DNA of 64,000 nucleotides. It comes from Ruminococcus sp. Phil11 (GTDB lineage Bacteria; Bacillota; Clostridia; Oscillospirales; Ruminococcaceae). The notes under the pieces were generated by a model. The model saw nothing but the letters and a program-made list of their open reading frames with translations, was not told the origin of the DNA and searched no databases. Position numbers and translations under genes: made by a program. The stretch's first letter is position 1. The number at the start of each line of letters is the position of its first letter. Below, piece by piece: positions 1-64,000 of this stretch. The stretch is from positions 91,090 through 155,089 of the forward strand of contig MSGZ01000021.1 of assembly GCA_001940925.1 (NCBI GenBank), in the 5' to 3' direction.

Positions 1-771
1 CGTCGTCGTTGTGGTGGACGTCGTTGTTGTGGTGGATGTTGTCGTCGGTTCCGTCGTTGTAATGGACGTTGTCGTCGGCTCCGTTGTCGTTTCGGGTGCG
101 GTCGTTTCCGTTGTGACGGCCGTCGTCTCCGCAGGGACCGGACCCGGTTCGCAGACCGTGATCACCAGCGGCTCCAGCTTCACATTCTGGTTCAGAATGA
201 GCTGGGCGGTGCCGCAGTAGGCGAAGAAATCCTCCTCCAGCTGGCCTGCGATATTGGTCTGAACATCCTCACTGATATACAGTTTATACGTACCGACCGG
301 CGTGCCCTTCGGGATACGGATATCAAAATCGACAAAGGTCGTGTCCGGATTGCCCATGACCGCGATCTGATCCTGCACGAAGCCCTTTGCATACCACAGA
401 ACGACATTCGATTCGCCGGTGACCGCGGAATACTGCATGTAATCCGCCTGATCGTGCTCCGGGAACATGTAATGCAGGGGCTCGCCGCGCTTGTCCGTTT
501 TGACGGGGTCGCGCGTAAAATCGCCGTTTTCGATCGTCAGCGGACTGTCGCTTTTCAGCATCAGCCGCAGATTGGTCAGGCCGGTGTAATTGTCAATGCG
601 GACGCCGCCGTGCACGACGGCGTCTTCATTTTCAAGCTGATCGGTATAAATTGTGTCGGTATCCGCAGTCATGCGGAAGGTCATGACATCATCCGCCGCT
701 GCTGCGGGCATGATGCCGTTGGTGCAGAGTGCCGCTGCCGTCAGCACGGCAAGCTTTTTCAGAAGCTTCAT
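1..771 (-). CDS. secreted cohesin-like protein with Thr-rich linker (3' end outside window)
   Basis: Reads without a stop from ATG at 771 (AGGAGG just upstream) to the window edge, 257 codons so far. Residues 1-25 form a signal peptide (KK near the N-terminus, hydrophobic core, PAAAAD cleavage region). Residues about 26-185 form a beta-rich domain with phrases reminiscent of cohesins (DNYTGLTNLRLML, and GTPVGTYKLYI near its end). From about residue 195 the sequence becomes a Thr/Glu/Pro linker dominated by TTT and EPTTT units, typical of cellulosomal and cell-surface proteins of ruminococci. The part beyond the linker, possibly a dockerin, anchor or second module, is not visible. The cohesin reading is an inference from pattern; a generic carbohydrate-binding or surface-adhesion domain is the alternative. 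Confidence 0.75.
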   Translation of the reverse strand, partial: MKLLKKLAVLTAAALCTNGIMPAAAADDVMTFRMTADTDTIYTDQLENEDAVVHGGVRIDNYTGLTNLRLMLKSDSPLTIENGDFTRDPVKTDKRGEPLHYMFPEHDQADYMQYSAVTGESNVVLWYAKGFVQDQIAVMGNPDTTFVDFDIRIPKGTPVGTYKLYISEDVQTNIAGQLEEDFFAYCGTAQLILNQNVKLEPLVITVCEPGPVPAETTAVTTETTAPETTTEPTTTSITTTEPTTTSTTTTTSTTTTT

Positions 772-897
772 AAATCAACCTCCTGCTGCATAATGTGCAG
801 TGATATGATTATTTGAGGGCGTGATCTGATGCGGGGTACTCCACAGCGCAGGGTTATCATTCAATACGGCAGCGAGCCGCCGGAACGCGTTTTGCGA

Positions 898-2871
898 TCA
901 GCAGAGGCGGCTGCCCGGTGCAATGCTGTCATCGGCGAGCAGCAAAGTGATCTTGCCGTCGGGGCCTTCGGCGGAGCAGATCATGCCGCAGCTTTCGACG
1001 CCGCAGAGCGTCACCGGCTTGAGGTTTGCAACGACAAAGACCTTCTTGCCGACTAACTCCTCCGGCTTGTACCACTTGGCAATGCCGGAAACGACCTGCC
1101 GCTTTCCGATGCCGTCAAACAGCTGGAAGCAGAGCAGCTTGCTCGATTTCCTGACCTTTTCGCATTCGAGCACTTCTGCCACGCGGATATCCGCCTTTGC
1201 GAATGTGTCAATGGTAATCTCCTCGGCAAACGGCGCGACCGGCTCGGAAGGTGCTTCTTCCGCAGCAGGTGCCTGATGTGCCGCGATCATCTCCGCGATG
1301 AATTCCTCCGCGTTGATGCGGTTGAACATCGGCTTTGCCTCGCCGACCTCCGCGCCGTGCTTCACGCCGCCGAATACGGCATAGCGGTCGATTTCCCGTT
1401 CGATCGCTGCGACCTCGTCGGAAGCGGGCGTGTGCGCGAGGATCTTCTCTGCGGTCTCCGGCATAAAGGGCTTTAACAGTCCGCCGATGATGCGGATGCC
1501 GGAGAGCAGGTTATACATGACCTTTGCAAGGCGCGGCTTGTTGGCCTCGTCCTTTGCGAGCACCCACGGTGCGGTCTCGTCAATATACTTGTTGCAGCGG
1601 CTGGCCAGTGCCATGACCGTCTCGACCGCGTCGCTGACATGGAAGCTGTCGAGCAGTTCGGCCATTTTCGCGGCGGTGCTTTCCGCAACGGCCTTCAGAT
1701 CTGCGTCGCAGTCCTCGGACGGTGCGGAAGCGATCGTGTCAGCATCCGGAATGATGCCGCCGAAGTATTTGTTGACCATTGCGACGGTGCGGTTCACGAG
1801 GTTGCCGAGCGTATTGGCAAGGTCGGAGTTGAACCGCTCGATCATCGTCTCATAGGTGATCGAACCGTCCTGTGCAAACGGCATCTCGGAGAGCAGATAG
1901 TAGCGGACAGCGTCCACGCCGAACTTGTCCACCAGCTCATCCGCGTAAATGACATTGCCGCGGGATTTACTCATCTTATCGCTGCCGAAGAGCATCCACG
2001 GGTGACCGAATACCTTTTTCGGGATCGGTGCGCCGAGTGCGTGCAGCATGATGACCCAGTAAATGCTGTGGAACCGGACGATATCCTTGCCGATGACATG
2101 GACATCCGCCGGCCAGTATTTTTTGAACAGCTCACCGTGGTTCCCGTAGGCATCATAGCCCAGTGCGGTGATATAGTTCGAGAGTGCGTCGATCCAGATA
2201 TAGATCACATGCTCCGGATCAAACGGAACCGGAATGCCCCACTTGACCGTCGAACGGGAGACGCAGAGATCCTGCAGACCCTTCTTGATAAAGTTATTGA
2301 GCATTTCCTTTTTGCGTGCCTCCGGATAGATGAAATCCGGATGCGATTCGATGTATTCTTCCAGCCAGCCCTGATACTTGGAAAGCTTCAGGAAATAGGC
2401 TTCCTCCTTCGCATCGCGCACCTCACGGCCGCAGTCGGGACACTTGCCGTCCACGAGCTGGGACTCTGTCCAGAAGCTCTCGCAGGGCGTGCAGTATTTG
2501 CCGACGTACTCGCCCTTGTAGATATCGCCCTGATCGTAAAGACGCTGGAAGATATCCTGCACGGTCTTGGTGTGCCTGGGGTCGGTCGTGCGGATGAACT
2601 GATTGTAGGAGGTGTTGAGCAGGTCGCAGATCGAGCGGATCTCGCCGGCGATCTTATCCACATGCTCCTGCGGGGTAATGCCGGATTCCTTTGCGATCTC
2701 CTCGATCTTCTGGCCGTGTTCGTCGGTGCCTGTCAGGAAATATACATCATAGCCCTGCATTCTGCGGAACCGCGCCAGCGCGTCGGTCATGACGATCTCG
2801 TAGGTATTGCCGATATGCGGCTTGCGCGAGGTGTACGCGATCGCAGTTGTCAGGTAGTAAGGTTCATGCAT
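898..2871 (-). CDS. metG: methionine--tRNA ligase
   Basis: Cytoplasmic class I synthetase charging tRNA-Met, 657 aa. Visible motifs: HIGN signature (KPHIGNTYE, near residue 18), a Cys4 zinc knuckle (CTPCESFW then CPDCGR), the KMSKS loop (DKMSKSRGN), and a C-terminal OB-fold tRNA-binding domain starting at about residue 560 (FAKADIRVAEVLECEKV). This is the usual long Firmicutes form. The start is set at the ATG encoding MHEPYY because a GGGGAA ribosome site lies about 6 bases before it; the frame stays open 15 codons further upstream without a better site. It stands alone behind its own promoter. Confidence 0.97.
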   Translation of the reverse strand: MHEPYYLTTAIAYTSRKPHIGNTYEIVMTDALARFRRMQGYDVYFLTGTDEHGQKIEEIAKESGITPQEHVDKIAGEIRSICDLLNTSYNQFIRTTDPRHTKTVQDIFQRLYDQGDIYKGEYVGKYCTPCESFWTESQLVDGKCPDCGREVRDAKEEAYFLKLSKYQGWLEEYIESHPDFIYPEARKKEMLNNFIKKGLQDLCVSRSTVKWGIPVPFDPEHVIYIWIDALSNYITALGYDAYGNHGELFKKYWPADVHVIGKDIVRFHSIYWVIMLHALGAPIPKKVFGHPWMLFGSDKMSKSRGNVIYADELVDKFGVDAVRYYLLSEMPFAQDGSITYETMIERFNSDLANTLGNLVNRTVAMVNKYFGGIIPDADTIASAPSEDCDADLKAVAESTAAKMAELLDSFHVSDAVETVMALASRCNKYIDETAPWVLAKDEANKPRLAKVMYNLLSGIRIIGGLLKPFMPETAEKILAHTPASDEVAAIEREIDRYAVFGGVKHGAEVGEAKPMFNRINAEEFIAEMIAAHQAPAAEEAPSEPVAPFAEEITIDTFAKADIRVAEVLECEKVRKSSKLLCFQLFDGIGKRQVVSGIAKWYKPEELVGKKVFVVANLKPVTLCGVESCGMICSAEGPDGKITLLLADDSIAPGSRLC

Positions 2872-2904
2872 AAGTAATTCCCCTTTCATATACTTGTTCT
2901 TTCT

Positions 2905-2933
2905 ATTATAGCACATTATTTCGTATATTTCAA
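2905..2933 (-). promoter_or_regulatory. metG promoter
   Basis: On the minus strand TTGAAA, 17-base spacer, TATAAT, about 35 bases before the metG start. No T-box-like long leader is present between it and the gene. Confidence 0.75.
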
Positions 2934-3055
2934 TGGGAACGGGAGAAATATTTTATTGTTTCGCTGCATGGAGGCAAACAAGGTCCGCTTTCGGCAGAGC
3001 TCTGCGGAGATCTCAGCGGGGGAGCGGCCAAAAGGCTGTGATAAGGATCAAAAAG

Positions 3056-3092
3056 AACAGCAGCGGCTCCTGCGATACCGCTGCTGTTTTTT
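3056..3092. terminator. bidirectional intrinsic terminator
   Basis: An 11-bp perfect stem (AACAGCAGCGG with its complement) and an 11-base loop, followed by T6 on the plus strand and TTCTTTTT on the minus strand. It lies after the rrf2 stop and probably ends the paaK-aminotransferase-rrf2 transcript. Confidence 0.8.
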
Positions 3093-3138
3093 CATGTTAG
3101 AGTACGCGCCCGGGACGCAGGGAAAATGCGCCGCCGTA

Positions 3139-3573
3139 TTATATTGCATAGCATCCGTGAGATTCAAATGCATCACACTGCGCAAGCAGCTCGGCAAGCG
3201 TCAGGCTGTCCATGTAGGCCCGCATGTGATCGTTGATCTTATCCCACAGGCAAACCTTGAGATTCATGCGGATGCCGTCCTCTGCATTCAGCTCCGATGC
3301 ATCGGCCAGAATGCTGCTGTCCAGCGCATTCAGCACATCGGTGATCCGGATCTTGGAAGCGTCCCGCGACAGAGAATAGCCGCCGTTTTTGCCTTTGGAG
3401 GCAGAGATCAGATTCGAGCGGCGCAGCTGGAGCAAGATCTGCTCGAGGTATTTCGGGGAGATGCGCTGACGCTTCGCGATTTCGGCGGTTACTGCTTTTT
3501 TGCCCTGTTCATGCTGGATCGCAATATCCGCGATCGCCGCAAGGCCGTATTCCGCCTTGGTATTGAATCTCAT
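3139..3573 (-). CDS. Rrf2-family transcriptional regulator
   Basis: 144 aa, typical Rrf2 length. N-terminal winged helix (MRFNTKAEYGLAAIADIA, then RQRISPKYLEQILLQLR and the wing KGKNGGYSLSRD). The C-terminal half has only three scattered cysteines (KVCLWD, QCDAF, GCYAI), not the three-Cys cluster that binds a 2Fe-2S in IscR. It therefore resembles CymR-type members that control cysteine metabolism together with CysK. It lies 22 bases downstream of the aminotransferase in the same direction, and the sulfur genes nearby fit a CymR-like role. Target and effector are inferences. Confidence 0.85.
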   Translation of the reverse strand: MRFNTKAEYGLAAIADIAIQHEQGKKAVTAEIAKRQRISPKYLEQILLQLRRSNLISASKGKNGGYSLSRDASKIRITDVLNALDSSILADASELNAEDGIRMNLKVCLWDKINDHMRAYMDSLTLAELLAQCDAFESHGCYAI

Positions 3574-3595
3574 TTGCTGCCTCCTTTTCTGTGTG

Positions 3596-4762
3596 TTATG
3601 CGTGCGGCATTTTGGTCTTGATCGAACTCAGGCGTTCGAGGGCTTCGTTCAGTGTTTCGTTTTTCTTCGCAAAATGCAGCCGGATATAGCGGTTCTCCGG
3701 TTCTTTGAAGAAGCTTGAGCCCGGCACCGCGCCGACGCCGACATGCTCCGCGAGCTTTTCGCAGAAGTCAAGGTCGCTCGTGTAGCCGTATTCCGAAACG
3801 TCAAGCAGGATGTAATACGCACCCTCCGGCACGGTATGGCGGATGCCGATGCGGTCAAGTCCTTTGAGGAACAGGTCACGCTTTTCGGTGTACTCCGCCT
3901 GCAGGCCGCGGTAGTAGTCATCCCCGAATTTCAGCCCGGTGACGGCCGCCTCCTGCAGGGGTGCCGCCGCACCGACCGTCAGGAAGTCGTGCACCTTTTT
4001 GACCGTATCAATGATCTCCGGCGGTGCAATGACATAGCCTAATCGCCAGCCCGTGATCGAATACGTTTTCGAGAGCGACGAGCAGGAAATTGTCCGCTCC
4101 CACATGCCCGGCAGGGATGCCATATAGGTATGCACATGCGGTGCGTAGAGGATGTGCTCGTACACCTCGTCGGTAATGACAAAGGCATCGTATTTCTTCG
4201 CAAGATCGGCGATGATCAGCAGCTCGTCCCGCGTAAAGACCTTGCCGCACGGGTTCGACGGATTGCAGAGGATCAGCGCCTTCGGGTGCTGCCGGAACGC
4301 TGCTTCCAGCACATCCGCATCGAAGGTAAATGCGGGCGGGATCAGAGGAACATAGATCGGCTCTGCGCCGGAAAGGATCGTATCTGCGCCGTAATTCTCG
4401 TAAAACGGCGAGAACACGATGACCTTGTCGCCGGGGTTCGTGACGCTCATCATGGCGGCCATCATCGCTTCGGTGCTGCCGCATGTCACGACGATCTCGC
4501 CGTTCGGGTCGATCGGTCTGCCCATGAAGCGGGTCTGCTTTTCGGCAAGTGCCTCGCGGAAATTCTGTGCGCCCCAAGTGATCGAATACTGGTGAAAGTC
4601 CTCTTTCGTCACTTCGGCTAGACGGTCGAGGATCTCCTTCGGCGGGTCAAAATCGGGGAAGCCCTGTGAAAGATTGACCGCGCCGTACTGATTGGAAATT
4701 CTTGTCATCCGGCGGATGACGGAATCGGTAAAATGCGCGGTTCTGCTGGATAAAGTCGGCAT
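3596..4762 (-). CDS. PLP-dependent class I aminotransferase, copy 1
   Basis: 388 aa, fold-type I aminotransferase. Motifs: NLSQGFPDFDPP, substrate/PLP region CNPSNPCGKVFT, DEVYEHILY, and the Schiff-base lysine region SCSSLSKTYSITGWRLGY. These resemble the KAT/glutamine transaminase K and YbdL group, which act on methionine, aromatic and branched 2-oxo acids. The ribosome site AGGAGA lies 6 bases before ATG. It follows paaK by 55 bases and precedes rrf2. A nearly identical gene (about 12 residue differences) lies inverted at 20160-21326. Given PaaK and the oxidoreductase upstream, transamination of phenylpyruvate or branched 2-oxo acids is plausible; methionine/KMTB is the alternative. Confidence 0.9.
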   Translation of the reverse strand: MPTLSSRTAHFTDSVIRRMTRISNQYGAVNLSQGFPDFDPPKEILDRLAEVTKEDFHQYSITWGAQNFREALAEKQTRFMGRPIDPNGEIVVTCGSTEAMMAAMMSVTNPGDKVIVFSPFYENYGADTILSGAEPIYVPLIPPAFTFDADVLEAAFRQHPKALILCNPSNPCGKVFTRDELLIIADLAKKYDAFVITDEVYEHILYAPHVHTYMASLPGMWERTISCSSLSKTYSITGWRLGYVIAPPEIIDTVKKVHDFLTVGAAAPLQEAAVTGLKFGDDYYRGLQAEYTEKRDLFLKGLDRIGIRHTVPEGAYYILLDVSEYGYTSDLDFCEKLAEHVGVGAVPGSSFFKEPENRYIRLHFAKKNETLNEALERLSSIKTKMPHA

Positions 4763-4780
4763 ATTCTTCTCCTAAAACTG

Positions 4781-4810
4781 CGGTGTACCGGACAGCTGCC
4801 CGGTACACCG
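4781..4810 (-). promoter_or_regulatory. hairpin in the leader of aminotransferase copy 1
   Basis: Perfect 11-bp inverted repeat CGGTGTACCGG with its complement, 8-base loop, between the paaK stop and the aminotransferase ribosome site. Only a short T tract (TTTT) follows on the minus strand, so it is either a weak terminator or a protein/RNA regulatory site. The second aminotransferase copy carries a similar hairpin with compensating changes at the same distance from ATG. Confidence 0.65.
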
Positions 4811-4817
4811 GTTATCA

Positions 4818-6158
4818 TTATATTGTGTAATCAAGCTTGCGCTCGTCAATGATGCGCTTGGACTTGTGCTCGGAACGGGTGTTCAGGCCGCCGTCCGGAT
4901 GCACGACCACTCTTGCGGGCTTGACGCCGATGCGCGCCTTGAGTGCTGCGGAAAGCTCTGCTGCGACGGTCTCGTCGTCCTTCGGGTTGCCGGCATTCTT
5001 CTCGACCTCGACCGCATACTTGTTCGTGAAGTCCTTTTCAAAGATGCGGATGAGATATTCGCCGGTGATATCGTGCTGTTCGCGGATGACCGCTTCAATG
5101 TCGCTCGGGAACACATTGACGGCGGAGACAATGAACATGTCGTCCTTTCTGCCGAGAATGTGGATCCTGCCGTGGGTTCTGCCGCACTTGCACGGTGTCT
5201 GGTCGATACGGCCGATATCGCCGGTGCGGAAACGGATGAGCGGTCTTGCGTGCTTGCGGAGCGTCGTGAATACCAGCTCGCCGGTCTCACCGGGCGGAAG
5301 GATCTCGCCGGTGTGGAGATCAACGGTTTCCACAAGAATGTGGTTCTCTGCGATGTGCAGGCCGTCGTGATATTCGCACTGTGCCGCGCACGCGCCGAAA
5401 ATGTCGGACAGGCCGTAGAAGTCAAAGACCTCTGCACCCCAGATATCCTCAATGGCCTTTCTGGTTGCGTCGATTGAGCCGCCGAGCTCACCGGCAACAA
5501 TGATCTTCTTGATGTTGAAATCCTTTTTCGGATCATAACCGGATTTCAGTGCCTTTTCACCGAGCTGCCATGCGTAGGACGGGGACGTCCAGATGACGGT
5601 CGGCTGATAGGTTTTCAGGATGAACAGCAGGCGTTCGCTCGGGAGCGTACCGCCCCAGATGCACAGGGCTCCGAGGTTCTGCGCGCCGATGACGTCCGGG
5701 CCGCCGACATACAGCGAGAAGTTCAGCGCGTGTACGTAGCGGTCATTCGGCCGCATACCGATCTGCCAGAACCAGCGGCTCTCGGTCTCCTGGAACTCGT
5801 CAAAGTCCTTCTTCGTGAACGGGCTCATGGTCGGCACGCCGGTCGAACCGGACGAGGTCGAGATAAAGACGACGTCCTCTTCCGGAACGGCTGCGAGCTC
5901 ACCGAGGAACGAGCCGACACCCTGCGTATCACGCTGGGTTTTCTTGTTGATGAAGGGGAACTTCTGCAGATCGGAAAGCTGTTTGATATCGGACGGCTTC
6001 ACGCCGGCTTCGTCAAAGCTGCGCTTATAATACGGTGCGTGATCGTAAGCGAACTGCACGATCTCCTGCAGGTCGGCCAGCTGCCGCTTTTCCAGTTCTG
6101 CACGGGGGAGCGTTTCCAGCTCCTCATCCCAGTATTTGCTGTTGACATTTCTGCTCAT
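4818..6158 (-). CDS. paaK: phenylacetate--CoA ligase family protein
   Basis: 446 aa, full length for anaerobic PaaK. Adenylate-forming enzyme: carboxylic acid + ATP + CoA to acyl-CoA. The P-loop STSSGSTGVPT is near residue 100; further motifs are YGLSDIFG, RFRTGDIGRID, CKCGRTHGRI and a C-terminal domain with the GGLNTRSEHKSKRI tail. Ribosome site GGAGGATACCACC before ATG. It has its own promoter and is followed by the aminotransferase. Similar genes in anaerobes lie beside indolepyruvate or 2-ketoisovalerate ferredoxin oxidoreductases, as here (6270-9130). The natural acid (phenylacetate, indoleacetate or a branched short-chain acid) cannot be read from sequence. Confidence 0.92.
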   Translation of the reverse strand: MSRNVNSKYWDEELETLPRAELEKRQLADLQEIVQFAYDHAPYYKRSFDEAGVKPSDIKQLSDLQKFPFINKKTQRDTQGVGSFLGELAAVPEEDVVFISTSSGSTGVPTMSPFTKKDFDEFQETESRWFWQIGMRPNDRYVHALNFSLYVGGPDVIGAQNLGALCIWGGTLPSERLLFILKTYQPTVIWTSPSYAWQLGEKALKSGYDPKKDFNIKKIIVAGELGGSIDATRKAIEDIWGAEVFDFYGLSDIFGACAAQCEYHDGLHIAENHILVETVDLHTGEILPPGETGELVFTTLRKHARPLIRFRTGDIGRIDQTPCKCGRTHGRIHILGRKDDMFIVSAVNVFPSDIEAVIREQHDITGEYLIRIFEKDFTNKYAVEVEKNAGNPKDDETVAAELSAALKARIGVKPARVVVHPDGGLNTRSEHKSKRIIDERKLDYTI

Positions 6159-6196
6159 TGGTGGTATCCTCCTAATATTTCGAGTAATTCTATCGG

Positions 6197-6243
6197 ATTG
6201 GTATGGTTTTATTATACACGATTCTTTCGCGTTTGTCCAATAC
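6197..6243 (-). promoter_or_regulatory. paaK promoter with shared regulon motif (site A)
   Basis: Minus strand: TATTGGACAAA containing -35 TGGACA, 17-base spacer, -10 TATAAT, then five bases and CATACCAA. The same -35 context and the same CATACCAA at identical spacing recur at 9151-9196 and 18386-18430, which points to a common transcription factor. Confidence 0.7.
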
Positions 6244-6269
6244 CGGCATTTTATAATGAGCGATAGAAT

Positions 6270-7166
6270 TTATTGATAGGTAAAGTTCTTTTCAATGAAT
6301 GCCCACTTCTTGTCGCGGGATTCGATGACCGTTTTGATATCGTCCAGATCGAGGTGTTTGAAGCGTCCCTGCTTTTTCAGATATGCTTCGACGCTCGTAA
6401 AATCCTTCGGCTTATGATTCAGCGTAAATGTGCCGTTTTCGTATTCCGCGAGATACCAGAGACCGCAGTCCACGACCTCTTTCGCGATCTCGACCGTCTC
6501 ATCGGTCGCGATGCCCCAGCCCGTCGGACAGGGCGCGATTACATGGATGTATTTTGTGCCTTTGATCTGCGCGGCCTTTTCGACTTTTTTGATGAAGTCA
6601 GCGAGATAGCCGACGCTTGCGGTCGCTGCGTATGGAATATCATGTGCCGCCGCGATCTCAAACATATTCTTCTTCGGACGCAGATTGCCGTGGATATTCG
6701 CACCGGCAGGCGTCGTGGTCGTGCGCGCACCGAACGGCGTCAGACCGCTTTTCTGGATGCCGGTGTTCATATAGGCTTCGTTGTCGTAGCAGATATAGAT
6801 GATGTTGTCATTGCGGTCGATCGCGCCGGAAAGCGCCTGAATGCCGATATCCGCGGTGCCGCCGTCGCCCGCAAAGCCGACCGCGGTGAAATCGCTGTAT
6901 CCTCTTGCGCGGAGCCCCGCCTCAATGCCGGTCAGCATGGATGCGGTTCCCGCAAATGTCGAGATGATCGAATTGTTCGAGAAGCAGAGCTGCGGGAAAT
7001 TGAATCCGACCGCCGACATACATCCTGCCGGCAGCACGGAGACTGCATTCTGCCCGAGCACCTTCAGTGCCGCTCTGACGGCAAGCGCGCCGCCGCAGCC
7101 TGCACATGCCTTGTGCCCGTAGAAATATTCATCGCGGGAAAGCTTTTCAGCCGTTTGATTCGCCAT
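6270..7166 (-). CDS. 2-oxoacid:ferredoxin oxidoreductase, beta (TPP) subunit
   Basis: 298 aa, TPP-binding subunit of the PFOR superfamily (VorB/KorB-like). Motifs: HKACAGCGGALAVRAAL near the N-terminus with the CxGC that binds a cluster, GFAGDGGTADIGIQALSGA (the TPP GDG motif) and CYDNEAYMNTGIQKSG. It receives electrons from TPP-bound intermediates and passes them to the delta ferredoxin. ATG at 7166 is chosen over an upstream GTG because GGAGGT lies 7 bases before it. It overlaps the alpha gene by 20 bases and is the last gene of a gamma-delta-alpha-beta operon. Confidence 0.92.
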   Translation of the reverse strand: MANQTAEKLSRDEYFYGHKACAGCGGALAVRAALKVLGQNAVSVLPAGCMSAVGFNFPQLCFSNNSIISTFAGTASMLTGIEAGLRARGYSDFTAVGFAGDGGTADIGIQALSGAIDRNDNIIYICYDNEAYMNTGIQKSGLTPFGARTTTTPAGANIHGNLRPKKNMFEIAAAHDIPYAATASVGYLADFIKKVEKAAQIKGTKYIHVIAPCPTGWGIATDETVEIAKEVVDCGLWYLAEYENGTFTLNHKPKDFTSVEAYLKKQGRFKHLDLDDIKTVIESRDKKWAFIEKNFTYQ

Positions 7167-8328
7167 TGCCGTCACCTCCGATCCCGATAAAATTCACGTG
7201 CTCTGTGCCGTCCTGAATATCCGCAAACATCTGCGCAATATCGCCGGCAGAGATATTCCTGCCGCCCAGACCGCCGATGAAGTTATAGCCGGGGATCCGG
7301 ACGCCGGCCTTCTGCAGCGCGGAATTGACATTCGTATAGACCGTGCCCTCATTGCCGAAAGAGACATCCTTTTCCAGCACGCCGAATGCCTTTGCATTTT
7401 GCAGTGCTGCGGCGATCTCCGCATTCGGGAACGGCCGCATATAGCGGATGCGGACTACGCCCGCCCGGATGCCCTGTTCGCGGAGCCGGTCGGCTGTTTC
7501 GCGGCAGAGCCCCGCAATGCTGCCGAGCGTCACGAGGATATAGTCCGCATCCTCCGTGCGGTAGCTGTCCAGCAGACCGGAATACTGTCTGCCGAAAATC
7601 TCCGCAAAAGCGTCCTCTGTCTCAGCAACAACGTCTTTTGCCGCAAGCATTCCCGCATGTGCCTTATACTTGAAAACAAAATTGGTATCCGGCCCTGCGG
7701 AAAACGCCATGTTCTTCGGATTGTCAAAATCAATCCGGTTCCCGGTCACGTAGGGCGGCAGGAATCTGTCTGCCTGCGCCTGCTCCGGGATCTCGACCGT
7801 TTCGTAGGTATGCGTCAGGACAAAGCCGTCCAGATTGACCATGACCGGCGTGGATACGCGGCTGTCCTCCGCAATGCGCCAGCTCATCAGCGCAAGGTCG
7901 AGTGCCTCCTGCGCATTCTCCGCATAGACCTGGATCCAGCCGCTGTCGAGCTGCGAAAGGCTGTCGCGCTGGTCGCCGTAGATGTTCCACGGCAGCGCGG
8001 TCGAGCGGTCGGCGTTCATCATGACGATCGGGAACCGTCCGCCGGATGCGTAATACAGACATTCCGCCATGTACAGCAGACCCTGCGAGGATGTTGCCGT
8101 AAATGCCCTTGCGCCGGATGCGCTCGCACCGATCGCACAGGACAGCGCGGAATGCTCCGATTCCACATGGATAAACTCCGATTTGAGGCTGCCGTCCTCG
8201 ACCATTTCCGAGAGCCGCTCGACGACGATCGTCTGCGGGGTGATCGGATACGCGGAGATGACGTCGGGCTTTGCAAGGCGGATGCCCTCTGCAAATGCCT
8301 CGTTGCCGGATAAAAACCGTTTGCTCAT
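7147..8328 (-). CDS. 2-oxoacid:ferredoxin oxidoreductase, alpha subunit
   Basis: 393 aa pyrimidine-binding/transketolase-like subunit. The N-terminus reads GNEAFAEGIRLAKPDVISAYPITPQT, the typical YPITPxT motif; then IHVESEHSALSCAIGASASGARAFTATSSQGL and the MMNADRSTALPWNIYGDQRD region. The length matches four-subunit Por/Vor enzymes. The start overlaps the delta stop by 4 bases (ATGA), indicating translational coupling. Substrate is not determined by sequence: pyruvate, 2-ketoisovalerate and aryl-pyruvate enzymes share these motifs. The co-regulated paaK favours a branched or aryl substrate. Confidence 0.93.
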   Translation of the reverse strand: MSKRFLSGNEAFAEGIRLAKPDVISAYPITPQTIVVERLSEMVEDGSLKSEFIHVESEHSALSCAIGASASGARAFTATSSQGLLYMAECLYYASGGRFPIVMMNADRSTALPWNIYGDQRDSLSQLDSGWIQVYAENAQEALDLALMSWRIAEDSRVSTPVMVNLDGFVLTHTYETVEIPEQAQADRFLPPYVTGNRIDFDNPKNMAFSAGPDTNFVFKYKAHAGMLAAKDVVAETEDAFAEIFGRQYSGLLDSYRTEDADYILVTLGSIAGLCRETADRLREQGIRAGVVRIRYMRPFPNAEIAAALQNAKAFGVLEKDVSFGNEGTVYTNVNSALQKAGVRIPGYNFIGGLGGRNISAGDIAQMFADIQDGTEHVNFIGIGGDGNGESNG

Positions 8329-8618
8329 TTGTGCTCCGCCTCCGTTCTGATCGCGCCGAGCCTGCAGATCTTCGCGCAGATGCCGCAGCCCTTGCAGAAA
8401 TCGTAATCAATGACGGCCTTGCCGTTCTGAATCGCGATCACGCCGTCCGGACAGTACAGATAGCACTGTTCGCAGCCGACACATCGTCCGGTATCAATGA
8501 CCGGCCGGATGCTCCGCCAGCCGCTGTTGACCGATACCAGATAGCCCGCTTCAAACGCGGTCGCCTCCGGGATCTCCGCGGCAGAAAAGGTTTTCTGTTC
8601 TCTGATGTACGGTCTCAT
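8325..8618 (-). CDS. 2-oxoacid:ferredoxin oxidoreductase, delta (2x[4Fe-4S]) subunit
   Basis: 97 aa polyferredoxin subunit with two CxxCxxCxxxC sites (CVGCEQCYLYCPDG and CKGCGICAKICRLG), preceded by an extension of about 40 residues typical of PorD. It relays electrons between the TPP subunit and soluble ferredoxin. It overlaps the gamma stop and the alpha start by 4 bases each, so the three genes are tightly coupled. Confidence 0.95.
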   Translation of the reverse strand: MRPYIREQKTFSAAEIPEATAFEAGYLVSVNSGWRSIRPVIDTGRCVGCEQCYLYCPDGVIAIQNGKAVIDYDFCKGCGICAKICRLGAIRTEAEHK

Positions 8619-9130
8619 TTCTGCACCGCCTCTCTTGCCAGCTTCACCGCGCCGGTATTGCGCGCCTGTATTTTCTGCGGCATATAGCCTTCGATCGCGC
8701 TGACTGCCTGTTCCTCTGTGATGTAATCCGACAGCGCGGACAAAATGCCGAGCATCACGGTGTTGACCGTCGGCAGATGAAATTCCGCCGCGACCGCTTC
8801 GCCGTCAAAGGTGAAGGTATCGGGGATCGGCGTCTTGGAATTGACGATGATCCTGCCGCCTTCTTTCAGCTGCGCCTGCAAAGCCGGCGCATACAGCGTA
8901 TCATCGAGCACGACGATGAAATCCGCTTTTTCGGTCTGACTGCGGTCGAGCACGGGCTTTTCATCGAGCTTCGTGAATGCCCTGACCGGTGCGCCGCGGC
9001 GTTCCGGACCGAAGGACGGAAATGCCAGCGCATAATGTGCATCATCGTTCGCGGTATATGCCGCACCGAACAGCTTTGCTGCCGTAAATGCGCCCTGTCC
9101 GCCGCGTCCGAGCCAAAGGATCTCTTTCAT
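8615..9130 (-). CDS. 2-oxoacid:ferredoxin oxidoreductase, gamma subunit
   Basis: 171 aa gamma (catalytic III) subunit, first gene of the operon. It begins MKEILWLGRGGQGAFTAAKLF (the GxGGQG motif), followed by FGPERRGAPVRAF and a VVLDDTLY region. A TAGGAG site precedes ATG. Expression starts at promoter site B 35-65 bases upstream. The complete set gamma-delta-alpha-beta is a contiguous, intact VorCDAB/PorCDAB-type enzyme. Confidence 0.93.
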   Translation of the reverse strand: MKEILWLGRGGQGAFTAAKLFGAAYTANDDAHYALAFPSFGPERRGAPVRAFTKLDEKPVLDRSQTEKADFIVVLDDTLYAPALQAQLKEGGRIIVNSKTPIPDTFTFDGEAVAAEFHLPTVNTVMLGILSALSDYITEEQAVSAIEGYMPQKIQARNTGAVKLAREAVQK

Positions 9131-9150
9131 AGTCTCAATCTCCTACCTGT

Positions 9151-9196
9151 TTGGTATGTTTCTATGATACACCGTTTTCCGCTGTTTGTCCAATAC
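9151..9196 (-). promoter_or_regulatory. oxidoreductase operon promoter with shared regulon motif (site B)
   Basis: Minus strand: CGTATTGGACAAA (-35 TGGACA), 17-base spacer, -10 TATCAT, five bases, CATACCAAAC. The leader is short with no room for an upstream ORF. Same architecture as sites A and C. Confidence 0.7.
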
Positions 9197-9216
9197 GAAA
9201 GAACGATCGTCAGCTA

Positions 9217-9732
9217 TCAGAGCATGTGCAGCTTCGGGGCATGTCTGCGGAGGACCTCATACAGCGTGACCGAAACCGCCGCGCCGAATACGCCCTGCAC
9301 GATGTTCTCCGGAACGGACAGCAGTGCCGTGGAAACAGAGCCGTACAGCAGCCCCGCAAACACCGCGTAGCCGAAAATCATCACGGTCTCCGCGGCGGCG
9401 GCACCGGCAAGCAGTGCCCGGAACGATTTTCGCTTCCCGGAAAGCCGCTTGTATACGTAATACGACAGAACCGCCATGCCCGCCTTGATGATCAGCGTGG
9501 CCGGCGCATAGACCGTATAGCCGGAGATCAGGTCGGCAAGCGCGGAGCCGATGCCCGCCGCCGCACCGCCGTACAGCGGCCCTAGGATCCATGCAGACAG
9601 ATTGACCAGAACGTCGCCCGTATTGATATAGCCCTTTGTCGGCGACGGGATCTGGATCAGCAGCGTGGCGACGGCCGTCAGTGCCGTGAGCGCACCTGCA
9701 AGCGTCAGTTTCTGAATGCGATCTGATTTCAT
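9217..9732 (-). CDS. ECF transporter S component
   Basis: 171 aa integral membrane protein with about six hydrophobic segments. The signature is IPSPTKGYINTGDVLVNLSAWILGPLYGGAAAGIGSALADL, split here by a helix break, typical of the HmpT/COG4720-like S components of energy-coupling-factor importers. It would use shared EcfA/EcfT proteins encoded elsewhere. It overlaps the lysR gene by 4 bases and closes the mccB-ahcY-mccA-lysR operon, so a methionine-, homocysteine- or other sulfur-related or PLP-type substrate is possible; this is inference from context only. Confidence 0.85.
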   Translation of the reverse strand: MKSDRIQKLTLAGALTALTAVATLLIQIPSPTKGYINTGDVLVNLSAWILGPLYGGAAAGIGSALADLISGYTVYAPATLIIKAGMAVLSYYVYKRLSGKRKSFRALLAGAAAAETVMIFGYAVFAGLLYGSVSTALLSVPENIVQGVFGAAVSVTLYEVLRRHAPKLHML

Positions 9733-10661
9733 AATGCTTCATCCTTTCCTTCCGGAATACCGAGATAGCGTTTCAGCTCCCCGATATAGATCGTCCCCGC
9801 CTTGCTGCGGAGTGTTTTTTTCAGTGTGATATAGCCGATCTCCATGGTATCCTCATCGGCTGTTTCAAACGGCACGGCGAGATAATCGCTGCCGTTCAGT
9901 TCCTCGCAGATAATGCCGGAGCAGAGCGTATAGCCGTTCAGGCCGACCATCAGATTGAGCATGGTCGCGCGGTCGTTCGCCTTGATCGTCCGCGGATATT
10001 CCGCCGTGCTGAGGATCTCCTCTGCATAGTAGAACGAGCTGTTCGCGCCCTGCTCAAAGGACAGGCACGGATACTCCGCAAGATCGTCAAAGGTGATCTT
10101 CTTCTGCTTTGCCAGCGGATGCCCCTTCCAGAGATACACAAACGGACGGCATTTCGTCAGCGGCGTAAATTCCAGACCGTTCGCGTGCAGCAGCTTCGTG
10201 ATCGCCTTGCGGTTGAAATCGCTCATGTACAGAATGCCGATCTCGCTGCGCAGAGAAGCCACATCGCTGATGACCTCGGCGGTTTTCGTCTCGCGGATCG
10301 CAAATTCATATTTTGCCGTATCAAACCGCTTGACCATATCGACAAACGCCTTGACCGCAAAGGAATAATGCTGCGTCGATACGCCGAATTTCTTTTTGAT
10401 GCTGCTTTTTGCGGCATACTTTTCCGTCAGGATATCGAACTGTCCGACGACCTGATGCGCATACTGCAGAAACTCCGCGCCGTCATTCGTGACGGTCACG
10501 CCTCTGCCGCTGCGGTTGAAGATCAGGATGCCGGTCTCCTTTTCGAGCTCCTGCACGGAGGCCGTCAGCGAGGGCTGCGAAACATAAAGCTGCTCTGCCG
10601 CCTTGTTCATCGAGCCGGTCTCCGCGATCGTCAGCGCGTATTTGAGCTGCTGCAATGTCAT
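9729..10661 (-). CDS. LysR-family transcriptional regulator
   Basis: 310 aa. N-terminal HTH reads MTLQQLKYALTIAETGSMNKAAEQLYVSQPSLTASVQELEKE, split at its turn, as in standard LTTRs; residues about 90-300 form the periplasmic-binding-like effector domain. It sits inside the reverse-transsulfuration operon, 12 bases after mccA, and overlaps the ECF S gene. It is a candidate regulator of the three motif-sharing promoters or of its own operon, as CysB/MetR/YtlI relatives are for sulfur genes. The effector is unknown. Confidence 0.92.
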   Translation of the reverse strand: MTLQQLKYALTIAETGSMNKAAEQLYVSQPSLTASVQELEKETGILIFNRSGRGVTVTNDGAEFLQYAHQVVGQFDILTEKYAAKSSIKKKFGVSTQHYSFAVKAFVDMVKRFDTAKYEFAIRETKTAEVISDVASLRSEIGILYMSDFNRKAITKLLHANGLEFTPLTKCRPFVYLWKGHPLAKQKKITFDDLAEYPCLSFEQGANSSFYYAEEILSTAEYPRTIKANDRATMLNLMVGLNGYTLCSGIICEELNGSDYLAVPFETADEDTMEIGYITLKKTLRSKAGTIYIGELKRYLGIPEGKDEAL

Positions 10662-10673
10662 AAAATCACCTCA

Positions 10674-11585
10674 TTATCCGAATAATCCTGTGCTGAAATA
10701 GCGGTCGCCGCGGTCGGGGAACACTGTGACGATATTGCCGCCGCTGACGCGCTCCGTCAGCTTCAGTACCGCCGCCATTGCCGCACCGGAGGACGAGCCC
10801 GCAAAGATGCCCTCTGTTTTTGCCAGCAGGCGGGCCGTCGAGAAGGCTTCGTCATCCGTTACCTTGATCACATCATCGACCAGCGACATATCCATCGTAT
10901 CTGCGATGAAATCATTGCCGATGCCCTCGATATTGTAGTCGCTGTGTTCGCCGCCGCCCATCGTCGAGCCGACCGGGTCAGCCAGGATGCCGCGGATACC
11001 GGGATTGCGCTCCTTCAGATAACGCAGAATGCCGGTATACGTGCCGCCGCTGCCCGCACCCGCGACAACATAGTCAATTTTGCCGTCCAGCGATTCGTAG
11101 ATCTCTCTGCCGGTCGTCTCATAATGCGCAAGCGGATTGCTCTGGTTTTTGAACTGTTCCAGCGAAATTGAGCCGGGGATCTGTGCCTTGATCTCCTCTG
11201 CCTTTTCGACCGCGCCGAGCATTCCCTTTTCACGCGGCGTATTGACGACTTCTGCGCCGAGTGCGCGCATCAAAGCCTGCTTTTCCGCGGAAAACTTCGT
11301 CGGTACGACAAAAATGATGCGGTAGCCGCGGTTCAGTGCCGCAAATGCGATGCCGAGGCCCGTATTGCCGGCAGTCGCTTCCACGATCGTGCCGCCCGCT
11401 TTGAGCAGCCCGCGCCGTTCGGCATCATTGACCATATAAAGCCCGGTTCTGTCCTTGACGCTTCCGGAGGGGTTCCACAGCTCCAGCTTTGCAAAGACGT
11501 TCACGCCCTGTTTTTGTACGATATTGCCGAGCCTGACCAGCGGCGTATGCCCGATCAGTGCCTGCATCGAATCATAATACTGCAT
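10674..11585 (-). CDS. mccA: cysteine synthase family / O-acetylserine-dependent cystathionine beta-synthase
   Basis: 303 aa fold-type II PLP enzyme. Motifs: PSGSVKDRT with the PLP lysine, EATAGNTGLGIAFAA, GSGGTYTG, and the tail KTEGIFAGSSSGAA and FPDRGDRYFSTGLF. The last features and the neighbouring mccB favour MccA, which joins homocysteine to O-acetylserine to form cystathionine, over plain CysK; the two are hard to separate by sequence. The start is set at the ATG giving MQYYDS, with GGAG 9 bases upstream. It overlaps the ahcY 3' end by 14 bases. Confidence 0.85.
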   Translation of the reverse strand: MQYYDSMQALIGHTPLVRLGNIVQKQGVNVFAKLELWNPSGSVKDRTGLYMVNDAERRGLLKAGGTIVEATAGNTGLGIAFAALNRGYRIIFVVPTKFSAEKQALMRALGAEVVNTPREKGMLGAVEKAEEIKAQIPGSISLEQFKNQSNPLAHYETTGREIYESLDGKIDYVVAGAGSGGTYTGILRYLKERNPGIRGILADPVGSTMGGGEHSDYNIEGIGNDFIADTMDMSLVDDVIKVTDDEAFSTARLLAKTEGIFAGSSSGAAMAAVLKLTERVSGGNIVTVFPDRGDRYFSTGLFG

Positions 11586-12828
11586 GTTTCTCATCTCCGT
11601 ATAGATATGCACGCTGTTCATCGGTCAGCGTGTCAATTTCGATCTGCATACCTGCGAGCTTCTGCCGCGCGACCGCTTCATCGACCGCACGCGGCACATT
11701 GTTCAGCACCGATGTGACCGTATCACGGTTTGCGATCAGCCACTCGGCACTGCGCGCCTGGATCGCGAAGCTCATGTCCATGATCTCCGCCGGATGCCCG
11801 TCACCCGCCGCAAGATTGACCAAACGCCCCTCCGCGATCACATAGACCGTCACGCCGTTCGGGAGCGTGTAGCCGGTGATATTCTGCCGCGCTTCAAACG
11901 ATCTGACCGCAAGCTTTTTCAGCCCCGCCATATCGACCTCCACATCAAAATGGCCGGCATTGGAGAGGATCGCGCCCTCGTGCATCTTCAGAAAGCTGTT
12001 TTCGGTGATGACGCGGCTGCATCCCGTGACCGTGACGAAGAAATCGCCGAGCGGTGCGGCGTCCTCCATTTTCATGACCGTGAAGCCGTCCATGACCGCT
12101 TCAATCGCTTTCACGGGGTCAACCTCGGTGACAATGACCTTTGCGCCGAGCCCCTTTGCGCGCATCGCCGCGCCCTTGCCGCACCAGCCGTAGCCCGCGA
12201 TCACGACCGTTTTGCCCGCGACGATCAGATTCGTCGTGCGGTTGATGCCGTCCCAGACGGACTGCCCCGTGCCGTAGCGGTTATCGAATAAATGCTTGCA
12301 GTCGGCGTCATTGACGAGCATCATCGGGAATTTCAGTTCGCCCGCCGCGGCCATGGCTTTCAGCCGCAGGATGCCGGTCGTCGTTTCCTCGCAGCCGCCG
12401 ATCACATTCGGAAGATATTGCGGATATTCCTGATGGATCAGCGTGACAAGGTCGCCGCCGTCGTCGATGATGAAATGCGGCTGTGCCTCGATCACGCGGC
12501 GGGTGTGCGCTTCGTATTCTTCCGGCGTAACACCGTGCCATGCGTAGACGTTCAGGCCGGAATGCACGAGTGCCGCCGCAATATCGTCCTGTGTGGACAG
12601 CGGGTTCGAGCCCGTGATATACATTTCCGCACCGCCTGCCGCCAGCACGCGGCAGAGATATGCGGTCTTTGCCTCAAGGTGAATGGACAGCGCGATCCGC
12701 TTGCCCGCAAAGGGCTTTGTCTCTGCAAATTCCGCTTCAATGCCGCGCAGCAGAGGCATATTGCCCTTGACCCACCGGATTTTCCGTTCGCCGCTCTCCC
12801 AGAGCGAAAGATCTCTGATCTCAGACAT
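11572..12828 (-). CDS. ahcY: adenosylhomocysteinase
   Basis: 418 aa NAD-dependent S-adenosylhomocysteine hydrolase, giving homocysteine and adenosine (or inosine with S-inosylhomocysteine). Motifs: SIHLEAKTAYL, CEETTTGILRLKAM, NDADCKHLFDNRYGTGQS (the catalytic Lys/Asp region), VVIAGYGWCGKGAAMRAKGLGAKV split by the NAD loop, and GHFDVEVDM. The C-terminus ends in a DEQRAYLYG stretch rather than the KPxxYRY tail of eukaryotic enzymes, as in shorter archaeal/clostridial forms. The start overlaps the mccB stop by 8 bases. In Bacillus the equivalent operon uses the nucleosidase MtnN here. Confidence 0.93.
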   Translation of the reverse strand: MSEIRDLSLWESGERKIRWVKGNMPLLRGIEAEFAETKPFAGKRIALSIHLEAKTAYLCRVLAAGGAEMYITGSNPLSTQDDIAAALVHSGLNVYAWHGVTPEEYEAHTRRVIEAQPHFIIDDGGDLVTLIHQEYPQYLPNVIGGCEETTTGILRLKAMAAAGELKFPMMLVNDADCKHLFDNRYGTGQSVWDGINRTTNLIVAGKTVVIAGYGWCGKGAAMRAKGLGAKVIVTEVDPVKAIEAVMDGFTVMKMEDAAPLGDFFVTVTGCSRVITENSFLKMHEGAILSNAGHFDVEVDMAGLKKLAVRSFEARQNITGYTLPNGVTVYVIAEGRLVNLAAGDGHPAEIMDMSFAIQARSAEWLIANRDTVTSVLNNVPRAVDEAVARQKLAGMQIEIDTLTDEQRAYLYGDEKHAVL

Positions 12829-13984
12829 TGGGTGCCGCCTTTCCGATCGCCTGTTCCAGATCGGCGAGAATGTCCGCGATATTCTCAATGCCGGTTGACA
12901 GACGGATCAGCCCGTCCGTGATGCCGACCTTTTTGCGGATCTCCGCCGGAATGGATGCGTGTGTCATCGTTGCGGGGTGGCACACAAGCGACTCCACGCC
13001 GCCGAGGCTTTCCGCGAGCATAATGAGCTGCAGGCTCTCGAAGAACCGGTTGATATCATAGCCCTCATGCAGCTCGAACGAGATCATGACGCCGCCGTTT
13101 TTCGCCTGCTTCCGGTTGATCGCATAGCCCTGCGCGTCCGGCAGGCCGGGATAATACACCGTCTTGACTGCCGGATGCTGTTTGAGATATTCCGCGGCCT
13201 TCTGCGCATTTTCAACGTGTCTGTCCATGCGGACGGCGAGCGTCTTGATGCCGCGGATCAGCAGGAACGAATCGAACGGGCCGAGCACGCCGCCGGTCGA
13301 GTTCTGGATGAACGCGAGCTTCTGCGCGAGTTCTTCGCTGTTCACGACCGCAAGCCCCGCGACGACATCGCTGTGCCCGCCGAGGTATTTCGTTGCGCTG
13401 TGCACGACAATGTCCGCACCGAGCGCAAGCGGCTTCTGCAGATACGGCGTCATGAACGTGTTATCGACAATGACGAGCAGCCCGTGCCGGTGCGAGATCT
13501 CTGCAACGGCTGCAATATCCGTGACCGTCATCAGCGGATTGGCAGGGCTCTCGATGATGACCGCCTTCGCGTCATCCGTGATCTGCGATTCGTATTTTGC
13601 AAGATCTGCGGTGTCCGCGATCGTGTACGTGATGCCGAAATGATCGAACACCTTGTCGAGCACGCGGAACGTACCGCCGTAAACATTGCTGGAGATCAGG
13701 ACGCGGTCGCCGCTTTGCAGCAGGCTCAGCACCGCGGTGATCGCCGCCATGCCGGAGCCGAACGCAAAGCCTGCATAGCCGCCCTCCAGCTCCGCGATCA
13801 GCTTTTCGAGCGCCTCTCTGGTCGGGTTGCCGGTGCGGGAATATTCGTATCCGCGCATTTTTCCGAGTCCGTCCTGCTGATAGGTCGAGGTCTGGTAGAT
13901 CGGCACATTGACCGCGCCGGTGCGTTCGTCCGTGGAAATGCCGCCGTGAATGAGGGCGGTCTCTGTATGTTCATATCTGCTCAT
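12821..13984 (-). CDS. mccB: cystathionine gamma-lyase / gamma-synthase family (MccB-like)
   Basis: 387 aa trans-sulfuration PLP enzyme. Motifs: YQTSTYQQDG, YEYSRTGNPTREALE, FGSGMAAITAVLSLL, DNTFMTPYLQKPL and the Schiff-base lysine in VVHSATKYLGGHSDV. The C-terminal LGGVESLVCHPATMTHA is complete. Context with mccA and ahcY favours gamma-lyase activity, cystathionine to cysteine plus 2-oxobutyrate, but gamma-synthase cannot be excluded. It follows the methyltransferase by 11 bases. Confidence 0.92.
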   Translation of the reverse strand: MSRYEHTETALIHGGISTDERTGAVNVPIYQTSTYQQDGLGKMRGYEYSRTGNPTREALEKLIAELEGGYAGFAFGSGMAAITAVLSLLQSGDRVLISSNVYGGTFRVLDKVFDHFGITYTIADTADLAKYESQITDDAKAVIIESPANPLMTVTDIAAVAEISHRHGLLVIVDNTFMTPYLQKPLALGADIVVHSATKYLGGHSDVVAGLAVVNSEELAQKLAFIQNSTGGVLGPFDSFLLIRGIKTLAVRMDRHVENAQKAAEYLKQHPAVKTVYYPGLPDAQGYAINRKQAKNGGVMISFELHEGYDINRFFESLQLIMLAESLGGVESLVCHPATMTHASIPAEIRKKVGITDGLIRLSTGIENIADILADLEQAIGKAAPNV

Positions 13985-13995
13985 AATGATTCTCC

Positions 13996-14895
13996 TTATT
14001 CATAATCATAGCCTGCGGTATAGGCCGCGGACAGCAGGCTGACATTTTCAAATGCTTTCATGCGGTCGGCGCGGCCGTCGAAATACTCTGCCTGCACCTT
14101 TTCCGGCGGCAGATAGGTGTCGATCTGGAAGCCCAGCGCATAGAGCGAGCGGGAAACCTCGTTGTAATCGTAGCCGCCGCGCATGTGCTCGCCGAGCGAT
14201 GCCGTGATCTGTTCCAGCCGCCGCACGCGCTCGGGGAATACGCCGGTTTTCATCGGGTAGTCAAATACAAGGACGCTTCCCGGAACGGACAGGTCTGCGA
14301 TTTGCGCAAGCGTATCCGAAAACACATCCAGCGTCAGATAATAGGTCACGCCGAGGATGCTGAAAAAGGTCGGGATCTGCGGATCAAATCCGGTTTTCAG
14401 GAGCTGCTCCGTCATGCGCTGCTTCTCAAAATCGACCGGCACAAAATGCACATTTTTCCGGATATTCCATTCCAGCTGCCGGATGCGTTCCAGCTTATAC
14501 CGCTGCGTGTCCGGGTGGTCGATCTCGTAGATCTCAATATCCGGATCGTCATTGCGGAACAGGAACGTATCCGAGCCCGCGCCGCAAATCACATACTGGA
14601 TCTTTCCGTATTTCGCTGCGAAATCATGCAGCCGGTTCTCCGCAAAATGGATGCGCGCCAGCGGGATCGGCGCAATGTATTCGGCGATGATCTGTTCGGT
14701 GTCCGCTCTGGAAAACGGAGCATCAAAGCCGTCAAAGCCGCGGCTGACCGTTTCGTACATCGCGTCATATTCCTCCTTGCCCATGAAATCAAAGGCAAGG
14801 TCGTCCTCAAAAATCTTGTCGCGTTCGTGGATCGCGTGCCACGCTCTTGCAAAGGCACAGAGCTTCGCGGTTATGCTTTCTCGTTCATCAACCAT
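13996..14895 (-). CDS. class I SAM-dependent methyltransferase (PPM/TcmP-like)
   Basis: 299 aa. The central part YVICGAGSDTFLFRN is the SAM-binding glycine loop, followed by EIYEIDHPDTQRYK, the pattern of the leucine carboxyl methyltransferase/TcmP superfamily (COG3315). ATG at 14895 is chosen because GGAGG is 4 bases before it. First structural gene after the attenuator. In B. subtilis the mccA-mccB operon also begins with a putative methyltransferase (yrrT), so a role in feeding SAH or methylating an unknown acceptor is plausible. Confidence 0.88.
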   Translation of the reverse strand: MVDERESITAKLCAFARAWHAIHERDKIFEDDLAFDFMGKEEYDAMYETVSRGFDGFDAPFSRADTEQIIAEYIAPIPLARIHFAENRLHDFAAKYGKIQYVICGAGSDTFLFRNDDPDIEIYEIDHPDTQRYKLERIRQLEWNIRKNVHFVPVDFEKQRMTEQLLKTGFDPQIPTFFSILGVTYYLTLDVFSDTLAQIADLSVPGSVLVFDYPMKTGVFPERVRRLEQITASLGEHMRGGYDYNEVSRSLYALGFQIDTYLPPEKVQAEYFDGRADRMKAFENVSLLSAAYTAGYDYE

Positions 14896-14911
14896 AAATC
14901 CTCCGGGGCAT

Positions 14912-14944
14912 AAAAACAGCGCAGAATGCCATTGCATACCGCGC
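14912..14944 (-). terminator. intrinsic terminator in the leader (attenuator)
   Basis: Minus strand GCGCGGTATGC, loop AATG, GCATTCTGCGC, then TGTTTTT. The stem has ten pairs including one G-U, and one T-T mismatch. It lies between the stop of the Cys/Met leader peptide (14967) and the ribosome site of the methyltransferase, so terminated transcripts would lack all structural genes. Confidence 0.8.
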
Positions 14945-14966
14945 GTTTTTCTTCATGTTGCATGGG

Positions 14967-15074
14967 TCATGATACATGAGAAAGCCGACATCGCTGCCCT
15001 GCCGCGTGTGTATGAGACATTCGTATTTTGTTGTGACAGTTCATACAGCACAGCATACAGCACATCGTTTTCAT
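14967..15074 (-). CDS. Cys/Met-rich leader peptide
   Basis: A 35-codon ORF with a strong ribosome site (AAGGAAAGGAG, 6 bases before ATG). It begins MKTMCCMLCCMNC and ends CRLSHVS. Six Cys and five Met in 35 residues, with five Cys and four Met in the first 13, is far beyond chance. It is the first ORF of the transcript that goes on to mccB-ahcY-mccA, genes that turn methionine into cysteine. Shortage of charged tRNA-Cys or tRNA-Met would stall the ribosome over codons 4-13 and alter the downstream terminator, as in classical amino-acid operon attenuation. Function is inferred from layout. Confidence 0.85.
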   Translation of the reverse strand: MKTMCCMLCCMNCHNKIRMSHTHAAGQRCRLSHVS

Positions 15075-15116
15075 GGCTTTTCTCCTTTCCTTACATTTCC
15101 TATCGGTTATGTATGA

Positions 15117-15145
15117 ATTATAGCACAGCAGGTCGGAATTGTCAA
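15117..15145 (-). promoter_or_regulatory. promoter of the reverse-transsulfuration operon
   Basis: Perfect consensus on the minus strand: TTGACA, 17 bases, TATAAT. Start would be near 15110, giving a leader of roughly 35 bases before the leader peptide. The surrounding bases (CCTATTGACAATTCC, TGTGCTATAAT, CATAC) partly resemble site C of the ABC importer operon. Confidence 0.9.
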
Positions 15146-15240
15146 TAGGTTCTGCCTATATTCGGGATTCTGCACAAATTTATCACAGTATTCATATATG
15201 TGAATGGGGATATAACGAATATCCGGCGCGGAACGATAAA

Positions 15241-15274
15241 AAAAGAACGCCGATTCCTGCATCAGCGTTCTTTT
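15241..15274. terminator. terminator of the ABC importer operon
   Basis: AAAAGAACGC and its complement GCGTTCTTTT around a 14-base loop; on the minus strand T-rich sequence follows. It lies 48 bases after the permease stop. Confidence 0.75.
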
Positions 15275-15321
15275 GTTTCCTTTTATTATGCTCCCGGCAC
15301 ACTTTCGCACAATGCGCCGGC

Positions 15322-16242
15322 TCAGCGCTTCCATTTCAGCATCCGCTTCTGGAAGGCGTTGAACAGGAACGTCACCGCAATGACCACAATGCCGATGACC
15401 AGCAGACCCGTGATCGTGCGCGTGTAGTCGCCGAAATCGGAGTAGTATTTGACATAATAGCCCATGCCGTCGCGCGCGGCGATCATTTCCGCAGAGGTCA
15501 GCAGGATGAACGAAACGCTCAGACCCTGATTGCAGCCGAGGAAGATCTGCGGCAGCGCAGCGGGCAGAATGATCGTGAACAGCATTTCCGGCTTCGGCAC
15601 ATTCAGCACCTTTGCGGAATCAATGATGCGCTGATCGACATGCATCACGCCGCTCATCGTGCCGGCAAAGACCGGCCAGAAGGTCGCCAGAAAGATGACG
15701 AACACCGAGACCGACTGGAATGTCGGCAGCAGCGCGATGCCGTAGGGGATATAAACGATCGGCGGGATCGAGCTGAAAAACTTGGAGATATAGGTCGCTG
15801 CGCCGCCGAGACGGGCGTTCCAGCCGAGGAACAGCCCGAGCGGAACTGCAACGGCAGATGCGAGCACAAAGCCCTTGACGGTGATGCCGAGCGAGCTGCG
15901 GATATTGATGAGAATCTTTTCCCTGTCCTCCGCGAACTGATGCAGCACCTTGCCCGGTGCCGGGAACAGCAGCGGATTCAGCACATTGAATTTTGCCGTC
16001 GCCAGAGACCAGACCGTCAGCAGCACGAAGATGAAGCCGACGATATCCAGCAGCAGCATGAGGCTTTCCTTTTTCTTGATGAGAAAGCTCAGTCCGAGCG
16101 TGACGGCCTCCAGTCCGACCGCAAAGGCGATCAGCGCGCCGGTGTACACATCCTTGTCCGATCTGTCAGGCAGAAGCTGCACGAGCAGCAAAATCACGAA
16201 CAGCAGATGCGTGACGCGGAGCAGGCGGTTCTTCAGCGTCAT
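15322..16242 (-). CDS. ABC transporter permease (TauC/SsuC-like)
   Basis: 306 aa. It has about seven to eight hydrophobic helices; the region from residue 130 (IRSSLGITVKGFVLASAVAVPLGLFLG) to 280 is the BPD_transp_1 core. The EAA loop is ILPAALPQIFLGCNQGLSVSF. Compared with ordinary TauC/SsuC it has an N-terminal addition of two or three helices (residues 1-80). Its start overlaps the ATPase stop by 4 bases. It forms the channel of an importer for sulfonate-, nitrate- or aromatic-type small acids. Confidence 0.9.
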   Translation of the reverse strand: MTLKNRLLRVTHLLFVILLLVQLLPDRSDKDVYTGALIAFAVGLEAVTLGLSFLIKKKESLMLLLDIVGFIFVLLTVWSLATAKFNVLNPLLFPAPGKVLHQFAEDREKILINIRSSLGITVKGFVLASAVAVPLGLFLGWNARLGGAATYISKFFSSIPPIVYIPYGIALLPTFQSVSVFVIFLATFWPVFAGTMSGVMHVDQRIIDSAKVLNVPKPEMLFTIILPAALPQIFLGCNQGLSVSFILLTSAEMIAARDGMGYYVKYYSDFGDYTRTITGLLVIGIVVIAVTFLFNAFQKRMLKWKR

Positions 16243-17057
16243 AGGACGACCTCCTCTCCGCCGATGCGGTTCGCCACATCCTGATAGAGCAGCGAGAGCA
16301 GACGGTTCCGGAATTTGCCGTATTCCTCGGTCTTAACAAGGTCTGCGCGGTTCCGCGGCCGCGCAAACGGCACGCTGACGATCTCATTGACCGTGCCCGG
16401 ATGCGCCGTCAGCACGACGATCTTATCCGAAAGCAGGATCGCCTCGTCGATATCATGCGTGACGAACACGACCGTCTTGCGCTTGTCCTTGTGGTCGCCC
16501 TCCCAGAGCGAGAGCAGCAGCTCCTGCAGGACAACGCGGTTTTTCGCGTCGATCGCGCTGAACGGCTCGTCCATGAGCAGGATCTCGGTGTTCATGGCCA
16601 GTGCCCGGGCGATCGCCGCGCGCTGCTGCATACCGCCCGAAAGCTGTGACGGATACTTCTTGCCGAATTCCGCCAGACCGACCTTGCCGAGAAACTCATC
16701 CGCGATCCGGAACCGCTCTCTGCGGCTGAGTTCGTGCCGCGCCTGCTTGATGCCGAACGCAATATTGCTGCGTGTGGTCATCCACGGGAACAGCGAATAA
16801 TGCTGGAACACAACGCCGCGTTCCCTGCCTGTTCCGTGCAGCGGTGCACCGTCGATCTCGACTGTGCCGCCTGCCGCCTGATACAGTCCTTCCAGAACGC
16901 TCAGCAGCGTGGATTTTCCGCAGCCGCTCGCGCCGATTACGCTGACAAATTCACCTGCGCCGACCCCGAAGGATACGTCATGCAGTGCATTGAACTTCTT
17001 GCCGCGCTCGGTATAATCAACCGTCAGGTTTTTAATCTCAATTTTATTCGTAGGCAT
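16239..17057 (-). CDS. ABC transporter ATP-binding protein (TauB/SsuB-like)
   Basis: 272 aa. Walker A GASGCGKST, Q-loop FQHYSLFPW, signature LSGGMQQRAAIARAL, Walker B ILLMDEPFSAID and H-loop VTHDIDEA. The Q-loop/signature set is that of the nitrate-taurine-sulfonate importer ATPases. The start is taken at ATG 17057 with GGAGG 9 bases upstream, overlapping the substrate-binding protein gene by 14 bases. Confidence 0.94.
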   Translation of the reverse strand: MPTNKIEIKNLTVDYTERGKKFNALHDVSFGVGAGEFVSVIGASGCGKSTLLSVLEGLYQAAGGTVEIDGAPLHGTGRERGVVFQHYSLFPWMTTRSNIAFGIKQARHELSRRERFRIADEFLGKVGLAEFGKKYPSQLSGGMQQRAAIARALAMNTEILLMDEPFSAIDAKNRVVLQELLLSLWEGDHKDKRKTVVFVTHDIDEAILLSDKIVVLTAHPGTVNEIVSVPFARPRNRADLVKTEEYGKFRNRLLSLLYQDVANRIGGEEVVL

Positions 17058-18267
17058 TGAAATGTTCCTCCAATGATTTGTAAATGTCATCAGAGCCTTC
17101 GGCGAGAATACTGTCCAGAGCCGCCTTGTAGATATCCGTATTATACAGCGGTTCAATATCGTAATCCTCTGTATAGCCGAGCTCCACGATCGTATCCTTC
17201 AGCGTCAGCGTACCCTTTTTGTCCGGGTCGGGACTGGACACGCTGTAGCCGCCGTAAACCTCTGTTTCGATAAATTCCTCGTCAATGTCGATGTACTTCT
17301 TGACATCGGCGATCGTCTTTTCATGGTTTTCCTGCGTCAGGTGATATGCCTTGAGGAACGCACGCTCCAGCGCGGTAAAGGTATTCGGATTTGCCTTGAC
17401 CGCCGCGGTCGACGCGACCTGCCGGCAGCACGGCTGATTCTCGAGTGCCTTTTCATGTGCGCAGTAGTAAACGACCTTATAGCCCTGCGATTTTGCAAGC
17501 GACGCATACGGTGAATAGACCGAAGCTGCGTCGATCGTCTGATTGGAAAGTGCCGCGTAAGCGTCCTTCTGGCTGTCGAAGTAGACGATGTTGACCTTGT
17601 CTGAACCCTCACCGATCTCAATGCCGGCATTTTTCAGCAGGATCTGCAGCTCGGCATCCTGTACGCTGTTCTTGACCGATGCGACGTTTCTGCCCTTGAG
17701 GATCTCAACGCCCTGTTCGTCCTTCTCCGCAAATTCGGACTTGATGACGTAGCCGTGGCCGTTGGTCATCGCGCCGCCGATGATCGTCACATCATGCCCC
17801 TGACTCTGGAAGGTCAGCGTCGGGACGGAGCCGATAAATGCAACGTCAAGCTTGCCGGATTCCAGACCGTTCACCAATTCGCCGGCACTCGAAAATTGCG
17901 TCAGCGTGACGTTCAGCCCCTCCTCAGCAAAATAGCCTTCCTCCGCCGCAACAAACGCAAGCAGATGCGCCGTCGAATTGAGGTAGCCGAGATTCAGGTC
18001 TGCTTTTTCCAGTGCTGCGGTCTTTGCGGCATCAGAACCGGCTTGGTCCTGCTCTTTGCAGCAATCCTTTTTGCTGTCCTCTTTGCAGCAGTCGGATTCG
18101 CCGCCCGCGCAGCAGTCCGGCACCTCAGAGCTTTCTTTGAGTGTATCGGCTGCATTGGTATTCGGTACGTTGTAGTCAGCAGCCTGTTCGGAATTGTTCA
18201 GCGCACCGCAGCCTGTCAGCAGCGCAAGCGATGCGAGAACGGAGATTGCCTTGATTATGTTTTTCAT
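17044..18267 (-). CDS. ABC importer substrate-binding lipoprotein with CC-rich linker
   Basis: 407 aa. Lipobox LALLTGC (Cys near residue 20), so anchored to the outer face of the membrane. Residues about 50-75 hold three Cys-Cys pairs separated by six or seven hydrophilic residues (DCCAGGESD, DCCKEDSKKD, DCCKEQ), then the NMT1/SsuA-like binding domain (LNLGYLNSTAHLLAFVAAEEG, GKLDVAFIGSVPTL). A fourth pair (QPCCRQ) lies in the domain. Such a poly-CC linker is unusual for this family and could bind metal, sense redox state or be a sulfur-availability checkpoint in translation. ATG 18267 follows AAAGGTGA. Confidence 0.9.
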   Translation of the reverse strand: MKNIIKAISVLASLALLTGCGALNNSEQAADYNVPNTNAADTLKESSEVPDCCAGGESDCCKEDSKKDCCKEQDQAGSDAAKTAALEKADLNLGYLNSTAHLLAFVAAEEGYFAEEGLNVTLTQFSSAGELVNGLESGKLDVAFIGSVPTLTFQSQGHDVTIIGGAMTNGHGYVIKSEFAEKDEQGVEILKGRNVASVKNSVQDAELQILLKNAGIEIGEGSDKVNIVYFDSQKDAYAALSNQTIDAASVYSPYASLAKSQGYKVVYYCAHEKALENQPCCRQVASTAAVKANPNTFTALERAFLKAYHLTQENHEKTIADVKKYIDIDEEFIETEVYGGYSVSSPDPDKKGTLTLKDTIVELGYTEDYDIEPLYNTDIYKAALDSILAEGSDDIYKSLEEHFNAYE

Positions 18268-18284
18268 GATATTCACCTTTCTTA

Positions 18285-18340
18285 TTTTCAGATTTCAGAA
18301 TGCGAAAGCAGCTTCAGCAGAATCGCATTCGCTCTGAAAA
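18285..18340 (-). promoter_or_regulatory. large leader stem-loop upstream of the ABC importer
   Basis: Two nested perfect 8-bp helices: TTTTCAGA with TCTGAAAA outside, GAATGCGA with TCGCATTC inside. It overlaps the last third and the stop codon of the upstream ORF at 18314-18367 and ends 9 bases before the AAAGGTGA ribosome site. No T tract follows, so it is more likely a translational or processing element than a terminator. Confidence 0.6.
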
Positions 18341-18367
18341 GGTGAGATAAACAGTTTTCGTTTTCAT
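18314..18367 (-). CDS. 17-codon upstream ORF ending Met-Arg-Phe-Cys-stop
   Basis: ATG preceded by GGGAG at 9 bases; the peptide is MKTKTVYLTFSERMRFC. It is the first ORF on the importer transcript and its last codons lie inside the large stem-loop, so ribosome progress through the final Cys codon could control the structure. It has only one Cys, so the case is much weaker than for the leader at 14967-15074. Confidence 0.45.
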   Translation of the reverse strand: MKTKTVYLTFSERMRFC

Positions 18368-18385
18368 CGGATTCACTCCCTGTGT

Positions 18386-18430
18386 TTGGTATGTGTATAT
18401 CATAGCACACCTATAGGAATTTGTCCAATA
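18386..18430 (-). promoter_or_regulatory. ABC importer promoter with shared regulon motif (site C)
   Basis: Minus strand: CGTATTGGACAAA (-35 TGGACA), 17-base spacer, -10 TATGAT, five bases, CATACCAAAC. It matches sites A and B in both sequence and spacing. Confidence 0.7.
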
Positions 18431-18480
18431 CGGAAACGTGATAGGCAGTTATCGGAAAAAGCTATGGATCGCCGCATTGT

Positions 18481-18528
18481 AATCAAAAGCAGAGGTACCG
18501 CGTGAAAGCCGTACCTCTGCTTTTGATT
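18481..18528. terminator. bidirectional terminator
   Basis: Perfect 18-bp inverted repeat (AATCAAAAGCAGAGGTAC and complement) around a 12-base loop. It lies after the stop of the membrane protein gene at 18611 and insulates it from the importer promoter. Confidence 0.8.
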
Positions 18529-18610
18529 TATCCGATCGTTTTGTTCCGAACCGGCTGCACGCTGCGCCGGATCCCCCGGAGGGGACCCGCAGCCGCCGCT
18601 GTTCACAGGC

Positions 18611-19132
18611 TTATTCGTAACCCTTTGCCTTTTCGGGATAGTTCTCCTCGATATACCGGTAAAGCTTCATCAGCTGCACATTGTCAAAGCAGCGGCGGAT
18701 GCACTGCTCCGCGATCGGGGGCGCGAGACGCTCCCGCAGATCCTTTGTCTTATAGGATGCAGTATTTCCGCGGTAAAACAGCAGGTGAAAGATGTAGCAT
18801 GTTCCGCCGCCTCTGGTCCTGCAGGAGCCGAGCTTATAGGTGACGGCATAGAAATCCTGAATGTCGAGCTTCCAGAACAGGAACAGCCACTGACATTTTA
18901 TGATGCTGCCCTCGCCGAAGGTCAGCCTGGTTTTGACGACGGAACAGCAGATGATGCCGATGAAGAATGCGCCGAAGATCACAAGCGCGGCGATCATCTC
19001 CGGCACGCCCGTATGCGTTTGGGTTTTCAGCGTGAACGACACGCCCAACGAGATGATCATGAGGACGCACATTGCGATATCCACGCAATGCGGCACCTGC
19101 TTGATTTTGATGCGGATAATCTTGTTTTCCAT
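18611..19132 (-). CDS. membrane protein with PH-like domain, function unknown
   Basis: 173 aa. Two hydrophobic helices (about residues 17-34 and 45-65) are followed by a soluble region beginning RLTFGEGSIIKCQWLFLFWKLDIQDFYAVTY, split at its strand breaks, whose pattern (start of a PH-type barrel after two helices) recalls bacterial PH-domain membrane proteins. I do not recognise a specific family. It lies 45 bases downstream of the omega-amidase gene in the same direction and is probably co-transcribed. Confidence 0.8.
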   Translation of the reverse strand: MENKIIRIKIKQVPHCVDIAMCVLMIISLGVSFTLKTQTHTGVPEMIAALVIFGAFFIGIICCSVVKTRLTFGEGSIIKCQWLFLFWKLDIQDFYAVTYKLGSCRTRGGGTCYIFHLLFYRGNTASYKTKDLRERLAPPIAEQCIRRCFDNVQLMKLYRYIEENYPEKAKGYE

Positions 19133-19177
19133 ATTTCACCCTCTGTTGTATGCTGCTGCCGTTTCCGGCAGGCTGTC

Positions 19178-19954
19178 TTATCCGAGCAGCTTTTGATAAA
19201 GTGCGTTCCTGCGGTCCTGCAGGGCCGGAAAGCTGCGGCGGAAGCGTGCGGCCTCCTCCCCGATCTCACAGAAAAGGATGCCCTCGCGGTCAAGGAGACA
19301 TTCTGCGGTCTCGCCCTCCGGCGTGACGGCTCTGCTGCTGCCGTTATAGTGCAGTGTCTGCTGTTCGCCGACGCAGTTGACGCCGAGCACCCAGCTCTGG
19401 TTTTCGATCGCGCGGGCTTCCAGCAGCTTGTTCCAGTGCGCGATCCGCCGTTCCGGCCAGTTTGCTGCAACGACCAGCACCTCTGCTGCATCGGATACTG
19501 CGCGGAAGATTTCCGGGAACCGCAGGTCGTAGCAGATGAACAGACCGAATGTGACGCCGGAATACGTGAACACCGCCGTCTGACTGCCGGGCACAAAAAA
19601 CTGATCCTCGCCGCTGAAAGAGAACGGGTGAAGCTTGACGTAATCGGCAAGAACGGCACCGGTCTCATCCAGAACAGTATAATGATTTTCGCCTTTGTCC
19701 GCGTTTTTCTTCACCCAGCCGAACCCGGCTGCGATCCCGTATGTCTGTACATACTGCTGCATCCGCCGGACTGTTTCGCCGTCGGATTCTCCGGTGACGG
19801 ATACCTGCATCGAAAAGCCGGTGAACGACATCTCCGGAAAGAAGATAATCTTTGCCTGTGCTTCGGCCGCTGCAGCGATCATCTGCGCGGCTCTCTGCAG
19901 ATTCCATTCCTTTTCTTCGTATGCAATGCGGAATTGACATAATGCTGCTTTCAT
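19178..19954 (-). CDS. carbon-nitrogen hydrolase (omega-amidase / YafV-like)
   Basis: 258 aa nitrilase-superfamily hydrolase. The Glu-Lys-Cys catalytic set is visible: FFPEMSFTGF, VKLHPFSFSGED, and ICYDLRFPEIFRA. The length and the order fit Nit2/YafV omega-amidases, which hydrolyse 2-oxoglutaramate made by glutamine-dependent methionine or aromatic aminotransferases. A KAT-type aminotransferase gene diverges from it 205 bases away, which supports this role. ATG 19954 has AGGAG upstream; longer frames have no ribosome site. Confidence 0.88.
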   Translation of the reverse strand: MKAALCQFRIAYEEKEWNLQRAAQMIAAAAEAQAKIIFFPEMSFTGFSMQVSVTGESDGETVRRMQQYVQTYGIAAGFGWVKKNADKGENHYTVLDETGAVLADYVKLHPFSFSGEDQFFVPGSQTAVFTYSGVTFGLFICYDLRFPEIFRAVSDAAEVLVVAANWPERRIAHWNKLLEARAIENQSWVLGVNCVGEQQTLHYNGSSRAVTPEGETAECLLDREGILFCEIGEEAARFRRSFPALQDRRNALYQKLLG

Positions 19955-20006
19955 GATGCGGGCTCTCCTGCGGACAGAATTTGAACGGGTATTATTTGCT
20001 GATGAT

Positions 20007-20035
20007 ATTATAACATATTTGGGGCGGGAATGCAA
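20007..20035 (-). promoter_or_regulatory. omega-amidase promoter
   Basis: Minus strand TTGCAT, 17-base spacer, TATAAT; start about 45 bases before the gene. Confidence 0.7.
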
Positions 20036-20084
20036 TGCTCCCGGAGCGAAAAAACAGCCGGGACACATCTTTGCGGATGACAGA

Positions 20085-20113
20085 TTGACTATTCCGGCGA
20101 ATCGTAGTATAAT
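20085..20113 (+). promoter_or_regulatory. promoter of aminotransferase copy 2
   Basis: TTGACT, 17-base spacer, TATAAT on the plus strand, divergent from the omega-amidase promoter. The inverted repeat at 20115-20141 begins immediately after the -10, so it covers the transcription start. Confidence 0.85.
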
Positions 20114-20114
20114 A

Positions 20115-20147
20115 GTTGTACCGGAGCCGTTCCGGTACAACTTTTTT
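20115..20147 (+). promoter_or_regulatory. hairpin/operator in the leader of aminotransferase copy 2
   Basis: Perfect 11-bp inverted repeat GTTGTACCGGA with its complement, 5-base loop, followed by T6, then the AGGAGG site and ATG. As RNA it would look like an intrinsic terminator, though transcription probably starts inside its 5' arm; as DNA it is a palindrome over the start site. Compare 4781-4810. Confidence 0.65.
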
Positions 20148-20159
20148 CAGGAGGACAAT

Positions 20160-21326
20160 ATGCCTGCATTATCCAGCAGAACTGCCGGTTTTACCGATTC
20201 CGTCATCCGCCGGATGACAAGAATTTCCAATCAGTACGGCGCGGTCAATCTTTCACAGGGCTTCCCCGATTTTGACCCGCCGAAGGCTTTGCTCGACCGC
20301 CTTGCCGAAGTGACGAAAGAGGACTTTCACCAGTATTCGATCACTTGGGGCGCACAGAATTTCCGCGAGGCACTTGCCGAAAAGCAGACCCGCTTCATGG
20401 GCAGACCGATCGACCCGAACGGCGAGATCGTCGTGACCTGCGGCAGCACCGAAGCGATGATGGCCGCGATGATGAGCGTCACGAACCCCGGCGACAAGGT
20501 CATCGTGTTCTCGCCGTTTTACGAGAATTACGGCGCAGATACGATTCTTTCCGGCGCAGAGCCGATCTATGTTCCTCTGATCCCGCCCGCATTTACCTTT
20601 GATGCGGATGTGCTCGAAGCGGCCTTCCGGCAGCATCCGAAGGCACTGATTCTCTGCAATCCGTCGAACCCGTGCGGCAAGGTCTTTACGCGGGACGAGC
20701 TGCTGATCATCGCCGATCTTGCGAAGAAATACGACACCTTTGTCATTACCGACGAGGTGTACGAGCACATCCTCTACGCACCGCATGTGCATACCTATAT
20801 GGCATCCCTGCCGGGCATGTGGGAACGGACAATTTCCTGCTCGTCGCTGTCCAAGACCTATTCGATCACGGGCTGGCGTCTGGGCTATGTCATCGCGCCG
20901 CCGGAGATCATCGGAACGGTCAAGAAGGTGCACGACTTCCTGACCGTCGGTGCGGCGGCACCCCTGCAGGAGGCAGCCGTCACCGGGCTGAAATTCGGGG
21001 ATGACTACTACCGCGGCCTGCAGGCGGAATACACCGAAAAGCGCGACCTGTTCCTTGCAGGGCTTGACCGCATCGGCATCCGCCATACCGTGCCGGAGGG
21101 TGCATACTACGTGCTGCTCGATGTGTCGGAGTACGGCTACACGAGCGACCTTGATTTCTGCGAAAAGCTCGCGGAGCATGTCGGCGTCGGCGCGGTGCCG
21201 GGCTCAAGCTTCTTCAAAGAGCCGGAGAATCGCTATATCCGGCTGCATTTTGCAAAGAAAAACGAAACACTGAACGAAGCACTCGAACGCCTCGGCTCGA
21301 TCCACAGGAAAATGCCGGTTCCGTAA
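20160..21326 (+). CDS. PLP-dependent class I aminotransferase, copy 2
   Basis: 388 aa, same length as copy 1 and differing at only about a dozen positions (for example DPPKAL for DPPKEI, KKYDTF for KKYDAF, and the last few residues). All PLP motifs are intact (CNPSNPCGKVFT, DEVYEH, SLSKTYSITGWR). ATG is preceded by AGGAGG at 6 bases. Here the neighbour is an omega-amidase, suggesting use as a glutamine-dependent methionine/aromatic transaminase, whereas copy 1 sits with PaaK. Recent duplication or gene conversion explains the similarity. Confidence 0.92.
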   Translation: MPALSSRTAGFTDSVIRRMTRISNQYGAVNLSQGFPDFDPPKALLDRLAEVTKEDFHQYSITWGAQNFREALAEKQTRFMGRPIDPNGEIVVTCGSTEAMMAAMMSVTNPGDKVIVFSPFYENYGADTILSGAEPIYVPLIPPAFTFDADVLEAAFRQHPKALILCNPSNPCGKVFTRDELLIIADLAKKYDTFVITDEVYEHILYAPHVHTYMASLPGMWERTISCSSLSKTYSITGWRLGYVIAPPEIIGTVKKVHDFLTVGAAAPLQEAAVTGLKFGDDYYRGLQAEYTEKRDLFLAGLDRIGIRHTVPEGAYYVLLDVSEYGYTSDLDFCEKLAEHVGVGAVPGSSFFKEPENRYIRLHFAKKNETLNEALERLGSIHRKMPVP

Positions 21327-21347
21327 CCGCAGTTTTCGCATATCCGC

Positions 21348-21376
21348 TTGCTTTTTCTGCCGGATTGGTATATAAT
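21348..21376 (+). promoter_or_regulatory. promoter of the HD-GYP gene
   Basis: TTGCTT, 17-base spacer, TATAAT, 20 bases after the aminotransferase stop. Confidence 0.6.
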
Positions 21377-21410
21377 AGAAGCTGAACAACGAAAGGAGGT
21401 GCCCGCTGTC

Positions 21411-23096
21411 ATGCTGATCATGATGATCGAGATCATTGCGATCATTATCCCGCTGGCCGGTGCGGCCGCATTGCTGCAGAACCGGCAGCAGAGTGAAAGC
21501 AGCATCCGCCTGATGCTGACAAGTATCAGCTGTGTGATCATGAACAGCGGCACGCTGCTCATGGAAAGCGCGGGGACGGAGCCCGAAGCGGATGCTGCAT
21601 ACCGCTTTGCGTTCCTCGGCAGCACCATGTTCTGCTATTTCTTTATCTGTTTTCTCGTTGCCTATCTGCGGCTGAAGATCCCGCGGGAGCTGCTGCTGAT
21701 CTGGGGCGCATGTGAATGCGCCGTCATTGCAGCCCAGTGGAACAAAAAGCTGCGGGAAATGTTCATCGGACACTTCCGGTTCGTACAGAACGAGACCTTC
21801 CATGTGTACAGGGCGGAGATCACGCAGTCCTCGCTGTTTGTGTTCCGGAACACGGTTCTGGTGATGATCCTGCTGCTGGCACTGTTTTATACGATTTACC
21901 GGCGTTCCGTGAACAAGCTGCCGGCCGAGCGGCGCAATCTGGGGCGTCTGGCGGCGGCGACGTTCATTATTGCGGCGGCGATGCTGCTGCAGTTCGCTGC
22001 AAAGCCGAATCTTGAGCTGCTGCCGGTATTCTGTGCGCTGTCGCTGCTCTCCGTGGTCATTGCCATGCTGACGGACGGCTTCTTCGGCGTCACGGATTCC
22101 GGTCACGAGTGGGTTTTCAGGCAAATGGAAAACCCCTATATCATCACGGATAACCAGTACGGCTATCTCGATGCGAATACTCACGCAAAGGAGCTCTTTC
22201 CGGAGCTGAAAACGCTCGGACAGAACGAGCGGATCCCCGACCGGCTCTATACGCTGTTTACCGCGAACAGCACGCATTTCGAGCTCGGCGAGGAGGCATT
22301 CGAGCGCAAGGTCACCGAGCTGAAAAAGAAGGACGAAACGGTCGGCTACGGCCTGCTGCTGGAGGACGATACCGAGCAGCAGAAATACGTCCGGCTGCTG
22401 AACAACTATAACAGCAAGCTGCAGGCGGATGTCGAGGAAAAGACCGACCATATCCGCAAGGTGCAGAACTCGATCATCACCGGCATGGCAAGCGTCGTTG
22501 AAAGCCGCGACAACAGTACCGGCGGGCACATCAACCGGACAAGCCATGTGGTGCGTATTTTTGCGAAGAAGCTGCTGCAGGAAAAGGCGGTCTGCGAGCT
22601 GCTGAAGCTGGATCATCCGTTCCTGCACAATGTCACGAAGGCTGCCCCGATGCACGATATCGGCAAGATCGCCGTTGACGACCAGATCCTGCGCAAGCCG
22701 GGCAAGTTCACCGATGAGGAAATGGCCGAGATGCAGAAGCATCCTGCCGAGGGTGAAAGAATGCTGCGGAAGATCCTGAATGAGGTCGATGATGAAGATT
22801 TTGTGCGCATCACGCTGAATATCGCGCATTATCACCATGAGCATTTTGACGGAACGGGCTATCCGGAGCATCTGACCGGCGAGGATATTCCGGTCGAGGC
22901 GCGGATCATGGCACTGGCGGATGTGTTTGATGCACTGGTGAGCAAGCGGTGCTATAAGGAGCCGCTGACCGTGGATGCCGCACTTGCGATCATTGAGCAG
23001 TCGCTCGGGACACAGTTTGACCCGATGCTCGGCGGCGTGTTCCTGAAATGCCGCCCGGAGCTGACTTCATTCTATCAGAATATGGACTGCAGCTGA
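21411..23096 (+). CDS. membrane HD-GYP domain protein (probable cyclic-di-GMP phosphodiesterase)
   Basis: 561 aa. Seven hydrophobic helices in residues 1-230 (a histidine-kinase-like 7TM sensor), a PAS-like segment (WVFRQMENPYIITDNQYGYLD) near residue 240, a short coiled coil, and a C-terminal HD-GYP domain: GGHINRTSHV, MHDIGKIAVDDQIL, and HHEHFDGTGYP. The HD and GYP residues are intact, so hydrolysis of cyclic di-GMP is likely. ATG 21411 has AAAGGAGGTG upstream. It is monocistronic, ended by the terminator at 23106. Confidence 0.9.
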   Translation: MLIMMIEIIAIIIPLAGAAALLQNRQQSESSIRLMLTSISCVIMNSGTLLMESAGTEPEADAAYRFAFLGSTMFCYFFICFLVAYLRLKIPRELLLIWGACECAVIAAQWNKKLREMFIGHFRFVQNETFHVYRAEITQSSLFVFRNTVLVMILLLALFYTIYRRSVNKLPAERRNLGRLAAATFIIAAAMLLQFAAKPNLELLPVFCALSLLSVVIAMLTDGFFGVTDSGHEWVFRQMENPYIITDNQYGYLDANTHAKELFPELKTLGQNERIPDRLYTLFTANSTHFELGEEAFERKVTELKKKDETVGYGLLLEDDTEQQKYVRLLNNYNSKLQADVEEKTDHIRKVQNSIITGMASVVESRDNSTGGHINRTSHVVRIFAKKLLQEKAVCELLKLDHPFLHNVTKAAPMHDIGKIAVDDQILRKPGKFTDEEMAEMQKHPAEGERMLRKILNEVDDEDFVRITLNIAHYHHEHFDGTGYPEHLTGEDIPVEARIMALADVFDALVSKRCYKEPLTVDAALAIIEQSLGTQFDPMLGGVFLKCRPELTSFYQNMDCS

Positions 23097-23105
23097 ATGC
23101 AAAAC

Positions 23106-23139
23106 AACGGGTGCCGACTGAAAAACCGGCACCCGTTTT
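23106..23139. terminator. bidirectional terminator between convergent genes
   Basis: Stem AACGGGTGCCG and complement, 10-base loop, then TTTT. It serves the HD-GYP gene and the convergent GH16 gene. Confidence 0.8.
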
Positions 23140-23156
23140 GCTTGTGTACATGCTGC

Positions 23157-25052
23157 TCAGAGAAGCCTTTTCAGCAAGGTCAGATCGGCTGCATTCAGAC
23201 TGCCGTCCGCATTCAGGTCACCGGCTGACGGCGCCGGGAGCACCGTCTCCGGGATGCAGAGCAGCCATTTCCGCAGCAGGACGGCATCTGCCGCGCTGCA
23301 TACGCCGTCCGCATTGAGATCGCCGCGCACTGCCGGGAAGAAGCTTGCGCCGAGCTCGTTCTGTTCAGTATTCAGCTTCGTGAGCGGCACGGACTGTGCC
23401 CCGTCAAAATAATACAGATCATAGCTGCCGTTTTTCGTGCTGCTGCAGATCATGCCGCCCGGAACCGGACAGGCATCCGAACAGTCGAAGCCGGCGGAAT
23501 CAAACGGCATCGCGGTCACTTCCGTGCCGTCGTACTGCATGATCTGATCGCATCGGTTCTCTGCGCTGTACCATTTCGTGAAATACACCCTGTCACCGGA
23601 TGCAACGGGATAATACGCAGTTACGCTGTTTTCACTGAAAACACTCTCTGATTTTCGGGTCTGCATCTCCATGCGCCGGATCGTACCGGTACCGTTCTGA
23701 TATTCCGCATAGTACAGATATCGGCCGTCCGGCGAAAAGCACGGCATGGCCTGCTCCGCAGGGTCGTCGGTCAGCATCGTGACCGCGCCGCTTTCCGGGT
23801 CAAGCAGCGCAAGATCGTACACAAAATCGTCTGCGGCACTGTCCCGGCGGCCGCGCTTGAATACGATTTGCGTGCCGTCCGGCGAAAAGCGCGGATCCTC
23901 GTTCCGGAAGCCGCTGTTCTGCGTCAGGTTCGTGATCCTGCCGCCGTCATACCGGAAAATATCCCATTCGTCCGCCGCTTCGTCGATCGCCATAAAGACG
24001 ATCTGCTCCGGCGTTCTGCCGAAGCTGCCGTTCATCGCATGGACGAAATCTCCCGTGATCTCCTGCGTTTTGCCGTCGGGAGACCGCAGAAACAGGCGGC
24101 TGTCCCGTGCGGCATAATCGCTGTAGGTATGCCATAAAAGCCAGCCCGCCGGGAGCTCTGCCGCAGGCTGCGCCCAGCCGCTGCCGGCATATGTCTCATG
24201 CTGCGGCGTATCGCCCGGTTCATGGAACGGCGTGATCGTCACGCTGTCGATCTCGAACACAGCGGTATCAAAATCCGGCGTGCCCGCCCAGCCCTTCGGG
24301 AACCACAGCCCGAGCCAGAACCGTCCTGCATTCGTCGGGATGTACGTCTCTGCGGTGTGGGTCAGCTTACCGTCAAAATAATAGTCCACACGCGGTTTTT
24401 CGGTATCGCTGCCCGTGTGCCAGTCAAAGCGGTAGGTATGGAACTGCCCGTCCGCCTGTGCGCCGCAGGCGACCGATTTCGTTTTGTAGTCCTGCTCGGT
24501 CACCCATGTCGTGCAGAGCGCGTGGCTGAGGCTGAACGCGTCGTTTTCGTCACGCCCCGGGAACTCAATGTCGATCTCGTGATTTGTGACCGTCAGCGCA
24601 TCGCCCTCGTAGTGTTCCTCATATTCAAATGTCCACATGGCGGAGCAGCAGCCGAGCTCCGGCGCGATCTTTGCGCGGATCTCGTAGCGGCCGGAGCCGA
24701 AGTATTCCTTTGTCGCGATTGCCGCGCCGCAGCGTTTGCCGTCTGTGCGGCGGGTGCCGTTCCGGTTGATTCCGCGCACCGCGCCGTCATAGCGGTTGCC
24801 GTGACCGGTCAGAACAAGCTTTCCGTCCGTGACGGACACATTTTCCGCGATGACACCGCCGTTGTAATCGGCGGTCTTTCCGTTTTCGGTGACTGTGCCG
24901 CCCCAGTTTTTCTCCGCGATCAGCCACTTGTCCGGATCGAGCCGCGTGCCGCTGAAATCATCGGAAAAGACGTCCGCGGGCTCCGCGGAAACAGATGCCG
25001 GCAGCGCGGCAGAGCAGAGCGCAGCCGCCGTAAGTGCTGCAAAAAGCTTCAT
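23157..25052 (-). CDS. secreted GH16-type glycoside hydrolase with beta-propeller-like region and dockerin
   Basis: 631 aa. Signal peptide 1-23 (ALCSAALPASVSA). Residues about 30-275: GH16 jelly roll with the catalytic EIDIEFPG (two Glu around Asp), implying a beta-1,3/1,4-glucanase or related endo-enzyme. Residues about 300-560: TolB/WD-like propeller repeats (FSPDGTQIVF, FSPDGRYLYY). The C-terminus is a dockerin with two calcium loops (GDLNADGVCSAADA and GDLNADGSLNAADL), which would dock it to a cohesin. A GH16-propeller-dockerin order is uncommon. ATG has AGGAGGAC upstream and overlaps the GNAT stop by 4 bases. Confidence 0.92.
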   Translation of the reverse strand: MKLFAALTAAALCSAALPASVSAEPADVFSDDFSGTRLDPDKWLIAEKNWGGTVTENGKTADYNGGVIAENVSVTDGKLVLTGHGNRYDGAVRGINRNGTRRTDGKRCGAAIATKEYFGSGRYEIRAKIAPELGCCSAMWTFEYEEHYEGDALTVTNHEIDIEFPGRDENDAFSLSHALCTTWVTEQDYKTKSVACGAQADGQFHTYRFDWHTGSDTEKPRVDYYFDGKLTHTAETYIPTNAGRFWLGLWFPKGWAGTPDFDTAVFEIDSVTITPFHEPGDTPQHETYAGSGWAQPAAELPAGWLLWHTYSDYAARDSRLFLRSPDGKTQEITGDFVHAMNGSFGRTPEQIVFMAIDEAADEWDIFRYDGGRITNLTQNSGFRNEDPRFSPDGTQIVFKRGRRDSAADDFVYDLALLDPESGAVTMLTDDPAEQAMPCFSPDGRYLYYAEYQNGTGTIRRMEMQTRKSESVFSENSVTAYYPVASGDRVYFTKWYSAENRCDQIMQYDGTEVTAMPFDSAGFDCSDACPVPGGMICSSTKNGSYDLYYFDGAQSVPLTKLNTEQNELGASFFPAVRGDLNADGVCSAADAVLLRKWLLCIPETVLPAPSAGDLNADGSLNAADLTLLKRLL

Positions 25053-25504
25053 ATGTCCTCCTGTTCCCGGTACAGCATCGGCGTGAACCGGATGCCGTCG
25101 ATCAGCTGCTCGGAATCGGTCTCCGCAAAACCGAGATGCCGGTACACCTCTACCGCATAGGGAGAGGAATTGACCGTAAATCCGTGCTTTCCGCAGTCTG
25201 CGCGCATTGCGTTGAACAGTGCTCTGCCGATCCCGCGGCGGTGATAGTCCCCGCGCACGAAAAAGCCGCCGATATGCTGCGGCGGGCGCAGGCAGATCGT
25301 CCCGACAAGTGTTTCGCCGTCGAATGCGCCGTAAAAGGTCAGCAGGCTGATTTTCTCTTTGTCGTCCAGATAGGCGCGGAAGCTGCGCACGCCCTGCGCG
25401 GAATAGTCCGGGGCTTCAAACTGCAGAAAGACCTTCCAGATCAGCTTCAGCGCGGCCGGTATTTCATCCGCCCGCAGACGGCGGATCGTATATGCAATGT
25501 CCAT
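25049..25504 (-). CDS. GNAT family N-acetyltransferase
   Basis: 151 aa. The acetyl-CoA loop is GDYHRRGIGRALF near residue 85; typical downstream features are VNSSPYAVEVYRHLGF. Acceptor unknown. It is the first gene of a two-gene transcript with the GH16 enzyme, with which it shares ATGA overlap; no functional link is evident. Confidence 0.92.
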   Translation of the reverse strand: MDIAYTIRRLRADEIPAALKLIWKVFLQFEAPDYSAQGVRSFRAYLDDKEKISLLTFYGAFDGETLVGTICLRPPQHIGGFFVRGDYHRRGIGRALFNAMRADCGKHGFTVNSSPYAVEVYRHLGFAETDSEQLIDGIRFTPMLYREQEDI

Positions 25505-25543
25505 AGGATGCTCCTTTCGCAGATATGCGGAATTGATAAAAAT

Positions 25544-25572
25544 ATTATATCATATTATCAGGATGATTGCAA
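25544..25572 (-). promoter_or_regulatory. promoter of GNAT-GH16 unit
   Basis: Minus strand TTGCAA, 17-base spacer, TATAAT. The 40 bases around it are nearly the same as those around the promoter at 32808-32836. Confidence 0.7.
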
Positions 25573-25593
25573 TGGAAGAATTGCAAAAAGCGG

Positions 25594-25622
25594 TTGACGA
25601 TATTCCTGCATTGTGCTATAAT
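25594..25622 (+). promoter_or_regulatory. promoter of the macro-domain gene
   Basis: TTGACG, 17-base spacer, TATAAT, divergent from the GNAT promoter. Confidence 0.75.
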
Positions 25623-25674
25623 TTCATTAGTAAGGCGCGGAATGCCGCGGCAGATTGGATTGCAGGAGGTGCCT

Positions 25675-26694
25675 ATGCCGTTTCAGATCATCCGGAACGA
25701 TATCACAAAGGTCCGTGCCGATGTGATTGTCAACACCGCGAACCCGAAGCCCCGGTTCGGCAGCGGAACAGACAGTGCCATCTACGCCGCAGCCGGTGCG
25801 GAGCAGCTGCTCGCGGAACGAAAAAAGATCGGGGACATTGCGCCCGGACAGGCAGCGGTCACGCCTGCGTTCCGTCTGCCTGCGAAATATATCATTCACA
25901 CAGTCGGGCCGGTCTGGCTGGACGGGCAGCACGGCGAGCAGGATATTCTGCGTGCCTGCTACGAAAACACGCTTTCGCTCGCCGCAGAGCTGAAGGCGGA
26001 GAGCATCGCGTTTCCGCTGATCGCGACCGGCGTTTACGGTTTCCCGAAGGAGGCTGCGCTGAATATCGCGCTTTCGGAGATCGGCAAGTTCCTGCTGACG
26101 CATGAGATGAACGTGATCCTTGTCGTGCTCGGGGAGGAGGCGTTCGCGCTCTCGGAAAAGCTCGTCGGCTCGATCGACGCCTATCTCGACGCGCATCAGG
26201 TGCGGGCACTGGAAGCGGCCGAATACGCAAGCGACCGGATCCTCGAATCGCACAGCAGACGCCGCGCTTCGCGGCTGTATGAAAAAAAGCCTGCTGTGTA
26301 TCATAACAGCATCGGCAATGCCGTCAAGCCGCTGGAGCAGGTGCTCAGCGACGCGGGCGATACCTTTCAGCAGCGGCTCTTTCAGCTGATCGACAAAAGC
26401 GGCATGGACGATGTGACCGTCTACAAAAAAGCGAACATTGACCGCAAGGTCTTTTCGCGCATCCGCTGCAAGGCGGACTATAAGCCGACCAAGAAAACCG
26501 CTGTTGCACTGGCGGTCGCGCTGCGGCTCAGCCTGCCTGAGATGCGCGGCCTGCTGGCCTGTGCCGGCATCGCGTTTTCCCCGAGCGACAAATTCGATCT
26601 CATCGTCACATACTGCGTACAGAACGGCATCTACGATATCTTTGAGATCAACGCCGTGCTGTTTCGGTACGGCCAGCCGATCCTCGGCGCATAA
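25675..26694 (+). CDS. macro-domain protein with C-terminal helical domain
   Basis: 339 aa. Residues 1-165 form a macro domain (ADVIVNTANPKPRFGSGTDSAIYAAAG, TVGPVWLDG, FPLIATGVYGFPKEAA) able to bind or hydrolyse ADP-ribose derivatives. Residues about 240-339 form a separate domain (DDVTVYKKANIDRKVFSRIRCK, KPTKKTAVALAVALRLSLPEM) that looks like a Cro/XRE-type helical fold with a shortened recognition unit. The start is ATG 25675 because AGGAGG lies 5 bases before it; the frame is open further upstream. The combination recurs in Firmicutes, in my recollection, without a settled function. Confidence 0.88.
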   Translation: MPFQIIRNDITKVRADVIVNTANPKPRFGSGTDSAIYAAAGAEQLLAERKKIGDIAPGQAAVTPAFRLPAKYIIHTVGPVWLDGQHGEQDILRACYENTLSLAAELKAESIAFPLIATGVYGFPKEAALNIALSEIGKFLLTHEMNVILVVLGEEAFALSEKLVGSIDAYLDAHQVRALEAAEYASDRILESHSRRRASRLYEKKPAVYHNSIGNAVKPLEQVLSDAGDTFQQRLFQLIDKSGMDDVTVYKKANIDRKVFSRIRCKADYKPTKKTAVALAVALRLSLPEMRGLLACAGIAFSPSDKFDLIVTYCVQNGIYDIFEINAVLFRYGQPILGA

Positions 26695-26731
26695 CTGTAC
26701 TATAGTAATACAGACGCAAAGGAGCCTCACC

Positions 26732-28744
26732 ATGAAACATGCAAGAGCATTCGCATTCCTGCTTCCGTTCATCATCCTGTGTTCCGTCTGCATGACGTTT
26801 TCATCTGCCTCTGCCGCTGAAATGTATTTCAAAGCGGTGCCTGTTCCGCATCCGGAAAACGGTATCATCACGCTCGAAAACAATCAGAAATGGTACAGGG
26901 TCAGGGGCGATTTTGAGGACTGTTCCAGCTATCTTCTGACCGTCCGGAACGAAGCAGGCGAGGAGCTGCTTCTCACGCTGACGGACGACGACGAGAGCCG
27001 GAATATCTGGTATTATTACCGCATCAGCATGACGTCCAGCGATGCACCGCGGGTCGCCTCGCTGACCTCCGGCGGCTATACACTTTCCTGCGGCGAGGGC
27101 AGGCTGCTTCCGTATCTCTACGGTTCGACGTCGGATGACCGCGCATGGGAAAAGGACGGCAGCGCACTCTGCTTCATCGGCAATGACGGGCGGCATTATC
27201 TGAAATATGATGCGGATGCCGCGGAGCCCTTCACCTTTACCGGGAACAAAGCCGAAGCCGCCGCAGTCGAGCTCTATGCCTGCGCCAATCCGTTCGGCCG
27301 CTGCATCGTGCAGCAGCCCGCCGCGGAATCCTACGCGGTCGAGGGCAGCGGCTATCCGGCACCGGTGTTCACGGTCGGGCTTGCCGACGTCATTCCGGAC
27401 AGCATTCAGTGGGTCGTGGACGGCGAGCTGCAGTCCTGCACCGGAACGTCCCTGACGGCGGATTCCCTTGCGGGTCAGCCTGCCGGGATCCACAGCGTAC
27501 AGTGCCGGGTCACTGCACATGATAAGGAAGGCTATTATTACAGCGAGCAGTCGGCAGAAGCGGCCTTCATCATTGCAAAGGGCGTTGTGCCGGATTCGGT
27601 GCTGACGTTTTCGGATGTGCATGAGGAATACGGCCTCATCACCGATTCGATCGGTCAGGTCATGCAGCAGACCGGCGGGTATCTTCCGGCACTGGTCATC
27701 TGCACCGGCGATCTTGTCAACGGGCCGACCGTCGCACGGGACAGGGAACTGAACCGGTATTTCCCGCAGCTTGTTCCGCATCTCGGCGGACTGGACACGG
27801 TCTATGTCGGCGGAAATCATGATTCCGGCGAGGCGGCGTCGGTCATGTCGGTCAAAGCAGGGCTCGGCGCGGAGAAGAACCTCCCCGCAGCGGGCGGCGT
27901 GATTTTCCGCGGCGAATCGGAGGCGGTCAGGAATGCCCGCAGCAGCCGCGATGCCAAAAGCATCCTCACCTACGGCATCAACTATGAGGGCGTTGTCAAA
28001 GAGATCAACGGCGCGCCGCATTACACGTATGAATCCGTCATTCCCGCAGTCGAACGCTTTTTGCAGGAGACTGCCGCGCAGTATCACGGCGAGCTGGTCA
28101 TTATCTCCGCGCATTCCGGGCTCCATGTGGTCGGTCAGCAGACGGATCGCCTTGCAGACAGCAAATACGATCCGATCTACAGCTGGACAGGCGCGAACAT
28201 GTATAATGTGGATATGTCCTATGAGCTGGCAGAAACGATCAACCGCTATGCCGAGCAGTACAATATGGATATCATGTATATCTACGGACACAATCATTCC
28301 AGAGGCGAAACGGAGATGTTCCTGACCGACGGCGACACGCTGATCTGCCCGCGGCGGTATTCCGACCGCAGTGCCGAAAACCTGACGCTGCATTTCACCT
28401 ATACGCACGCCGGATACCTCGACACGACGATCGGCAGCGCCTACAAAAAGTTCTCGTTCATCGTCCGGGACGGTGACAGGTTCCGTTATGACCTGATCCG
28501 CGCCGACGGTATGCATATCCGGCATGAGGATATCCCGGTGAAGCATCCGTATGAAGCACCTGCCGAAACGACAGCCGCCCCCGCCGATGCCGGCACAACG
28601 GCAGTCAGCACGCAGACGACGGCTTCTGCGGCAAAGGCGGCCGCACCGGAAACCGGAGACCGTCTGCCGGCCGTGCTGTTTGCGGTTCCGTTTGTCCTTG
28701 CTCTGGCAGCGGGCGTCAGAACGCGCGCACGGAGCGGTTCCTGA
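26732..28744 (+). CDS. surface metallophosphoesterase with sortase-like C-terminus
   Basis: 670 aa. Signal peptide 1-28, an N-terminal beta-rich region (to about 270), then a calcineurin-like phosphoesterase with all metal motifs: FSDVHEEYG, CTGDLVNGP, VGGNHDSGE, ISAHSG, YGHNHSRG. A Thr/Ala linker follows, then APETGDRL, a hydrophobic helix and the basic tail RTRARSGS, i.e. an LPxTG-like sorting signal with Ala in the first position. Probably wall-attached; substrate unknown. Ribosome site AAAGGAG. It is separated from the macro gene by 37 bases and may be co-transcribed. Confidence 0.88.
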   Translation: MKHARAFAFLLPFIILCSVCMTFSSASAAEMYFKAVPVPHPENGIITLENNQKWYRVRGDFEDCSSYLLTVRNEAGEELLLTLTDDDESRNIWYYYRISMTSSDAPRVASLTSGGYTLSCGEGRLLPYLYGSTSDDRAWEKDGSALCFIGNDGRHYLKYDADAAEPFTFTGNKAEAAAVELYACANPFGRCIVQQPAAESYAVEGSGYPAPVFTVGLADVIPDSIQWVVDGELQSCTGTSLTADSLAGQPAGIHSVQCRVTAHDKEGYYYSEQSAEAAFIIAKGVVPDSVLTFSDVHEEYGLITDSIGQVMQQTGGYLPALVICTGDLVNGPTVARDRELNRYFPQLVPHLGGLDTVYVGGNHDSGEAASVMSVKAGLGAEKNLPAAGGVIFRGESEAVRNARSSRDAKSILTYGINYEGVVKEINGAPHYTYESVIPAVERFLQETAAQYHGELVIISAHSGLHVVGQQTDRLADSKYDPIYSWTGANMYNVDMSYELAETINRYAEQYNMDIMYIYGHNHSRGETEMFLTDGDTLICPRRYSDRSAENLTLHFTYTHAGYLDTTIGSAYKKFSFIVRDGDRFRYDLIRADGMHIRHEDIPVKHPYEAPAETTAAPADAGTTAVSTQTTASAAKAAAPETGDRLPAVLFAVPFVLALAAGVRTRARSGS

Positions 28745-28754
28745 TAAAAAGAAA

Positions 28755-28993
28755 GGACGCTGATCACAGCATCAGCGTTCCGGCTTGTGGGGAAACCTCC
28801 GGCGAGCAAAAAATAAAGTTTTCGGTCGCGGCAGTTTATCTGACGCTGGCCTTCTTTCAAAAGGCTTGCGGGTCGAGGGCAGAGCCCTCGTCGCCCTCCG
28901 CAGAGGGCGAAATTCCTCTGTGTTCAAGAGCTCGGCGGGCTTGGGGACCTGCGATAGAGGTCCCCATTCTACAATAGCATCCGCGCAGCGGAT
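28755..28993. repeat. non-coding array of consecutive hairpins
   Basis: The 312-base gap between the phosphoesterase and gltX has no convincing ORF. It holds five short perfect hairpins in a row: GGACGCTGAT at 28755, GAGGGC/GCCCTC at 28875-28889, GCCCTC/GAGGGC at 28893-28908, GGGGACC/GGTCCCC at 28943-28965 and ATCCGC/GCGGAT at 28979-28993, the last followed by a T run. This looks like an extragenic repeat element or a structured RNA rather than a simple terminator. Copy number in the genome is not visible here. Confidence 0.6.
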
Positions 28994-29017
28994 ACCTTTT
29001 TCTACTTCTGCAAACTG

Positions 29018-29051
29018 AAAGGACGCTGATGCAGATATCAGCGTCCTTTTT
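29018..29051. terminator. bidirectional terminator 3' of gltX
   Basis: AAAGGACGCTGAT with its complement, 6-base loop, T5 on the plus strand. The stem repeats the GGACGCTGAT of the hairpin at 28755. Confidence 0.75.
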
Positions 29052-29056
29052 GTAAT

Positions 29057-30697
29057 TTATGATTCCTTATATTCCGTCAGCCGGCGGCGGGTCTCCTCCT
29101 CGCCGAGCACATGGCTGATCTCCCAGAGGTCGGGCGCGTTCTGTCTGCCGGTCACGGCGACGCGCATCAGGTTCGTCACATCGACAATGCTGCCCGGATA
29201 CAGCTCCGGATTTTTCTTGTATTTCTTCGGCTGCACCGCAAATCCGAGATCGTCGGTCAGCTGCCGCACCTTTGCGAACCATTCCTCCTGCGTATCCGCA
29301 AAGTCCAGCGTATCGAGATACCGCGTCAGAATCTCCTGCCTGTATTCCGCCGTGATGTTTTCCGGACAGCCGTCCTCGCGGACAAAGGTCTCCGGATCGT
29401 AGAACGAGAGGAACTTTGCGGCATCCTTCCAGTTTCCGTAGTCCTTCCGCGGCTTGTCGCCGCCTCTGCCGACATTGATCGCGGCCTTGTAGAAGTCCGC
29501 CTTCTGCTTCATGCGCTCAGCCAGTGCCGCGTCGTAGGTCTCCGCCCATGTCAGCAGCCCGTCGTAGACCGCATCGGCCGACTGGCGGGAGAGGTATTCC
29601 TTCGCGATATTATCCAGCTTTTCCAGATCGAACAGTGCGCCGGAGGTGCTCATCTTCTCCAGAGAGAATGTGAATTCGCGGGAATTTGCATCCGGATTTG
29701 CGAGATGCCACTCCTCGAAGTTGCTGTTCAGAACAGTCAGCAGATACTGCATGACCGCCTCCTGCGGGAAGCCTGCCTCGCGGTAATAGCTGAGGGCAAG
29801 CTCGGGGTCCTTGCGCTTGGAGAGCTTGCGCTTGGATGCGCCGTCCATTTTCATCAGCGTTGCGGTATGGCAGTAGACCGGGCGCGCCCAGCCGAGGATA
29901 TCGAACAGCTGCACATGGATCGGCAGCGTTGCCAGCCAGCTTTCGTCGCGGATGACATGGGTCGTCCGCATGAAGTGGTCGTCGCAGACATGCGCGAAAT
30001 GATAGGTCGGGATGCCGTCGGATTTCAGCAGTACGAAGTCGGTGTAGTTCTCCTGCACCCTGACCTCGCCGCGGATGCCGTCCTGCACGGCGACGGTGTT
30101 TGCCGGATCGCCTTCGGAGCGGAAGCGCAGCACCCATTCGGTGCCCTTGCTTATCTCCGCCTCAATGTCCTCGATCGGACGGTCACGCCAGACTGCGTAT
30201 TTGCCGTAGTAGCCGTAATTTTCTTTTGCAGCCTCCTGCGCTTCATGCATTGCCTTCAGGTCGTCCTCGGTGCAGAAGCAGGGATATGCAAGGCCGCGCT
30301 CAACCAGAGATTTCGCGACGGTCTGATAGAGCTCCTTGCGCTGCCGCTGCCGGTAGGGACCGTATGCGCCGGTCTCGCCGTCCACGGTCGCGCCCTCGTC
30401 AAAGTGTACGCCGTAAAAGTTCATTGCGTCGATGACCGCCTCGACCGCGCCCTCGACCTCACGCTTCTGGTCGGTGTCCTCAATGCGCAGATAGAACACG
30501 CCGCCGGTCTGATGCGCAAGCCGCTCGCCGATCGCGTTATAGAGATTGCCGAGATGCACAAAGCCGGTCGGGCTCGGTGCAATGCGCGTGACGACTGCGC
30601 CCTCCGGCAGATCGCGGGGCGGATATTTCGCCTCGTAATCCGCGATCGTTTTGGTGATATCCGGGAACAGCAGTGCTGCAAGTGCCGTATAATCCAT
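29057..30697 (-). CDS. gltX: glutamate--tRNA ligase
   Basis: 546 aa class I synthetase. HIGH-equivalent PSPTGFVHLGN near residue 40, FYLRIEDTDQKREV, FCTEDD zinc-region, and the KMSKS-equivalent KRKLSKRKD. It is about 60 residues longer than common bacterial GltX and begins with an extra 30-residue segment (LFPDITKTIADYEAKYPPRD), a form found in clostridia and ruminococci. RBS AAAGGA precedes ATG at 8 bases. Discriminating versus non-discriminating charging cannot be told by eye. Confidence 0.96.
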   Translation of the reverse strand: MDYTALAALLFPDITKTIADYEAKYPPRDLPEGAVVTRIAPSPTGFVHLGNLYNAIGERLAHQTGGVFYLRIEDTDQKREVEGAVEAVIDAMNFYGVHFDEGATVDGETGAYGPYRQRQRKELYQTVAKSLVERGLAYPCFCTEDDLKAMHEAQEAAKENYGYYGKYAVWRDRPIEDIEAEISKGTEWVLRFRSEGDPANTVAVQDGIRGEVRVQENYTDFVLLKSDGIPTYHFAHVCDDHFMRTTHVIRDESWLATLPIHVQLFDILGWARPVYCHTATLMKMDGASKRKLSKRKDPELALSYYREAGFPQEAVMQYLLTVLNSNFEEWHLANPDANSREFTFSLEKMSTSGALFDLEKLDNIAKEYLSRQSADAVYDGLLTWAETYDAALAERMKQKADFYKAAINVGRGGDKPRKDYGNWKDAAKFLSFYDPETFVREDGCPENITAEYRQEILTRYLDTLDFADTQEEWFAKVRQLTDDLGFAVQPKKYKKNPELYPGSIVDVTNLMRVAVTGRQNAPDLWEISHVLGEEETRRRLTEYKES

Positions 30698-30729
30698 ATT
30701 ATATTTCCTTTCCGTGTATCAGTATAGCT

Positions 30730-31680
30730 TCAGAATGATCTTCCGCCGCCGCTGTGCGAATGTCCGCCGGAGGAGGAATGCGAGGAGCCGCCTCCGCCGA
30801 AACTGCCGCCGCCTCCGCTGCGGTCGGTGTCGATGCGCGTTTTTGTGGTATGTGTCCGGATGAACATATCATCCCGCTGATAGAAGGTCGTTTCCCTGTC
30901 GCTGATATAATTGGACGCGGACAGCGACTTGGTGAACTTATAGCGGCTCTTGATGACTGCAAAGGAGATCAGTGCCGTCAGTGCCGCGCAGATCGCGCCG
31001 ACGATCAGGCCGACGCCGTAATTGAGTCTGTAGGAAAGGGGCAGCGTTTTGCTGCTGACAAGCTTTCCGTTCTTTTCATAGTAGTAAAGCCCTTTTGAAT
31101 AATCTTTGGTATACGCATTCTTCGGTGCGCCTTGCTTTGCATACGTTTTGACGTCCTCGCAGAAAGCATTGACCGCACCGTAAAGATCGCCTTCCTGACC
31201 GCGCGGCATATAGCTGACGATATGATCCATCATCTTTTCACAGCGGCAGAACGGGTCTGATTCATCCTCATAATAAATAAGCTGTCCCATGCCGCTTGTG
31301 GAGATATAAAGGTAGCGCCCCGATTCGCTGGCAGGCATATCCAGATTCAGAACCAGCAGGGCACCGTCCGTATCAACATCCTGCTGCGGGTTGAACAGCT
31401 CGTCATAGCGGTCATCCGCAAAGGTCATGCAGCTTCCCTTTGACATATTGGAACCGCTGCCGTTCAGAATATATACTGCAACATACAGATTCGCTTCATC
31501 GCTGGCCTGACGAATAATATTGTCCAGTTCGGCCTGTTGTTCCGCATTGAACACACCGTCCGGGTCATAAAGCTTGCAGTTTTTGATGCAGTCCTCGAAC
31601 TGCCGTTCCGCAGAGACCGGCAGGAGCGGCAGCAAAAACAGGCAGAGTGCCGCAAGCAGAGAAAAAATACGTTTTTTCAT
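30730..31680 (-). CDS. TPM-domain membrane protein with Gly/Ser/His-rich tail
   Basis: 316 aa. Signal peptide, extracytoplasmic TPM domain (residues 30-175; YDPDGVFNAEQQAELDNII, the family's opening pattern), one transmembrane helix at about 225-248, then a cytoplasmic segment ending in a low-complexity tail (GGGGSFGGGGSSHSSSGGHS). TPM proteins of this layout are known in photosystem repair and in bacteria of unknown role. The gene overlaps the zinc-ribbon gene by 4 bases; the two form one unit. Confidence 0.9.
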   Translation of the reverse strand: MKKRIFSLLAALCLFLLPLLPVSAERQFEDCIKNCKLYDPDGVFNAEQQAELDNIIRQASDEANLYVAVYILNGSGSNMSKGSCMTFADDRYDELFNPQQDVDTDGALLVLNLDMPASESGRYLYISTSGMGQLIYYEDESDPFCRCEKMMDHIVSYMPRGQEGDLYGAVNAFCEDVKTYAKQGAPKNAYTKDYSKGLYYYEKNGKLVSSKTLPLSYRLNYGVGLIVGAICAALTALISFAVIKSRYKFTKSLSASNYISDRETTFYQRDDMFIRTHTTKTRIDTDRSGGGGSFGGGGSSHSSSGGHSHSGGGRSF

Positions 31681-32753
31681 TGTCCCAGCAAACCTCCTAC
31701 AAAGAACCCGATGATGCCGATGACCAATGCAAGCAGCGTGCAGAACAGTGCAACGCGGGATTTGCTCAGCGGCGGTTCGCCGACGAATTTGCCGGTCTGG
31801 CCGTTCAGTGCAAATTCGTAGACCTTGTCGCCGTATTTATAGGTCATGAACCAGACGGGCAGCAGCATATACTCCCATTTTGTACCCATGACGCGGATAT
31901 CCGCACGGGTCACGGAGACCGACGTATAATTGGTCATGGAGCTGCGCAGGAGCTGATCGCTGGCCTGCACGGCACGCTGCTGGATGCGCGGGAACATCTT
32001 TGCCATGTCCATGTCGTATTTTTCCGCGAAAAAGCCGCTTAAATACTGCATGGCGAACGGCTTGACCGCCTTGTAGTCGAACGGCTCGACCGCCTCCATG
32101 AGATCGTCGTCAATATGGCTGGCACCGTCCGCAGGCAGACCGCGCAGCACGACCTTTGCTTTTCGTGCGACGGCGTATTCTCTTGTCTCGGTATACTGAT
32201 AGTTGCCGGATGTCCATGTGCGGATCTTTTTGCCGAGGGCGTCCATTTCGCCGTTGACATCCACATCCGTCACCCAGAACGGCACATACAGTCCGGTGAT
32301 CTTCTCCTGCTGGGCGGTGCTGAAAAAGTCCTTCGGAATGAACCAGTGCTTTTTGACGAATTCTCCGAAATGACGCAGAGCCGTCTCGCGGTCAAGCTGG
32401 AAGGGGAGCACGTAGGACGGACGGAATTCGCCGGAAACGCGTCCCTGCAGGATCACGGGATTGTGGCAGTAGTAGCAGAAGGTCGCTGCGGTGTTGGCAT
32501 CTGCCATGATCTGTGCGCCGCAGCTGTTGCAGATATAGACCGAGGTCTGCTCCGCAAATTCGTTATCGACCGCGACTTCCTCCTGCGGCCGGTTGGCTGT
32601 CTGCTGTTCGAGTGCTGCCGCAATGGACTTCATCTCCTCCTCTGTAAAGCTGCTGAGGCAGTATTCACAGTTGAATCGCTGATCCTTCGCGGAGAACTTC
32701 AGGTCCGCAGCACAGTTCGGGCATTTGTAAGCAAGAGACTCCATTTGTGCCAT
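31677..32753 (-). CDS. zinc-ribbon membrane-anchored protein
   Basis: 358 aa. Two Cys4 ribbons: CPNCAADLKF with CEYCLSSF, and CNSCGAQIMADANTAATFC with CYYCHNP. A large soluble region (RPSYVLPFQLDRETALRHFGEFVKKHW, split at its turn) is followed by a single C-terminal helix (LLALVIGIIGFFVGGLLG). This TFIIB-type-ribbon family commonly sits next to TPM-domain genes, as here. Function unknown; a membrane-associated chaperone or adaptor role is a guess. Confidence 0.88.
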   Translation of the reverse strand: MAQMESLAYKCPNCAADLKFSAKDQRFNCEYCLSSFTEEEMKSIAAALEQQTANRPQEEVAVDNEFAEQTSVYICNSCGAQIMADANTAATFCYYCHNPVILQGRVSGEFRPSYVLPFQLDRETALRHFGEFVKKHWFIPKDFFSTAQQEKITGLYVPFWVTDVDVNGEMDALGKKIRTWTSGNYQYTETREYAVARKAKVVLRGLPADGASHIDDDLMEAVEPFDYKAVKPFAMQYLSGFFAEKYDMDMAKMFPRIQQRAVQASDQLLRSSMTNYTSVSVTRADIRVMGTKWEYMLLPVWFMTYKYGDKVYEFALNGQTGKFVGEPPLSKSRVALFCTLLALVIGIIGFFVGGLLGQ

Positions 32754-32807
32754 AGCTGTTCACTCCTTTTCTGTCGCTTCCAAAAAGATTGAAGGGCGGG
32801 TGCCTAT

Positions 32808-32836
32808 ATTATACCATATTATCAGGATTATTGCAA
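32808..32836 (-). promoter_or_regulatory. promoter of the zinc-ribbon/TPM unit
   Basis: Minus strand TTGCAA, 17-base spacer, TATAAT, near-duplicate of the promoter at 25544-25572 over about 40 bases. Confidence 0.7.
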
Positions 32837-32917
32837 TGGGAGAAATGCGAAAAAAATCAGGATGCGCTGCATGAGATAAAAAATGAAGCATGAATAGTTA
32901 CAATACGGAATCAACCC

Positions 32918-32946
32918 TTTACTTTTCCGACTTCCCGTGCTATAAT
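32918..32946 (+). promoter_or_regulatory. panT-coaX promoter
   Basis: TTTACT, 17-base spacer, TATAAT. The leader of about 48 bases contains a small hairpin (TCCCC GCAA GGGGA) 14 bases before the ribosome site. Confidence 0.7.
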
Positions 32947-33000
32947 AGAAACACTGTATTGTATCCCCGCAAGGGGAATGATAACAAGGAGGATATTCAA

Positions 33001-33633
33001 ATGAGCAAAACAAACACCAAGAAAATCGTGATCCTCGGCCTGATGACAGCACTTCTGCTGCTGTTCTCATTCACCCCGATCGGCACCATTCCGGTCGGCC
33101 CGCTGTCGATCACCCTCAACATCATCCCGATCGCAATTGCTGCGATTGCCCTTGGACCGACAGGCGGCCTCGTCATCGGATCCGTATTCGGCATTCTGAG
33201 CTTTCTGCAGTGCTTCGGCATCGGCATCCCGAGCGGCATGGGCGCGACCCTTGTCTCGATCAACCCGCTGCTGGCGTTCATTCAGCGGTTTGTCCCGCGT
33301 GCAATGGACGGCCTGCTGATCGGCCTGATCCACAAGGGACTTTCCAAAAAGATCGGCGGCGGCAAGGCAAGCTTTATCACGGGCTTCTGCTCCGCATTTT
33401 TCAATACCGCATTCTTTATGAGTGCACTTGTGATGCTGTTCGGCAAGACCGACTATGTGCAGGGACTTTACGAGAAATTCGGCAAGAGCTATACGCTCGG
33501 CGGCACACTTGCATTCATCTGCCTGTTTGTCGGTATCAATGCGGTCGTAGAAATGATTACTTCGACGATCATCAGCGGGGGCGTTGGTGCGGCACTTTAC
33601 GGCGCGCATATCCTGCCGCTGGAAGATAACTGA
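33001..33633 (+). CDS. panT: ECF transporter S component, probable pantothenate (PanT)
   Basis: 210 aa, six hydrophobic helices; signature TPIGTIPVGPLSITLNIIPIAIAAIALGP, split in its first loop, typical of the substrate subunit of pantothenate ECF importers. It is followed after 14 bases by coaX, pantothenate kinase, which strongly supports vitamin B5 uptake. Ribosome site AAGGAGGA. The long open frame upstream is not translated from a good start. Confidence 0.85.
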   Translation: MSKTNTKKIVILGLMTALLLLFSFTPIGTIPVGPLSITLNIIPIAIAAIALGPTGGLVIGSVFGILSFLQCFGIGIPSGMGATLVSINPLLAFIQRFVPRAMDGLLIGLIHKGLSKKIGGGKASFITGFCSAFFNTAFFMSALVMLFGKTDYVQGLYEKFGKSYTLGGTLAFICLFVGINAVVEMITSTIISGGVGAALYGAHILPLEDN

Positions 33634-33647
33634 ACGGAGTACAGACA

Positions 33648-34415
33648 ATGGTTTTAGCGGTCGATATCGGCAATACCAATGTGGTCGTTGGCTGCTTTGA
33701 AGGGGATCGCATCCTCTTTACGGAGCGGCTCGCAACCGAACCTCTTTCCACGGAGCTGGAATATACGGTGCTGATCAAAACAGTGCTGGAGCTGAACGGC
33801 ATGTCGGCATCCGGCTGCAGCGGCTGCATCATTTCGTCGGTCGTCCCGCCGGTAACACAGACTGTCCGTGCAGCAGTGCTGCGCATGACCGGCAAGGAAC
33901 CGCTGACCGTCGGTGCGGGCGTCAAAACCGGACTGAAAATTCTGATCGACAATCCTGCCGCGCTCGGCAGCGACCGTGTGGCGGATGCCGTCGCGGCGGC
34001 GCATTTCTATCCGCGTCCGGTCATCATCACGGACATGGGCACCGCTACAACGATTTCCGTTGTGGATGCGGACAACCGCTTCCTCGGCGGACTCATCATC
34101 CCCGGTGTGCGCGTTTCGCTGGATTCGCTTTCCAGCCGTGCGGCGCAGCTTCCGGCGATCAGTCTGGAGCCTGCAAAGCATGTGATCGGTACGAACACCG
34201 TGGACTGCATGAAGAGCGGTATCATTTACAGCACGGCATCGGCTGTGGACGGCGTGATCGAACGCATCGAGGAGGAACTCGGTGTGAAGTGCACCGCTGT
34301 CGCAACCGGCGGAAACGCCGGAAAGATCATCCCGTTCTGCAAGCGGGAGATCATTCATGACGATCAGCTTCTGCTCAAAGGGCTGATGCTGATTTATCAG
34401 AAGAATCAAAAATAA
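33648..34415 (+). CDS. coaX: type III pantothenate kinase
   Basis: 255 aa, usual CoaX length. ASKHA fold: VLAVDIGNTNVVVGCFEGD (P-loop equivalent), GSDRVADAVAA, DMGTATTISVVD and GLIIPGVRVSLDSL. It phosphorylates pantothenate in the first step of CoA synthesis. It is co-transcribed with panT and ended by the terminator at 34428. Confidence 0.96.
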   Translation: MVLAVDIGNTNVVVGCFEGDRILFTERLATEPLSTELEYTVLIKTVLELNGMSASGCSGCIISSVVPPVTQTVRAAVLRMTGKEPLTVGAGVKTGLKILIDNPAALGSDRVADAVAAAHFYPRPVIITDMGTATTISVVDADNRFLGGLIIPGVRVSLDSLSSRAAQLPAISLEPAKHVIGTNTVDCMKSGIIYSTASAVDGVIERIEEELGVKCTAVATGGNAGKIIPFCKREIIHDDQLLLKGLMLIYQKNQK

Positions 34416-34427
34416 CAATACAGTACA

Positions 34428-34476
34428 GCGTCCGCTGCATTCCTGACTGCTCTGTCAGAGATGCGGCGGCGTTTTT
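34428..34476 (+). terminator. panT-coaX terminator
   Basis: Long imperfect stem GCGTCCGCTGCATTCCTGAC with its mate, 6-base loop, then T5, 13 bases after the coaX stop. Confidence 0.8.
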
Positions 34477-34540
34477 GTTGACAGGGCGGCCGCATCATTC
34501 AGGATTATCTTGCTGCGGCATAATCCCCGCCGCCGAATAC

Positions 34541-34577
34541 AAATCCCCGAAGCGATCCTGTACCGCTTCGGGGATTT
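34541..34577. terminator. terminator of the 34607-35149 gene
   Basis: Perfect 14-bp inverted repeat AAATCCCCGAAGCG around a 9-base loop, in the space between two convergent genes. Confidence 0.75.
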
Positions 34578-34606
34578 GCTTTTATGCGGGCATCCGCCCT
34601 TTTCGG

Positions 34607-35149
34607 TTATCCGACCTCTGTGACGGTCAGGGAGGCTGCAAACGCTGCCGGTGCCGTTCCCGCGACCGGAATGTCGATCGCCGCGCCGGAGGCATTGACC
34701 AGCACCCATGCGCTGCCGGCCGGAAGTGCCGCGACTGCTGTTCCGCTCAGGAGCGCGCCGTTTCCGGCAGCTTCTGCGGGAACGCCCGAAAGCCCGAGTA
34801 CCGTCTGTCCGTCCAGCGACTGCAGCACGATCACCGGTGCGGTATCGTCCGCTGTTTCCGCCAGCACATGCCAGTCAAAGCGGTAAACGCCGGCTTCACT
34901 GACCGAGACGGCGCGGTTTGCCGGGTCATAGCTCAGCCCGTTTCCGATCTGCCGGACGACGCCGCTCAGCGGAATCGCCGCACCGTTTGCGAGTGCCGTC
35001 TGTGCTGTGGAAAGGCGAATCTGAATCGCATCCGGCTCCGTGCGCGGGAGGGACGGATTCGGACGCGGCGGGAACGGCTGCGAGATGCCGGGCGGGAATC
35101 CGCAGCAGCTTGCCCTTCCGAGGCTCGCATCAATCATCATATTCCTCAC
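34607..35149 (-). CDS. hypothetical protein with BclA/C1q-like beta domain
   Basis: 180 aa. A Pro/Arg-rich N-terminus (GFPPGISQPFPPRPNPSLP) with two adjacent Cys precedes an Ala/Gly-rich beta domain (residues 45-180: IPLSGVVRQIGNGLSYD, VSEAGVYRFDWHVLAE, LPAGSAWVLVNAS) resembling the C-terminal C1q/TNF-like domains of BclA-type collagen-like exosporium proteins. No collagen repeat and no signal peptide. Surface or spore-coat location is a guess. Confidence 0.75.
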   Translation of the reverse strand: MRNMMIDASLGRASCCGFPPGISQPFPPRPNPSLPRTEPDAIQIRLSTAQTALANGAAIPLSGVVRQIGNGLSYDPANRAVSVSEAGVYRFDWHVLAETADDTAPVIVLQSLDGQTVLGLSGVPAEAAGNGALLSGTAVAALPAGSAWVLVNASGAAIDIPVAGTAPAAFAASLTVTEVG

Positions 35150-35251
35150 TCATTTCTCTCTGAATTCCAGACGGAACGTCTGTGATATATTGTATGCATG
35201 AGCGGGAATGAAGGTGTGCGTGCGCCTCGGCGCGGTCGGCCGACCTGCAAG

Positions 35252-35280
35252 TTGACATTCGCGGGGGGCTGTGTTATAAT
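35252..35280 (+). promoter_or_regulatory. promoter of the ABC-F gene
   Basis: Perfect consensus TTGACA, 17-base spacer, TATAAT, about 35 bases before ATG. Confidence 0.9.
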
Positions 35281-35315
35281 AATGCTTGATAAAATGCATG
35301 AAAGGAGCGGGCGAC

Positions 35316-37112
35316 ATGATTCTGCTGTCCGCACAGAATATTTCCAAAACCTATATGGAGCGGCGCGTGCTGGACGACGTTTCCTTTTTCCTGAACTCCG
35401 GCGACAAGGTCGGCATCATCGGCATCAACGGTACCGGAAAATCCACGCTGCTGCGGATTTTAGCCGGGAAAGAACAGCCGGATTCCGGCAGCGTGATCCG
35501 TACAAACGGCATCCGCATCTCCTATCTGCCGCAGATTCCTGAATTTGATGCGTCCGGCAGCGTGCTGGAACAGGTCATCCGGCATCTTCCGGCCGATCTC
35601 CGGGACGCGAAGGAATACGAGGCGCGTTCGGTGCTCCGGCAGTTCGGCATCACCGACTGCGAACGCGATATCTCTGCGCTCTCCGGCGGCGAACGGCGGC
35701 GCGCGGGCATCGCGGCGGCACTTGTCCAGCCGAGCGACGTCCTGCTGCTCGACGAGCCGACCAACCACATCGACAATGAGACCGCGCAGCTTCTGGAGGA
35801 TCAGCTTCTGAAATATCGCGGCGCAATCGTTATGGTGACGCACGACCGCTATTTTCTCAACAAAATATGCAGACGCATTGCGGAGGTCGAGCGCGGCGGA
35901 CTGTATCTCTGTGAGGGCAATTACAGCGATTATCTGGCATATAAGGCGCAGCGCGAGGCGGATGCAGAGGCCGCAGAACGCAAAAACAAGGCACTTTACC
36001 GCCGCGAGCTGGAATGGATCAGCCGCGGGGCCCGCGCAAGAGGCACCAAGTCCAGAGATCGTATCGAACGGTTTGAGCAGCTTAAAAACCGGGAACTCCC
36101 CGCGGAGACCGGCACCGTGCAGATGCAGTCTGTTTCAAGCAGGCTCGGCCGAAAGACCGTCGAGCTCTCGCAGATCAGCAAAGCTGTTGACGGCAAGCCG
36201 CTCATTACCGGTTTTTCCTATATTATCGCGAGAGATGCGCGCATAGGCATCGTCGGGCAGAACGGTGCCGGAAAGAGCACCTTCCTCCGGATGCTGACCG
36301 GCGAGGTGCTGCCGGATGCCGGTGAGATCGTTATCGGCGAGACCGTGAAGATCGGCTATGTTTCGCAGGAATGCGGCGAAATGGATCCCGAGCAGCGCGT
36401 CATCGACTACATCCGCGATACCGCAAACATCGTGCAGACGCCCGACGGCCCCGTCACGGCCGCGCAGATGCTTGAGCAGTTCCTGTTCACGCCGGAGCTG
36501 CAGTGGAGTAAGATCGGGAAGCTCTCCGGCGGCGAGCGCAAGCGGCTTTACCTGCTGAAAGTGCTGATGTCTGCGCCGAATATCCTGCTGCTGGATGAGC
36601 CGACGAATGATCTGGATATCGCGACGCTGACGATCCTTGAGGACTATCTTGCGCATTTTCAGGGCGCGGTGATCGCTGTTTCCCATGACCGTTATTTTCT
36701 GGACAAGCTCGCGCTGGAGATCTTCGAATTCCGGGACGGACAGTGCACGCGCTTCACCGGCAATTATTCGGATTATGCGGAAAAGCGCACACCTGCTGCC
36801 GAACCCGAAAAGCCGAAGGCCGCGTCCGGGAAAAAGGAGCGCGTCTTTCAGGGTGCGGTCAGGCTGAAATTCTCCTATAAGGAGCAGCGGGAATATGAAA
36901 CGATCGAGGACGATATTGCGGCACTGGAACAGCAGATCGCCGATACCGAAGCGGAGATCACGGCAAGCAGTTCGGACTATGTTGCACTGCAGAAGCTGAC
37001 CGAACGGCGGGAGCAGCTCTCGCAGGCACTCTCGGACAAAATGGACCGCTGGGTCTATCTGAGCGATCTGGCTGACCGCATCGAAAACGGCGAGACCGTG
37101 CAGAAGGGATAA
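35316..37112 (+). CDS. ABC-F family ATPase
   Basis: 598 aa. Two ABC cassettes without membrane helices: Walker A GINGTGKST and GQNGAGKST, signatures LSGGERRRAG and LSGGERKRLY, Walker B LLLDEPTNHID and LLLDEPTNDLD. Between them lies the charged P-site linker (residues about 220-290), and at the end a coiled-coil tail (about 500-590). This is the Uup/YdiF-type layout; ABC-F proteins act on the ribosome in translation or antibiotic protection. The start gives MILLSAQNI, with AAAGGAG 8 bases upstream. Confidence 0.93.
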   Translation: MILLSAQNISKTYMERRVLDDVSFFLNSGDKVGIIGINGTGKSTLLRILAGKEQPDSGSVIRTNGIRISYLPQIPEFDASGSVLEQVIRHLPADLRDAKEYEARSVLRQFGITDCERDISALSGGERRRAGIAAALVQPSDVLLLDEPTNHIDNETAQLLEDQLLKYRGAIVMVTHDRYFLNKICRRIAEVERGGLYLCEGNYSDYLAYKAQREADAEAAERKNKALYRRELEWISRGARARGTKSRDRIERFEQLKNRELPAETGTVQMQSVSSRLGRKTVELSQISKAVDGKPLITGFSYIIARDARIGIVGQNGAGKSTFLRMLTGEVLPDAGEIVIGETVKIGYVSQECGEMDPEQRVIDYIRDTANIVQTPDGPVTAAQMLEQFLFTPELQWSKIGKLSGGERKRLYLLKVLMSAPNILLLDEPTNDLDIATLTILEDYLAHFQGAVIAVSHDRYFLDKLALEIFEFRDGQCTRFTGNYSDYAEKRTPAAEPEKPKAASGKKERVFQGAVRLKFSYKEQREYETIEDDIAALEQQIADTEAEITASSSDYVALQKLTERREQLSQALSDKMDRWVYLSDLADRIENGETVQKG

Positions 37113-37139
37113 CGCCTGAAAATTTCTCACGGAAAACGC

Positions 37140-37168
37140 TTGACAAATCAGCCCGTTTGTGCTATAAT
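37140..37168 (+). promoter_or_regulatory. tRNA-Ala promoter
   Basis: Perfect consensus TTGACA, 17-base spacer, TATAAT, starting 16 bases before the tRNA. A 10-bp inverted repeat (AGCCCGTTTG at 37150 and its complement at 37179-37188) spans the -10 and enters the tRNA 5' end. Confidence 0.88.
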
Positions 37169-37183
37169 GATACGGTATCAAAC

Positions 37184-37259
<76 letters not shown>

Positions 37260-37265
37260 CATCTA

Positions 37266-37296
37266 AATGCGTAATCGGAACGGTTACGCATTTTTC
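37266..37296 (+). terminator. tRNA-Ala terminator
   Basis: AATGCGTAA with TTACGCATT around a 9-base loop, T5 and CTTTT after it, 7 bases past the tRNA. Confidence 0.85.
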
Positions 37297-37302
37297 TTTT
37301 TT

Positions 37303-37342
37303 GCACGGAAATACGCAGCATCGCGGGTTTCCGTGCTTTTTT
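37303..37342 (+). terminator. second terminator after tRNA-Ala
   Basis: GCACGGAAA with TTTCCGTGC, 16-base loop, then T6. From here to 37696 I see no convincing gene; the only frame (37453-37653) lacks a ribosome site and recognisable features. Confidence 0.75.
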
Positions 37343-37696
37343 GCTGCCTGAAAATCGGCGGAAAGTTGAGGGTTCGGCCTCTGTTTTGGCGTGACCTACC
37401 TTATTTGCGTACTTTTTCAAGGGTACCCCTCTTGTGAAAAAATAATGAGGGAATGAGGCGGAGTTTTAATCGTCATACAGCAAATGGTTCTCGGTATGCC
37501 GGAATGACTGTTCAAGAGGACATAAGGCTTTCCGCACACCGACGCAGAGAGCTTTCAAAAAATGACATGGTGTGGCTTGCTTTTTCGGCTGTTATGGTGT
37601 ATTATGAATCCAGACACATACAAACCGATAATACTGTAAATTCTGTTATCTGATTTATCTTAGCAAGTGAACAGAGAAAAATGAGGTGATGCAGGC

Positions 37697-38302
37697 TTGA
37701 ACGAAACAGAACTCTATAAGGAACTCGGAATACTGACAAAGGAGAAAGAACGATGGAAAGAAAGCATACCCTATGTTTCATCTCTGCTTTCCCATGAGTC
37801 AGCCAAAATTCAAGCAAAGGCACTTTGGCTGATCGGAGAAATGGGACTTGTTTATCCTGAGTCGGTAAAAGATGCCGTCTCCGTTATTGCTTCATTCTTG
37901 GATGACAAGGTATCACTCCTGCGGGAACGTGCGGTCAATGCCCTCGGCAGGATCGGACGGGGTGACTACCATGTGATAGAACAGTATTGGTCGAGCCTAT
38001 ACCGTTTCGCCAATGATGACGATGCAAAGGTCAGACTGAGCTTTATTTGGGCATCTGAGAATATCGCCACAAATACGCCCGACATCTATGAAGACCATAT
38101 GCCTGTATTTGCGAAACTTCTGCATGATACGGACGATAAAGTAAGAATGGAAGCCCCTGAGATATTCCGTGTTCTCGGCAAACGCCGACCGGAGTTTGTT
38201 CAGCCGTTCCTTGAAACGCTGCAACGCATATCTGAGACTGATGAGAACCGTGTTGTGAGGATACATTGCTTGGGTGCGATTAAGACGGCTTCATTGAAAT
38301 AG
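37697..38302 (+). CDS. HEAT-repeat protein
   Basis: 201 aa made of about five HEAT/armadillo-type helical repeats (AKIQAKALWLIGEMGLVYP, VSLLRERAVNALGRIGRGD, AKVRLSFIWASENIATNTP, DKVRMEAPEIFRVLGKRRP, NRVVRIHCLGAIKTASLK). Such proteins are scaffolds or DNA-glycosylase-like (AlkD-type) proteins; no catalytic residues are evident. The TTG start has GAGGTG 8 bases before it. Codon use is visibly more AT-rich than that of genes before the tRNA. Confidence 0.8.
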   Translation: MNETELYKELGILTKEKERWKESIPYVSSLLSHESAKIQAKALWLIGEMGLVYPESVKDAVSVIASFLDDKVSLLRERAVNALGRIGRGDYHVIEQYWSSLYRFANDDDAKVRLSFIWASENIATNTPDIYEDHMPVFAKLLHDTDDKVRMEAPEIFRVLGKRRPEFVQPFLETLQRISETDENRVVRIHCLGAIKTASLK

Positions 38303-38338
38303 GTATTTATTGAAATGTTTTTTTCGGGGTGAACGCCA

Positions 38339-38644
38339 ATGAAAACAGCAATCGTTTATTACTCAAAGCATCACGGCAACACAAAGAAGCTGATTGATGC
38401 TATTGCCACAGTTGACAGCACGGTATCTCTGATAGATGTAACAGATAATCCCGATACCGATCTTTCGGATTATGACCGTATCGGTTTTGCTTCGGGCATA
38501 GGCTCTAATTCCACCATTCTTCCGGGAATTACTATCGGAGATAACGCCGTGATCGGCGCAGGCTCGGTCGTGACTAAGGACATTCCCGAAAATATGATAG
38601 CTGTCGGCTCTCCGGCTAAGGTCATAAGAAGCATATTTGACTGA
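38339..38644 (+). CDS. flavodoxin N-terminus fused to hexapeptide acetyltransferase C-terminus (deletion chimera)
   Basis: 101 aa. Residues 1-53 are the start of a flavodoxin ([33 protein letters not shown]), with the FMN phosphate loop. From about residue 54 the sequence becomes the last 48 residues of a maltose/galactoside O-acetyltransferase-like left-handed helix ([31 protein letters not shown]). Both parts are too short to fold as complete domains. The frame is open and a terminator follows, so the product may be made, but it is most simply the scar of a deletion joining two genes. Confidence 0.8.
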
Positions 38645-38722
38645 GATAAAAAGTGCTCTCTTTCTCTGAAACAGTGAGATAATGAGGCGCATTTGGTAAC
38701 AGAGGATGAAATGAATAGGAAA

Positions 38723-38763
38723 AAGCGCATTGCCCTGAACAGAGGACAATGCGCTTCTTTTTT
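38723..38763 (+). terminator. terminator after the chimera
   Basis: AAGCGCATTG with CAATGCGCTT, 14-base loop, then CTTTTTT. Confidence 0.8.
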
Positions 38764-38873
38764 CAGTATTTCACTCGTAACCGCCCTTAACCGCAAACCA
38801 GCTTGTGTGCTGAAAGTCAAATACGTCACCCCTTATTTTGAAAACTTCCGATTTGACGAGCTTTTTAAGATCA

Positions 38874-40028
38874 TTATTCCTCTGAGAAATCAGTATCCAG
38901 AGTAATCTGCAACTGATAATCGGGAAATGCTTTCTGAACATCAGAAACTATCGCCTGATATGCTTCTCTGCGATTCGGGGCATCAAAGCTGATAACCACA
39001 TCAAAGCGGATATTGTTCGTCTCTCTTGTAAGATAAAAACCGTGTATCTGCAAAACATGTTCATGCGCGAATACGATCTCACGAACCTTCTGCTCAATGG
39101 CTTTTGCCGCATCGTCTTTGGTATTGATCGAATACACGCCGATTGCAGTAAGTATGACCTGATGCTGGCTGTATACTTTCATTTGTATCTCACGGATAAG
39201 ACGGTCTAACTGATCTGCTGAATAGGTATCGGGAACTTCGATATGAACAGAACCGTTCCATGCATCCGGACCGTAATTATTCAGCACGAGGTCATACGCA
39301 CCTTCAACGCCCTCAAATTCCGTTACTGTCTGCTTTATACTCTTTGCAAGGTCGGGATCACTGCGTTCGCCGAGTATCTGCGAAATCGTATCTTTCAGCA
39401 TCTCAAAGCCAGATTTTATGATAACCAGTGAGATTATCGCACCAAGCCACGCTTCGAGCGACAGACCGAAGATCATGAATATCACGGCTGCTACAAGCGT
39501 AGAAGCAGAGATGATTGAATCAAGTGTTGCATCTTCACCCGAATTTACGAGCGAATCGGAATTGACCTTTGTACCTACGCTTTTCACATATCTGCCAAGC
39601 ACGATCTTTACCACAACAGCAACGCCGACGATCACAAGCGATGCGATTGAGTATTCAGGCGTTTGCGGCGATATGATCTTCTTGACCGATTCAATAAATG
39701 AGGTAACACCTGCATACAGTACGATTACAGATATGATCATAGCACTCAGGTATTCAATACGGCCATAGCCGAAAGGATGCTTTTTATCCGGTTCACGACC
39801 TGCAAGCTTTGTGCCGATGATCGTGATGAGCGAACTACCGGCGTCGGAAATGTTGTTGACTGCATCGAGAACAATGGCGATCGAGTGCGTCATAAGACCG
39901 ATTACTGCCTTGAACGCCGCAAGGAACACATTGGCTATGATTCCGATGATACTTGTTTTGACAATGGTTTTTTCTCTGGATGTATCGTTTACAGTTGATA
40001 CTTCTGATATTTCATTTCTCATAGGCAT
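38874..40028 (-). CDS. cation diffusion facilitator family transporter (Mn-type signature)
   Basis: 384 aa. Six helices in residues 22-220, then a long cytoplasmic metal-binding/dimer domain. The helix 2 metal site reads NNISDAGSS (NxxxD) and the helix 5 site GEDATLDS (DxxxD), in place of the HxxxD/DxxxD of Zn and Fe members; this combination is associated with manganese CDFs. HPFGYGRIEYLSAM is the conserved loop. The C-terminal domain is longer than in FieF. It exports divalent metal using proton exchange. It lies downstream of the rubredoxin-fused hydrolase in the same direction. Confidence 0.92.
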   Translation of the reverse strand: MPMRNEISEVSTVNDTSREKTIVKTSIIGIIANVFLAAFKAVIGLMTHSIAIVLDAVNNISDAGSSLITIIGTKLAGREPDKKHPFGYGRIEYLSAMIISVIVLYAGVTSFIESVKKIISPQTPEYSIASLVIVGVAVVVKIVLGRYVKSVGTKVNSDSLVNSGEDATLDSIISASTLVAAVIFMIFGLSLEAWLGAIISLVIIKSGFEMLKDTISQILGERSDPDLAKSIKQTVTEFEGVEGAYDLVLNNYGPDAWNGSVHIEVPDTYSADQLDRLIREIQMKVYSQHQVILTAIGVYSINTKDDAAKAIEQKVREIVFAHEHVLQIHGFYLTRETNNIRFDVVISFDAPNRREAYQAIVSDVQKAFPDYQLQITLDTDFSEE

Positions 40029-40064
40029 TCAGCCACCTTTTGCTAAGATTTCTGTGCACGACTG

Positions 40065-41018
40065 TTAAGCCTTATTGAACTTGTCCTTGCCCTGCTTGCA
40101 TCTCGGACATTTCCAGTCATCGGGCAGATCCTCAAAGGCTACACCGTCATGCTCCGCAGGATCGTAAACATAGCCACAGATCGAGCAGACATATTTGCCT
40201 GTTCCTTCATCAAGCACAAAATAACTTTTATCAGGCCATATTGTCTCAGGCGGATTATCGAGATTCATAACTCTCTTTGCCTCAAGATTTTCATATCCTA
40301 AAGGTGTATGTGTCGAACAGTAAACAGTCGGGTTGTTGCGAATAAACTCACGAATCGTATTCTGTGTGCTCCTCGCCAGATAAATATCATCGTATACGAT
40401 GGACAGCTTGTCCGCATATATAGCCTCATCAGTATACGAAATATCACCGTGGATCATATAGAACAAACCGTCATTTTCTACGATCACGATGCTGTTTCCG
40501 AATGTATGACCGGGTGCGGGGAGCATACGAACACCGGGAGCAATGATCTGGCTTCTGGTGAAGTTATAATAAGCACCGTCCGTGAAATCCACGGGAGTGA
40601 TGCCGGGGTGATCCTTCAAAGCCCTGACCTCATCCGTATCAAGCTCGACCCTGTTCACATAAAATTTTGCATTCGGGAAGCTCCTGATCTCTCCGGAATG
40701 GTCGCTGTGCTTGTGTGTCAAAATGATCTTTGTGACCTGAGAAGGCTCATATCCTGCCGTCTTAAGTGCAGATATATAATCTTCGATCCATCTGCCCATA
40801 TAGGAATGTGCTTTTCCATCCCATACTGCACCTGGAGTTTCTTTGGGAAGGCCGGTATCAACGAGAATGACATCATCTCCGGTATCAATTACATAATTCT
40901 GAAGTGATGCACGATACTTGACATTGTTGTCAAAATGTTCCATACCGTCCTCACCGCCAAATGCGAATCCCTGGGCATGAAATCCCTTTTCAAAGAATTT
41001 GACTGCTTTGATTTCCAT
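40065..41018 (-). CDS. metallo-beta-lactamase-fold hydrolase fused to rubredoxin
   Basis: 317 aa. MBL fold with THKHSDHSG (HxHxDH), [18 protein letters not shown] and the final histidine THTPLG; the sequence resembles the AHL-lactonase subgroup. Residues about 265-317 are a rubredoxin: [12 protein letters not shown] and [13 protein letters not shown] (Cys4 iron site). The fusion suggests a redox-linked role such as peroxide or NO handling, although the flavodoxin domain of FprA-type enzymes is absent. ATG 41018 has AAGGAGGA upstream. Part of a wHTH-MBL-CDF unit. Confidence 0.9.
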
Positions 41019-41077
41019 AATGATTTCCTCCTTACAGCAAAGGCTGCCGACAACCGACCGACAGCCCCATATCATTC

Positions 41078-41260
41078 TTACTTTTCAGCAGGCTCCCACT
41101 TGCATCTCACGGGAGATACGATAGAGCCTTCCTTCTTCATAGCGGTCATGGTCTTGTCAACGGCCTTGCGGTCAAGACCTGTCAGCTCGGCGATCTTGCC
41201 TGCATTCAGCGGCTCGCCTGCTTTCTTCATTGCTTCAAGTATCTGCTGCTTTTCGTCCAT
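41078..41260 (-). CDS. small winged-helix protein
   Basis: 60 aa with one winged helix: [22 protein letters not shown], split after its first helix, then [21 protein letters not shown], with a wing ending SPVRCKWEP. Close in pattern to stand-alone MarR/ScpB-like HTH proteins of clostridia. Ribosome site AGGAGG. First gene after the promoter at 41323-41351, 59 bases before the MBL-rubredoxin gene; probably an adaptor or autoregulator of the unit. Confidence 0.82.
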
Positions 41261-41322
41261 GATAGTTACCTCCTGTGTTTCATTTGCCGCATACCGTCAT
41301 TTCGTATGCGATCCATGATTCT

Positions 41323-41351
41323 ATTATATTCTCAAAGCACAGAAGATACAA
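41323..41351 (-). promoter_or_regulatory. promoter of the wHTH-MBL-CDF unit
   Basis: Minus strand TTGTAT, 17-base spacer, TATAAT. Confidence 0.75.
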
Positions 41352-41362
41352 GCTATAATCAT

Positions 41363-41393
41363 GCCCGAATATCTCATAATGAGACATTCGGGC
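41363..41393. promoter_or_regulatory. 31-bp palindrome, candidate TetR operator
   Basis: GCCCGAAT, then TCTCATAATGAGA, then ATTCGGGC: symmetric except one position. It lies directly upstream of the -35 box and just after the tetR stop, with no T tract, so an operator is more likely than a terminator. Confidence 0.55.
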
Positions 41394-41402
41394 GAAATTC
41401 TC

Positions 41403-41957
41403 TCATTTTATGTTCAGATACTCTTTCAATGGCTTTGGTACAGCCTTTTCAAACAGCTCCGCAAGATGATCTGCGGTATTGTCAGATTCTCCGAGCAGCC
41501 ATTGGCAGGTGAGCTGTACTGTGCCATGTACATATAGCCTTACATAGACTTCAAGATCATTAGAAAGCTCTTTCATTGATGAGCTTTTCAAAACGCAGGC
41601 GGTGATATGCCCTATATTTGCGTCAGCGAAGTACCGCACAAATGAATCCATACCGCTTGTATGCAGAAGGAGATTTTTCATGTACTTCCTGTTTTCATCA
41701 AAAAAGCGCATACAGTCGGTCAGGATATCTATCCACTCGTATCCTTCCGTGCCGAAATTCACTATGATCTCCGAGGTGCGCTGAACATAGTCATAGGCGA
41801 TCAGATCATACTTGTCCTTGAAGTGACGATAGAATGTCGCAGGAGAATAATCACAGTTATACACGATATCCTTAATGGTGATCTTGTCTATCGGAACTGT
41901 CTCGGCAAGCTCACGGAATGACTCAGCAAGGATTTCCTTGGCAGTTTTGCGTTTCAT
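41403..41957 (-). CDS. TetR-family transcriptional regulator
   Basis: 184 aa. N-terminal HTH: KEILAESFRELAETVPIDKITIKDIVYNCDYSPATFYRHFKDKY, broken at the turn, the DhaS/AcrR-type pattern; the C-terminal half is an all-helical ligand domain with no obvious metal ligands. ATG 41957 has GAGGTG upstream. It lies just before the metal/redox unit and the palindrome at 41363, which it probably recognises. Confidence 0.9.
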   Translation of the reverse strand: MKRKTAKEILAESFRELAETVPIDKITIKDIVYNCDYSPATFYRHFKDKYDLIAYDYVQRTSEIIVNFGTEGYEWIDILTDCMRFFDENRKYMKNLLLHTSGMDSFVRYFADANIGHITACVLKSSSMKELSNDLEVYVRLYVHGTVQLTCQWLLGESDNTADHLAELFEKAVPKPLKEYLNIK

Positions 41958-42021
41958 GATAACACCTCGGTCATTTGTTTTTACCATTATACCATATCTC
42001 AGGTAAAAGGTCAATCAGCAG

Positions 42022-42052
42022 AAAAAGAAAAAGCTCTCATCGCAGAGAGCTT
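42022..42052 (-). terminator. minus-strand terminator upstream of tetR
   Basis: AAGCTCTC/GAGAGCTT stem followed on the minus strand by TTTTTCTTTTT. No gene on the minus strand precedes it within the gap 42053-42408, which is otherwise empty apart from a TATACTATAAT promoter-like sequence near 42361; it may be a remnant of a lost gene. Confidence 0.6.
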
Positions 42053-42408
42053 CTCTATCAAACATTTTGGATCCATTGGGTTCAATGTTTCTTTTTATTG
42101 GCCGATTCTGTACGTTTTATTATACCACTTACAGATGAAGCCAAACGGAGACCGGCAAAATCATCAATCCGTCCCGCAGACCGTGTTATTCCGGTTTGCA
42201 GGGCGGATTGTTCAGTTTTGCGCTTTTTTGCTTATGATTCCGGGTGATCCCGGTAACCGCTTGCATTGCTCATTCGTTTTTGTCCTTTGCTAATTATTAG
42301 ATTTCTATTAAATTTCTTCAAAAGCGGAAGAAAGTATTGTGCTTTTTACTATTTGTGCTATACTATAATCGGCAGCCTATGCTGCAAAAGATTTTGTGAG
42401 GTGAAAAA

Positions 42409-42827
42409 ATGAAGCAATCATGAACCCGAACTGCGAGATCGTATCCAAGCCGATCATTTACACGGTGGATACCAAAGAAAAGCCGTTTGAAGGCACGATC
42501 CGCGGTTACAGCGGTTCGACGGCAGAAGCCTATGCAAAGAAATACGGCTACAAGTTTGAGACGATCGGGACGCCTGCGGAAACTGTGCTCGGTGACATTA
42601 CCGGAGACAGCGCGGTTGGCATTGAAGATGTCCAGATCGCACTCAAGAGCTACACCGCAATGGTCGCAGGACTGCCGGAGACCCTGACCGCTGCGCAGAA
42701 GAAGGCCGGCGACATCACCGGTGACGGCACGGTCTCGGCCGACGATGTCCAGCTCATGCTGAAATACTACACCGAAAATACGGCTGCAGGCAAAAAGCTG
42801 ACATGGGCTGATCTTCAAAAAAGCTGA
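42409..42827 (+). pseudogene. deleted LRR-dockerin gene (remnant)
   Basis: A good ribosome site (GAGGTG) and ATG at 42409 give only MKQS and a stop. Overlapping it, a frame from 42420 encodes 135 aa: the last unit of a BspA-like leucine-rich-repeat protein (NPNCEIVSKPIIY, TIRGYSGSTAEAYAKKYGY) followed by a complete dockerin (GDITGDSAVGIEDVQIALKSY and GDITGDGTVSADDVQLMLKYY, the two loops). The signal peptide and most repeats are missing, so a deletion joined the start of the gene to its end out of frame. A palindromic terminator follows. Confidence 0.75.
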
Positions 42828-42839
42828 TATGCATAATGA

Positions 42840-42867
42840 AGCACCGGGATCCGCGGATCCCGGTGCT
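42840..42867. terminator. palindromic terminator
   Basis: AGCACCGGGATCC GC GGATCCCGGTGCT: a 13-bp stem with nearly no loop, 12 bases after the dockerin stop. Confidence 0.65.
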
Positions 42868-42922
42868 ACTTCTTATATGGTATCGGTGTGCCCGTGCTTC
42901 GCTCCGTGCGGGATAACATAAA

Positions 42923-42964
42923 AACGGTATCTTTCCGGCTTTGAATTGTCCGGGAAGATACCGT
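42923..42964. terminator. terminator of the export cassette
   Basis: AACGGTATCTTTCCGG with CCGGGAAGATACCGT, 11-base loop; TTTTTAT follows on the minus strand. Ends the 43003-47629 operon. Confidence 0.8.
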
Positions 42965-43002
42965 CTTTGCTTTGATACGGACGCTGCCCGGTCCCGATGC
43001 GA

Positions 43003-43488
43003 TCAGGGCAACAGAAGCCAGAGCAGACAATACAGCAGAAATCCGCAGCCGAATATCAGCAGATTCATCAGCAGGGAGTTCGTCAGCTGTTTCCCGAAAT
43101 GCTCCGTGCGCACGCCCTTATACAGAAGCACGCCGGTCTTGAACAGTTCATAATACAGAATGCTGAGCAGAAAAGCCGCGGGTTGAAACCGGAACAGGGC
43201 CCCGATCAGGAGCATTCCTGCAAACAGTCCGCATTCCTGTACGAACTGCAAAACGGGGATCTTTGCATCGCAGTTCCGGCAGCGGCCTCTGTTCATCAAA
43301 TGGGAGATGACCGGCAGCTGATTGGAGAGCGGGATCATGCAGCCGCAGTTTTCGCAGTAGCAGTCATGCGTCAGGACGGGACGTTTCTGCCCTGCTGTCA
43401 GCCGGACGATATCCGTTGTGGAAAGCCCGGCAGCCAGATAGGAAAATGCGGTAAAATACACAATGCGAATGATCGTTCCGACAGTCAT
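43003..43488 (-). CDS. membrane protein resembling the Cys4 N-domain of prepilin peptidase
   Basis: 161 aa. The central region CYCENCGCMIPLSNQLPVIS and LMNRGRCRNCDAKIPVLQFVQE matches the cytosolic CxxC...CRxC zinc loop of PilD/TadV-type prepilin peptidases, between hydrophobic helices (two before, two or three after). The catalytic aspartates (GxGD) of the peptidase domain are absent and the protein is half the usual length, so it is not a normal prepilin peptidase. ATG 43488 (AAAGGA upstream) overlaps the M50 stop by 4 bases. Last gene of the cassette; a chaperone or maturation role for the 47723 product is inference. Confidence 0.75.
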   Translation of the reverse strand: MTVGTIIRIVYFTAFSYLAAGLSTTDIVRLTAGQKRPVLTHDCYCENCGCMIPLSNQLPVISHLMNRGRCRNCDAKIPVLQFVQECGLFAGMLLIGALFRFQPAAFLLSILYYELFKTGVLLYKGVRTEHFGKQLTNSLLMNLLIFGCGFLLYCLLWLLLP

Positions 43489-43925
43489 AAGCTTTTGTTC
43501 CTTTCTTTGCTGCATAATTGCCGGAAGTGATACAGATCACTCTGCGCCCCCCCGAACGGCAGCAGCGAGACGGCAATGATAATGATGTTGATAAACAGCA
43601 GGATGTAATTGTTCAGAAAGACTGCCGCAGCCGTCAGAATGAGATTGAACAGGATGCCTGAAAAATAAAAGAGAAACAGGTGATGAACCGGGTATGCTTT
43701 CTGCCCGGATTCCTCATATTCCACAAAGCCGGTAAACGCAAGCGGCGACAGGAAAAAATGCTTTGTGCGGATGCCGCAGACATTCTCGAATCCAATGCAC
43801 AGGAATACTTTGGAAAAGCGCAGAAGCTTTGCAGCCGCATAGTGGAAAAGCTCATGTCCGGAAACAGACAGCACGGTCATCAGATAGAACATGATAAGGT
43901 ATCTCAGTACGATTTTCAGCAGCAT
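43485..43925 (-). CDS. small M50-type intramembrane metalloprotease homologue
   Basis: 146 aa, four or five hydrophobic helices. The zinc site GHELFHYAAAK (HExxH) is in the first helix region and LLPFGGAQSDLYHF near the end supplies a possible third ligand (Asp), the site-2 protease pattern. Very short compared with RseP/SpoIVFB; similar in size to YydH-like proteases next to ABC genes in peptide-export loci. RBS AAGGAGA. It lies 30 bases after the ATPase-permease gene. It may cut the small protein at its N-terminal helix. Confidence 0.75.
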   Translation of the reverse strand: MLLKIVLRYLIMFYLMTVLSVSGHELFHYAAAKLLRFSKVFLCIGFENVCGIRTKHFFLSPLAFTGFVEYEESGQKAYPVHHLFLFYFSGILFNLILTAAAVFLNNYILLFINIIIIAVSLLPFGGAQSDLYHFRQLCSKERNKSL

Positions 43926-43955
43926 AACAGTCTCCTTCCGGTTCCGGCCTGCAGC

Positions 43956-45902
43956 TTATGCTGCGGCGGACTGTTTCTGCGCATTCAGCCTTGTGCGCAG
44001 CACACGGATACATATATACAGTGTGCTCGGCAGCACAAGCAGCAGCATACAGAGCAGATCAGGCAGCAGGATATAGCGCAGCATTCCGAAGCTGCGGTCC
44101 AGCAGCAGCGCGGCTGCAAGATTCAATACGATGACCGCGCCGCAGAGCAGCAGATTCAGGACGCAGTACGATCTGCCGATCCGGCGGTTATCTGCATAAT
44201 ACCGGTTGTATTCGTTCAGACGGTTCACGTTCAGAATGATCTGGCGGCGCTGGATCATAAAGAAGCAGATGCCGAGCATCAGAGATGCCAGCAGCACGAT
44301 CGGCCAGATCGAACGGACAAACGCGGAGTTTGTCTCCCTTGCCCACATCTCCGCAAAGGCAGACGAATAATAATTGTTTGCGGGGAATGACTGCATCAGA
44401 CGGTTCAGCACACTTTTTTCCGCGCCGCTTTTTGTAATGACCGTCAATGCTTCCGCATTTTTGTTAATGATCTCATTCTCCTCGATGTAGGCATTGTAAT
44501 ATGCTTCAAACTGCGGGAAGGTCGCCGGATCATAGCGGTAAATGCCGCAGTTTTCCAGCGTATCAGAATACGAAAGAATGCAGACATCAGCATACTGAAT
44601 GCCGACGATCTCATACTGCTTTCCTTCATATGTCAGCGTTTTGCCGATCGCATTTTCTGCATCGGATTCGGAAAAGCCGAAATATTTTTGCAGCAGCCGC
44701 ACGGAAACAGAGGCCTCGTCCGCACCGTCCTTCGGCAGTCTGCCCTTGGTCAGATAGCTGAAATCCGTCATGCCGACCAGATTCAGATAACGCTGCTCCT
44801 GACTGATGACCTCGGGCATCGCGAAGCAGTACAGCGGCATTTCAAATGCGCCCTTTTCGCCCCTGACCCCTTTGTCGATCATGCTCTGCCGGTTCAGATC
44901 CGAGGAGAACGCCATGTATTTCGGCGTATCCTGAATGAAGATCTCTTTGCAGCCGTCGATCTCCGCAATATCGGGAATATCATTCATATTGATCATATTG
45001 TGGCTGACGGTATCGCTGATCTCCAGCCCCTCGCCAGCGCAGTAGCTCTGATTCAGCGTATCAAATGCACGGTCTACCGAATAAACGGCGATCAGATCCG
45101 GCGAAGGGATCGTTTCGGTATTGTAATGCAGATAGAAGAAATACTGCAAAAACAGTGTAAGGCCGAGTGCGGCGATCATGACCAGAAGCCAGACAATATA
45201 ATTGACCGGCTGATTGATGCGCCGCCATGCGATCTTCCGGAACGGCGGCTTTTTGCCCTGCGCCGTCCGGCGGAGCTTCCCGTCCGCGGGCGGCTGTCCG
45301 GTTTCACGGGTGATCGTTTTGCCGTCCAGGGTATAACGGACGGCATTCAGATGCATGATGCGTTCATCATGTGAAACGATCACGATGACCGTATCCGCAG
45401 CGCGCGCACGCAGCATCCGGATCATACATTCCACAGACGAATCATCAAGATAATTGGTCGGTTCGTCAAGGAACAAATACGGCGTTTCCTTGATCAGCGC
45501 GGAGACAAATGCAGCCTTCAGCCGTTCGCCGCCGCTTAATGTCTGTACGTTTTCGCTGTAATTGTTCCCGTCGAATTTCAGTTCGTCCAGCAGCTTTTTG
45601 GCCTGCTCCAGATCCGCACCCGGATTGTCCTTCAGAATGTAGTCCTCAACGGACATGTCGCAGTCCTCGACATTCTGCTGCACATAAGAGAACAGCCTGT
45701 AACGCGCGGAATGATAACACCGCGTCATTTCCCCGTCGGGGAAAACAGCGTCCATATCCTCAAACACGATGTTTTCGAGAAGCGTGGTCTTTCCGGCACC
45801 GTTCGGCCCGAGGATCAAATAGAATCCGGGCGCGTTCAGGTCGATTTCCGCATTTTTATAGTCGATGAATCGGTTGCTGAGATTGATATTGTGAATAATC
45901 AT
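43956..45902 (-). CDS. MacB-like ATPase-permease fusion, second subunit
   Basis: 648 aa. N-terminal ABC ATPase (about 1-205): Walker A GPNGAGKTT, signature LSGGERLKA, Walker B YLFLDEPTNYLDD, H-loop VSHDERI. Then helix 1 (about 230-255), a 280-residue extracytoplasmic domain with FtsX/MacB-like content (VSVRLLQKYFGFSESDAENAIG, split in a loop) and three further helices, ending basic. Order and topology match MacB, not exporter-type ABCs. The chosen ATG (45902) overlaps the stop of the partner gene by 4 bases; GGAG is 6 bases before it. Probably forms a heterodimer with the 45899-47629 product. Confidence 0.85.
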   Translation of the reverse strand: MIIHNINLSNRFIDYKNAEIDLNAPGFYLILGPNGAGKTTLLENIVFEDMDAVFPDGEMTRCYHSARYRLFSYVQQNVEDCDMSVEDYILKDNPGADLEQAKKLLDELKFDGNNYSENVQTLSGGERLKAAFVSALIKETPYLFLDEPTNYLDDSSVECMIRMLRARAADTVIVIVSHDERIMHLNAVRYTLDGKTITRETGQPPADGKLRRTAQGKKPPFRKIAWRRINQPVNYIVWLLVMIAALGLTLFLQYFFYLHYNTETIPSPDLIAVYSVDRAFDTLNQSYCAGEGLEISDTVSHNMINMNDIPDIAEIDGCKEIFIQDTPKYMAFSSDLNRQSMIDKGVRGEKGAFEMPLYCFAMPEVISQEQRYLNLVGMTDFSYLTKGRLPKDGADEASVSVRLLQKYFGFSESDAENAIGKTLTYEGKQYEIVGIQYADVCILSYSDTLENCGIYRYDPATFPQFEAYYNAYIEENEIINKNAEALTVITKSGAEKSVLNRLMQSFPANNYYSSAFAEMWARETNSAFVRSIWPIVLLASLMLGICFFMIQRRQIILNVNRLNEYNRYYADNRRIGRSYCVLNLLLCGAVIVLNLAAALLLDRSFGMLRYILLPDLLCMLLLVLPSTLYICIRVLRTRLNAQKQSAAA

Positions 45903-47629
45903 CGGAATCTCCAATCAGTGTATCGCAGCGTTTTCTTGCGGCAGATCGTTTTGACGACGGCTCCGGTCAGCAGAACGATCAGGATATAGTATAAGTAATA
46001 GCCCCAGTACAGAAAACTGATCCGGAGCCCCTGCACAGTGTAATACCCCGCTGCACCCAGACAGACCGCAGCCATGCACAGTACAGATACCGTGCGGATG
46101 AGCCTGTCTTTGGACGCACGGAAAATGCTTTTCGAGATCGCGGCAGGTTCATACGCCATGTTGCGGAACACGCGGATATTGATCCGGCCGAGATACATAT
46201 AGATCTCGGAAAAGATCATTTCCATGAGCAGCACCAGCAGCGAGCAGATCAGCATGGAAAGCAGCGTCCCTTTCTGCGCCTGGAACAGTTCCGCATCATT
46301 CAGCATCGTGATCGTATCATTGCTGCGGATATAGAAATTTCCGTCCAGCATCGGACGAAGCTCATCGCTTTGCAGAAAATCGGAGAGCGTGTAGCCCTCA
46401 TGCAGCACAACCGTGCAGAACACCGGCTCATACGGCTTTCCGTTGCTTGCGGAATTGGTCTGATAGTACTCCGATGCCGCATCAAGCTCATTTTTCCGGA
46501 CAGCCAGTGCGGGATCCTCACTGTTGTGGATCGAAAAAGAAAAATCAAATAATCCGTTTGTATTCAGTGCTGTTTCGCCGGTCAGCTCAAAATATTTTTC
46601 TGCTGTAAAAAAGCTCCTGTGCGAAAATACATCATAATATTCAAGGTTATATACGGTATACATTTCACTGTCCGGCAGATCCAGCGTGAAATTTACATTT
46701 CTGGAATCGCTTTTATCCGCTTTGAGTGCTTCGGTAAATTCAGCGATTTTGGTCTCGCCGTTCAGAAACGGCACATACGCGATCGGAAGCGAAGCCTTTT
46801 TGATCTCCGCACCGTATTCGGAAACGGGAATAAAAATGTCGATCTGATCCCCGCGCATCGGCGGCAGAGAATGATTGGCGGATCTGACGATCGAATGCCC
46901 CGAATAAACAGTGACGATCGCAAAGAGGATGCACAGAAACACGCTGATCAGTTTGACGGAAAACTGCTTTGCAAGAAGTGCACGGCAATCTCCGCGGTCA
47001 GAACGGCTCTGCTGCGTTTCTTCAAAATCATAATGCGTGCCGGGATCCGATACGATCGGCACATCTTCACTGGAAAGCTTTTCGTCTGCAATACGGAAGA
47101 TGCCGTCCGCCATTCCGGAGATCCGGTCATCATGGGAAATTGCCAGGATCAGCGCATTCTTTGCGCGTTCGGCGAGCATTTCCAGAAACGATGAAACGAC
47201 GCGGATATCAAGATCATTCGTCGGCTCATCAATGAAAAAGATCTGTACGTTCTCTGCCTGCAGGCCGCGCAGAATGCATGTCATCCGTTTTTCGCCGCCG
47301 CTCATTTCCCGGACCGTATGCGCCGTCAGATAGCGGAATCCCTGTTCTTCCAGTTTGTTTTCGGCAGCCTGCTGCTGCTTTTCCTCACAGGAAAACGCAA
47401 TGTTTTCGATCACGGAGCTCCCGGGCAGCAGGCGGTTATTGGACTGGTCGATAAAGACACAGCGCGTTCCGGCTGCGGTCTGCTGCTGAAACAGCGCATT
47501 CAGCAGCAGCGATTTTCCGGTGCCGTTCCTGCCCTGAATGACATAGAGTCCCTTGTCCGGCAAAGAAAAATGTCCGCCCGGAAGCAGCATTTTTCTTTTC
47601 ACATAAATGCTGTTGAAACAAAAATCCAT
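45899..47629 (-). CDS. MacB-like ATPase-permease fusion, first subunit
   Basis: 576 aa. ATPase domain (1-200): Walker A GRNGTGKS, signature MSGGEKRMT, Walker B FFIDEPTNDLD, H-loop ISHDDRIS. Helix 1 near 230-250 (ISVFLCILFAIVTVYSG), an extracytoplasmic domain to about 440, then three helices. The two fusions are clearly different in sequence (not tandem duplicates of recent origin), implying an asymmetric transporter. RBS AGGAGAG. Transcription reaches it by reading through the stem-loop at 47671-47708. Confidence 0.85.
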   Translation of the reverse strand: MDFCFNSIYVKRKMLLPGGHFSLPDKGLYVIQGRNGTGKSLLLNALFQQQTAAGTRCVFIDQSNNRLLPGSSVIENIAFSCEEKQQQAAENKLEEQGFRYLTAHTVREMSGGEKRMTCILRGLQAENVQIFFIDEPTNDLDIRVVSSFLEMLAERAKNALILAISHDDRISGMADGIFRIADEKLSSEDVPIVSDPGTHYDFEETQQSRSDRGDCRALLAKQFSVKLISVFLCILFAIVTVYSGHSIVRSANHSLPPMRGDQIDIFIPVSEYGAEIKKASLPIAYVPFLNGETKIAEFTEALKADKSDSRNVNFTLDLPDSEMYTVYNLEYYDVFSHRSFFTAEKYFELTGETALNTNGLFDFSFSIHNSEDPALAVRKNELDAASEYYQTNSASNGKPYEPVFCTVVLHEGYTLSDFLQSDELRPMLDGNFYIRSNDTITMLNDAELFQAQKGTLLSMLICSLLVLLMEMIFSEIYMYLGRINIRVFRNMAYEPAAISKSIFRASKDRLIRTVSVLCMAAVCLGAAGYYTVQGLRISFLYWGYYLYYILIVLLTGAVVKTICRKKTLRYTDWRFR

Positions 47630-47670
47630 TTTTCTCTCCTATGCCGTCACTTGCATTCTAACTAAGACAA

Positions 47671-47708
47671 TACGAGTGAAGGGGTATTGTGTACCCCTTT
47701 CACTCGTA
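47671..47708 (-). terminator. stem-loop between the small protein gene and the transporter genes
   Basis: TACGAGTGAAGGGGTA with its complement (one bulged base), 5-base loop. Followed on the minus strand by TATTG, not a strong T run, so partial termination or an RNA-stabilising 3' end is likely. This would give more of the small protein mRNA than of the transporter mRNA. Confidence 0.75.
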
Positions 47709-47722
47709 AAACCGCTTGTTAA

Positions 47723-48160
47723 TCAGCGAACCTCTGCATAGAAGGAAGCGTGGGTCGTGCTGCTGCTGAGATGGTTGGTCTGCTGAACCTTGAAATATCT
47801 CTTGCTCCAGCCGCTTGCGTAGCAGGCATAGTTGTAGCCGACCATTTCCTGATAGTCCAGATAACCGTTGAAGGCGCAGGTGTAGGAACCGTTCTTGCTG
47901 TCCTTCCAGGAGACCTTGAAGCTGGTGTCGTTCTTGTTGACGCAGCTCTCCAGTGCATAGTACAGATCACCCTTGTCAGCATTGACCGTGATCTCCTTGC
48001 TGGAATTGTTGTTGTTGAACGCGCAGTCCACTTCAACGGCACTCTGGTTATAGGAAACGCGGATGGATACCGCGACACCGATCGCGCCGACAACAACAGT
48101 TGCGACAAGTCCGATAACGAGGGCCGCAACAGGTCCGAGATGTGCTCTTCTTTTTTGCAT
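47723..48160 (-). CDS. small exported/membrane-anchored Cys-containing protein, probable substrate of the cassette
   Basis: 145 aa. N-terminus MQKRRAHLGP, then a hydrophobic helix (VAALVIGLVATVVVGAIGVA) to about residue 34, then a soluble beta-type domain with four Cys (46, 73, 95, 113), a repeated CAFN motif (DCAFNNN and TCAFNG) and many aromatics; it ends SSSTTHASFYAEVR. I recognise no family. The basic leader plus long helix looks like a pilin or signal-anchor, but the Glu5 of type IV pilins is absent. Position, the strong stem-loop after it and a consensus promoter suggest it is the abundant product handled by the downstream transporter and protease. Confidence 0.8.
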   Translation of the reverse strand: MQKRRAHLGPVAALVIGLVATVVVGAIGVAVSIRVSYNQSAVEVDCAFNNNNSSKEITVNADKGDLYYALESCVNKNDTSFKVSWKDSKNGSYTCAFNGYLDYQEMVGYNYACYASGWSKRYFKVQQTNHLSSSTTHASFYAEVR

Positions 48161-48360
48161 GATTTTTTTCTCCTTCGATTAGTAAGATTTATGAGTAAGT
48201 TTAGTAAAGAGTAGAGTTGTTACGTAAAAACCTGAGCCTCCTTCTGAAACATAAAATCAATGCCCTTTCACTAAACAGCCCACCGTTATCAGTCACATCC
48301 GAATGTGAGGATATGTCTGTCGTGTGTCTGTCATTATCCGGTAAAGGGTAAGTCCTGATT
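48161..48360 (-). other. long 5' untranslated region of the small exported protein
   Basis: About 195 bases between the predicted start and ATG 48160. It contains a TCACAT/ATGTGA hairpin near 48275-48290 and a possible 10-codon ORF (MFQKEAQVFT), but no riboswitch class I recognise. Just before the gene lies a direct-repeat-like ACTAAACTTACT/AATCTTACTAATC stretch. Confidence 0.5.
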
Positions 48361-48389
48361 ATTATAGCAAATATAGATTCCGATGTCAA
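48361..48389 (-). promoter_or_regulatory. promoter of the export cassette
   Basis: Perfect consensus on the minus strand: TTGACA, 17-base spacer, TATAAT. Between 48390 and 48998 the sequence is AT-rich and I see no gene in it. Confidence 0.9.
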
Positions 48390-48998
48390 GAATCTGACAG
48401 CAATTCGCAAAGTATCCCGCAAATCTTTGTGTAAATGCACGACACAGAACTTTTGACACAGCATGATTTTGTATATAGTATCCGATCTCGTTCGTTTTCT
48501 GCACTTTTGTAAAAGAAAAATGCTGAAAAACGCAGTTTTTACGATAAAATATATTACGATTTGTGCGCGCGTTTCGGTGTGCGCGGCCGTTTCCGGAACA
48601 AGTATATATGCTAATTTATTTCGATCGGAGTATAGAATATATCAAATCCGATTTTGCTGTAAATGCAAAGACATCCGCACGGATCGTTATGCCGGAGCTC
48701 CCTTGTTTCTTCCGCTGAAAGCACTGCATCATCTCTGTTTTATAGAGCCGAATGACAGGCAGGGCATCGTGTGAAATGAATCGCTGCCGCGTATCTTCCG
48801 GCAGAAGTGTCCGGCATTGGCGATCACTGATAATTCCGGCACAAAACATAATCAAATCAAAAAGAAAAAACGGAAGCGTTGACGTTCAATGATTGATCGG
48901 AAAGCAAAAGACCTGCCCCCGCTCCTGCAGATCAGAAACTGCACGGGCGGGTCCGTATCAGACAGCATTCCGGTTTTCCGGTTGCTTTTTTTCTGCGC

Positions 48999-49027
48999 TT
49001 GCAATTTGCGCCGCGGCGTGCTATAAT
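48999..49027 (+). promoter_or_regulatory. promoter of the lipoprotein gene
   Basis: TTGCAA, 17-base spacer, TATAAT, 35 bases before the GTG start. Confidence 0.7.
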
Positions 49028-49061
49028 AGTCATAACAGCAATAAAAAACGGAGGTTTTCCA

Positions 49062-50183
49062 GTGAGAACGTCAAGCCAACAGAACCGGTATGAACGGCAG
49101 TGCAGAACCGTCTGCATCCTGACCGTTTTCGGGATGCTTGCGGCACTGCTGCTGACCGGCTGTATCGAACAGCCGCAGACGGATACGCCGCGCCCTGCCG
49201 AAACAGCGGCACAGACAACAACAGCCGCCGAAACAACAGCGATGCCTGTCACAACAGCAAAAACGACCGCATCAACCGCCGCGGAGACGACAACGACCGC
49301 TCCGGCGGAGACCTATAAAATGCCGTTCGGTGACATTGCGGACGCGGAGCTTCTGATCACGAACCGCCGGATCTATCCGCTGGTCTTTACGCCGTCCGCG
49401 GAGGCACAGCAGACGCTCGCAGAGGTACTGCGGACGGCCGAATGGAGACCTGTCGGTCTGTCCGGCAGCATGAATTGTCCGGGGACGCTCTATGTCCGGA
49501 ACGGCGAAGAAAGCTTCTCGCTGTATGCGAACAGCGAAAACTCGATCTATTTCAGGGACAAGGAACGGGTCGGAGAATATCTCGTCGGCAGCCAGACCGT
49601 GCAGGCTCTGCGGGACGCGTTTGCAGACAGTGACGGCTGCGCGCTGACCTACCGCGGCATGGATATCTATCTGGAGGATGAGATCTGGGCGAGTGAGGGA
49701 TGGTATCCGGAGCCTTCCGGCACGGCACCCTGCGGGGATTTCAGTCATGCAGATGTCTGCTTTATGGACGTCGGCCTGATGAGTTCCGTTTATGTGTGCA
49801 CGGATACGGCCGTGCAGCTGCTCTCGGATATCTTAAATGCGGCAGAATGGGAGCCGCTGCCGGATGACACGACAAACGAGATCGCACAGTACGGAAACTT
49901 CCAGACGATCTATATCAGCAATGACGGCTTCCGTTGTTCCTTCACATACCGCGGCGGCGGTCTCATAGTTTATCGGGATGAATCCGGCCGGCAGAAATAT
50001 CGCGCAAACGGCGGCGTTTCAGGTGCCCTGTTTGGTCTGTACAGTGCCGTCTATTATAACCGTGACCGCGTCGCAGGGACGTATTATGATTCGCAGAATG
50101 ACCGGACTGTCACGCAGGAATTTGACAATATCTGGGCAGGTGTGGCGGAAGCAAAAGCAGAAAAGCCGGAGATTTTTGATTGA
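49062..50183 (+). CDS. lipoprotein with duplicated domain, function unknown
   Basis: 373 aa from GTG (GGAGG 7 bases upstream). Lipobox LLLTGC near residue 33, a Thr/Ala linker (about 40-85), then two related domains of about 130 residues (LRTAEWRPVGLSGSMNCPGTLYV and LNAAEWEPLPDDTTNEIAQYG belong to equivalent segments; GRE-type strands follow). No family recognised. Followed by carbonic anhydrase after 28 bases, so possibly one transcript. Confidence 0.8.
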   Translation: MRTSSQQNRYERQCRTVCILTVFGMLAALLLTGCIEQPQTDTPRPAETAAQTTTAAETTAMPVTTAKTTASTAAETTTTAPAETYKMPFGDIADAELLITNRRIYPLVFTPSAEAQQTLAEVLRTAEWRPVGLSGSMNCPGTLYVRNGEESFSLYANSENSIYFRDKERVGEYLVGSQTVQALRDAFADSDGCALTYRGMDIYLEDEIWASEGWYPEPSGTAPCGDFSHADVCFMDVGLMSSVYVCTDTAVQLLSDILNAAEWEPLPDDTTNEIAQYGNFQTIYISNDGFRCSFTYRGGGLIVYRDESGRQKYRANGGVSGALFGLYSAVYYNRDRVAGTYYDSQNDRTVTQEFDNIWAGVAEAKAEKPEIFD

Positions 50184-50211
50184 TATCCCGGCTGCAGAGG
50201 AGGAATCAGAT

Positions 50212-50781
50212 ATGGAAGCATACAGGATCACCGCGGCGGAGGCCATGGAGCGGCTCATCGCGGGCAACCGGAAGTATCTCGCGGCGCGGGAGCTGACCTG
50301 CGATGTCTCGCCGGAAACGCTGCTGAAAGCAGACCGGAGCGGTCAGCAGCCCTACGCGATCATTGTCACCTGCTCGGATTCCCGCGTCATTCCGGAGCTG
50401 ATCTTTTCCGCGGGCATCGGCGATCTGTTCGTGATCCGCGTCGCGGGCAATGTGATCGACCCGCATCAGCTCGGCAGCATTGAATATGCCGCTTCGCATC
50501 TCGGTACGGGACTGATCGTTGTGCTCGGGCATACGCACTGCGGTGCGGTCGATGCGGCGATGAACCACGCGCCGGACGGCTACATCAAATACATCACCGA
50601 CGAGATTGCCGCGGCGATCGGCGACGAGCAGGACGAGGTGCGCGCCTGCTGCCTGAATGTGAAAAGCAGCTGCGCGGAGATCGAAAAGAGCCTTGAGATC
50701 CGGCAGGATGAGGCGGAATACGGCCTGCGGGTCGTCGGTGCGCTTTACCGGCTGGAAACGGGAGAAGTCGAGTTCCTGTGA
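50212..50781 (+). CDS. beta-carbonic anhydrase
   Basis: 189 aa. Zinc ligands are visible: CSDSRVIPE (Cys and the Asp-Arg dyad) and GHTHCGA (His and Cys). AGNVIDPHQLGSIEYA is the usual core. It interconverts CO2 and bicarbonate, supporting carboxylations, for example the reductive carboxylation proposed for 4-9 kb. ATG follows GAGGAGGAATCAGAT. Confidence 0.94.
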   Translation: MEAYRITAAEAMERLIAGNRKYLAARELTCDVSPETLLKADRSGQQPYAIIVTCSDSRVIPELIFSAGIGDLFVIRVAGNVIDPHQLGSIEYAASHLGTGLIVVLGHTHCGAVDAAMNHAPDGYIKYITDEIAAAIGDEQDEVRACCLNVKSSCAEIEKSLEIRQDEAEYGLRVVGALYRLETGEVEFL

Positions 50782-50859
50782 GCGTCCGGCAATATTGCCG
50801 AAAACCGCGCGCAGGATTTGTGCGAACCGCTGAAATCCGCGAAAATCGGCGGATTTGTA

Positions 50860-50888
50860 TTGATGCGGCGGAAAAACTGTGGTATACT
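50860..50888 (+). promoter_or_regulatory. flavodoxin promoter
   Basis: TTGATG, 17-base spacer, TATACT. Confidence 0.6.
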
Positions 50889-50951
50889 GAGACTGCGGAA
50901 TACAGAAAAACCGCAGTGAATGAAAGAAACAGAATGCAAGGAGGAAACAGC

Positions 50952-51431
50952 ATGAGCAAAATTCTGGTCGCTTATTTTTCTGCAAGCGGCATCACCGGCT
51001 ATGCCGCGAAAACGCTGGCAGAGGCAGCAGACGCCGATCTTTACGAGATCAAGCCTGCGGTACCGTATACGGAAGCAGATCTGGACTGGCGTGACAAACA
51101 GTCCCGCAGCAGCGTGGAGATGAATGACAGCAGCTCCCGCCCTGCACTGGCAGATACCGATGCGGATATCGCGTCACATGACACGATCTTTCTCGGATTC
51201 CCGGTCTGGTGGTACATCGCGCCGACGATCATCAACAGCTTTCTGGAAAGCTATGATTTTACCGGCAAACGGATCATTCTGTTTGCGACATCGGGCGGAA
51301 GCAAGTTCGGCAAGGCTGCCGAGCATCTGCGTCCGAGCGCACCGGGCGCGGAGATCACCGAGGGCAGGATGCTCAACGGCAGACCCTCTGCCGCAAGCCT
51401 GAAACCGTGGCTGGAATCGCTGGGAATCTGA
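50952..51431 (+). CDS. flavodoxin
   Basis: 159 aa, intact flavodoxin of the Flavodoxin_4 type: FMN loop AYFSASGITGYAAKTLAE, LGFPVWWYIAPTIINSFLE, LFATSGGSKFGKAAEHLR. Low-potential electron carrier. RBS AAGGAGGA. Contrast with the truncated flavodoxin at 38339. Confidence 0.92.
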   Translation: MSKILVAYFSASGITGYAAKTLAEAADADLYEIKPAVPYTEADLDWRDKQSRSSVEMNDSSSRPALADTDADIASHDTIFLGFPVWWYIAPTIINSFLESYDFTGKRIILFATSGGSKFGKAAEHLRPSAPGAEITEGRMLNGRPSAASLKPWLESLGI

Positions 51432-51513
51432 GCGGTGCTTCCGGCAGATCAAAAAGCGTGCTCCTGTTATGAGATGAAAAAAGGATGCCGGCTGTTAGGT
51501 ACTGCGCTGATAT

Positions 51514-51673
51514 ATTGATGTCCCAACTATCTCTTGAAGATATCTGCTTGTCTTTTTGCCGTGATACTGCGTTAGAAATCCTTGCCTTGCGTCAGCAAGG
51601 CGGCGGCTTTCTGCCTTGTCTCACGACAAAAATCCTGCGCATCTATTCTTCAAGATTTAATTGGTACATCAAT
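51514..51673. repeat. 160-bp MITE-like imperfect inverted repeat
   Basis: The ends match as inverted repeats over about 27 bases: ATTGATGTCCCAACTATC... at 51514 and the complement of ...TTAATTGGTACATCAAT at 51673, both containing TCTTGAAGA. The match continues inward (TTTTTGCCGTGA against TCACGACAAAAA; GCAAGG/CCTTGC at the centre), so the element folds into one long hairpin. No transposase is inside. It lies in the 600-base space between flavodoxin and the DUF4230 gene, where I see no gene. Confidence 0.65.
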
Positions 51674-51684
51674 AGAAGAATTAA

Positions 51685-51729
51685 GCCATAGTATTTCTGA
51701 TGTAAGGTCAGAGGTACTATGGCGTTTTT
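51685..51729 (+). terminator. terminator
   Basis: GCCATAGTA...CTGA with TCAG...TACTATGGC, then GTTTTTATT, just after the MITE-like element. Confidence 0.75.
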
Positions 51730-52029
51730 ATTGACAACAATCCAATGCAGTACTATCATTGTTTCTAACACCAATCGGAATATAATTTCGCTTTATTTTT
51801 GATTATCCTATCTTGAGTGATTATCCTGCCGTAAGATTTGGCTGGGCGCGCCGCGCTAATTTGCCGGAAAGAGCAAAATAACCGACCGTAATCCGCTGAT
51901 CTTGCTATTTATTCTTTTGGCGGTATCTGGTATAATACAGACATGAGAGACAGACTATCAAAAACTGCTCTCCGATCTTTTCACCGGGATCGTACTCAAA
52001 AAATCTGAAGTCAAAAGGAGGAAATGCCA

Positions 52030-52713
52030 ATGAAAACAACCGCCATGATCCTTGCAGCGGTGCTCGGCATCGGTACGGTCGGCGGCTCCGGGGCGTACAT
52101 CTATCATCTTTCGGCGCAGACCAAAGCACTGGAAGCGGAAAACGCCAATCTGCAAAGCTACATCACCAAGCATGATATGGAAGCGGAGGCCGAAGCGCGC
52201 GTGAAGTCCGTGCAGATCTTTGATGTGATGCGGAACGCAAGCAAACTCGTGACGGCTGAAGAAGATTATTCAAGGGATGTGACCATTTCCAAGGGCACAA
52301 AGGAATGGTGGGGCGTTGCGGAGCGGAAGCTGACCTTCACGTATACCGGAATGATCTCTGCCGGCATTGAGCTTTCGGAGGTCACATATACGCTGGACAA
52401 GGATGCGAACACGATCTGCATCACGGTGCCGGACGCGGTCATCATGCCGCAGACGGTAGACCTCGAAAACATCAAATTCCGTGAGGAAAACGGGCTGTTC
52501 AGTTTTATTACGGGAGACATCAGCTCGGCGGAGTTCACGGACAAGATCAGTGCCGTGATGAAGGAACAGGAAAGCCAGACGATCGCCAAAGGCGCGCTGC
52601 TGCACGATGCGAGGGAGCAGGCGAAGGAAGTGCTTGGCGGAATCCTGTCCGCATCCGGCGTGACGGAATACTACGACGTAACATTTTCGGGAGACAACGA
52701 AGAGGAGATGTGA
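52030..52713 (+). CDS. DUF4230-like membrane-anchored protein
   Basis: 227 aa. N-terminal helix (MILAAVLGIGTVGGSGAYIYHL), a short coiled coil (LEAENANLQSYI), then a beta-rich domain with the DUF4230 pattern (KLTFTYTGMISAGIELSEV, ITVPDAVIMPQTVDLENI, a helical tail with EQESQTIAKGALLHDAREQ). Function unknown in the family. ATG 52030 is 8 bases after AGGAGG. Confidence 0.8.
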   Translation: MKTTAMILAAVLGIGTVGGSGAYIYHLSAQTKALEAENANLQSYITKHDMEAEAEARVKSVQIFDVMRNASKLVTAEEDYSRDVTISKGTKEWWGVAERKLTFTYTGMISAGIELSEVTYTLDKDANTICITVPDAVIMPQTVDLENIKFREENGLFSFITGDISSAEFTDKISAVMKEQESQTIAKGALLHDAREQAKEVLGGILSASGVTEYYDVTFSGDNEEEM

Positions 52714-52716
52714 AAT

Positions 52717-52863
52717 ATGATGCATGTCAGGGAGCGGCTGCTGTCGATCCGTCTGACGGAGCGTCTGAAAAAGCAGCCCGGCCTTGCGGATAAGCTCGCG
52801 ATCGAGCTCCGCACACGGCATCGGACAGCAGAAGAAAAGAAAGCATCTGAGGAGAGGAAATAA
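52717..52863 (+). CDS. 48-residue charged small protein
   Basis: Three bases after the DUF4230 stop, with GGAG 9 bases before the ATG (MMHVRERLLSIRLTERLKK at the start, EEKKASEERK at the end). Strongly helical and Arg/Lys/Glu-rich, no Cys. Probably translationally coupled to the DUF4230 gene. No family recognised. Confidence 0.6.
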   Translation: MMHVRERLLSIRLTERLKKQPGLADKLAIELRTRHRTAEEKKASEERK

Positions 52864-52899
52864 CCTGAGGGAGAGAACTTCACTTAGGGGGAGAGGGCG

Positions 52900-52935
52900 A
52901 AGGCTCCTTATCCGCACGGGCGGATAGGGAGCCTT
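52900..52935. terminator. terminator after DUF4230 unit
   Basis: AAGGCTCCTTATCCGC with GCGGATAGGGAGCCTT, 4-base loop; no T run on the plus strand. Confidence 0.6.
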
Positions 52936-52941
52936 CATGTA

Positions 52942-52970
52942 TTGACATTCTGCGCCGGATGCTTTATAAT
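52942..52970 (+). promoter_or_regulatory. promoter of the guanylate-kinase-like gene
   Basis: Perfect consensus TTGACA, 17-base spacer, TATAAT. Confidence 0.9.
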
Positions 52971-53009
52971 AGAAACGATCGTTACAGACATGGAAAGGGG
53001 AGTGCAAAG

Positions 53010-53603
53010 GTGCATCATCTGTTTTATCTCATGGGAAAGAGCGCGTCCGGCAAGGATTCGCTGTATCATATCCTGTCGGAGCGGCTGCCGCTTCTGCCGG
53101 TTGTGCTGTATACCACAAGGCCGCAGCGTGCACATGAGCAGGACGGCAGGGACTATCATTTCATCGGGCAGACGGAGCTTGCGGCGATGCGCGCATCCGG
53201 CGAGCTGATCGAGGAGCGCACGTATCACACGGTCGCGGGGGACTGGACATACTGCACAGCAAAGGGTTCTGTTCCGCTGGCGCAGGGGGACTGTCTGGGT
53301 ATCGGAACGCCGGAATCCTTTGAACAGCTCCGCGGGTATCTCGGCACGGATACCGTGATCCCGCTGTATATCGAGGTCGAGGACGGGCTCCGGCTGCAGC
53401 GCGCGCTGGATCGCGAGCGGGCACAGGAGAAGCCGAATTACGCGGAGCTCTGCCGCCGGTTCCTGACCGATACGGAGGATTTTTCAGAGGAGAAGCTTGC
53501 GCGTGCGGGAATCGTGCGGCGGTTTCAGAATCTGGAACTGGAAGCATGTGCTGCGGAGCTGACCGCATTTATCAAATCGAACAGCGCACAGACAGAAACC
53601 TGA
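53010..53603 (+). CDS. guanylate-kinase-like protein
   Basis: 197 aa from GTG (GGGGAG 7 bases upstream). P-loop LMGKSASGKDS, then YTTRPQRAHEQDGRDYHFIG, the GMP-binding region of guanylate kinases (TTRPxRxxExxGxDYxF). The second half (LYIEVEDGLRLQRALDRERAQ) is the lid. Differs from housekeeping Gmk by the K-S-A-S-G-K-D loop, a group of stand-alone Gmk paralogues in Firmicutes; may act on another nucleotide. Confidence 0.82.
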   Translation: MHHLFYLMGKSASGKDSLYHILSERLPLLPVVLYTTRPQRAHEQDGRDYHFIGQTELAAMRASGELIEERTYHTVAGDWTYCTAKGSVPLAQGDCLGIGTPESFEQLRGYLGTDTVIPLYIEVEDGLRLQRALDRERAQEKPNYAELCRRFLTDTEDFSEEKLARAGIVRRFQNLELEACAAELTAFIKSNSAQTET

Positions 53604-53612
53604 ATACACACA

Positions 53613-53644
53613 AACGCCGCCGGTCCTGCCTGACCGGCGGCGTT
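53613..53644. terminator. bidirectional terminator
   Basis: AACGCCGCCGGTC with its complement and a 6-base loop, between convergent genes. Confidence 0.8.
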
Positions 53645-53671
53645 ATTGTTTGGAATGCATTGCTGATGTTT

Positions 53672-54187
53672 TTATCCCCGCGCTGCTTTTTTTGCTTTGT
53701 AGGCTTCTGTGTCGATCGCACCGGATGCGATCATTTTTTCTGCCCAGAGCTGCAGTGCCTCGATCGTCACCGACATTTTTTCCAGCTCATCCTGGATCTC
53801 GATGAAATCGTCAAGCTCGTCATTGGAGATGCCGCCGTCTGCCGCAATCTCGATCAGGCGGTCTTTTTTCGTGCTGACACGGTTCAGCGACGCGATCATT
53901 TCCAGAATGATCCGCGAGAGATCACGAATCTGTACCTCCGGGACATAGACCTGCCCGATCCGGCAGACCCGCGCACAGAAATAATTGCAGAGGTCAGGCT
54001 TGTTGTAAGCCTCTGCCATGGCAAGGATTTCCTCCGGATATGGCACGGTTTTCTCATTCTCGATCTTTTCCAGCCTGTCCGGCGTGATGACCTTCAGCAG
54101 CTCACCGGCCTTTTCACGGGTCAGTCCCAGCTCCTCACGCGCAAGCTGATACGGCGTTTTGTTCTGCTTCACGGATGCTCTGCCCAT
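53672..54187 (-). CDS. XRE-type helix-turn-helix protein
   Basis: 171 aa. N-terminal HTH (YQLAREELGLTREKAGELLKVIT, PDRLEKIENEKTVPYPEEIL), then a region with CNYFCARVCRIG and a helical C-terminus. The three-Cys stretch could be structural. Regulator of unknown target; own promoter at about 54237-54265 (TTGCAA, 17, TATAAT on the minus strand). Confidence 0.85.
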   Translation of the reverse strand: MGRASVKQNKTPYQLAREELGLTREKAGELLKVITPDRLEKIENEKTVPYPEEILAMAEAYNKPDLCNYFCARVCRIGQVYVPEVQIRDLSRIILEMIASLNRVSTKKDRLIEIAADGGISNDELDDFIEIQDELEKMSVTIEALQLWAEKMIASGAIDTEAYKAKKAARG

Positions 54188-54236
54188 AATTTCACCTCAG
54201 TTCGTCCGGTATCATGCGGGTTCGGTCTCTGCTGCT

Positions 54237-54265
54237 ATTATAGCACGGAACGGATGAAATTGCAA
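54237..54265 (-). promoter_or_regulatory. promoter of the XRE gene
   Basis: Minus strand TTGCAA, 17-base spacer, TATAAT, 50 bases before ATG. Confidence 0.7.
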
Positions 54266-54280
54266 TGGGCTTTCGATAAA

Positions 54281-54313
54281 AAAGACAGCCGGCTTTTTCA
54301 GTCGGCTGTCTTT
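54281..54313. terminator. terminator of the sigma/anti-sigma operon
   Basis: AAAGACAGCCG with its complement around an 11-base loop; T6 on the minus strand. Confidence 0.8.
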
Positions 54314-54352
54314 ATGTTTTCCTTTATGATTGTCAGCTGCGGGACTGCTGCC

Positions 54353-56002
54353 TTATTCCGCAGATTCCCATGTAATACAGGGCTGCTCCGGAATCGAATT
54401 GACCCATGCCGGATATTCCTGCGTGGAATCCAGATATTCCTTTAGGCTGTGTAGTCCGCTGTGTTCCGAAGCATCAGGATTGACCATGCTGTCATTCCAC
54501 GCTGTCAGCACATTGTCCGGCAGTTCCTCGGCGTAATGCGTTTCAGCAAATTTCACCTGCGTGTTTCCGATTTCCGACAGCGAATCCTTCGGAATCGTAT
54601 AGAAATAATAGTAGTTGCTGCAAGTATTGAAATGTCTGATAAAATCAACCGGCGGATCATCCAGAATGAATGCGGAAAAGTTCAGTGTCAGACTGTCGGC
54701 TGCTGTGATGCTGCCGCCGGTGCACTCGAAATTATAATAGTTTTCCGGAAGCTGCAAATCCTTGAACGCAAAATAGAGCACATCATTTGTTTCAAACAGT
54801 TCCTCGTTTATGCCGAACTGACTGTACCATTCCGCTGCTTCCATTTCCATATAACCGCGGTCTGTTTCGTCAATCAGCGGCTGCAGATCATTCATACTGC
54901 GCAGCACCTTCGCTGTGCCTTTATCCGGTACGGTGGGACTTTCTGTATCGTCGCCGCCGAAACTAATCAGTTCTTCGAGCAGCGGAACTAGGTTTTCCGG
55001 CACTGTGTCCGGCTGCGGGTCAGCGTCTGCGGTGAGCGTTTCTTCCGCCGGTTCATCCGCAATGAGCCGGATGCCGGGTTCGCCGTTCGCAGTGATGAGC
55101 CAGCTGTTCTGTTCAACCAGATGAACAAACCATTCAAGCCGTTCCGATTCAGCTTCCGGCGCATCCGTCAGGAAGGGTTCCAGCGGAATTTCGTCATACG
55201 AAGTGCTGACCTCCGTGATTTCCGGCAGCGCGCCCTCCGGAACCGCAAAGACAAATGCCGTATTCGGCTGTGCATACTGTCGTTTCTCTGTTTCAAAGTA
55301 CCGTACAGCCTGCTCCGCATCCGTCAATGCACCGATTTGCAGATGCAGCTTGCCGGACTGCGTCAGTGTTCCGGTGATCAAAGCGAGATCCTCCAGATTG
55401 TCTGGAACCTCCTGCATCGGAAGCCCGATGAAATAGATGTCATATACTTCGTCGTCTTCTCCATAGACGAAGTGACGAATATTTCCGGGCTTTAAACGCC
55501 CCGTTTCCAATGGCGGCTGTTCTTCCCCTAATTCGTCGAGAAATGCATACAGTTTCGTATCTGCCGGAAGACAGTCATAATAACCGGCGAGGTCACTTTT
55601 ATCTTCCCAGTGGAAAAATGTGCAGCCGTCCGGCACGATCCATGTATTCGCAGATACCTCTGTGACCGGTTCGTCAGGCTCGCTTTCTGCGAATCCCGCA
55701 TCATTCTGCTGTGCACGGCGGACGGCTTCTCTGCCGACCGGCACCGCGACTGCCGTACACAGCACGACCGCCGCAGCGATCCCGGCTGTCCATGCCCGCA
55801 GGCGCGCCGGTGATTTTTCTGTCTTTTGCTTCATCGTCTGATTCCTCCTTTGCGTGATCACGGGTTTCACCGTCCGCGCAGGAGCATCGGTTTCCGGTTC
55901 CGCACCGGTCAGCGGAGCACCGCTTTTCTGCCATTCGTCCAGTTCATCCAGCAGGTCCTGCGGCAGACTGCCCAGTGCCTGAATGAGATCCTGCTCTTTC
56001 AT
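54353..56002 (-). CDS. putative transmembrane anti-sigma factor
   Basis: 549 aa. N-terminal cytoplasmic stretch of about 65 residues (EQDLIQALGSLPQDLLDELDEW), one transmembrane helix at about 70-88 (AGIAAAVVLCTAVAVPVG), then a large outer region of about 450 residues containing two similar halves, each with a phrase like WFVHLVEQNSWLI or FHWEDKSDLAGYYDCL. It begins with an ATGA overlap with the sigma gene, the usual sign of an anti-sigma/sensor partner. No zinc HxxxCxxC motif is present. Signal unknown. Confidence 0.8.
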   Translation of the reverse strand: MKEQDLIQALGSLPQDLLDELDEWQKSGAPLTGAEPETDAPARTVKPVITQRRNQTMKQKTEKSPARLRAWTAGIAAAVVLCTAVAVPVGREAVRRAQQNDAGFAESEPDEPVTEVSANTWIVPDGCTFFHWEDKSDLAGYYDCLPADTKLYAFLDELGEEQPPLETGRLKPGNIRHFVYGEDDEVYDIYFIGLPMQEVPDNLEDLALITGTLTQSGKLHLQIGALTDAEQAVRYFETEKRQYAQPNTAFVFAVPEGALPEITEVSTSYDEIPLEPFLTDAPEAESERLEWFVHLVEQNSWLITANGEPGIRLIADEPAEETLTADADPQPDTVPENLVPLLEELISFGGDDTESPTVPDKGTAKVLRSMNDLQPLIDETDRGYMEMEAAEWYSQFGINEELFETNDVLYFAFKDLQLPENYYNFECTGGSITAADSLTLNFSAFILDDPPVDFIRHFNTCSNYYYFYTIPKDSLSEIGNTQVKFAETHYAEELPDNVLTAWNDSMVNPDASEHSGLHSLKEYLDSTQEYPAWVNSIPEQPCITWESAE

Positions 56003-56556
56003 AAGAAACCCTCCTCCTTCAGAAATGTACGCATCTTTTCCTTTGTTCGCTTGAGGATCATTTTCACGCGCCCGACCGTCGAGCCGTGCGCCGCGGCGAT
56101 CTCCGCGATCGGCTGCATCGAATAATACCGCGACAGAAAGACATTTCTGTGCTCCTTCGGCAGCGAGCGCAGGAACCGTTCCACAGCTTCCTGCAGTGCA
56201 ATTTTGTCCAGATGCGATTCCAGATCTTCGTCTGATGTGAGATAGGGTGACAGTTCATCGAGTGCCGCTGCAAACTCTCCGCCGCCGCGCTTTGCCGTGC
56301 GGATCGCAGAAAGCCTGTCCAGTGCAAGATTCCGCGTGATGCGCGAAACGAACGCCGTCAGGGAGCGCGGTTCCGCAGGCGGGATCGCATTCCAGAGCTT
56401 CATCAGGACATCGTTTGTGCATTCCTCCGCATCCTGTCGATCGCCCAGGATCCGGTATGCCATGGTGCTGCAGAGCTTGCCGTACTGCGCCTCCGCGGCA
56501 CTTAACGCGCGCTCATCACGCAGCAGAAACATCTGCAGAAGCTCTTGTTCCGTCAT
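55999..56556 (-). CDS. ECF-type RNA polymerase sigma factor
   Basis: 185 aa. Region 2: RILGDRQDAEECTNDVLMKLWNAIPP; region 4: LPKEHRNVFLSRYYSMQPIAEIAAAHG followed by VGRVKMILKRTKEKMR. Region 3 is absent, as in ECF sigmas. ATG 56556 has GGAGG 8 bases upstream. It directs core polymerase to its own regulon, likely including this operon. Confidence 0.93.
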   Translation of the reverse strand: MTEQELLQMFLLRDERALSAAEAQYGKLCSTMAYRILGDRQDAEECTNDVLMKLWNAIPPAEPRSLTAFVSRITRNLALDRLSAIRTAKRGGGEFAAALDELSPYLTSDEDLESHLDKIALQEAVERFLRSLPKEHRNVFLSRYYSMQPIAEIAAAHGSTVGRVKMILKRTKEKMRTFLKEEGFL

Positions 56557-56685
56557 GCGGGATCCCTCCTTTCTCACGGGATGACTGCCCTTCTCACTTT
56601 ATCCGACGGCAAATGAAGGGCAAAGGTAACGGGAATCGGATTTTTTTATTTGCGATACAGCGGCGGTATACGCCGGGGCAGAATC

Positions 56686-56715
56686 ATTATAGCACGGGAA
56701 TGCCTGCAAAGTCAA
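56686..56715 (-). promoter_or_regulatory. promoter of the sigma operon
   Basis: Minus strand TTGACT, 18-base spacer, TATAAT: a sigma-A type site, not an ECF-type one. Confidence 0.55.
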
Positions 56716-56740
56716 ATATACAGCATTTTCCGGCAAACGA

Positions 56741-56771
56741 AAAGCAGCACCTGAGATCAAGGTGCTGCTTT
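56741..56771. terminator. eno terminator
   Basis: AAAGCAGCACCT with its complement, 7-base loop, TTTTCGTTTG on the minus strand, 140 bases after the eno stop. Confidence 0.75.
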
Positions 56772-56911
56772 CTGAAATACGGAAAGAGATATCAGTCCAG
56801 AGCCCATTCTGTGCTTTCGGTCTGGAGCCTTGTCATCTGTGTGAAAATGCCGTTCTGCTGCAGGGGTGCTGCGGGTACCGGCTTCGGCGACTCTGCCGCG
56901 CGCTCTGATCG

Positions 56912-58267
<1,356 letters not shown>

Positions 58268-58353
58268 TCATGTAATACCCGTGCGCAGACCCGCAAGGCA
58301 AAAGGCTCGCACTTCCTCTTGCCTTGCCGAAAGGAGTCTGCTGATCTATTCGC

Positions 58354-58369
58354 GTTAGCATATGCTAAC
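58354..58369. promoter_or_regulatory. 16-bp palindrome at the eno transcription start
   Basis: Perfect GTTAGCATATGCTAAC located 6-21 bases after the -10 box, a typical position for a repressor operator. Confidence 0.55.
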
Positions 58370-58375
58370 TATTAT

Positions 58376-58404
58376 ATTATAGCATATACATGCAAATTTG
58401 TCAA
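58376..58404 (-). promoter_or_regulatory. eno promoter
   Basis: Perfect consensus on the minus strand: TTGACA, 17-base spacer, TATAAT; the leader is about 155 bases. Upstream, 58405-58809, I see no gene. Confidence 0.9.
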
Positions 58405-58809
58405 TACGGTTAGATTTGCCTGCCTGATCAAATCAGCGGTCATTCGATGAAGATTTATTCAAACAAAAGTGCCTGCAATATATCACATTTGACGGTTCGG
58501 GTCATCGGCGGGAGCGGCGCATTCCCATTCCGGAAGATTCCTTTTATTTTTTTGCAGGAAAGGGCGATAAGAACGGAACGGCGGCGATCAAACGAAGCAT
58601 CTGGCCGAGTGCGCGAGTAATTGTGAACCCGTTTGAAGTGTCTGAACAGCTTTGAAGGTTGTCAGGCGGACTGAAACAGCCGAAATTCGTTTCTTTTGAA
58701 TAAAAACCTATTGACTTTCGCGTCTGAAATGTAACATAATATAACTACTATATTGATTGGCAATCGCAAAGGGGTAAGCGTCATGGCAAATGAGAAGCAT
58801 GGGCGATGA

Positions 58810-59955
58810 GTACTGCTTGATTCCATTACAATTGCACTTTTGGATCCGTATTCTCTGAATCCGGTGGCCGGAGAACGTGAACATGACGATATGCGCATTG
58901 CCAAAATGGATATTGATGCGCTGACTTCGCGTCTGATCGCGGCACTGTAAAAGGTTCCGGATGTTCCGCGCAAAGGCAGAAAATTTGCGCTCCCGGTCGC
59001 CGTTTGTATCAATAAGGTAGATACCCTTTCCCTTCGGAACAAAATCGGCATTCCGGCTTCGGAGCGTTTGATGCAGCTGCATTCTGACCAGTTCAAGAGC
59101 AGATATGATGCAATGGATTATCTTTGCCGTGCGTTCATGTGTATCAACGGCAAAGGAAATGCCGTCATGGTCATAGATCAGAATTTCTCAACTGTGCACT
59201 ATTTTTCCTGTTCGTCTATGGGATATGTCCCGCAGGGCGGACAGCGGATCCGGTTTACGCCGGAGAATGTGGAAGCTGCGGTATACTGGCTGTTTTTCCG
59301 TGCGGACAAACGCTTTGACAGGGTCTTCCGTGATTATGATATCCCCGACATCAGGGAAGAAAAAAAGGAACTCGGCCGAAAGCAGCATAATTATTTTCAG
59401 GAGATTGAAAACGACATGATCACGATCGGCGGCAAAGATTATATCAAGCAGATGACAGAGGTTATCTCAAACAGAGATGATGCACAGAGCATATTGGCAG
59501 CATTCTGTGATGAGAATGATATTCAGCTGCCAAAGAAAATTGCGCAGCAGGGAATGTGTCCGTTCTGCAATCAGCTTTTTCAGAAGGATAACGGAAAGAT
59601 TCCGCAAAGCTGCCCGGTCTGCCGCAAGTCCTTTTTGTTAAACTGTCCCAAATGCGGCAGGGAGGTCAATTACGCAGAGGTTCGTGTATGCACCTGCGGA
59701 TTTCATACAGACCATTATCCGCGTTTGGCCAAGAAGTGCGAGGAAGCACGTGTATTTATCAGCACACTGAATTTTTCTTTTGCCGAAAGCCGGATTGCTG
59801 AAGTCCAGGCAATATGGAATAATTATCCGCTGCTGGATGAAATTACACAGGAACTGAAAAAAAGACGAGAAGAAGCCGGTGCGTTCATAACAAGACTGAA
59901 TGAATGTCTGAAAGCACATAAATTCCAGAGTGCGCATACTGTGACCGCTCACTGA
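58810..59955 (+). pseudogene. GTPase C-terminal remnant joined to zinc-ribbon/helical protein
   Basis: Reading one frame from 58810: ITIALLDPYSLNP, an in-frame TAA at 58948, then FALPVAVCINKVDTLSLR (an NKxD G4 motif of a TRAFAC-type GTPase) and VHYFSCSSMGYVPQGG to about 59340. The frame continues (ORF 59068-59955 has the longest open stretch) into zinc ribbons CPFCNQLFQKDNGKIPQSC/CPVCRKSF/CPKCGREV/CTCGFH and a helical segment that breaks off at 59955. The G1 part is missing at this place. The nonsense codon and the abrupt join mark a decayed gene or two fused remnants. Confidence 0.7.
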
Positions 59956-61180
59956 ACCGTGGGATCCCGTATTATTATGCCGTCTACGCGGTTCGCGGTG
60001 CGAATCATTCGCAGATCACTTGTTCAGAAAAGCCTGTTCTTTTGTTTCCGAATATTTCAGATATGCATATTCTGCCGGCCGAGTCATCCCTGCAGGTCTC
60101 ATGGAACACGAATATCGGCGATCTGAAGGTAGAAGTTTTCCGCGTTGAATCGGAAAGCGTGCGTCAGTACGGTGCCGGTATGCCAATAAGAAGTGTCACT
60201 AAAAATAGCTTTGAAGACAGTGGTCTCCATCTCGGACGGCGGTATTTTTACAATGTATTTCTTACGGCCCAAATCAAAAATGAAAAGAGAGTTTCACGGG
60301 CATTCCCGGTTACGGCGTCTCCGATCAAAATCAGCGAACCGATTTCTTTTTTTCTTGAACAGGATGACAGCGGAACTGTGCTTATGAAGCTTAACCGTGA
60401 ACCTGAGCCGGATGAAAAGATCGTATTCTATCGCTGCGATCAGCCGACAGCCCTGCCGAATGATCGTATTACGACCGTCCCGAAACTGATCAGTGAATTG
60501 CGGCTGCAGCAGATCGGTGTCAAAAAAGAAGAAGACGGTTCCTATTCGTTCAAGCCTGAAAAAAATGAAAAGGGCTATGTTTATGCTGTTGCCGTTCGCG
60601 GCGATACAGCTGTGATCGGTACGGAAGAATATTACGAAAACCTCGAGACCATTGAAGTTATCAATCAGCGCAGTGACGGCGTGAATATGTTTCTGGAACT
60701 GAAAAAATGGCCGGAAACAAGATCCAGATCAATGCGCTGACATATAAAGCGGAGCATATCAAAATCCCGTATCAGAATAAAGGTGTATTGTATGCAGCCG
60801 GCTTTGTCAGAGGTGCCAACGGTCATACCCGTATATTCCGGACAAAAATCGGAAAAGAAGAGAAGCTTCGGATCAGCTACAATTTTGCCAAAGGATTGTT
60901 TTCCGGGCGGAAACTGATTATTCATTCCTCAGAAGCAGAAGAATTGCCGGAAATGTTATTGGTCTACCGGGAATCATATCCACCATCCGGCTCTGAAGAT
61001 GGAACAGTGCTGCTGGAAATTGCCAAACAGGGAAAGAGCAAGTCTTTTGAAATACCGATCAGAAACAAGCCCAATGCACGGAAGGGCGTAAAAATCTGCG
61101 GCAAACTATTTCTCAAGGATCCGTCTTTGAATGACCGTTATCTGATTATGATCGAAGAAGGACATACAATGGAGCTTTAA
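59940..61180 (+). pseudogene. fibronectin-III-like protein with frameshift
   Basis: A second frame is open from upstream of 59940 (GIPYYYAVYAVRGANHSQ) to 60740 and encodes FN3-like beta units (SSLQVSWNTNIGDLKVEVFR; GRRYFYNVFLTAQIKN; EKGYVYAVAVRGDTA). Near 60716 the sense continues in another frame (NKIQINALTYKAEHIKIP to 61180); joining them needs one base restored after TGGCC. The two frames and the preceding ORF are thus pieces of a longer protein, probably zinc ribbon-helical-FN3. No obvious start of its own. Confidence 0.65.
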
Positions 61181-61211
61181 GTGATGTTTTTACCGCATAG
61201 GGAGAATGTAT

Positions 61212-61895
61212 ATGAGTATCCTTTCAAAAAAAGCAACCTGTTCGTATTGTAATGCGACATATCCTGAAAGTGATGCGGAATGGCGATGCAATTCGATCGA
61301 ATGCACGGCAGCCGGCCAACTGGAGGCTGATCCTGTTTTCTACGAGCACCACAAATCTGTTACACAAGTCAAGCTGCCGCGGATTATCCCCAATCCAACA
61401 TTTCAAAAAGGCATAGCAGTCTGTGAAAAATGCGGAAAAGCGAACAGCATCCGCATCTGCAAAAACTGCCATAGCGAAATGCCCGAGGTGCATGAGAGTC
61501 TGCTCGGTATGAATATTATTTGCCCTTATTGCTTCAACAGGTTTGCAGAAGGCTATGTTCAATGGCGGTGCAATCAGTATCAATGCAGCAAGAGCGAAAA
61601 TCTGGAACTGGATTCACAGTTTTTTATTTATCACAAGTCTGCTGCACCACGCCAGCCGCATATCATCCCGAAACCGGCTGTGAAAAACGGCTATGCAAAA
61701 TGTGATAAATGCGGAGGAGATACGAATGTCCGTATCTGCCCGGTCTGCCACAGCAAACTGCCCGATTCCAAGGAGAATATTATCATCTCAATCGTTGGTG
61801 TACCGGGTGCCGGTAAAAGCTATTACGTAGGCACACTTCTTCGTCAGCTTAGAATGCATATTAACCGATTTTGGCTGAGTGTGCAGATATCGTAA
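61212..61895 (+). pseudogene. zinc-ribbon GTPase N-terminus, truncated after the P-loop
   Basis: ATG 61212 has GGGAG 7 bases upstream. Two tandem copies of a zinc-ribbon module: CSYCNATYPESDAEWRCN with CEKCGKANSIRICKNC, and CPYCFNRFAEGYVQWRCN with CDKCGGDTNVRICPVC. Then SIVGVPGAGKSYYVGTLL, a G1/Walker A loop, after which the frame is lost at MHINRFWLS. The remainder of such a GTPase is what is found at 58810-59340. Resembles zinc-ribbon double-GTPase proteins of prokaryotic conflict/GTPase-associated operons; this assignment is from recollection of motifs. Confidence 0.65.
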
Positions 61896-62899
61896 AAAAC
61901 CGTATTTTACAGTCAAGCATTACACCCGAGGAGACATATGCAGAAGCCGGACACTTCAGCGCATTTCGGCGGCTGCTCTGCAAGATCCTGTCCGGAAGCA
62001 AAAAACGAAGCGAGTATTTAGAATATTTTATTTCCGCATTCGATTTTTTGCAGGTGAAGACCAGTCTTCTGGATGCGCTGTACGCAGAAGCGGATGAGAC
62101 CGGAAGACAGGAGATCGTATCACAAGCTGTGAAGCTGATGAAATCAGAGCGGCAGGATGAGGCACCCGCTGCCATGCATGCACTTGCAGACAAGCCGCTC
62201 CGCGATCCGGCAGTTCATCGCTTTTTCAAGACGCTCTGTGAGGATGAAAGCATCGGCTTTTCAGAGATACAGCAGCATATGGAGATCCTGTTCGGCAGTG
62301 ACAGCCGCTGCGCAGCGGCTTACGGAAAAGAAGGCTTTGAATGTCTGCGCGAAAAAATGGTTTTGTCTGAGTCACCGGAACAGGCAATGGATAATATCTT
62401 TGCAGTCCATGACTTTACCAATGAGATCGGACTGCAGGACAGCGATGCGGCGGAAATGCTGTATCAGGCTTATCTGGAGTTAGCATACGAAAAAACCAAT
62501 TGGTATGATCTTGATGCCGCGCGTTTCAAACAGCTCGAAACACTGCGCAATGCAGTGCTGGCTCTTGAGGGCACAGACAGCAGCAAATCAAAATTTCACA
62601 ATCTGCAGTGGATGCAGCAGATAAAAATCTGTACCAAGCATCCGGACAGAACGGATTTTCTCACATCCGTTCACAGCCCGTTTTCGTTTGAAGATGAAAA
62701 TGCTGTAATACATCATCGGATTATTGAAAAACGGATCATTGAGTGCTTCTATTTTACCACTTTTACGCTGTTTTGTACAGTGGCGGATGTTTCAGTTTTG
62801 CGGAATCAGGATATATTCAAAACAACAAGAAAGCTGTGCCTCCGCGCATTACTTCGACCAAGTGACATGATTACTCATCCGGTGTGTTGGGGCAGATAG
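61868..62899 (+). pseudogene. helical protein fragment
   Basis: Open frame of about 340 codons lacking ATG and a ribosome site (it begins inside the preceding frame at ILAECADIVKNRIL). Predominantly alpha-helical (FISAFDFLQVKTSLLDALYAEAD, AYLELAYEKTNWYDLDAARF). No motif recognised. It is probably the 3' part of the next gene of the same operon, joined by the deletion that removed the GTPase core. From 62900 to 63064 I see nothing. Confidence 0.5.
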
Positions 62900-63064
62900 C
62901 CGGCTATTCGTATGAGGTTATCAATGACTGTACAGACTCGACGACACTTTACGGGATACTTCGTCTTAGGCGCACTTCCTGTTCTGACAGAGTCCTGAAT
63001 CCGTGAGGCGGATTGCTTGAAATGGGCGAAAAGCCACACAGCTTCAGGTTTCAGATAACTGTAT

Positions 63065-63108
63065 AAAAAAGCCATGGTGCTACTGATGTATCCATCAGCA
63101 ACACCATG
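63065..63108 (-). terminator. terminator of the ABC exporter gene
   Basis: GCCATGGTGCTACTGATG with its imperfect complement, 4-base loop, T6 on the minus strand, 24 bases after the stop. Confidence 0.8.
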
Positions 63109-63131
63109 ACCGGATGACGCTGTCATATGGT

Positions 63132-64000
63132 TTAGTGCTGGAGTGCCCAGAGTGCTGCATATTTACCGCCGCTTTGCAGCAGCTCATCGTGTGTTCCGTG
63201 CTCTGCGATTCTGCCGTGATCCATGACATAGATCTGATCGCAGTTTTTGACAGTCGAAAGGCGGTGTGCAATCATCAGACAAGTGAGCCCTTTCAGCGAA
63301 AAGACGGCTTCTTTGATTGAATTTTCCGTTTCCGAATCGAGATTGCTGGTCGCCTCATCAAGAATCAATATATCAGGCTTCTGCAAAACTGCCTGTGCGA
63401 TCGCGAGACGCTGACGCTGACCGCCGGAGAGATCTGAACCATTTTCAAGCAGAACAGTCTGATAACCATCTGTCTTCTGGTCGATAAACTGTTCTGCACT
63501 GAATTTGCGGCAGACCGTTGAGATTTGATCGGCATCTGCATCGGAGCAAAGCGTCAGATTATTGCGAATGCTGTCAGAGAACAGGAATGGTGTTTGTGAG
63601 ACATAGGCGATATTTCTGCGCAGACTGTTGAGCCGGATGGCACTGAGCGGCTTGCCGTTCAGGTTGATGTTTCCGTCCGCCATAGCGATGAAGCGCAGCA
63701 GCATACGGGCGAGAGTCGTTTTCCCGCTGCCGGATTCTCCCACAATTCCGATTTTCTGTCCGGCTGTGATTTTCATGCTGATATCCTGCAGGGCAGGCGT
63801 TTGACCGCCGTAGCTGAAATGAATATTCTGCATTTCGAGTGTGTGAATATCCTGAAGCGTGTCACCTTCCTCTATGTTTTCGGACTGTTCACTCAGTATT
63901 TCACCGATGCGATCCAGTGAGGCGAATGCACCCTCCAGCATAGGCTGCATCTGCACCATATTTTTGACGGGCTGGATAAAGGAGGAGAACAGAAAATAAA
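63132..64000 (-). CDS. ABC exporter, transmembrane-ATPase fusion (5' end outside window)
   Basis: C-terminal 289 residues. The window edge cuts the last membrane helix (YFLFSSFIQPVKNM), followed by a complete ATPase: Walker A GESGSGKTT, Q-loop VSQTPFLFSD, signature LSGGQRQRLAIAQAVL, Walker B ILILDEATSNLD, H-loop IAHRLSTV. MsbA/MDR-type half-transporter; substrate unknown. The ATG at 63959 is internal, not the start. Confidence 0.93.
   Translation of the reverse strand, partial: YFLFSSFIQPVKNMVQMQPMLEGAFASLDRIGEILSEQSENIEEGDTLQDIHTLEMQNIHFSYGGQTPALQDISMKITAGQKIGIVGESGSGKTTLARMLLRFIAMADGNINLNGKPLSAIRLNSLRRNIAYVSQTPFLFSDSIRNNLTLCSDADADQISTVCRKFSAEQFIDQKTDGYQTVLLENGSDLSGGQRQRLAIAQAVLQKPDILILDEATSNLDSETENSIKEAVFSLKGLTCLMIAHRLSTVKNCDQIYVMDHGRIAEHGTHDELLQSGGKYAALWALQH

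Follow-up and report, generated by a model that had tools for sequence, protein, structure and literature searches.

Attenuators of the trp and his type operate by a four-segment logic, in which the leader RNA pairs as 1:2, 2:3, or 3:4. The yrrT-mtnN-mccAB operon of Bacillus subtilis is repressed by CymR and is not known to have an attenuator. UbiG belongs to a methyltransferase family other than LCM.

For cysteine genes of Firmicutes, the available text of one study describes control via T-boxes, S-boxes, CymR, and LysR regulators (PMC2940859). The same text assigns methionine-to-cysteine conversion to the ubiG-mccBA(-luxS) operon of Clostridium acetobutylicum and C. perfringens, and in C. 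perfringens ascribes the induction of ubiG-mccBA by cysteine shortage to a T-box leader (PMC2940859). Leaderless, cysteine-responsive polycysteine uORFs are described for mycobacteria in the available parts of two papers that credit them to Canestrari et al. 2020 (PMC13236596, PMC9094748). Leader peptides with Cys runs lie 5' of cys/cbs operons in Actinobacteria, and the available part of that report states that no conserved terminator hairpins were found in Mycobacterium (PMC1262725). In Rhodobacterales, ribosome-mediated attenuation is proposed, in the available part of the source, for the uORFC-8-2 motif 5' of cysS (PMC8632094). The authors of the work on the Bacilli His leader state, in its available part, that they knew of no leader-peptide systems shown before outside Proteobacteria and Actinobacteria (PMC2965389), and a leucine-rich attenuator peptide is described in the available text on Staphylococcus aureus (PMC5794164). 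Our search of the open-licence literature found no Cys leader peptide in Clostridia or for the methionine-to-cysteine pathway.

Here we describe a Cys-codon leader in the window, the whole stretch of 64,000 nucleotides of Ruminococcus sp. Phil11 DNA that was analyzed. Judged by comparison of related sequences, this leader is very probably a ribosome-mediated transcription attenuator that responds to the supply of cysteine.

Architecture of the Leader Locus

The preliminary description of this DNA had proposed a promoter, a ribosome site, a 35-codon ORF, and a terminator ahead of an operon with the order methyltransferase-mccB-ahcY-mccA-lysR-ECF. All of these were located on the minus strand, and profile searches returned gene identities that match the proposed order. 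The leader locus comprises the following features.

15117..15145, minus strand: consensus promoter TTGACA-N17-TATAAT, with 12/12 consensus matches
15082..15086, minus strand: AGGAG Shine-Dalgarno sequence of the leader ORF, 7 bases 5' of its ATG, identified from the sequence
14967..15074, minus strand: leader ORF of 35 codons, starting MKTMCCMLCCMNC and in full MKTMCCMLCCMNCHNKIRMSHTHAAGQRCRLSHVS, from the ORF listing and Cys-cluster orthologues
14912..14944, minus strand: rho-independent terminator GCGCGGTATGC-AATG-GCATTCTGCGC followed by TTTTT, -15.1 kcal/mol, with one T-T mismatch
14900..14904, minus strand: GGAGG Shine-Dalgarno sequence of the methyltransferase gene, identified from the sequence

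The promoter at 15145-15117 is the sole 12/12 match among the nine listed in 8500-18700. Among 22 Ruminococcus-type leaders, TTGACA is present in 21 and TATAAT likewise in 21, with at most one mismatch per promoter in 22/22. The terminator at 14944-14912 did not appear in the output of a generic terminator scan of the window region. A short ORF with a Shine-Dalgarno sequence and an intrinsic terminator thus precedes the first structural gene, as in attenuators of the trp/his type. The SsuA/B/C-like ABC genes upstream are closed by a terminator of their own (15274-15241, minus strand). Among them, the SsuA-like sulfonate-binding lipoprotein (17044-18276, minus strand) has a Cys-rich linker, DCCAGGESDCCKEDSKKDCCKEQDQ, past its signal region, which is odd for a sulfur-uptake protein.

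The Operon and Its Predicted Pathway

Six genes follow the leader.

13996..14895, minus strand: LCM-family SAM-dependent methyltransferase, operon gene 1 (PF04072, E 3e-40; TIGR00027)
12821..13984, minus strand: MccB-like cystathionine/homocysteine gamma-lyase (PF01053)
11572..12888, minus strand: AhcY, S-adenosylhomocysteine hydrolase (TIGR00936, over cut-off; the listed frame starts 5' of the likely start)
10674..11621, minus strand: MccA-like cystathionine beta-synthase of the CysK/CysM fold (PF00291; near cysK models, below their cut-offs)
9729..10661, minus strand: LysR-family regulator (PF00126, PF03466)
9217..9732, minus strand: ECF transporter S component (PF07155, PF12822)

The best NCBIfam match of the MccB-like protein is the cystathionine gamma-lyase/homocysteine desulfhydrase model, at 569 bits and therefore below its cut-off of 594. 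The homologues of mccB and mccA adjoin the methyltransferase gene, which is the arrangement of a methionine-to-cysteine operon. PADLOC returned no match that would give the methyltransferase a role in a defence system. The predicted route would run from SAM to SAH by the LCM methyltransferase, to homocysteine by AhcY, to cystathionine by MccA, and to cysteine by MccB; in some relatives, LuxS, alone or together with a nucleosidase gene, would take AhcY's step to homocysteine.

Gene content varies around this core. The R. flavefaciens-type loci L029-L031 and L033 carry the methyltransferase, mccB, mccA, and lysR in the same order, and ahcY is absent. A cysK-like gene stands 5' of the leader in seven loci of other genera or families (L053, L054, L055, L061, L063, L069, and L070), and the genes 3' of the methyltransferase in these loci vary among MetK, LuxS, a PNP_UDP_1 nucleosidase, mccB, mccA, and lysR. 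L079 has the order methyltransferase-MetK-LuxS-nucleosidase-mccB-mccA-lysR. In L078 (5712-7832, minus strand), the methyltransferase and MetK share one 706-residue ORF (LCM at 14-203, MetK at 308-682), which is either a natural fusion or a draft-assembly error. Because some relatives add MetK, LuxS, and nucleosidase genes, one has the MetK fusion, and the window genus has AhcY, the methyltransferase is most likely the SAH-generating step of the pathway.

Four loci (L037-L039 and L042) gave no mccB match 3' of the methyltransferase in the available stretch. In L037 (3755-9164), the Cys leader and methyltransferase are followed by an NlpA-type lipoprotein, an octopine-dehydrogenase-like protein, an aminotransferase, and an ABC ATPase-like match; in L042 (7965-13497), they are followed by an NlpA-type lipoprotein, genes sized like those of L037, and an ABC ATPase-like match. 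This gene content without mccB suggests that a transport or salvage variant of the operon exists.

The operon-encoded LysR protein could itself act near the promoter, where two further elements are found.

15145..15159, minus strand: inverted repeat ATAGG-N5-CCTAT over the -35 box, candidate operator, identified from the sequence
15099..15106, minus strand: CCGATAGG element just 3' of the expected transcription start, like half of the -35 repeat, in 21/22 leaders

At the -35 repeat, CTATTGAC is present in all 22 Ruminococcus-type leaders and the full CCTATTGAC in 15 of them, as well as in all three Lachnospiraceae leaders tested; the left half is more variable. The repeat is possibly the site of the LysR protein. 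That the operon is controlled chiefly by this protein, with the leader minor or decayed, would fit the conserved right half, the overlap with the -35 box, and the presence of lysR within the operon. We nevertheless regard such a reading as improbable: the leader is kept in the seven loci in which the methyltransferase lies 3' of a same-strand cysK-like gene (an internal promoter is possible there), and LysR control and attenuation by the leader can coexist.

Distribution of the Leader

A Cys-cluster leader was found at 39 of 41 orthologous loci in at least seven families of Clostridia. Both misses coincide with contig ends: L032 has no leader in its 147 upstream bases, and the contig of L035 begins within mccB. 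Duplicate contigs (L019-L028, L036, L040, and L041) were counted only once. Within the window genus, 18 of 30 genomes carry the methyltransferase, and the leader lies 5' of it in 18/18. Named genomes yielded 24 loci when scanned; once copies were removed, five R. flavefaciens-type and six Lachnospiraceae loci were new. The leader stands immediately 5' of the methyltransferase in four of the five R. flavefaciens-type loci and in four of the six Lachnospiraceae loci, the remaining two of the latter being the contig end of L035 and L034, where the leader is elsewhere. In L034, a leader with five consecutive Cys codons and a weak ribosome site heads mccB-mccA-methyltransferase-lysR, lying 5' of mccB. 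Wider searches covered 295 order, 391 class, and 197 family genomes, together with the families of three matches (11, 38, and 200 genomes). They returned 12 further methyltransferase orthologues at 47-65% identity, every one with a Cys-cluster leader: 4/4 in other genera of the window's family and 8/8 in other families (six families). The methyltransferase is scarce beyond the genus; for example, 9 of the 295 order genomes, the window's own included, have it at E 1e-40.

The association of leader and operon was also approached from the leader side. A profile HMM was built from 22 leader peptides, the 18 of the genus plus four more. It gave one strong match per genome (E 7.5e-17 to 1.4e-7) among the 18 of the genus that bear the methyltransferase, no match below E 0.011 in the 12 that lack it, and no second leader copy in any of the 30 (next best E 0.0087). 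Because the HMM was trained on leaders that it recovers, only its misses and the single-copy result are informative. A strict finder, which required a Cys-cluster ORF, a Shine-Dalgarno sequence, and a terminator on either strand of the 24 loci and the window, returned 19 matches, all just 5' of a methyltransferase gene; it overlooked five leaders recognised by eye (L034, L041, L073, L075, and L076). No Cys-cluster ORF was present in the 450 bases upstream of six distant methyltransferases (32-37% identity), and two mccBA operons that lack the methyltransferase (in G003 and in G009) have no Cys leader. These absences indicate that the leader tracks the orthologous methyltransferase operon. Of the two mccBA operons that lack both methyltransferase and Cys leader, L101 (G009:C19) and L102 (G003:C44), the one in G003 occurs beside the leader-bearing operon. 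Both have GAAAACGTTCTCA-like repeats 5' of them, which we take to resemble a LacI/CcpA-type site.

In the first terminator survey, a hairpin and T-tract separated ORF and gene in 26/26 leaders. Among the remaining 13, they were found in 9 and then in 2 more (L069 and L070); those of L053 were assigned by hand, and the T-tract of L055 is interrupted. The leader ORF of L011 (G002:C126) has no stop ahead of the terminator and continues to the ribosome site of the methyltransferase. The leader peptide matched no NCBIfam model at E 0.001. Its conserved ORF and good Shine-Dalgarno sequence would also suit a small functional Cys-rich protein, such as a metal or thiol chaperone, that is merely encoded first, with the hairpin serving as an ordinary polar terminator. 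That explanation is very hard to sustain, given that the hairpin and T-tract of the 26/26 leaders are matched by an antiterminator across families and that, between families, the peptide sequence is unconserved except for Cys.

Cysteine versus Methionine as the Signal

At least three Cys residues fall within six residues in 38 of the 39 leaders, and L018 has two. Relatives thus conserve a run of codons for the product of the pathway, as trp/his-type attenuators do. Outside the Ruminococcus type, the motifs include LCCCCM, DCCCCC, CPCCCC, CFCCC, CCCCPCC, and CCCIACC, and both TGC and TGT are used as leader Cys codons. Non-conservation of the ORF or its Cys codons in relatives had been proposed as grounds for rejecting the leader; the comparison shows both to be conserved. 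A transcription start 3' of 14967 had been the other proposed ground; against it stands, indirectly, the promoter 5' of the ORF, which 22/22 Ruminococcus-type leaders retain. In this comparison, cysteine is the conserved signal of the leader family.

The preliminary description went further and held that the leader responds to Cys and Met together. Two or more Met codons surround the Cys cluster in 22/22 Ruminococcus-type leaders versus 0/17 others. Because these codons are confined to Ruminococcus-type leaders, dual counting of Cys and Met is not how these leaders work in general. The comparison across Clostridia gives good support to attenuation of the reverse-transsulfuration operon, and the dual form of attenuation does not extend beyond the window clade. 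Within that clade, the leader could still count both, so that a stall at either codon would open the operon as a signal of sulfur-amino-acid starvation. The Met codons persist in all 22 leaders (18 of the genus and 4 of the R. flavefaciens type) despite otherwise diverged peptides, and the R. flavefaciens type keeps them even though L030, one of its two leaders tested, has a weak hairpin 1:2 (-14.1, against -22.7 in L033). We consider such dual sensing unlikely. Besides their absence from the 17 leaders outside the clade, the Met codons of the 22 may reflect one ancestor, the ATG codons of the window genus also fall inside the conserved hairpin 1:2 and take part in it, and opening a Met-consuming operon upon Met shortage would be counterproductive.

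Alternative RNA Pairings

The leader RNA of the window can be divided into four segments.

15049..15067, minus strand: segment 1, the RNA stretch that carries the MCCML codons and forms the 5' side of the anti-antiterminator hairpin (RNAalifold, 15 leaders)
14986..15014, minus strand: segment 2, CATACACACGCGGCAG...GCGATGTCGG, of which 14986-15006 pairs with segment 1
15003-15014, minus strand: candidate antiterminator strand CATACACACGCG within segment 2, when freed
14934..14945, minus strand: segment 3, terminator 5' arm CGCGCGGTATGC (arm 14934-14944), candidate partner of segment 2
14912..14929, minus strand: segment 4, terminator 3' arm GCATTCTGCGC (14919-14929) and U-tract (14912-14916)

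The RNAalifold consensus of 15 window-genus leaders contains hairpin 1:2, which spans the MCCML codons, as well as terminator 3:4, and the terminator stem shows compensatory changes in these 15. Hairpin 1:2 is also recovered in a matched-pair test of 22 leaders (p 0.003), as expected for the trp/his type.

Across the window-genus leaders, between positions 97 and 123 as numbered in L001, third codon positions are invariant in 5/9 cases versus 9/18 for first and second positions. Because third positions are as conserved as the first and second, the constraint on the post-Cys stretch lies on RNA rather than on peptide. This result bears on nascent-peptide arrest, in which the Cys-rich peptide itself, or its metal or redox state, would stall the ribosome in place of a lack of Cys-tRNA. 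Metal binding or a response to redox is conceivable for so dense a Cys cluster, and an RC near the C-terminus is invariant in the 22 Ruminococcus-type leaders. Arrest of this kind is nonetheless quite improbable: the downstream part of the window-genus leaders points to RNA, only the Cys cluster is kept across families while flanking residues differ, and the first cluster Cys falls anywhere from codon 3 to codon 33 of ORFs that span 15 to 53 codons (L011, without a stop, excluded). Stalling for want of Cys-tRNA, the reading we favor, would depend on alternative pairing of the RNA.

Evidence for the antiterminator 2:3 comes from divergent leaders. Across 22 of them, the post-Cys stretch of a leader pairs better, on the whole, with the terminator arm of that leader than with the arms of others (0/20,000 permutations), and with dinucleotide shuffling the centred score of -2.91 versus -0.87 (sd 0.51) beats all 60 sets. 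Without the seven window-genus leaders, the signal rises (15 leaders, -3.82 versus -0.90, sd 0.51). The antiterminator is clearest in Lachnospiraceae, where compensating changes on the two strands preserve the helix in L037 and L042 (ACTCGGGCA:TGCCCGAGT in L037 and CTCCC.GGCAT:ATGCC.GGGAG in L042) and only 2 of 400 shuffles do as well as either leader. Taken together, the leaders thus show the mutually exclusive 2:3 and 3:4 pairings of the trp/his type. In the window genus alone (18 leaders), the 2:3 helix is no better than shuffled (Fisher p 0.69, 1/18 below 0.05), and a simple antiterminator duplex test gives no signal there; it takes a comparison of divergent leaders to bring the signal out. 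For leaders outside the genus, the duplex test gave Fisher p 0.015, a value that includes wrong terminator assignments for L053, L055, and L069. The terminators of these three were set by hand, and in that form the first two entered the matched and shuffle tests and all three the stalled folding. L001 ranks 12th of 22 in its own row of the matched test, in which L001, L006, and L015 of the window genus as well as L054, L062, L067, and L068 have no good antiterminator. Because the 2:3 helix is not significant in the window genus, the antiterminator step of the window's own leader rests on family resemblance. The trp/his-type layout of the preliminary description is thus well supported as leader-peptide attenuation by the leader, the terminator, and the antiterminator of the divergent set, and the alternative antiterminator fold that it suggested looking for is seen across that set and is not significant within the genus alone.

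In 35 of 38 complete leaders folded in the stalled state, the terminator has a probability above one half. Because the terminator is favored in the full-length stalled fold, read-through would require the antiterminator to form first. Segment-3 pairing in the 18 genus leaders is 0.68 stalled versus 0.53 unstalled, a modest difference from a folding run without shuffle control, and most leaders change in the expected direction between the two states, again without shuffle control.

Proposed Mechanism

Our studies allow us to propose how the leader may operate. When Cys-tRNA is ample, the ribosome would pass the Cys codons, and hairpin 1:2 or the ribosome itself would block segment 2 from segment 3. 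With segment 2 withheld, the 3:4 terminator would form, and transcription would end ahead of the methyltransferase gene. Under a shortage of Cys-tRNA, it would instead halt on the Cys codons as the ribosome reaches them and mask segment 1. Segment 2 would then be free to pair with segment 3, the terminator would not form, and the operon would be transcribed. The leader, its Cys cluster, the terminator, hairpin 1:2, and, across the divergent set, the antiterminator are features of the compared sequences. From them we infer ribosome stalling, read-through, and cysteine as the signal in vivo, and from the gene neighborhood the methyltransferase as the source of SAH.

A broader picture can be put forward tentatively, and we hold it somewhat less likely to be right than wrong. 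It is that of a cysteine-attenuated "methionine burner" found throughout Clostridia, in which the LCM methyltransferase would be the committed SAM-demethylating step feeding cysteine synthesis and its methyl product would be incidental. The fullest form would have its own MetK, LuxS, and nucleosidase. Control would be exerted at the methyltransferase by Cys-codon leaders that replace the Clostridium T-box, and the Ruminococcus leader, having gained Met codons, may read the Met/Cys pair.

If the proposed mechanism is correct, an attenuator on an equivalent operon in several families of Clostridia would clearly exemplify how one sensing RNA can replace another. Adjacency, the MetK fusion, and shared control would tie an orphan LCM-family methyltransferase to reverse transsulfuration, so that a gene whose annotation says no more than "SAM-dependent methyltransferase" acquires a role that can be tested. 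The leader would also offer a direct sequence read-out of cysteine limitation in bacteria of the rumen and gut.

Comparison with Known Systems

Known sensing elements were sought at these loci. In the window, no Rfam family (T-box, SAM riboswitch, or other) reached its gathering score except a tRNA at 37184; none did so in 19 related loci, and the two mccBA loci without the methyltransferase likewise have no Rfam elements. T-box and SAM-riboswitch searches covered the window's own genome. It has no T-box (RF00230) 5' of the operon; five T-box-like matches, all below the family cut-off, lie elsewhere, near valS, leuA, an AMP-binding protein, trpE, and a trpB-like gene. Neither does a SAM (S-box) riboswitch (RF00162) precede the operon, the sole match in this genome being on contig C24. 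The mycobacterial polycysteine uORF type, which is leaderless and has no conserved terminator hairpin, does not describe this leader, which has both a Shine-Dalgarno sequence and a terminator.

Like yrrT-mtnN-mccAB of B. subtilis, the present operon combines a methyltransferase, SAH recycling, and mccAB homologues; it differs in that the B. subtilis operon is under CymR repression and is not known to have an attenuator. The methyltransferase is of the LCM family (PF04072), whereas UbiG of the Clostridium operons is of another. The leader resembles trp/his-type attenuators in that an ORF rich in codons for the pathway's amino acid lies 5' of a terminator. From the trp/his leaders, and from the Bacilli His and S. 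aureus leucine leaders as described in the available parts of the sources, it differs in amino acid, genes, and lineage (PMC2965389, PMC5794164). With the leaders of mycobacteria and other Actinobacteria, it shares runs of Cys codons in short ORFs 5' of cysteine genes; unlike the leaderless mycobacterial ORFs, as far as the available text describes them, it has a Shine-Dalgarno sequence, an intrinsic terminator, and an antiterminator (PMC1262725, PMC13236596, PMC9094748). The uORFC-8-2 motif, compared here by its description in the available text and not by sequence, is similar in having two tandem Cys codons in a stem-located uORF followed by an intrinsic terminator, and differs in belonging to Alphaproteobacteria, in preceding a cysteinyl-tRNA synthetase gene, and in its other gene context (PMC8632094). 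Closest in gene content is the Clostridium ubiG-mccBA operon, which, in the available text, likewise has a SAM-dependent methyltransferase gene followed by mccB, mccA, and sometimes luxS (PMC2940859). There the sensor is a Cys-specific T-box, accompanied by an S-box antisense RNA or by VirR/VirX, whereas here a Cys-codon leader ORF occupies that position and no T-box is present (PMC2940859).
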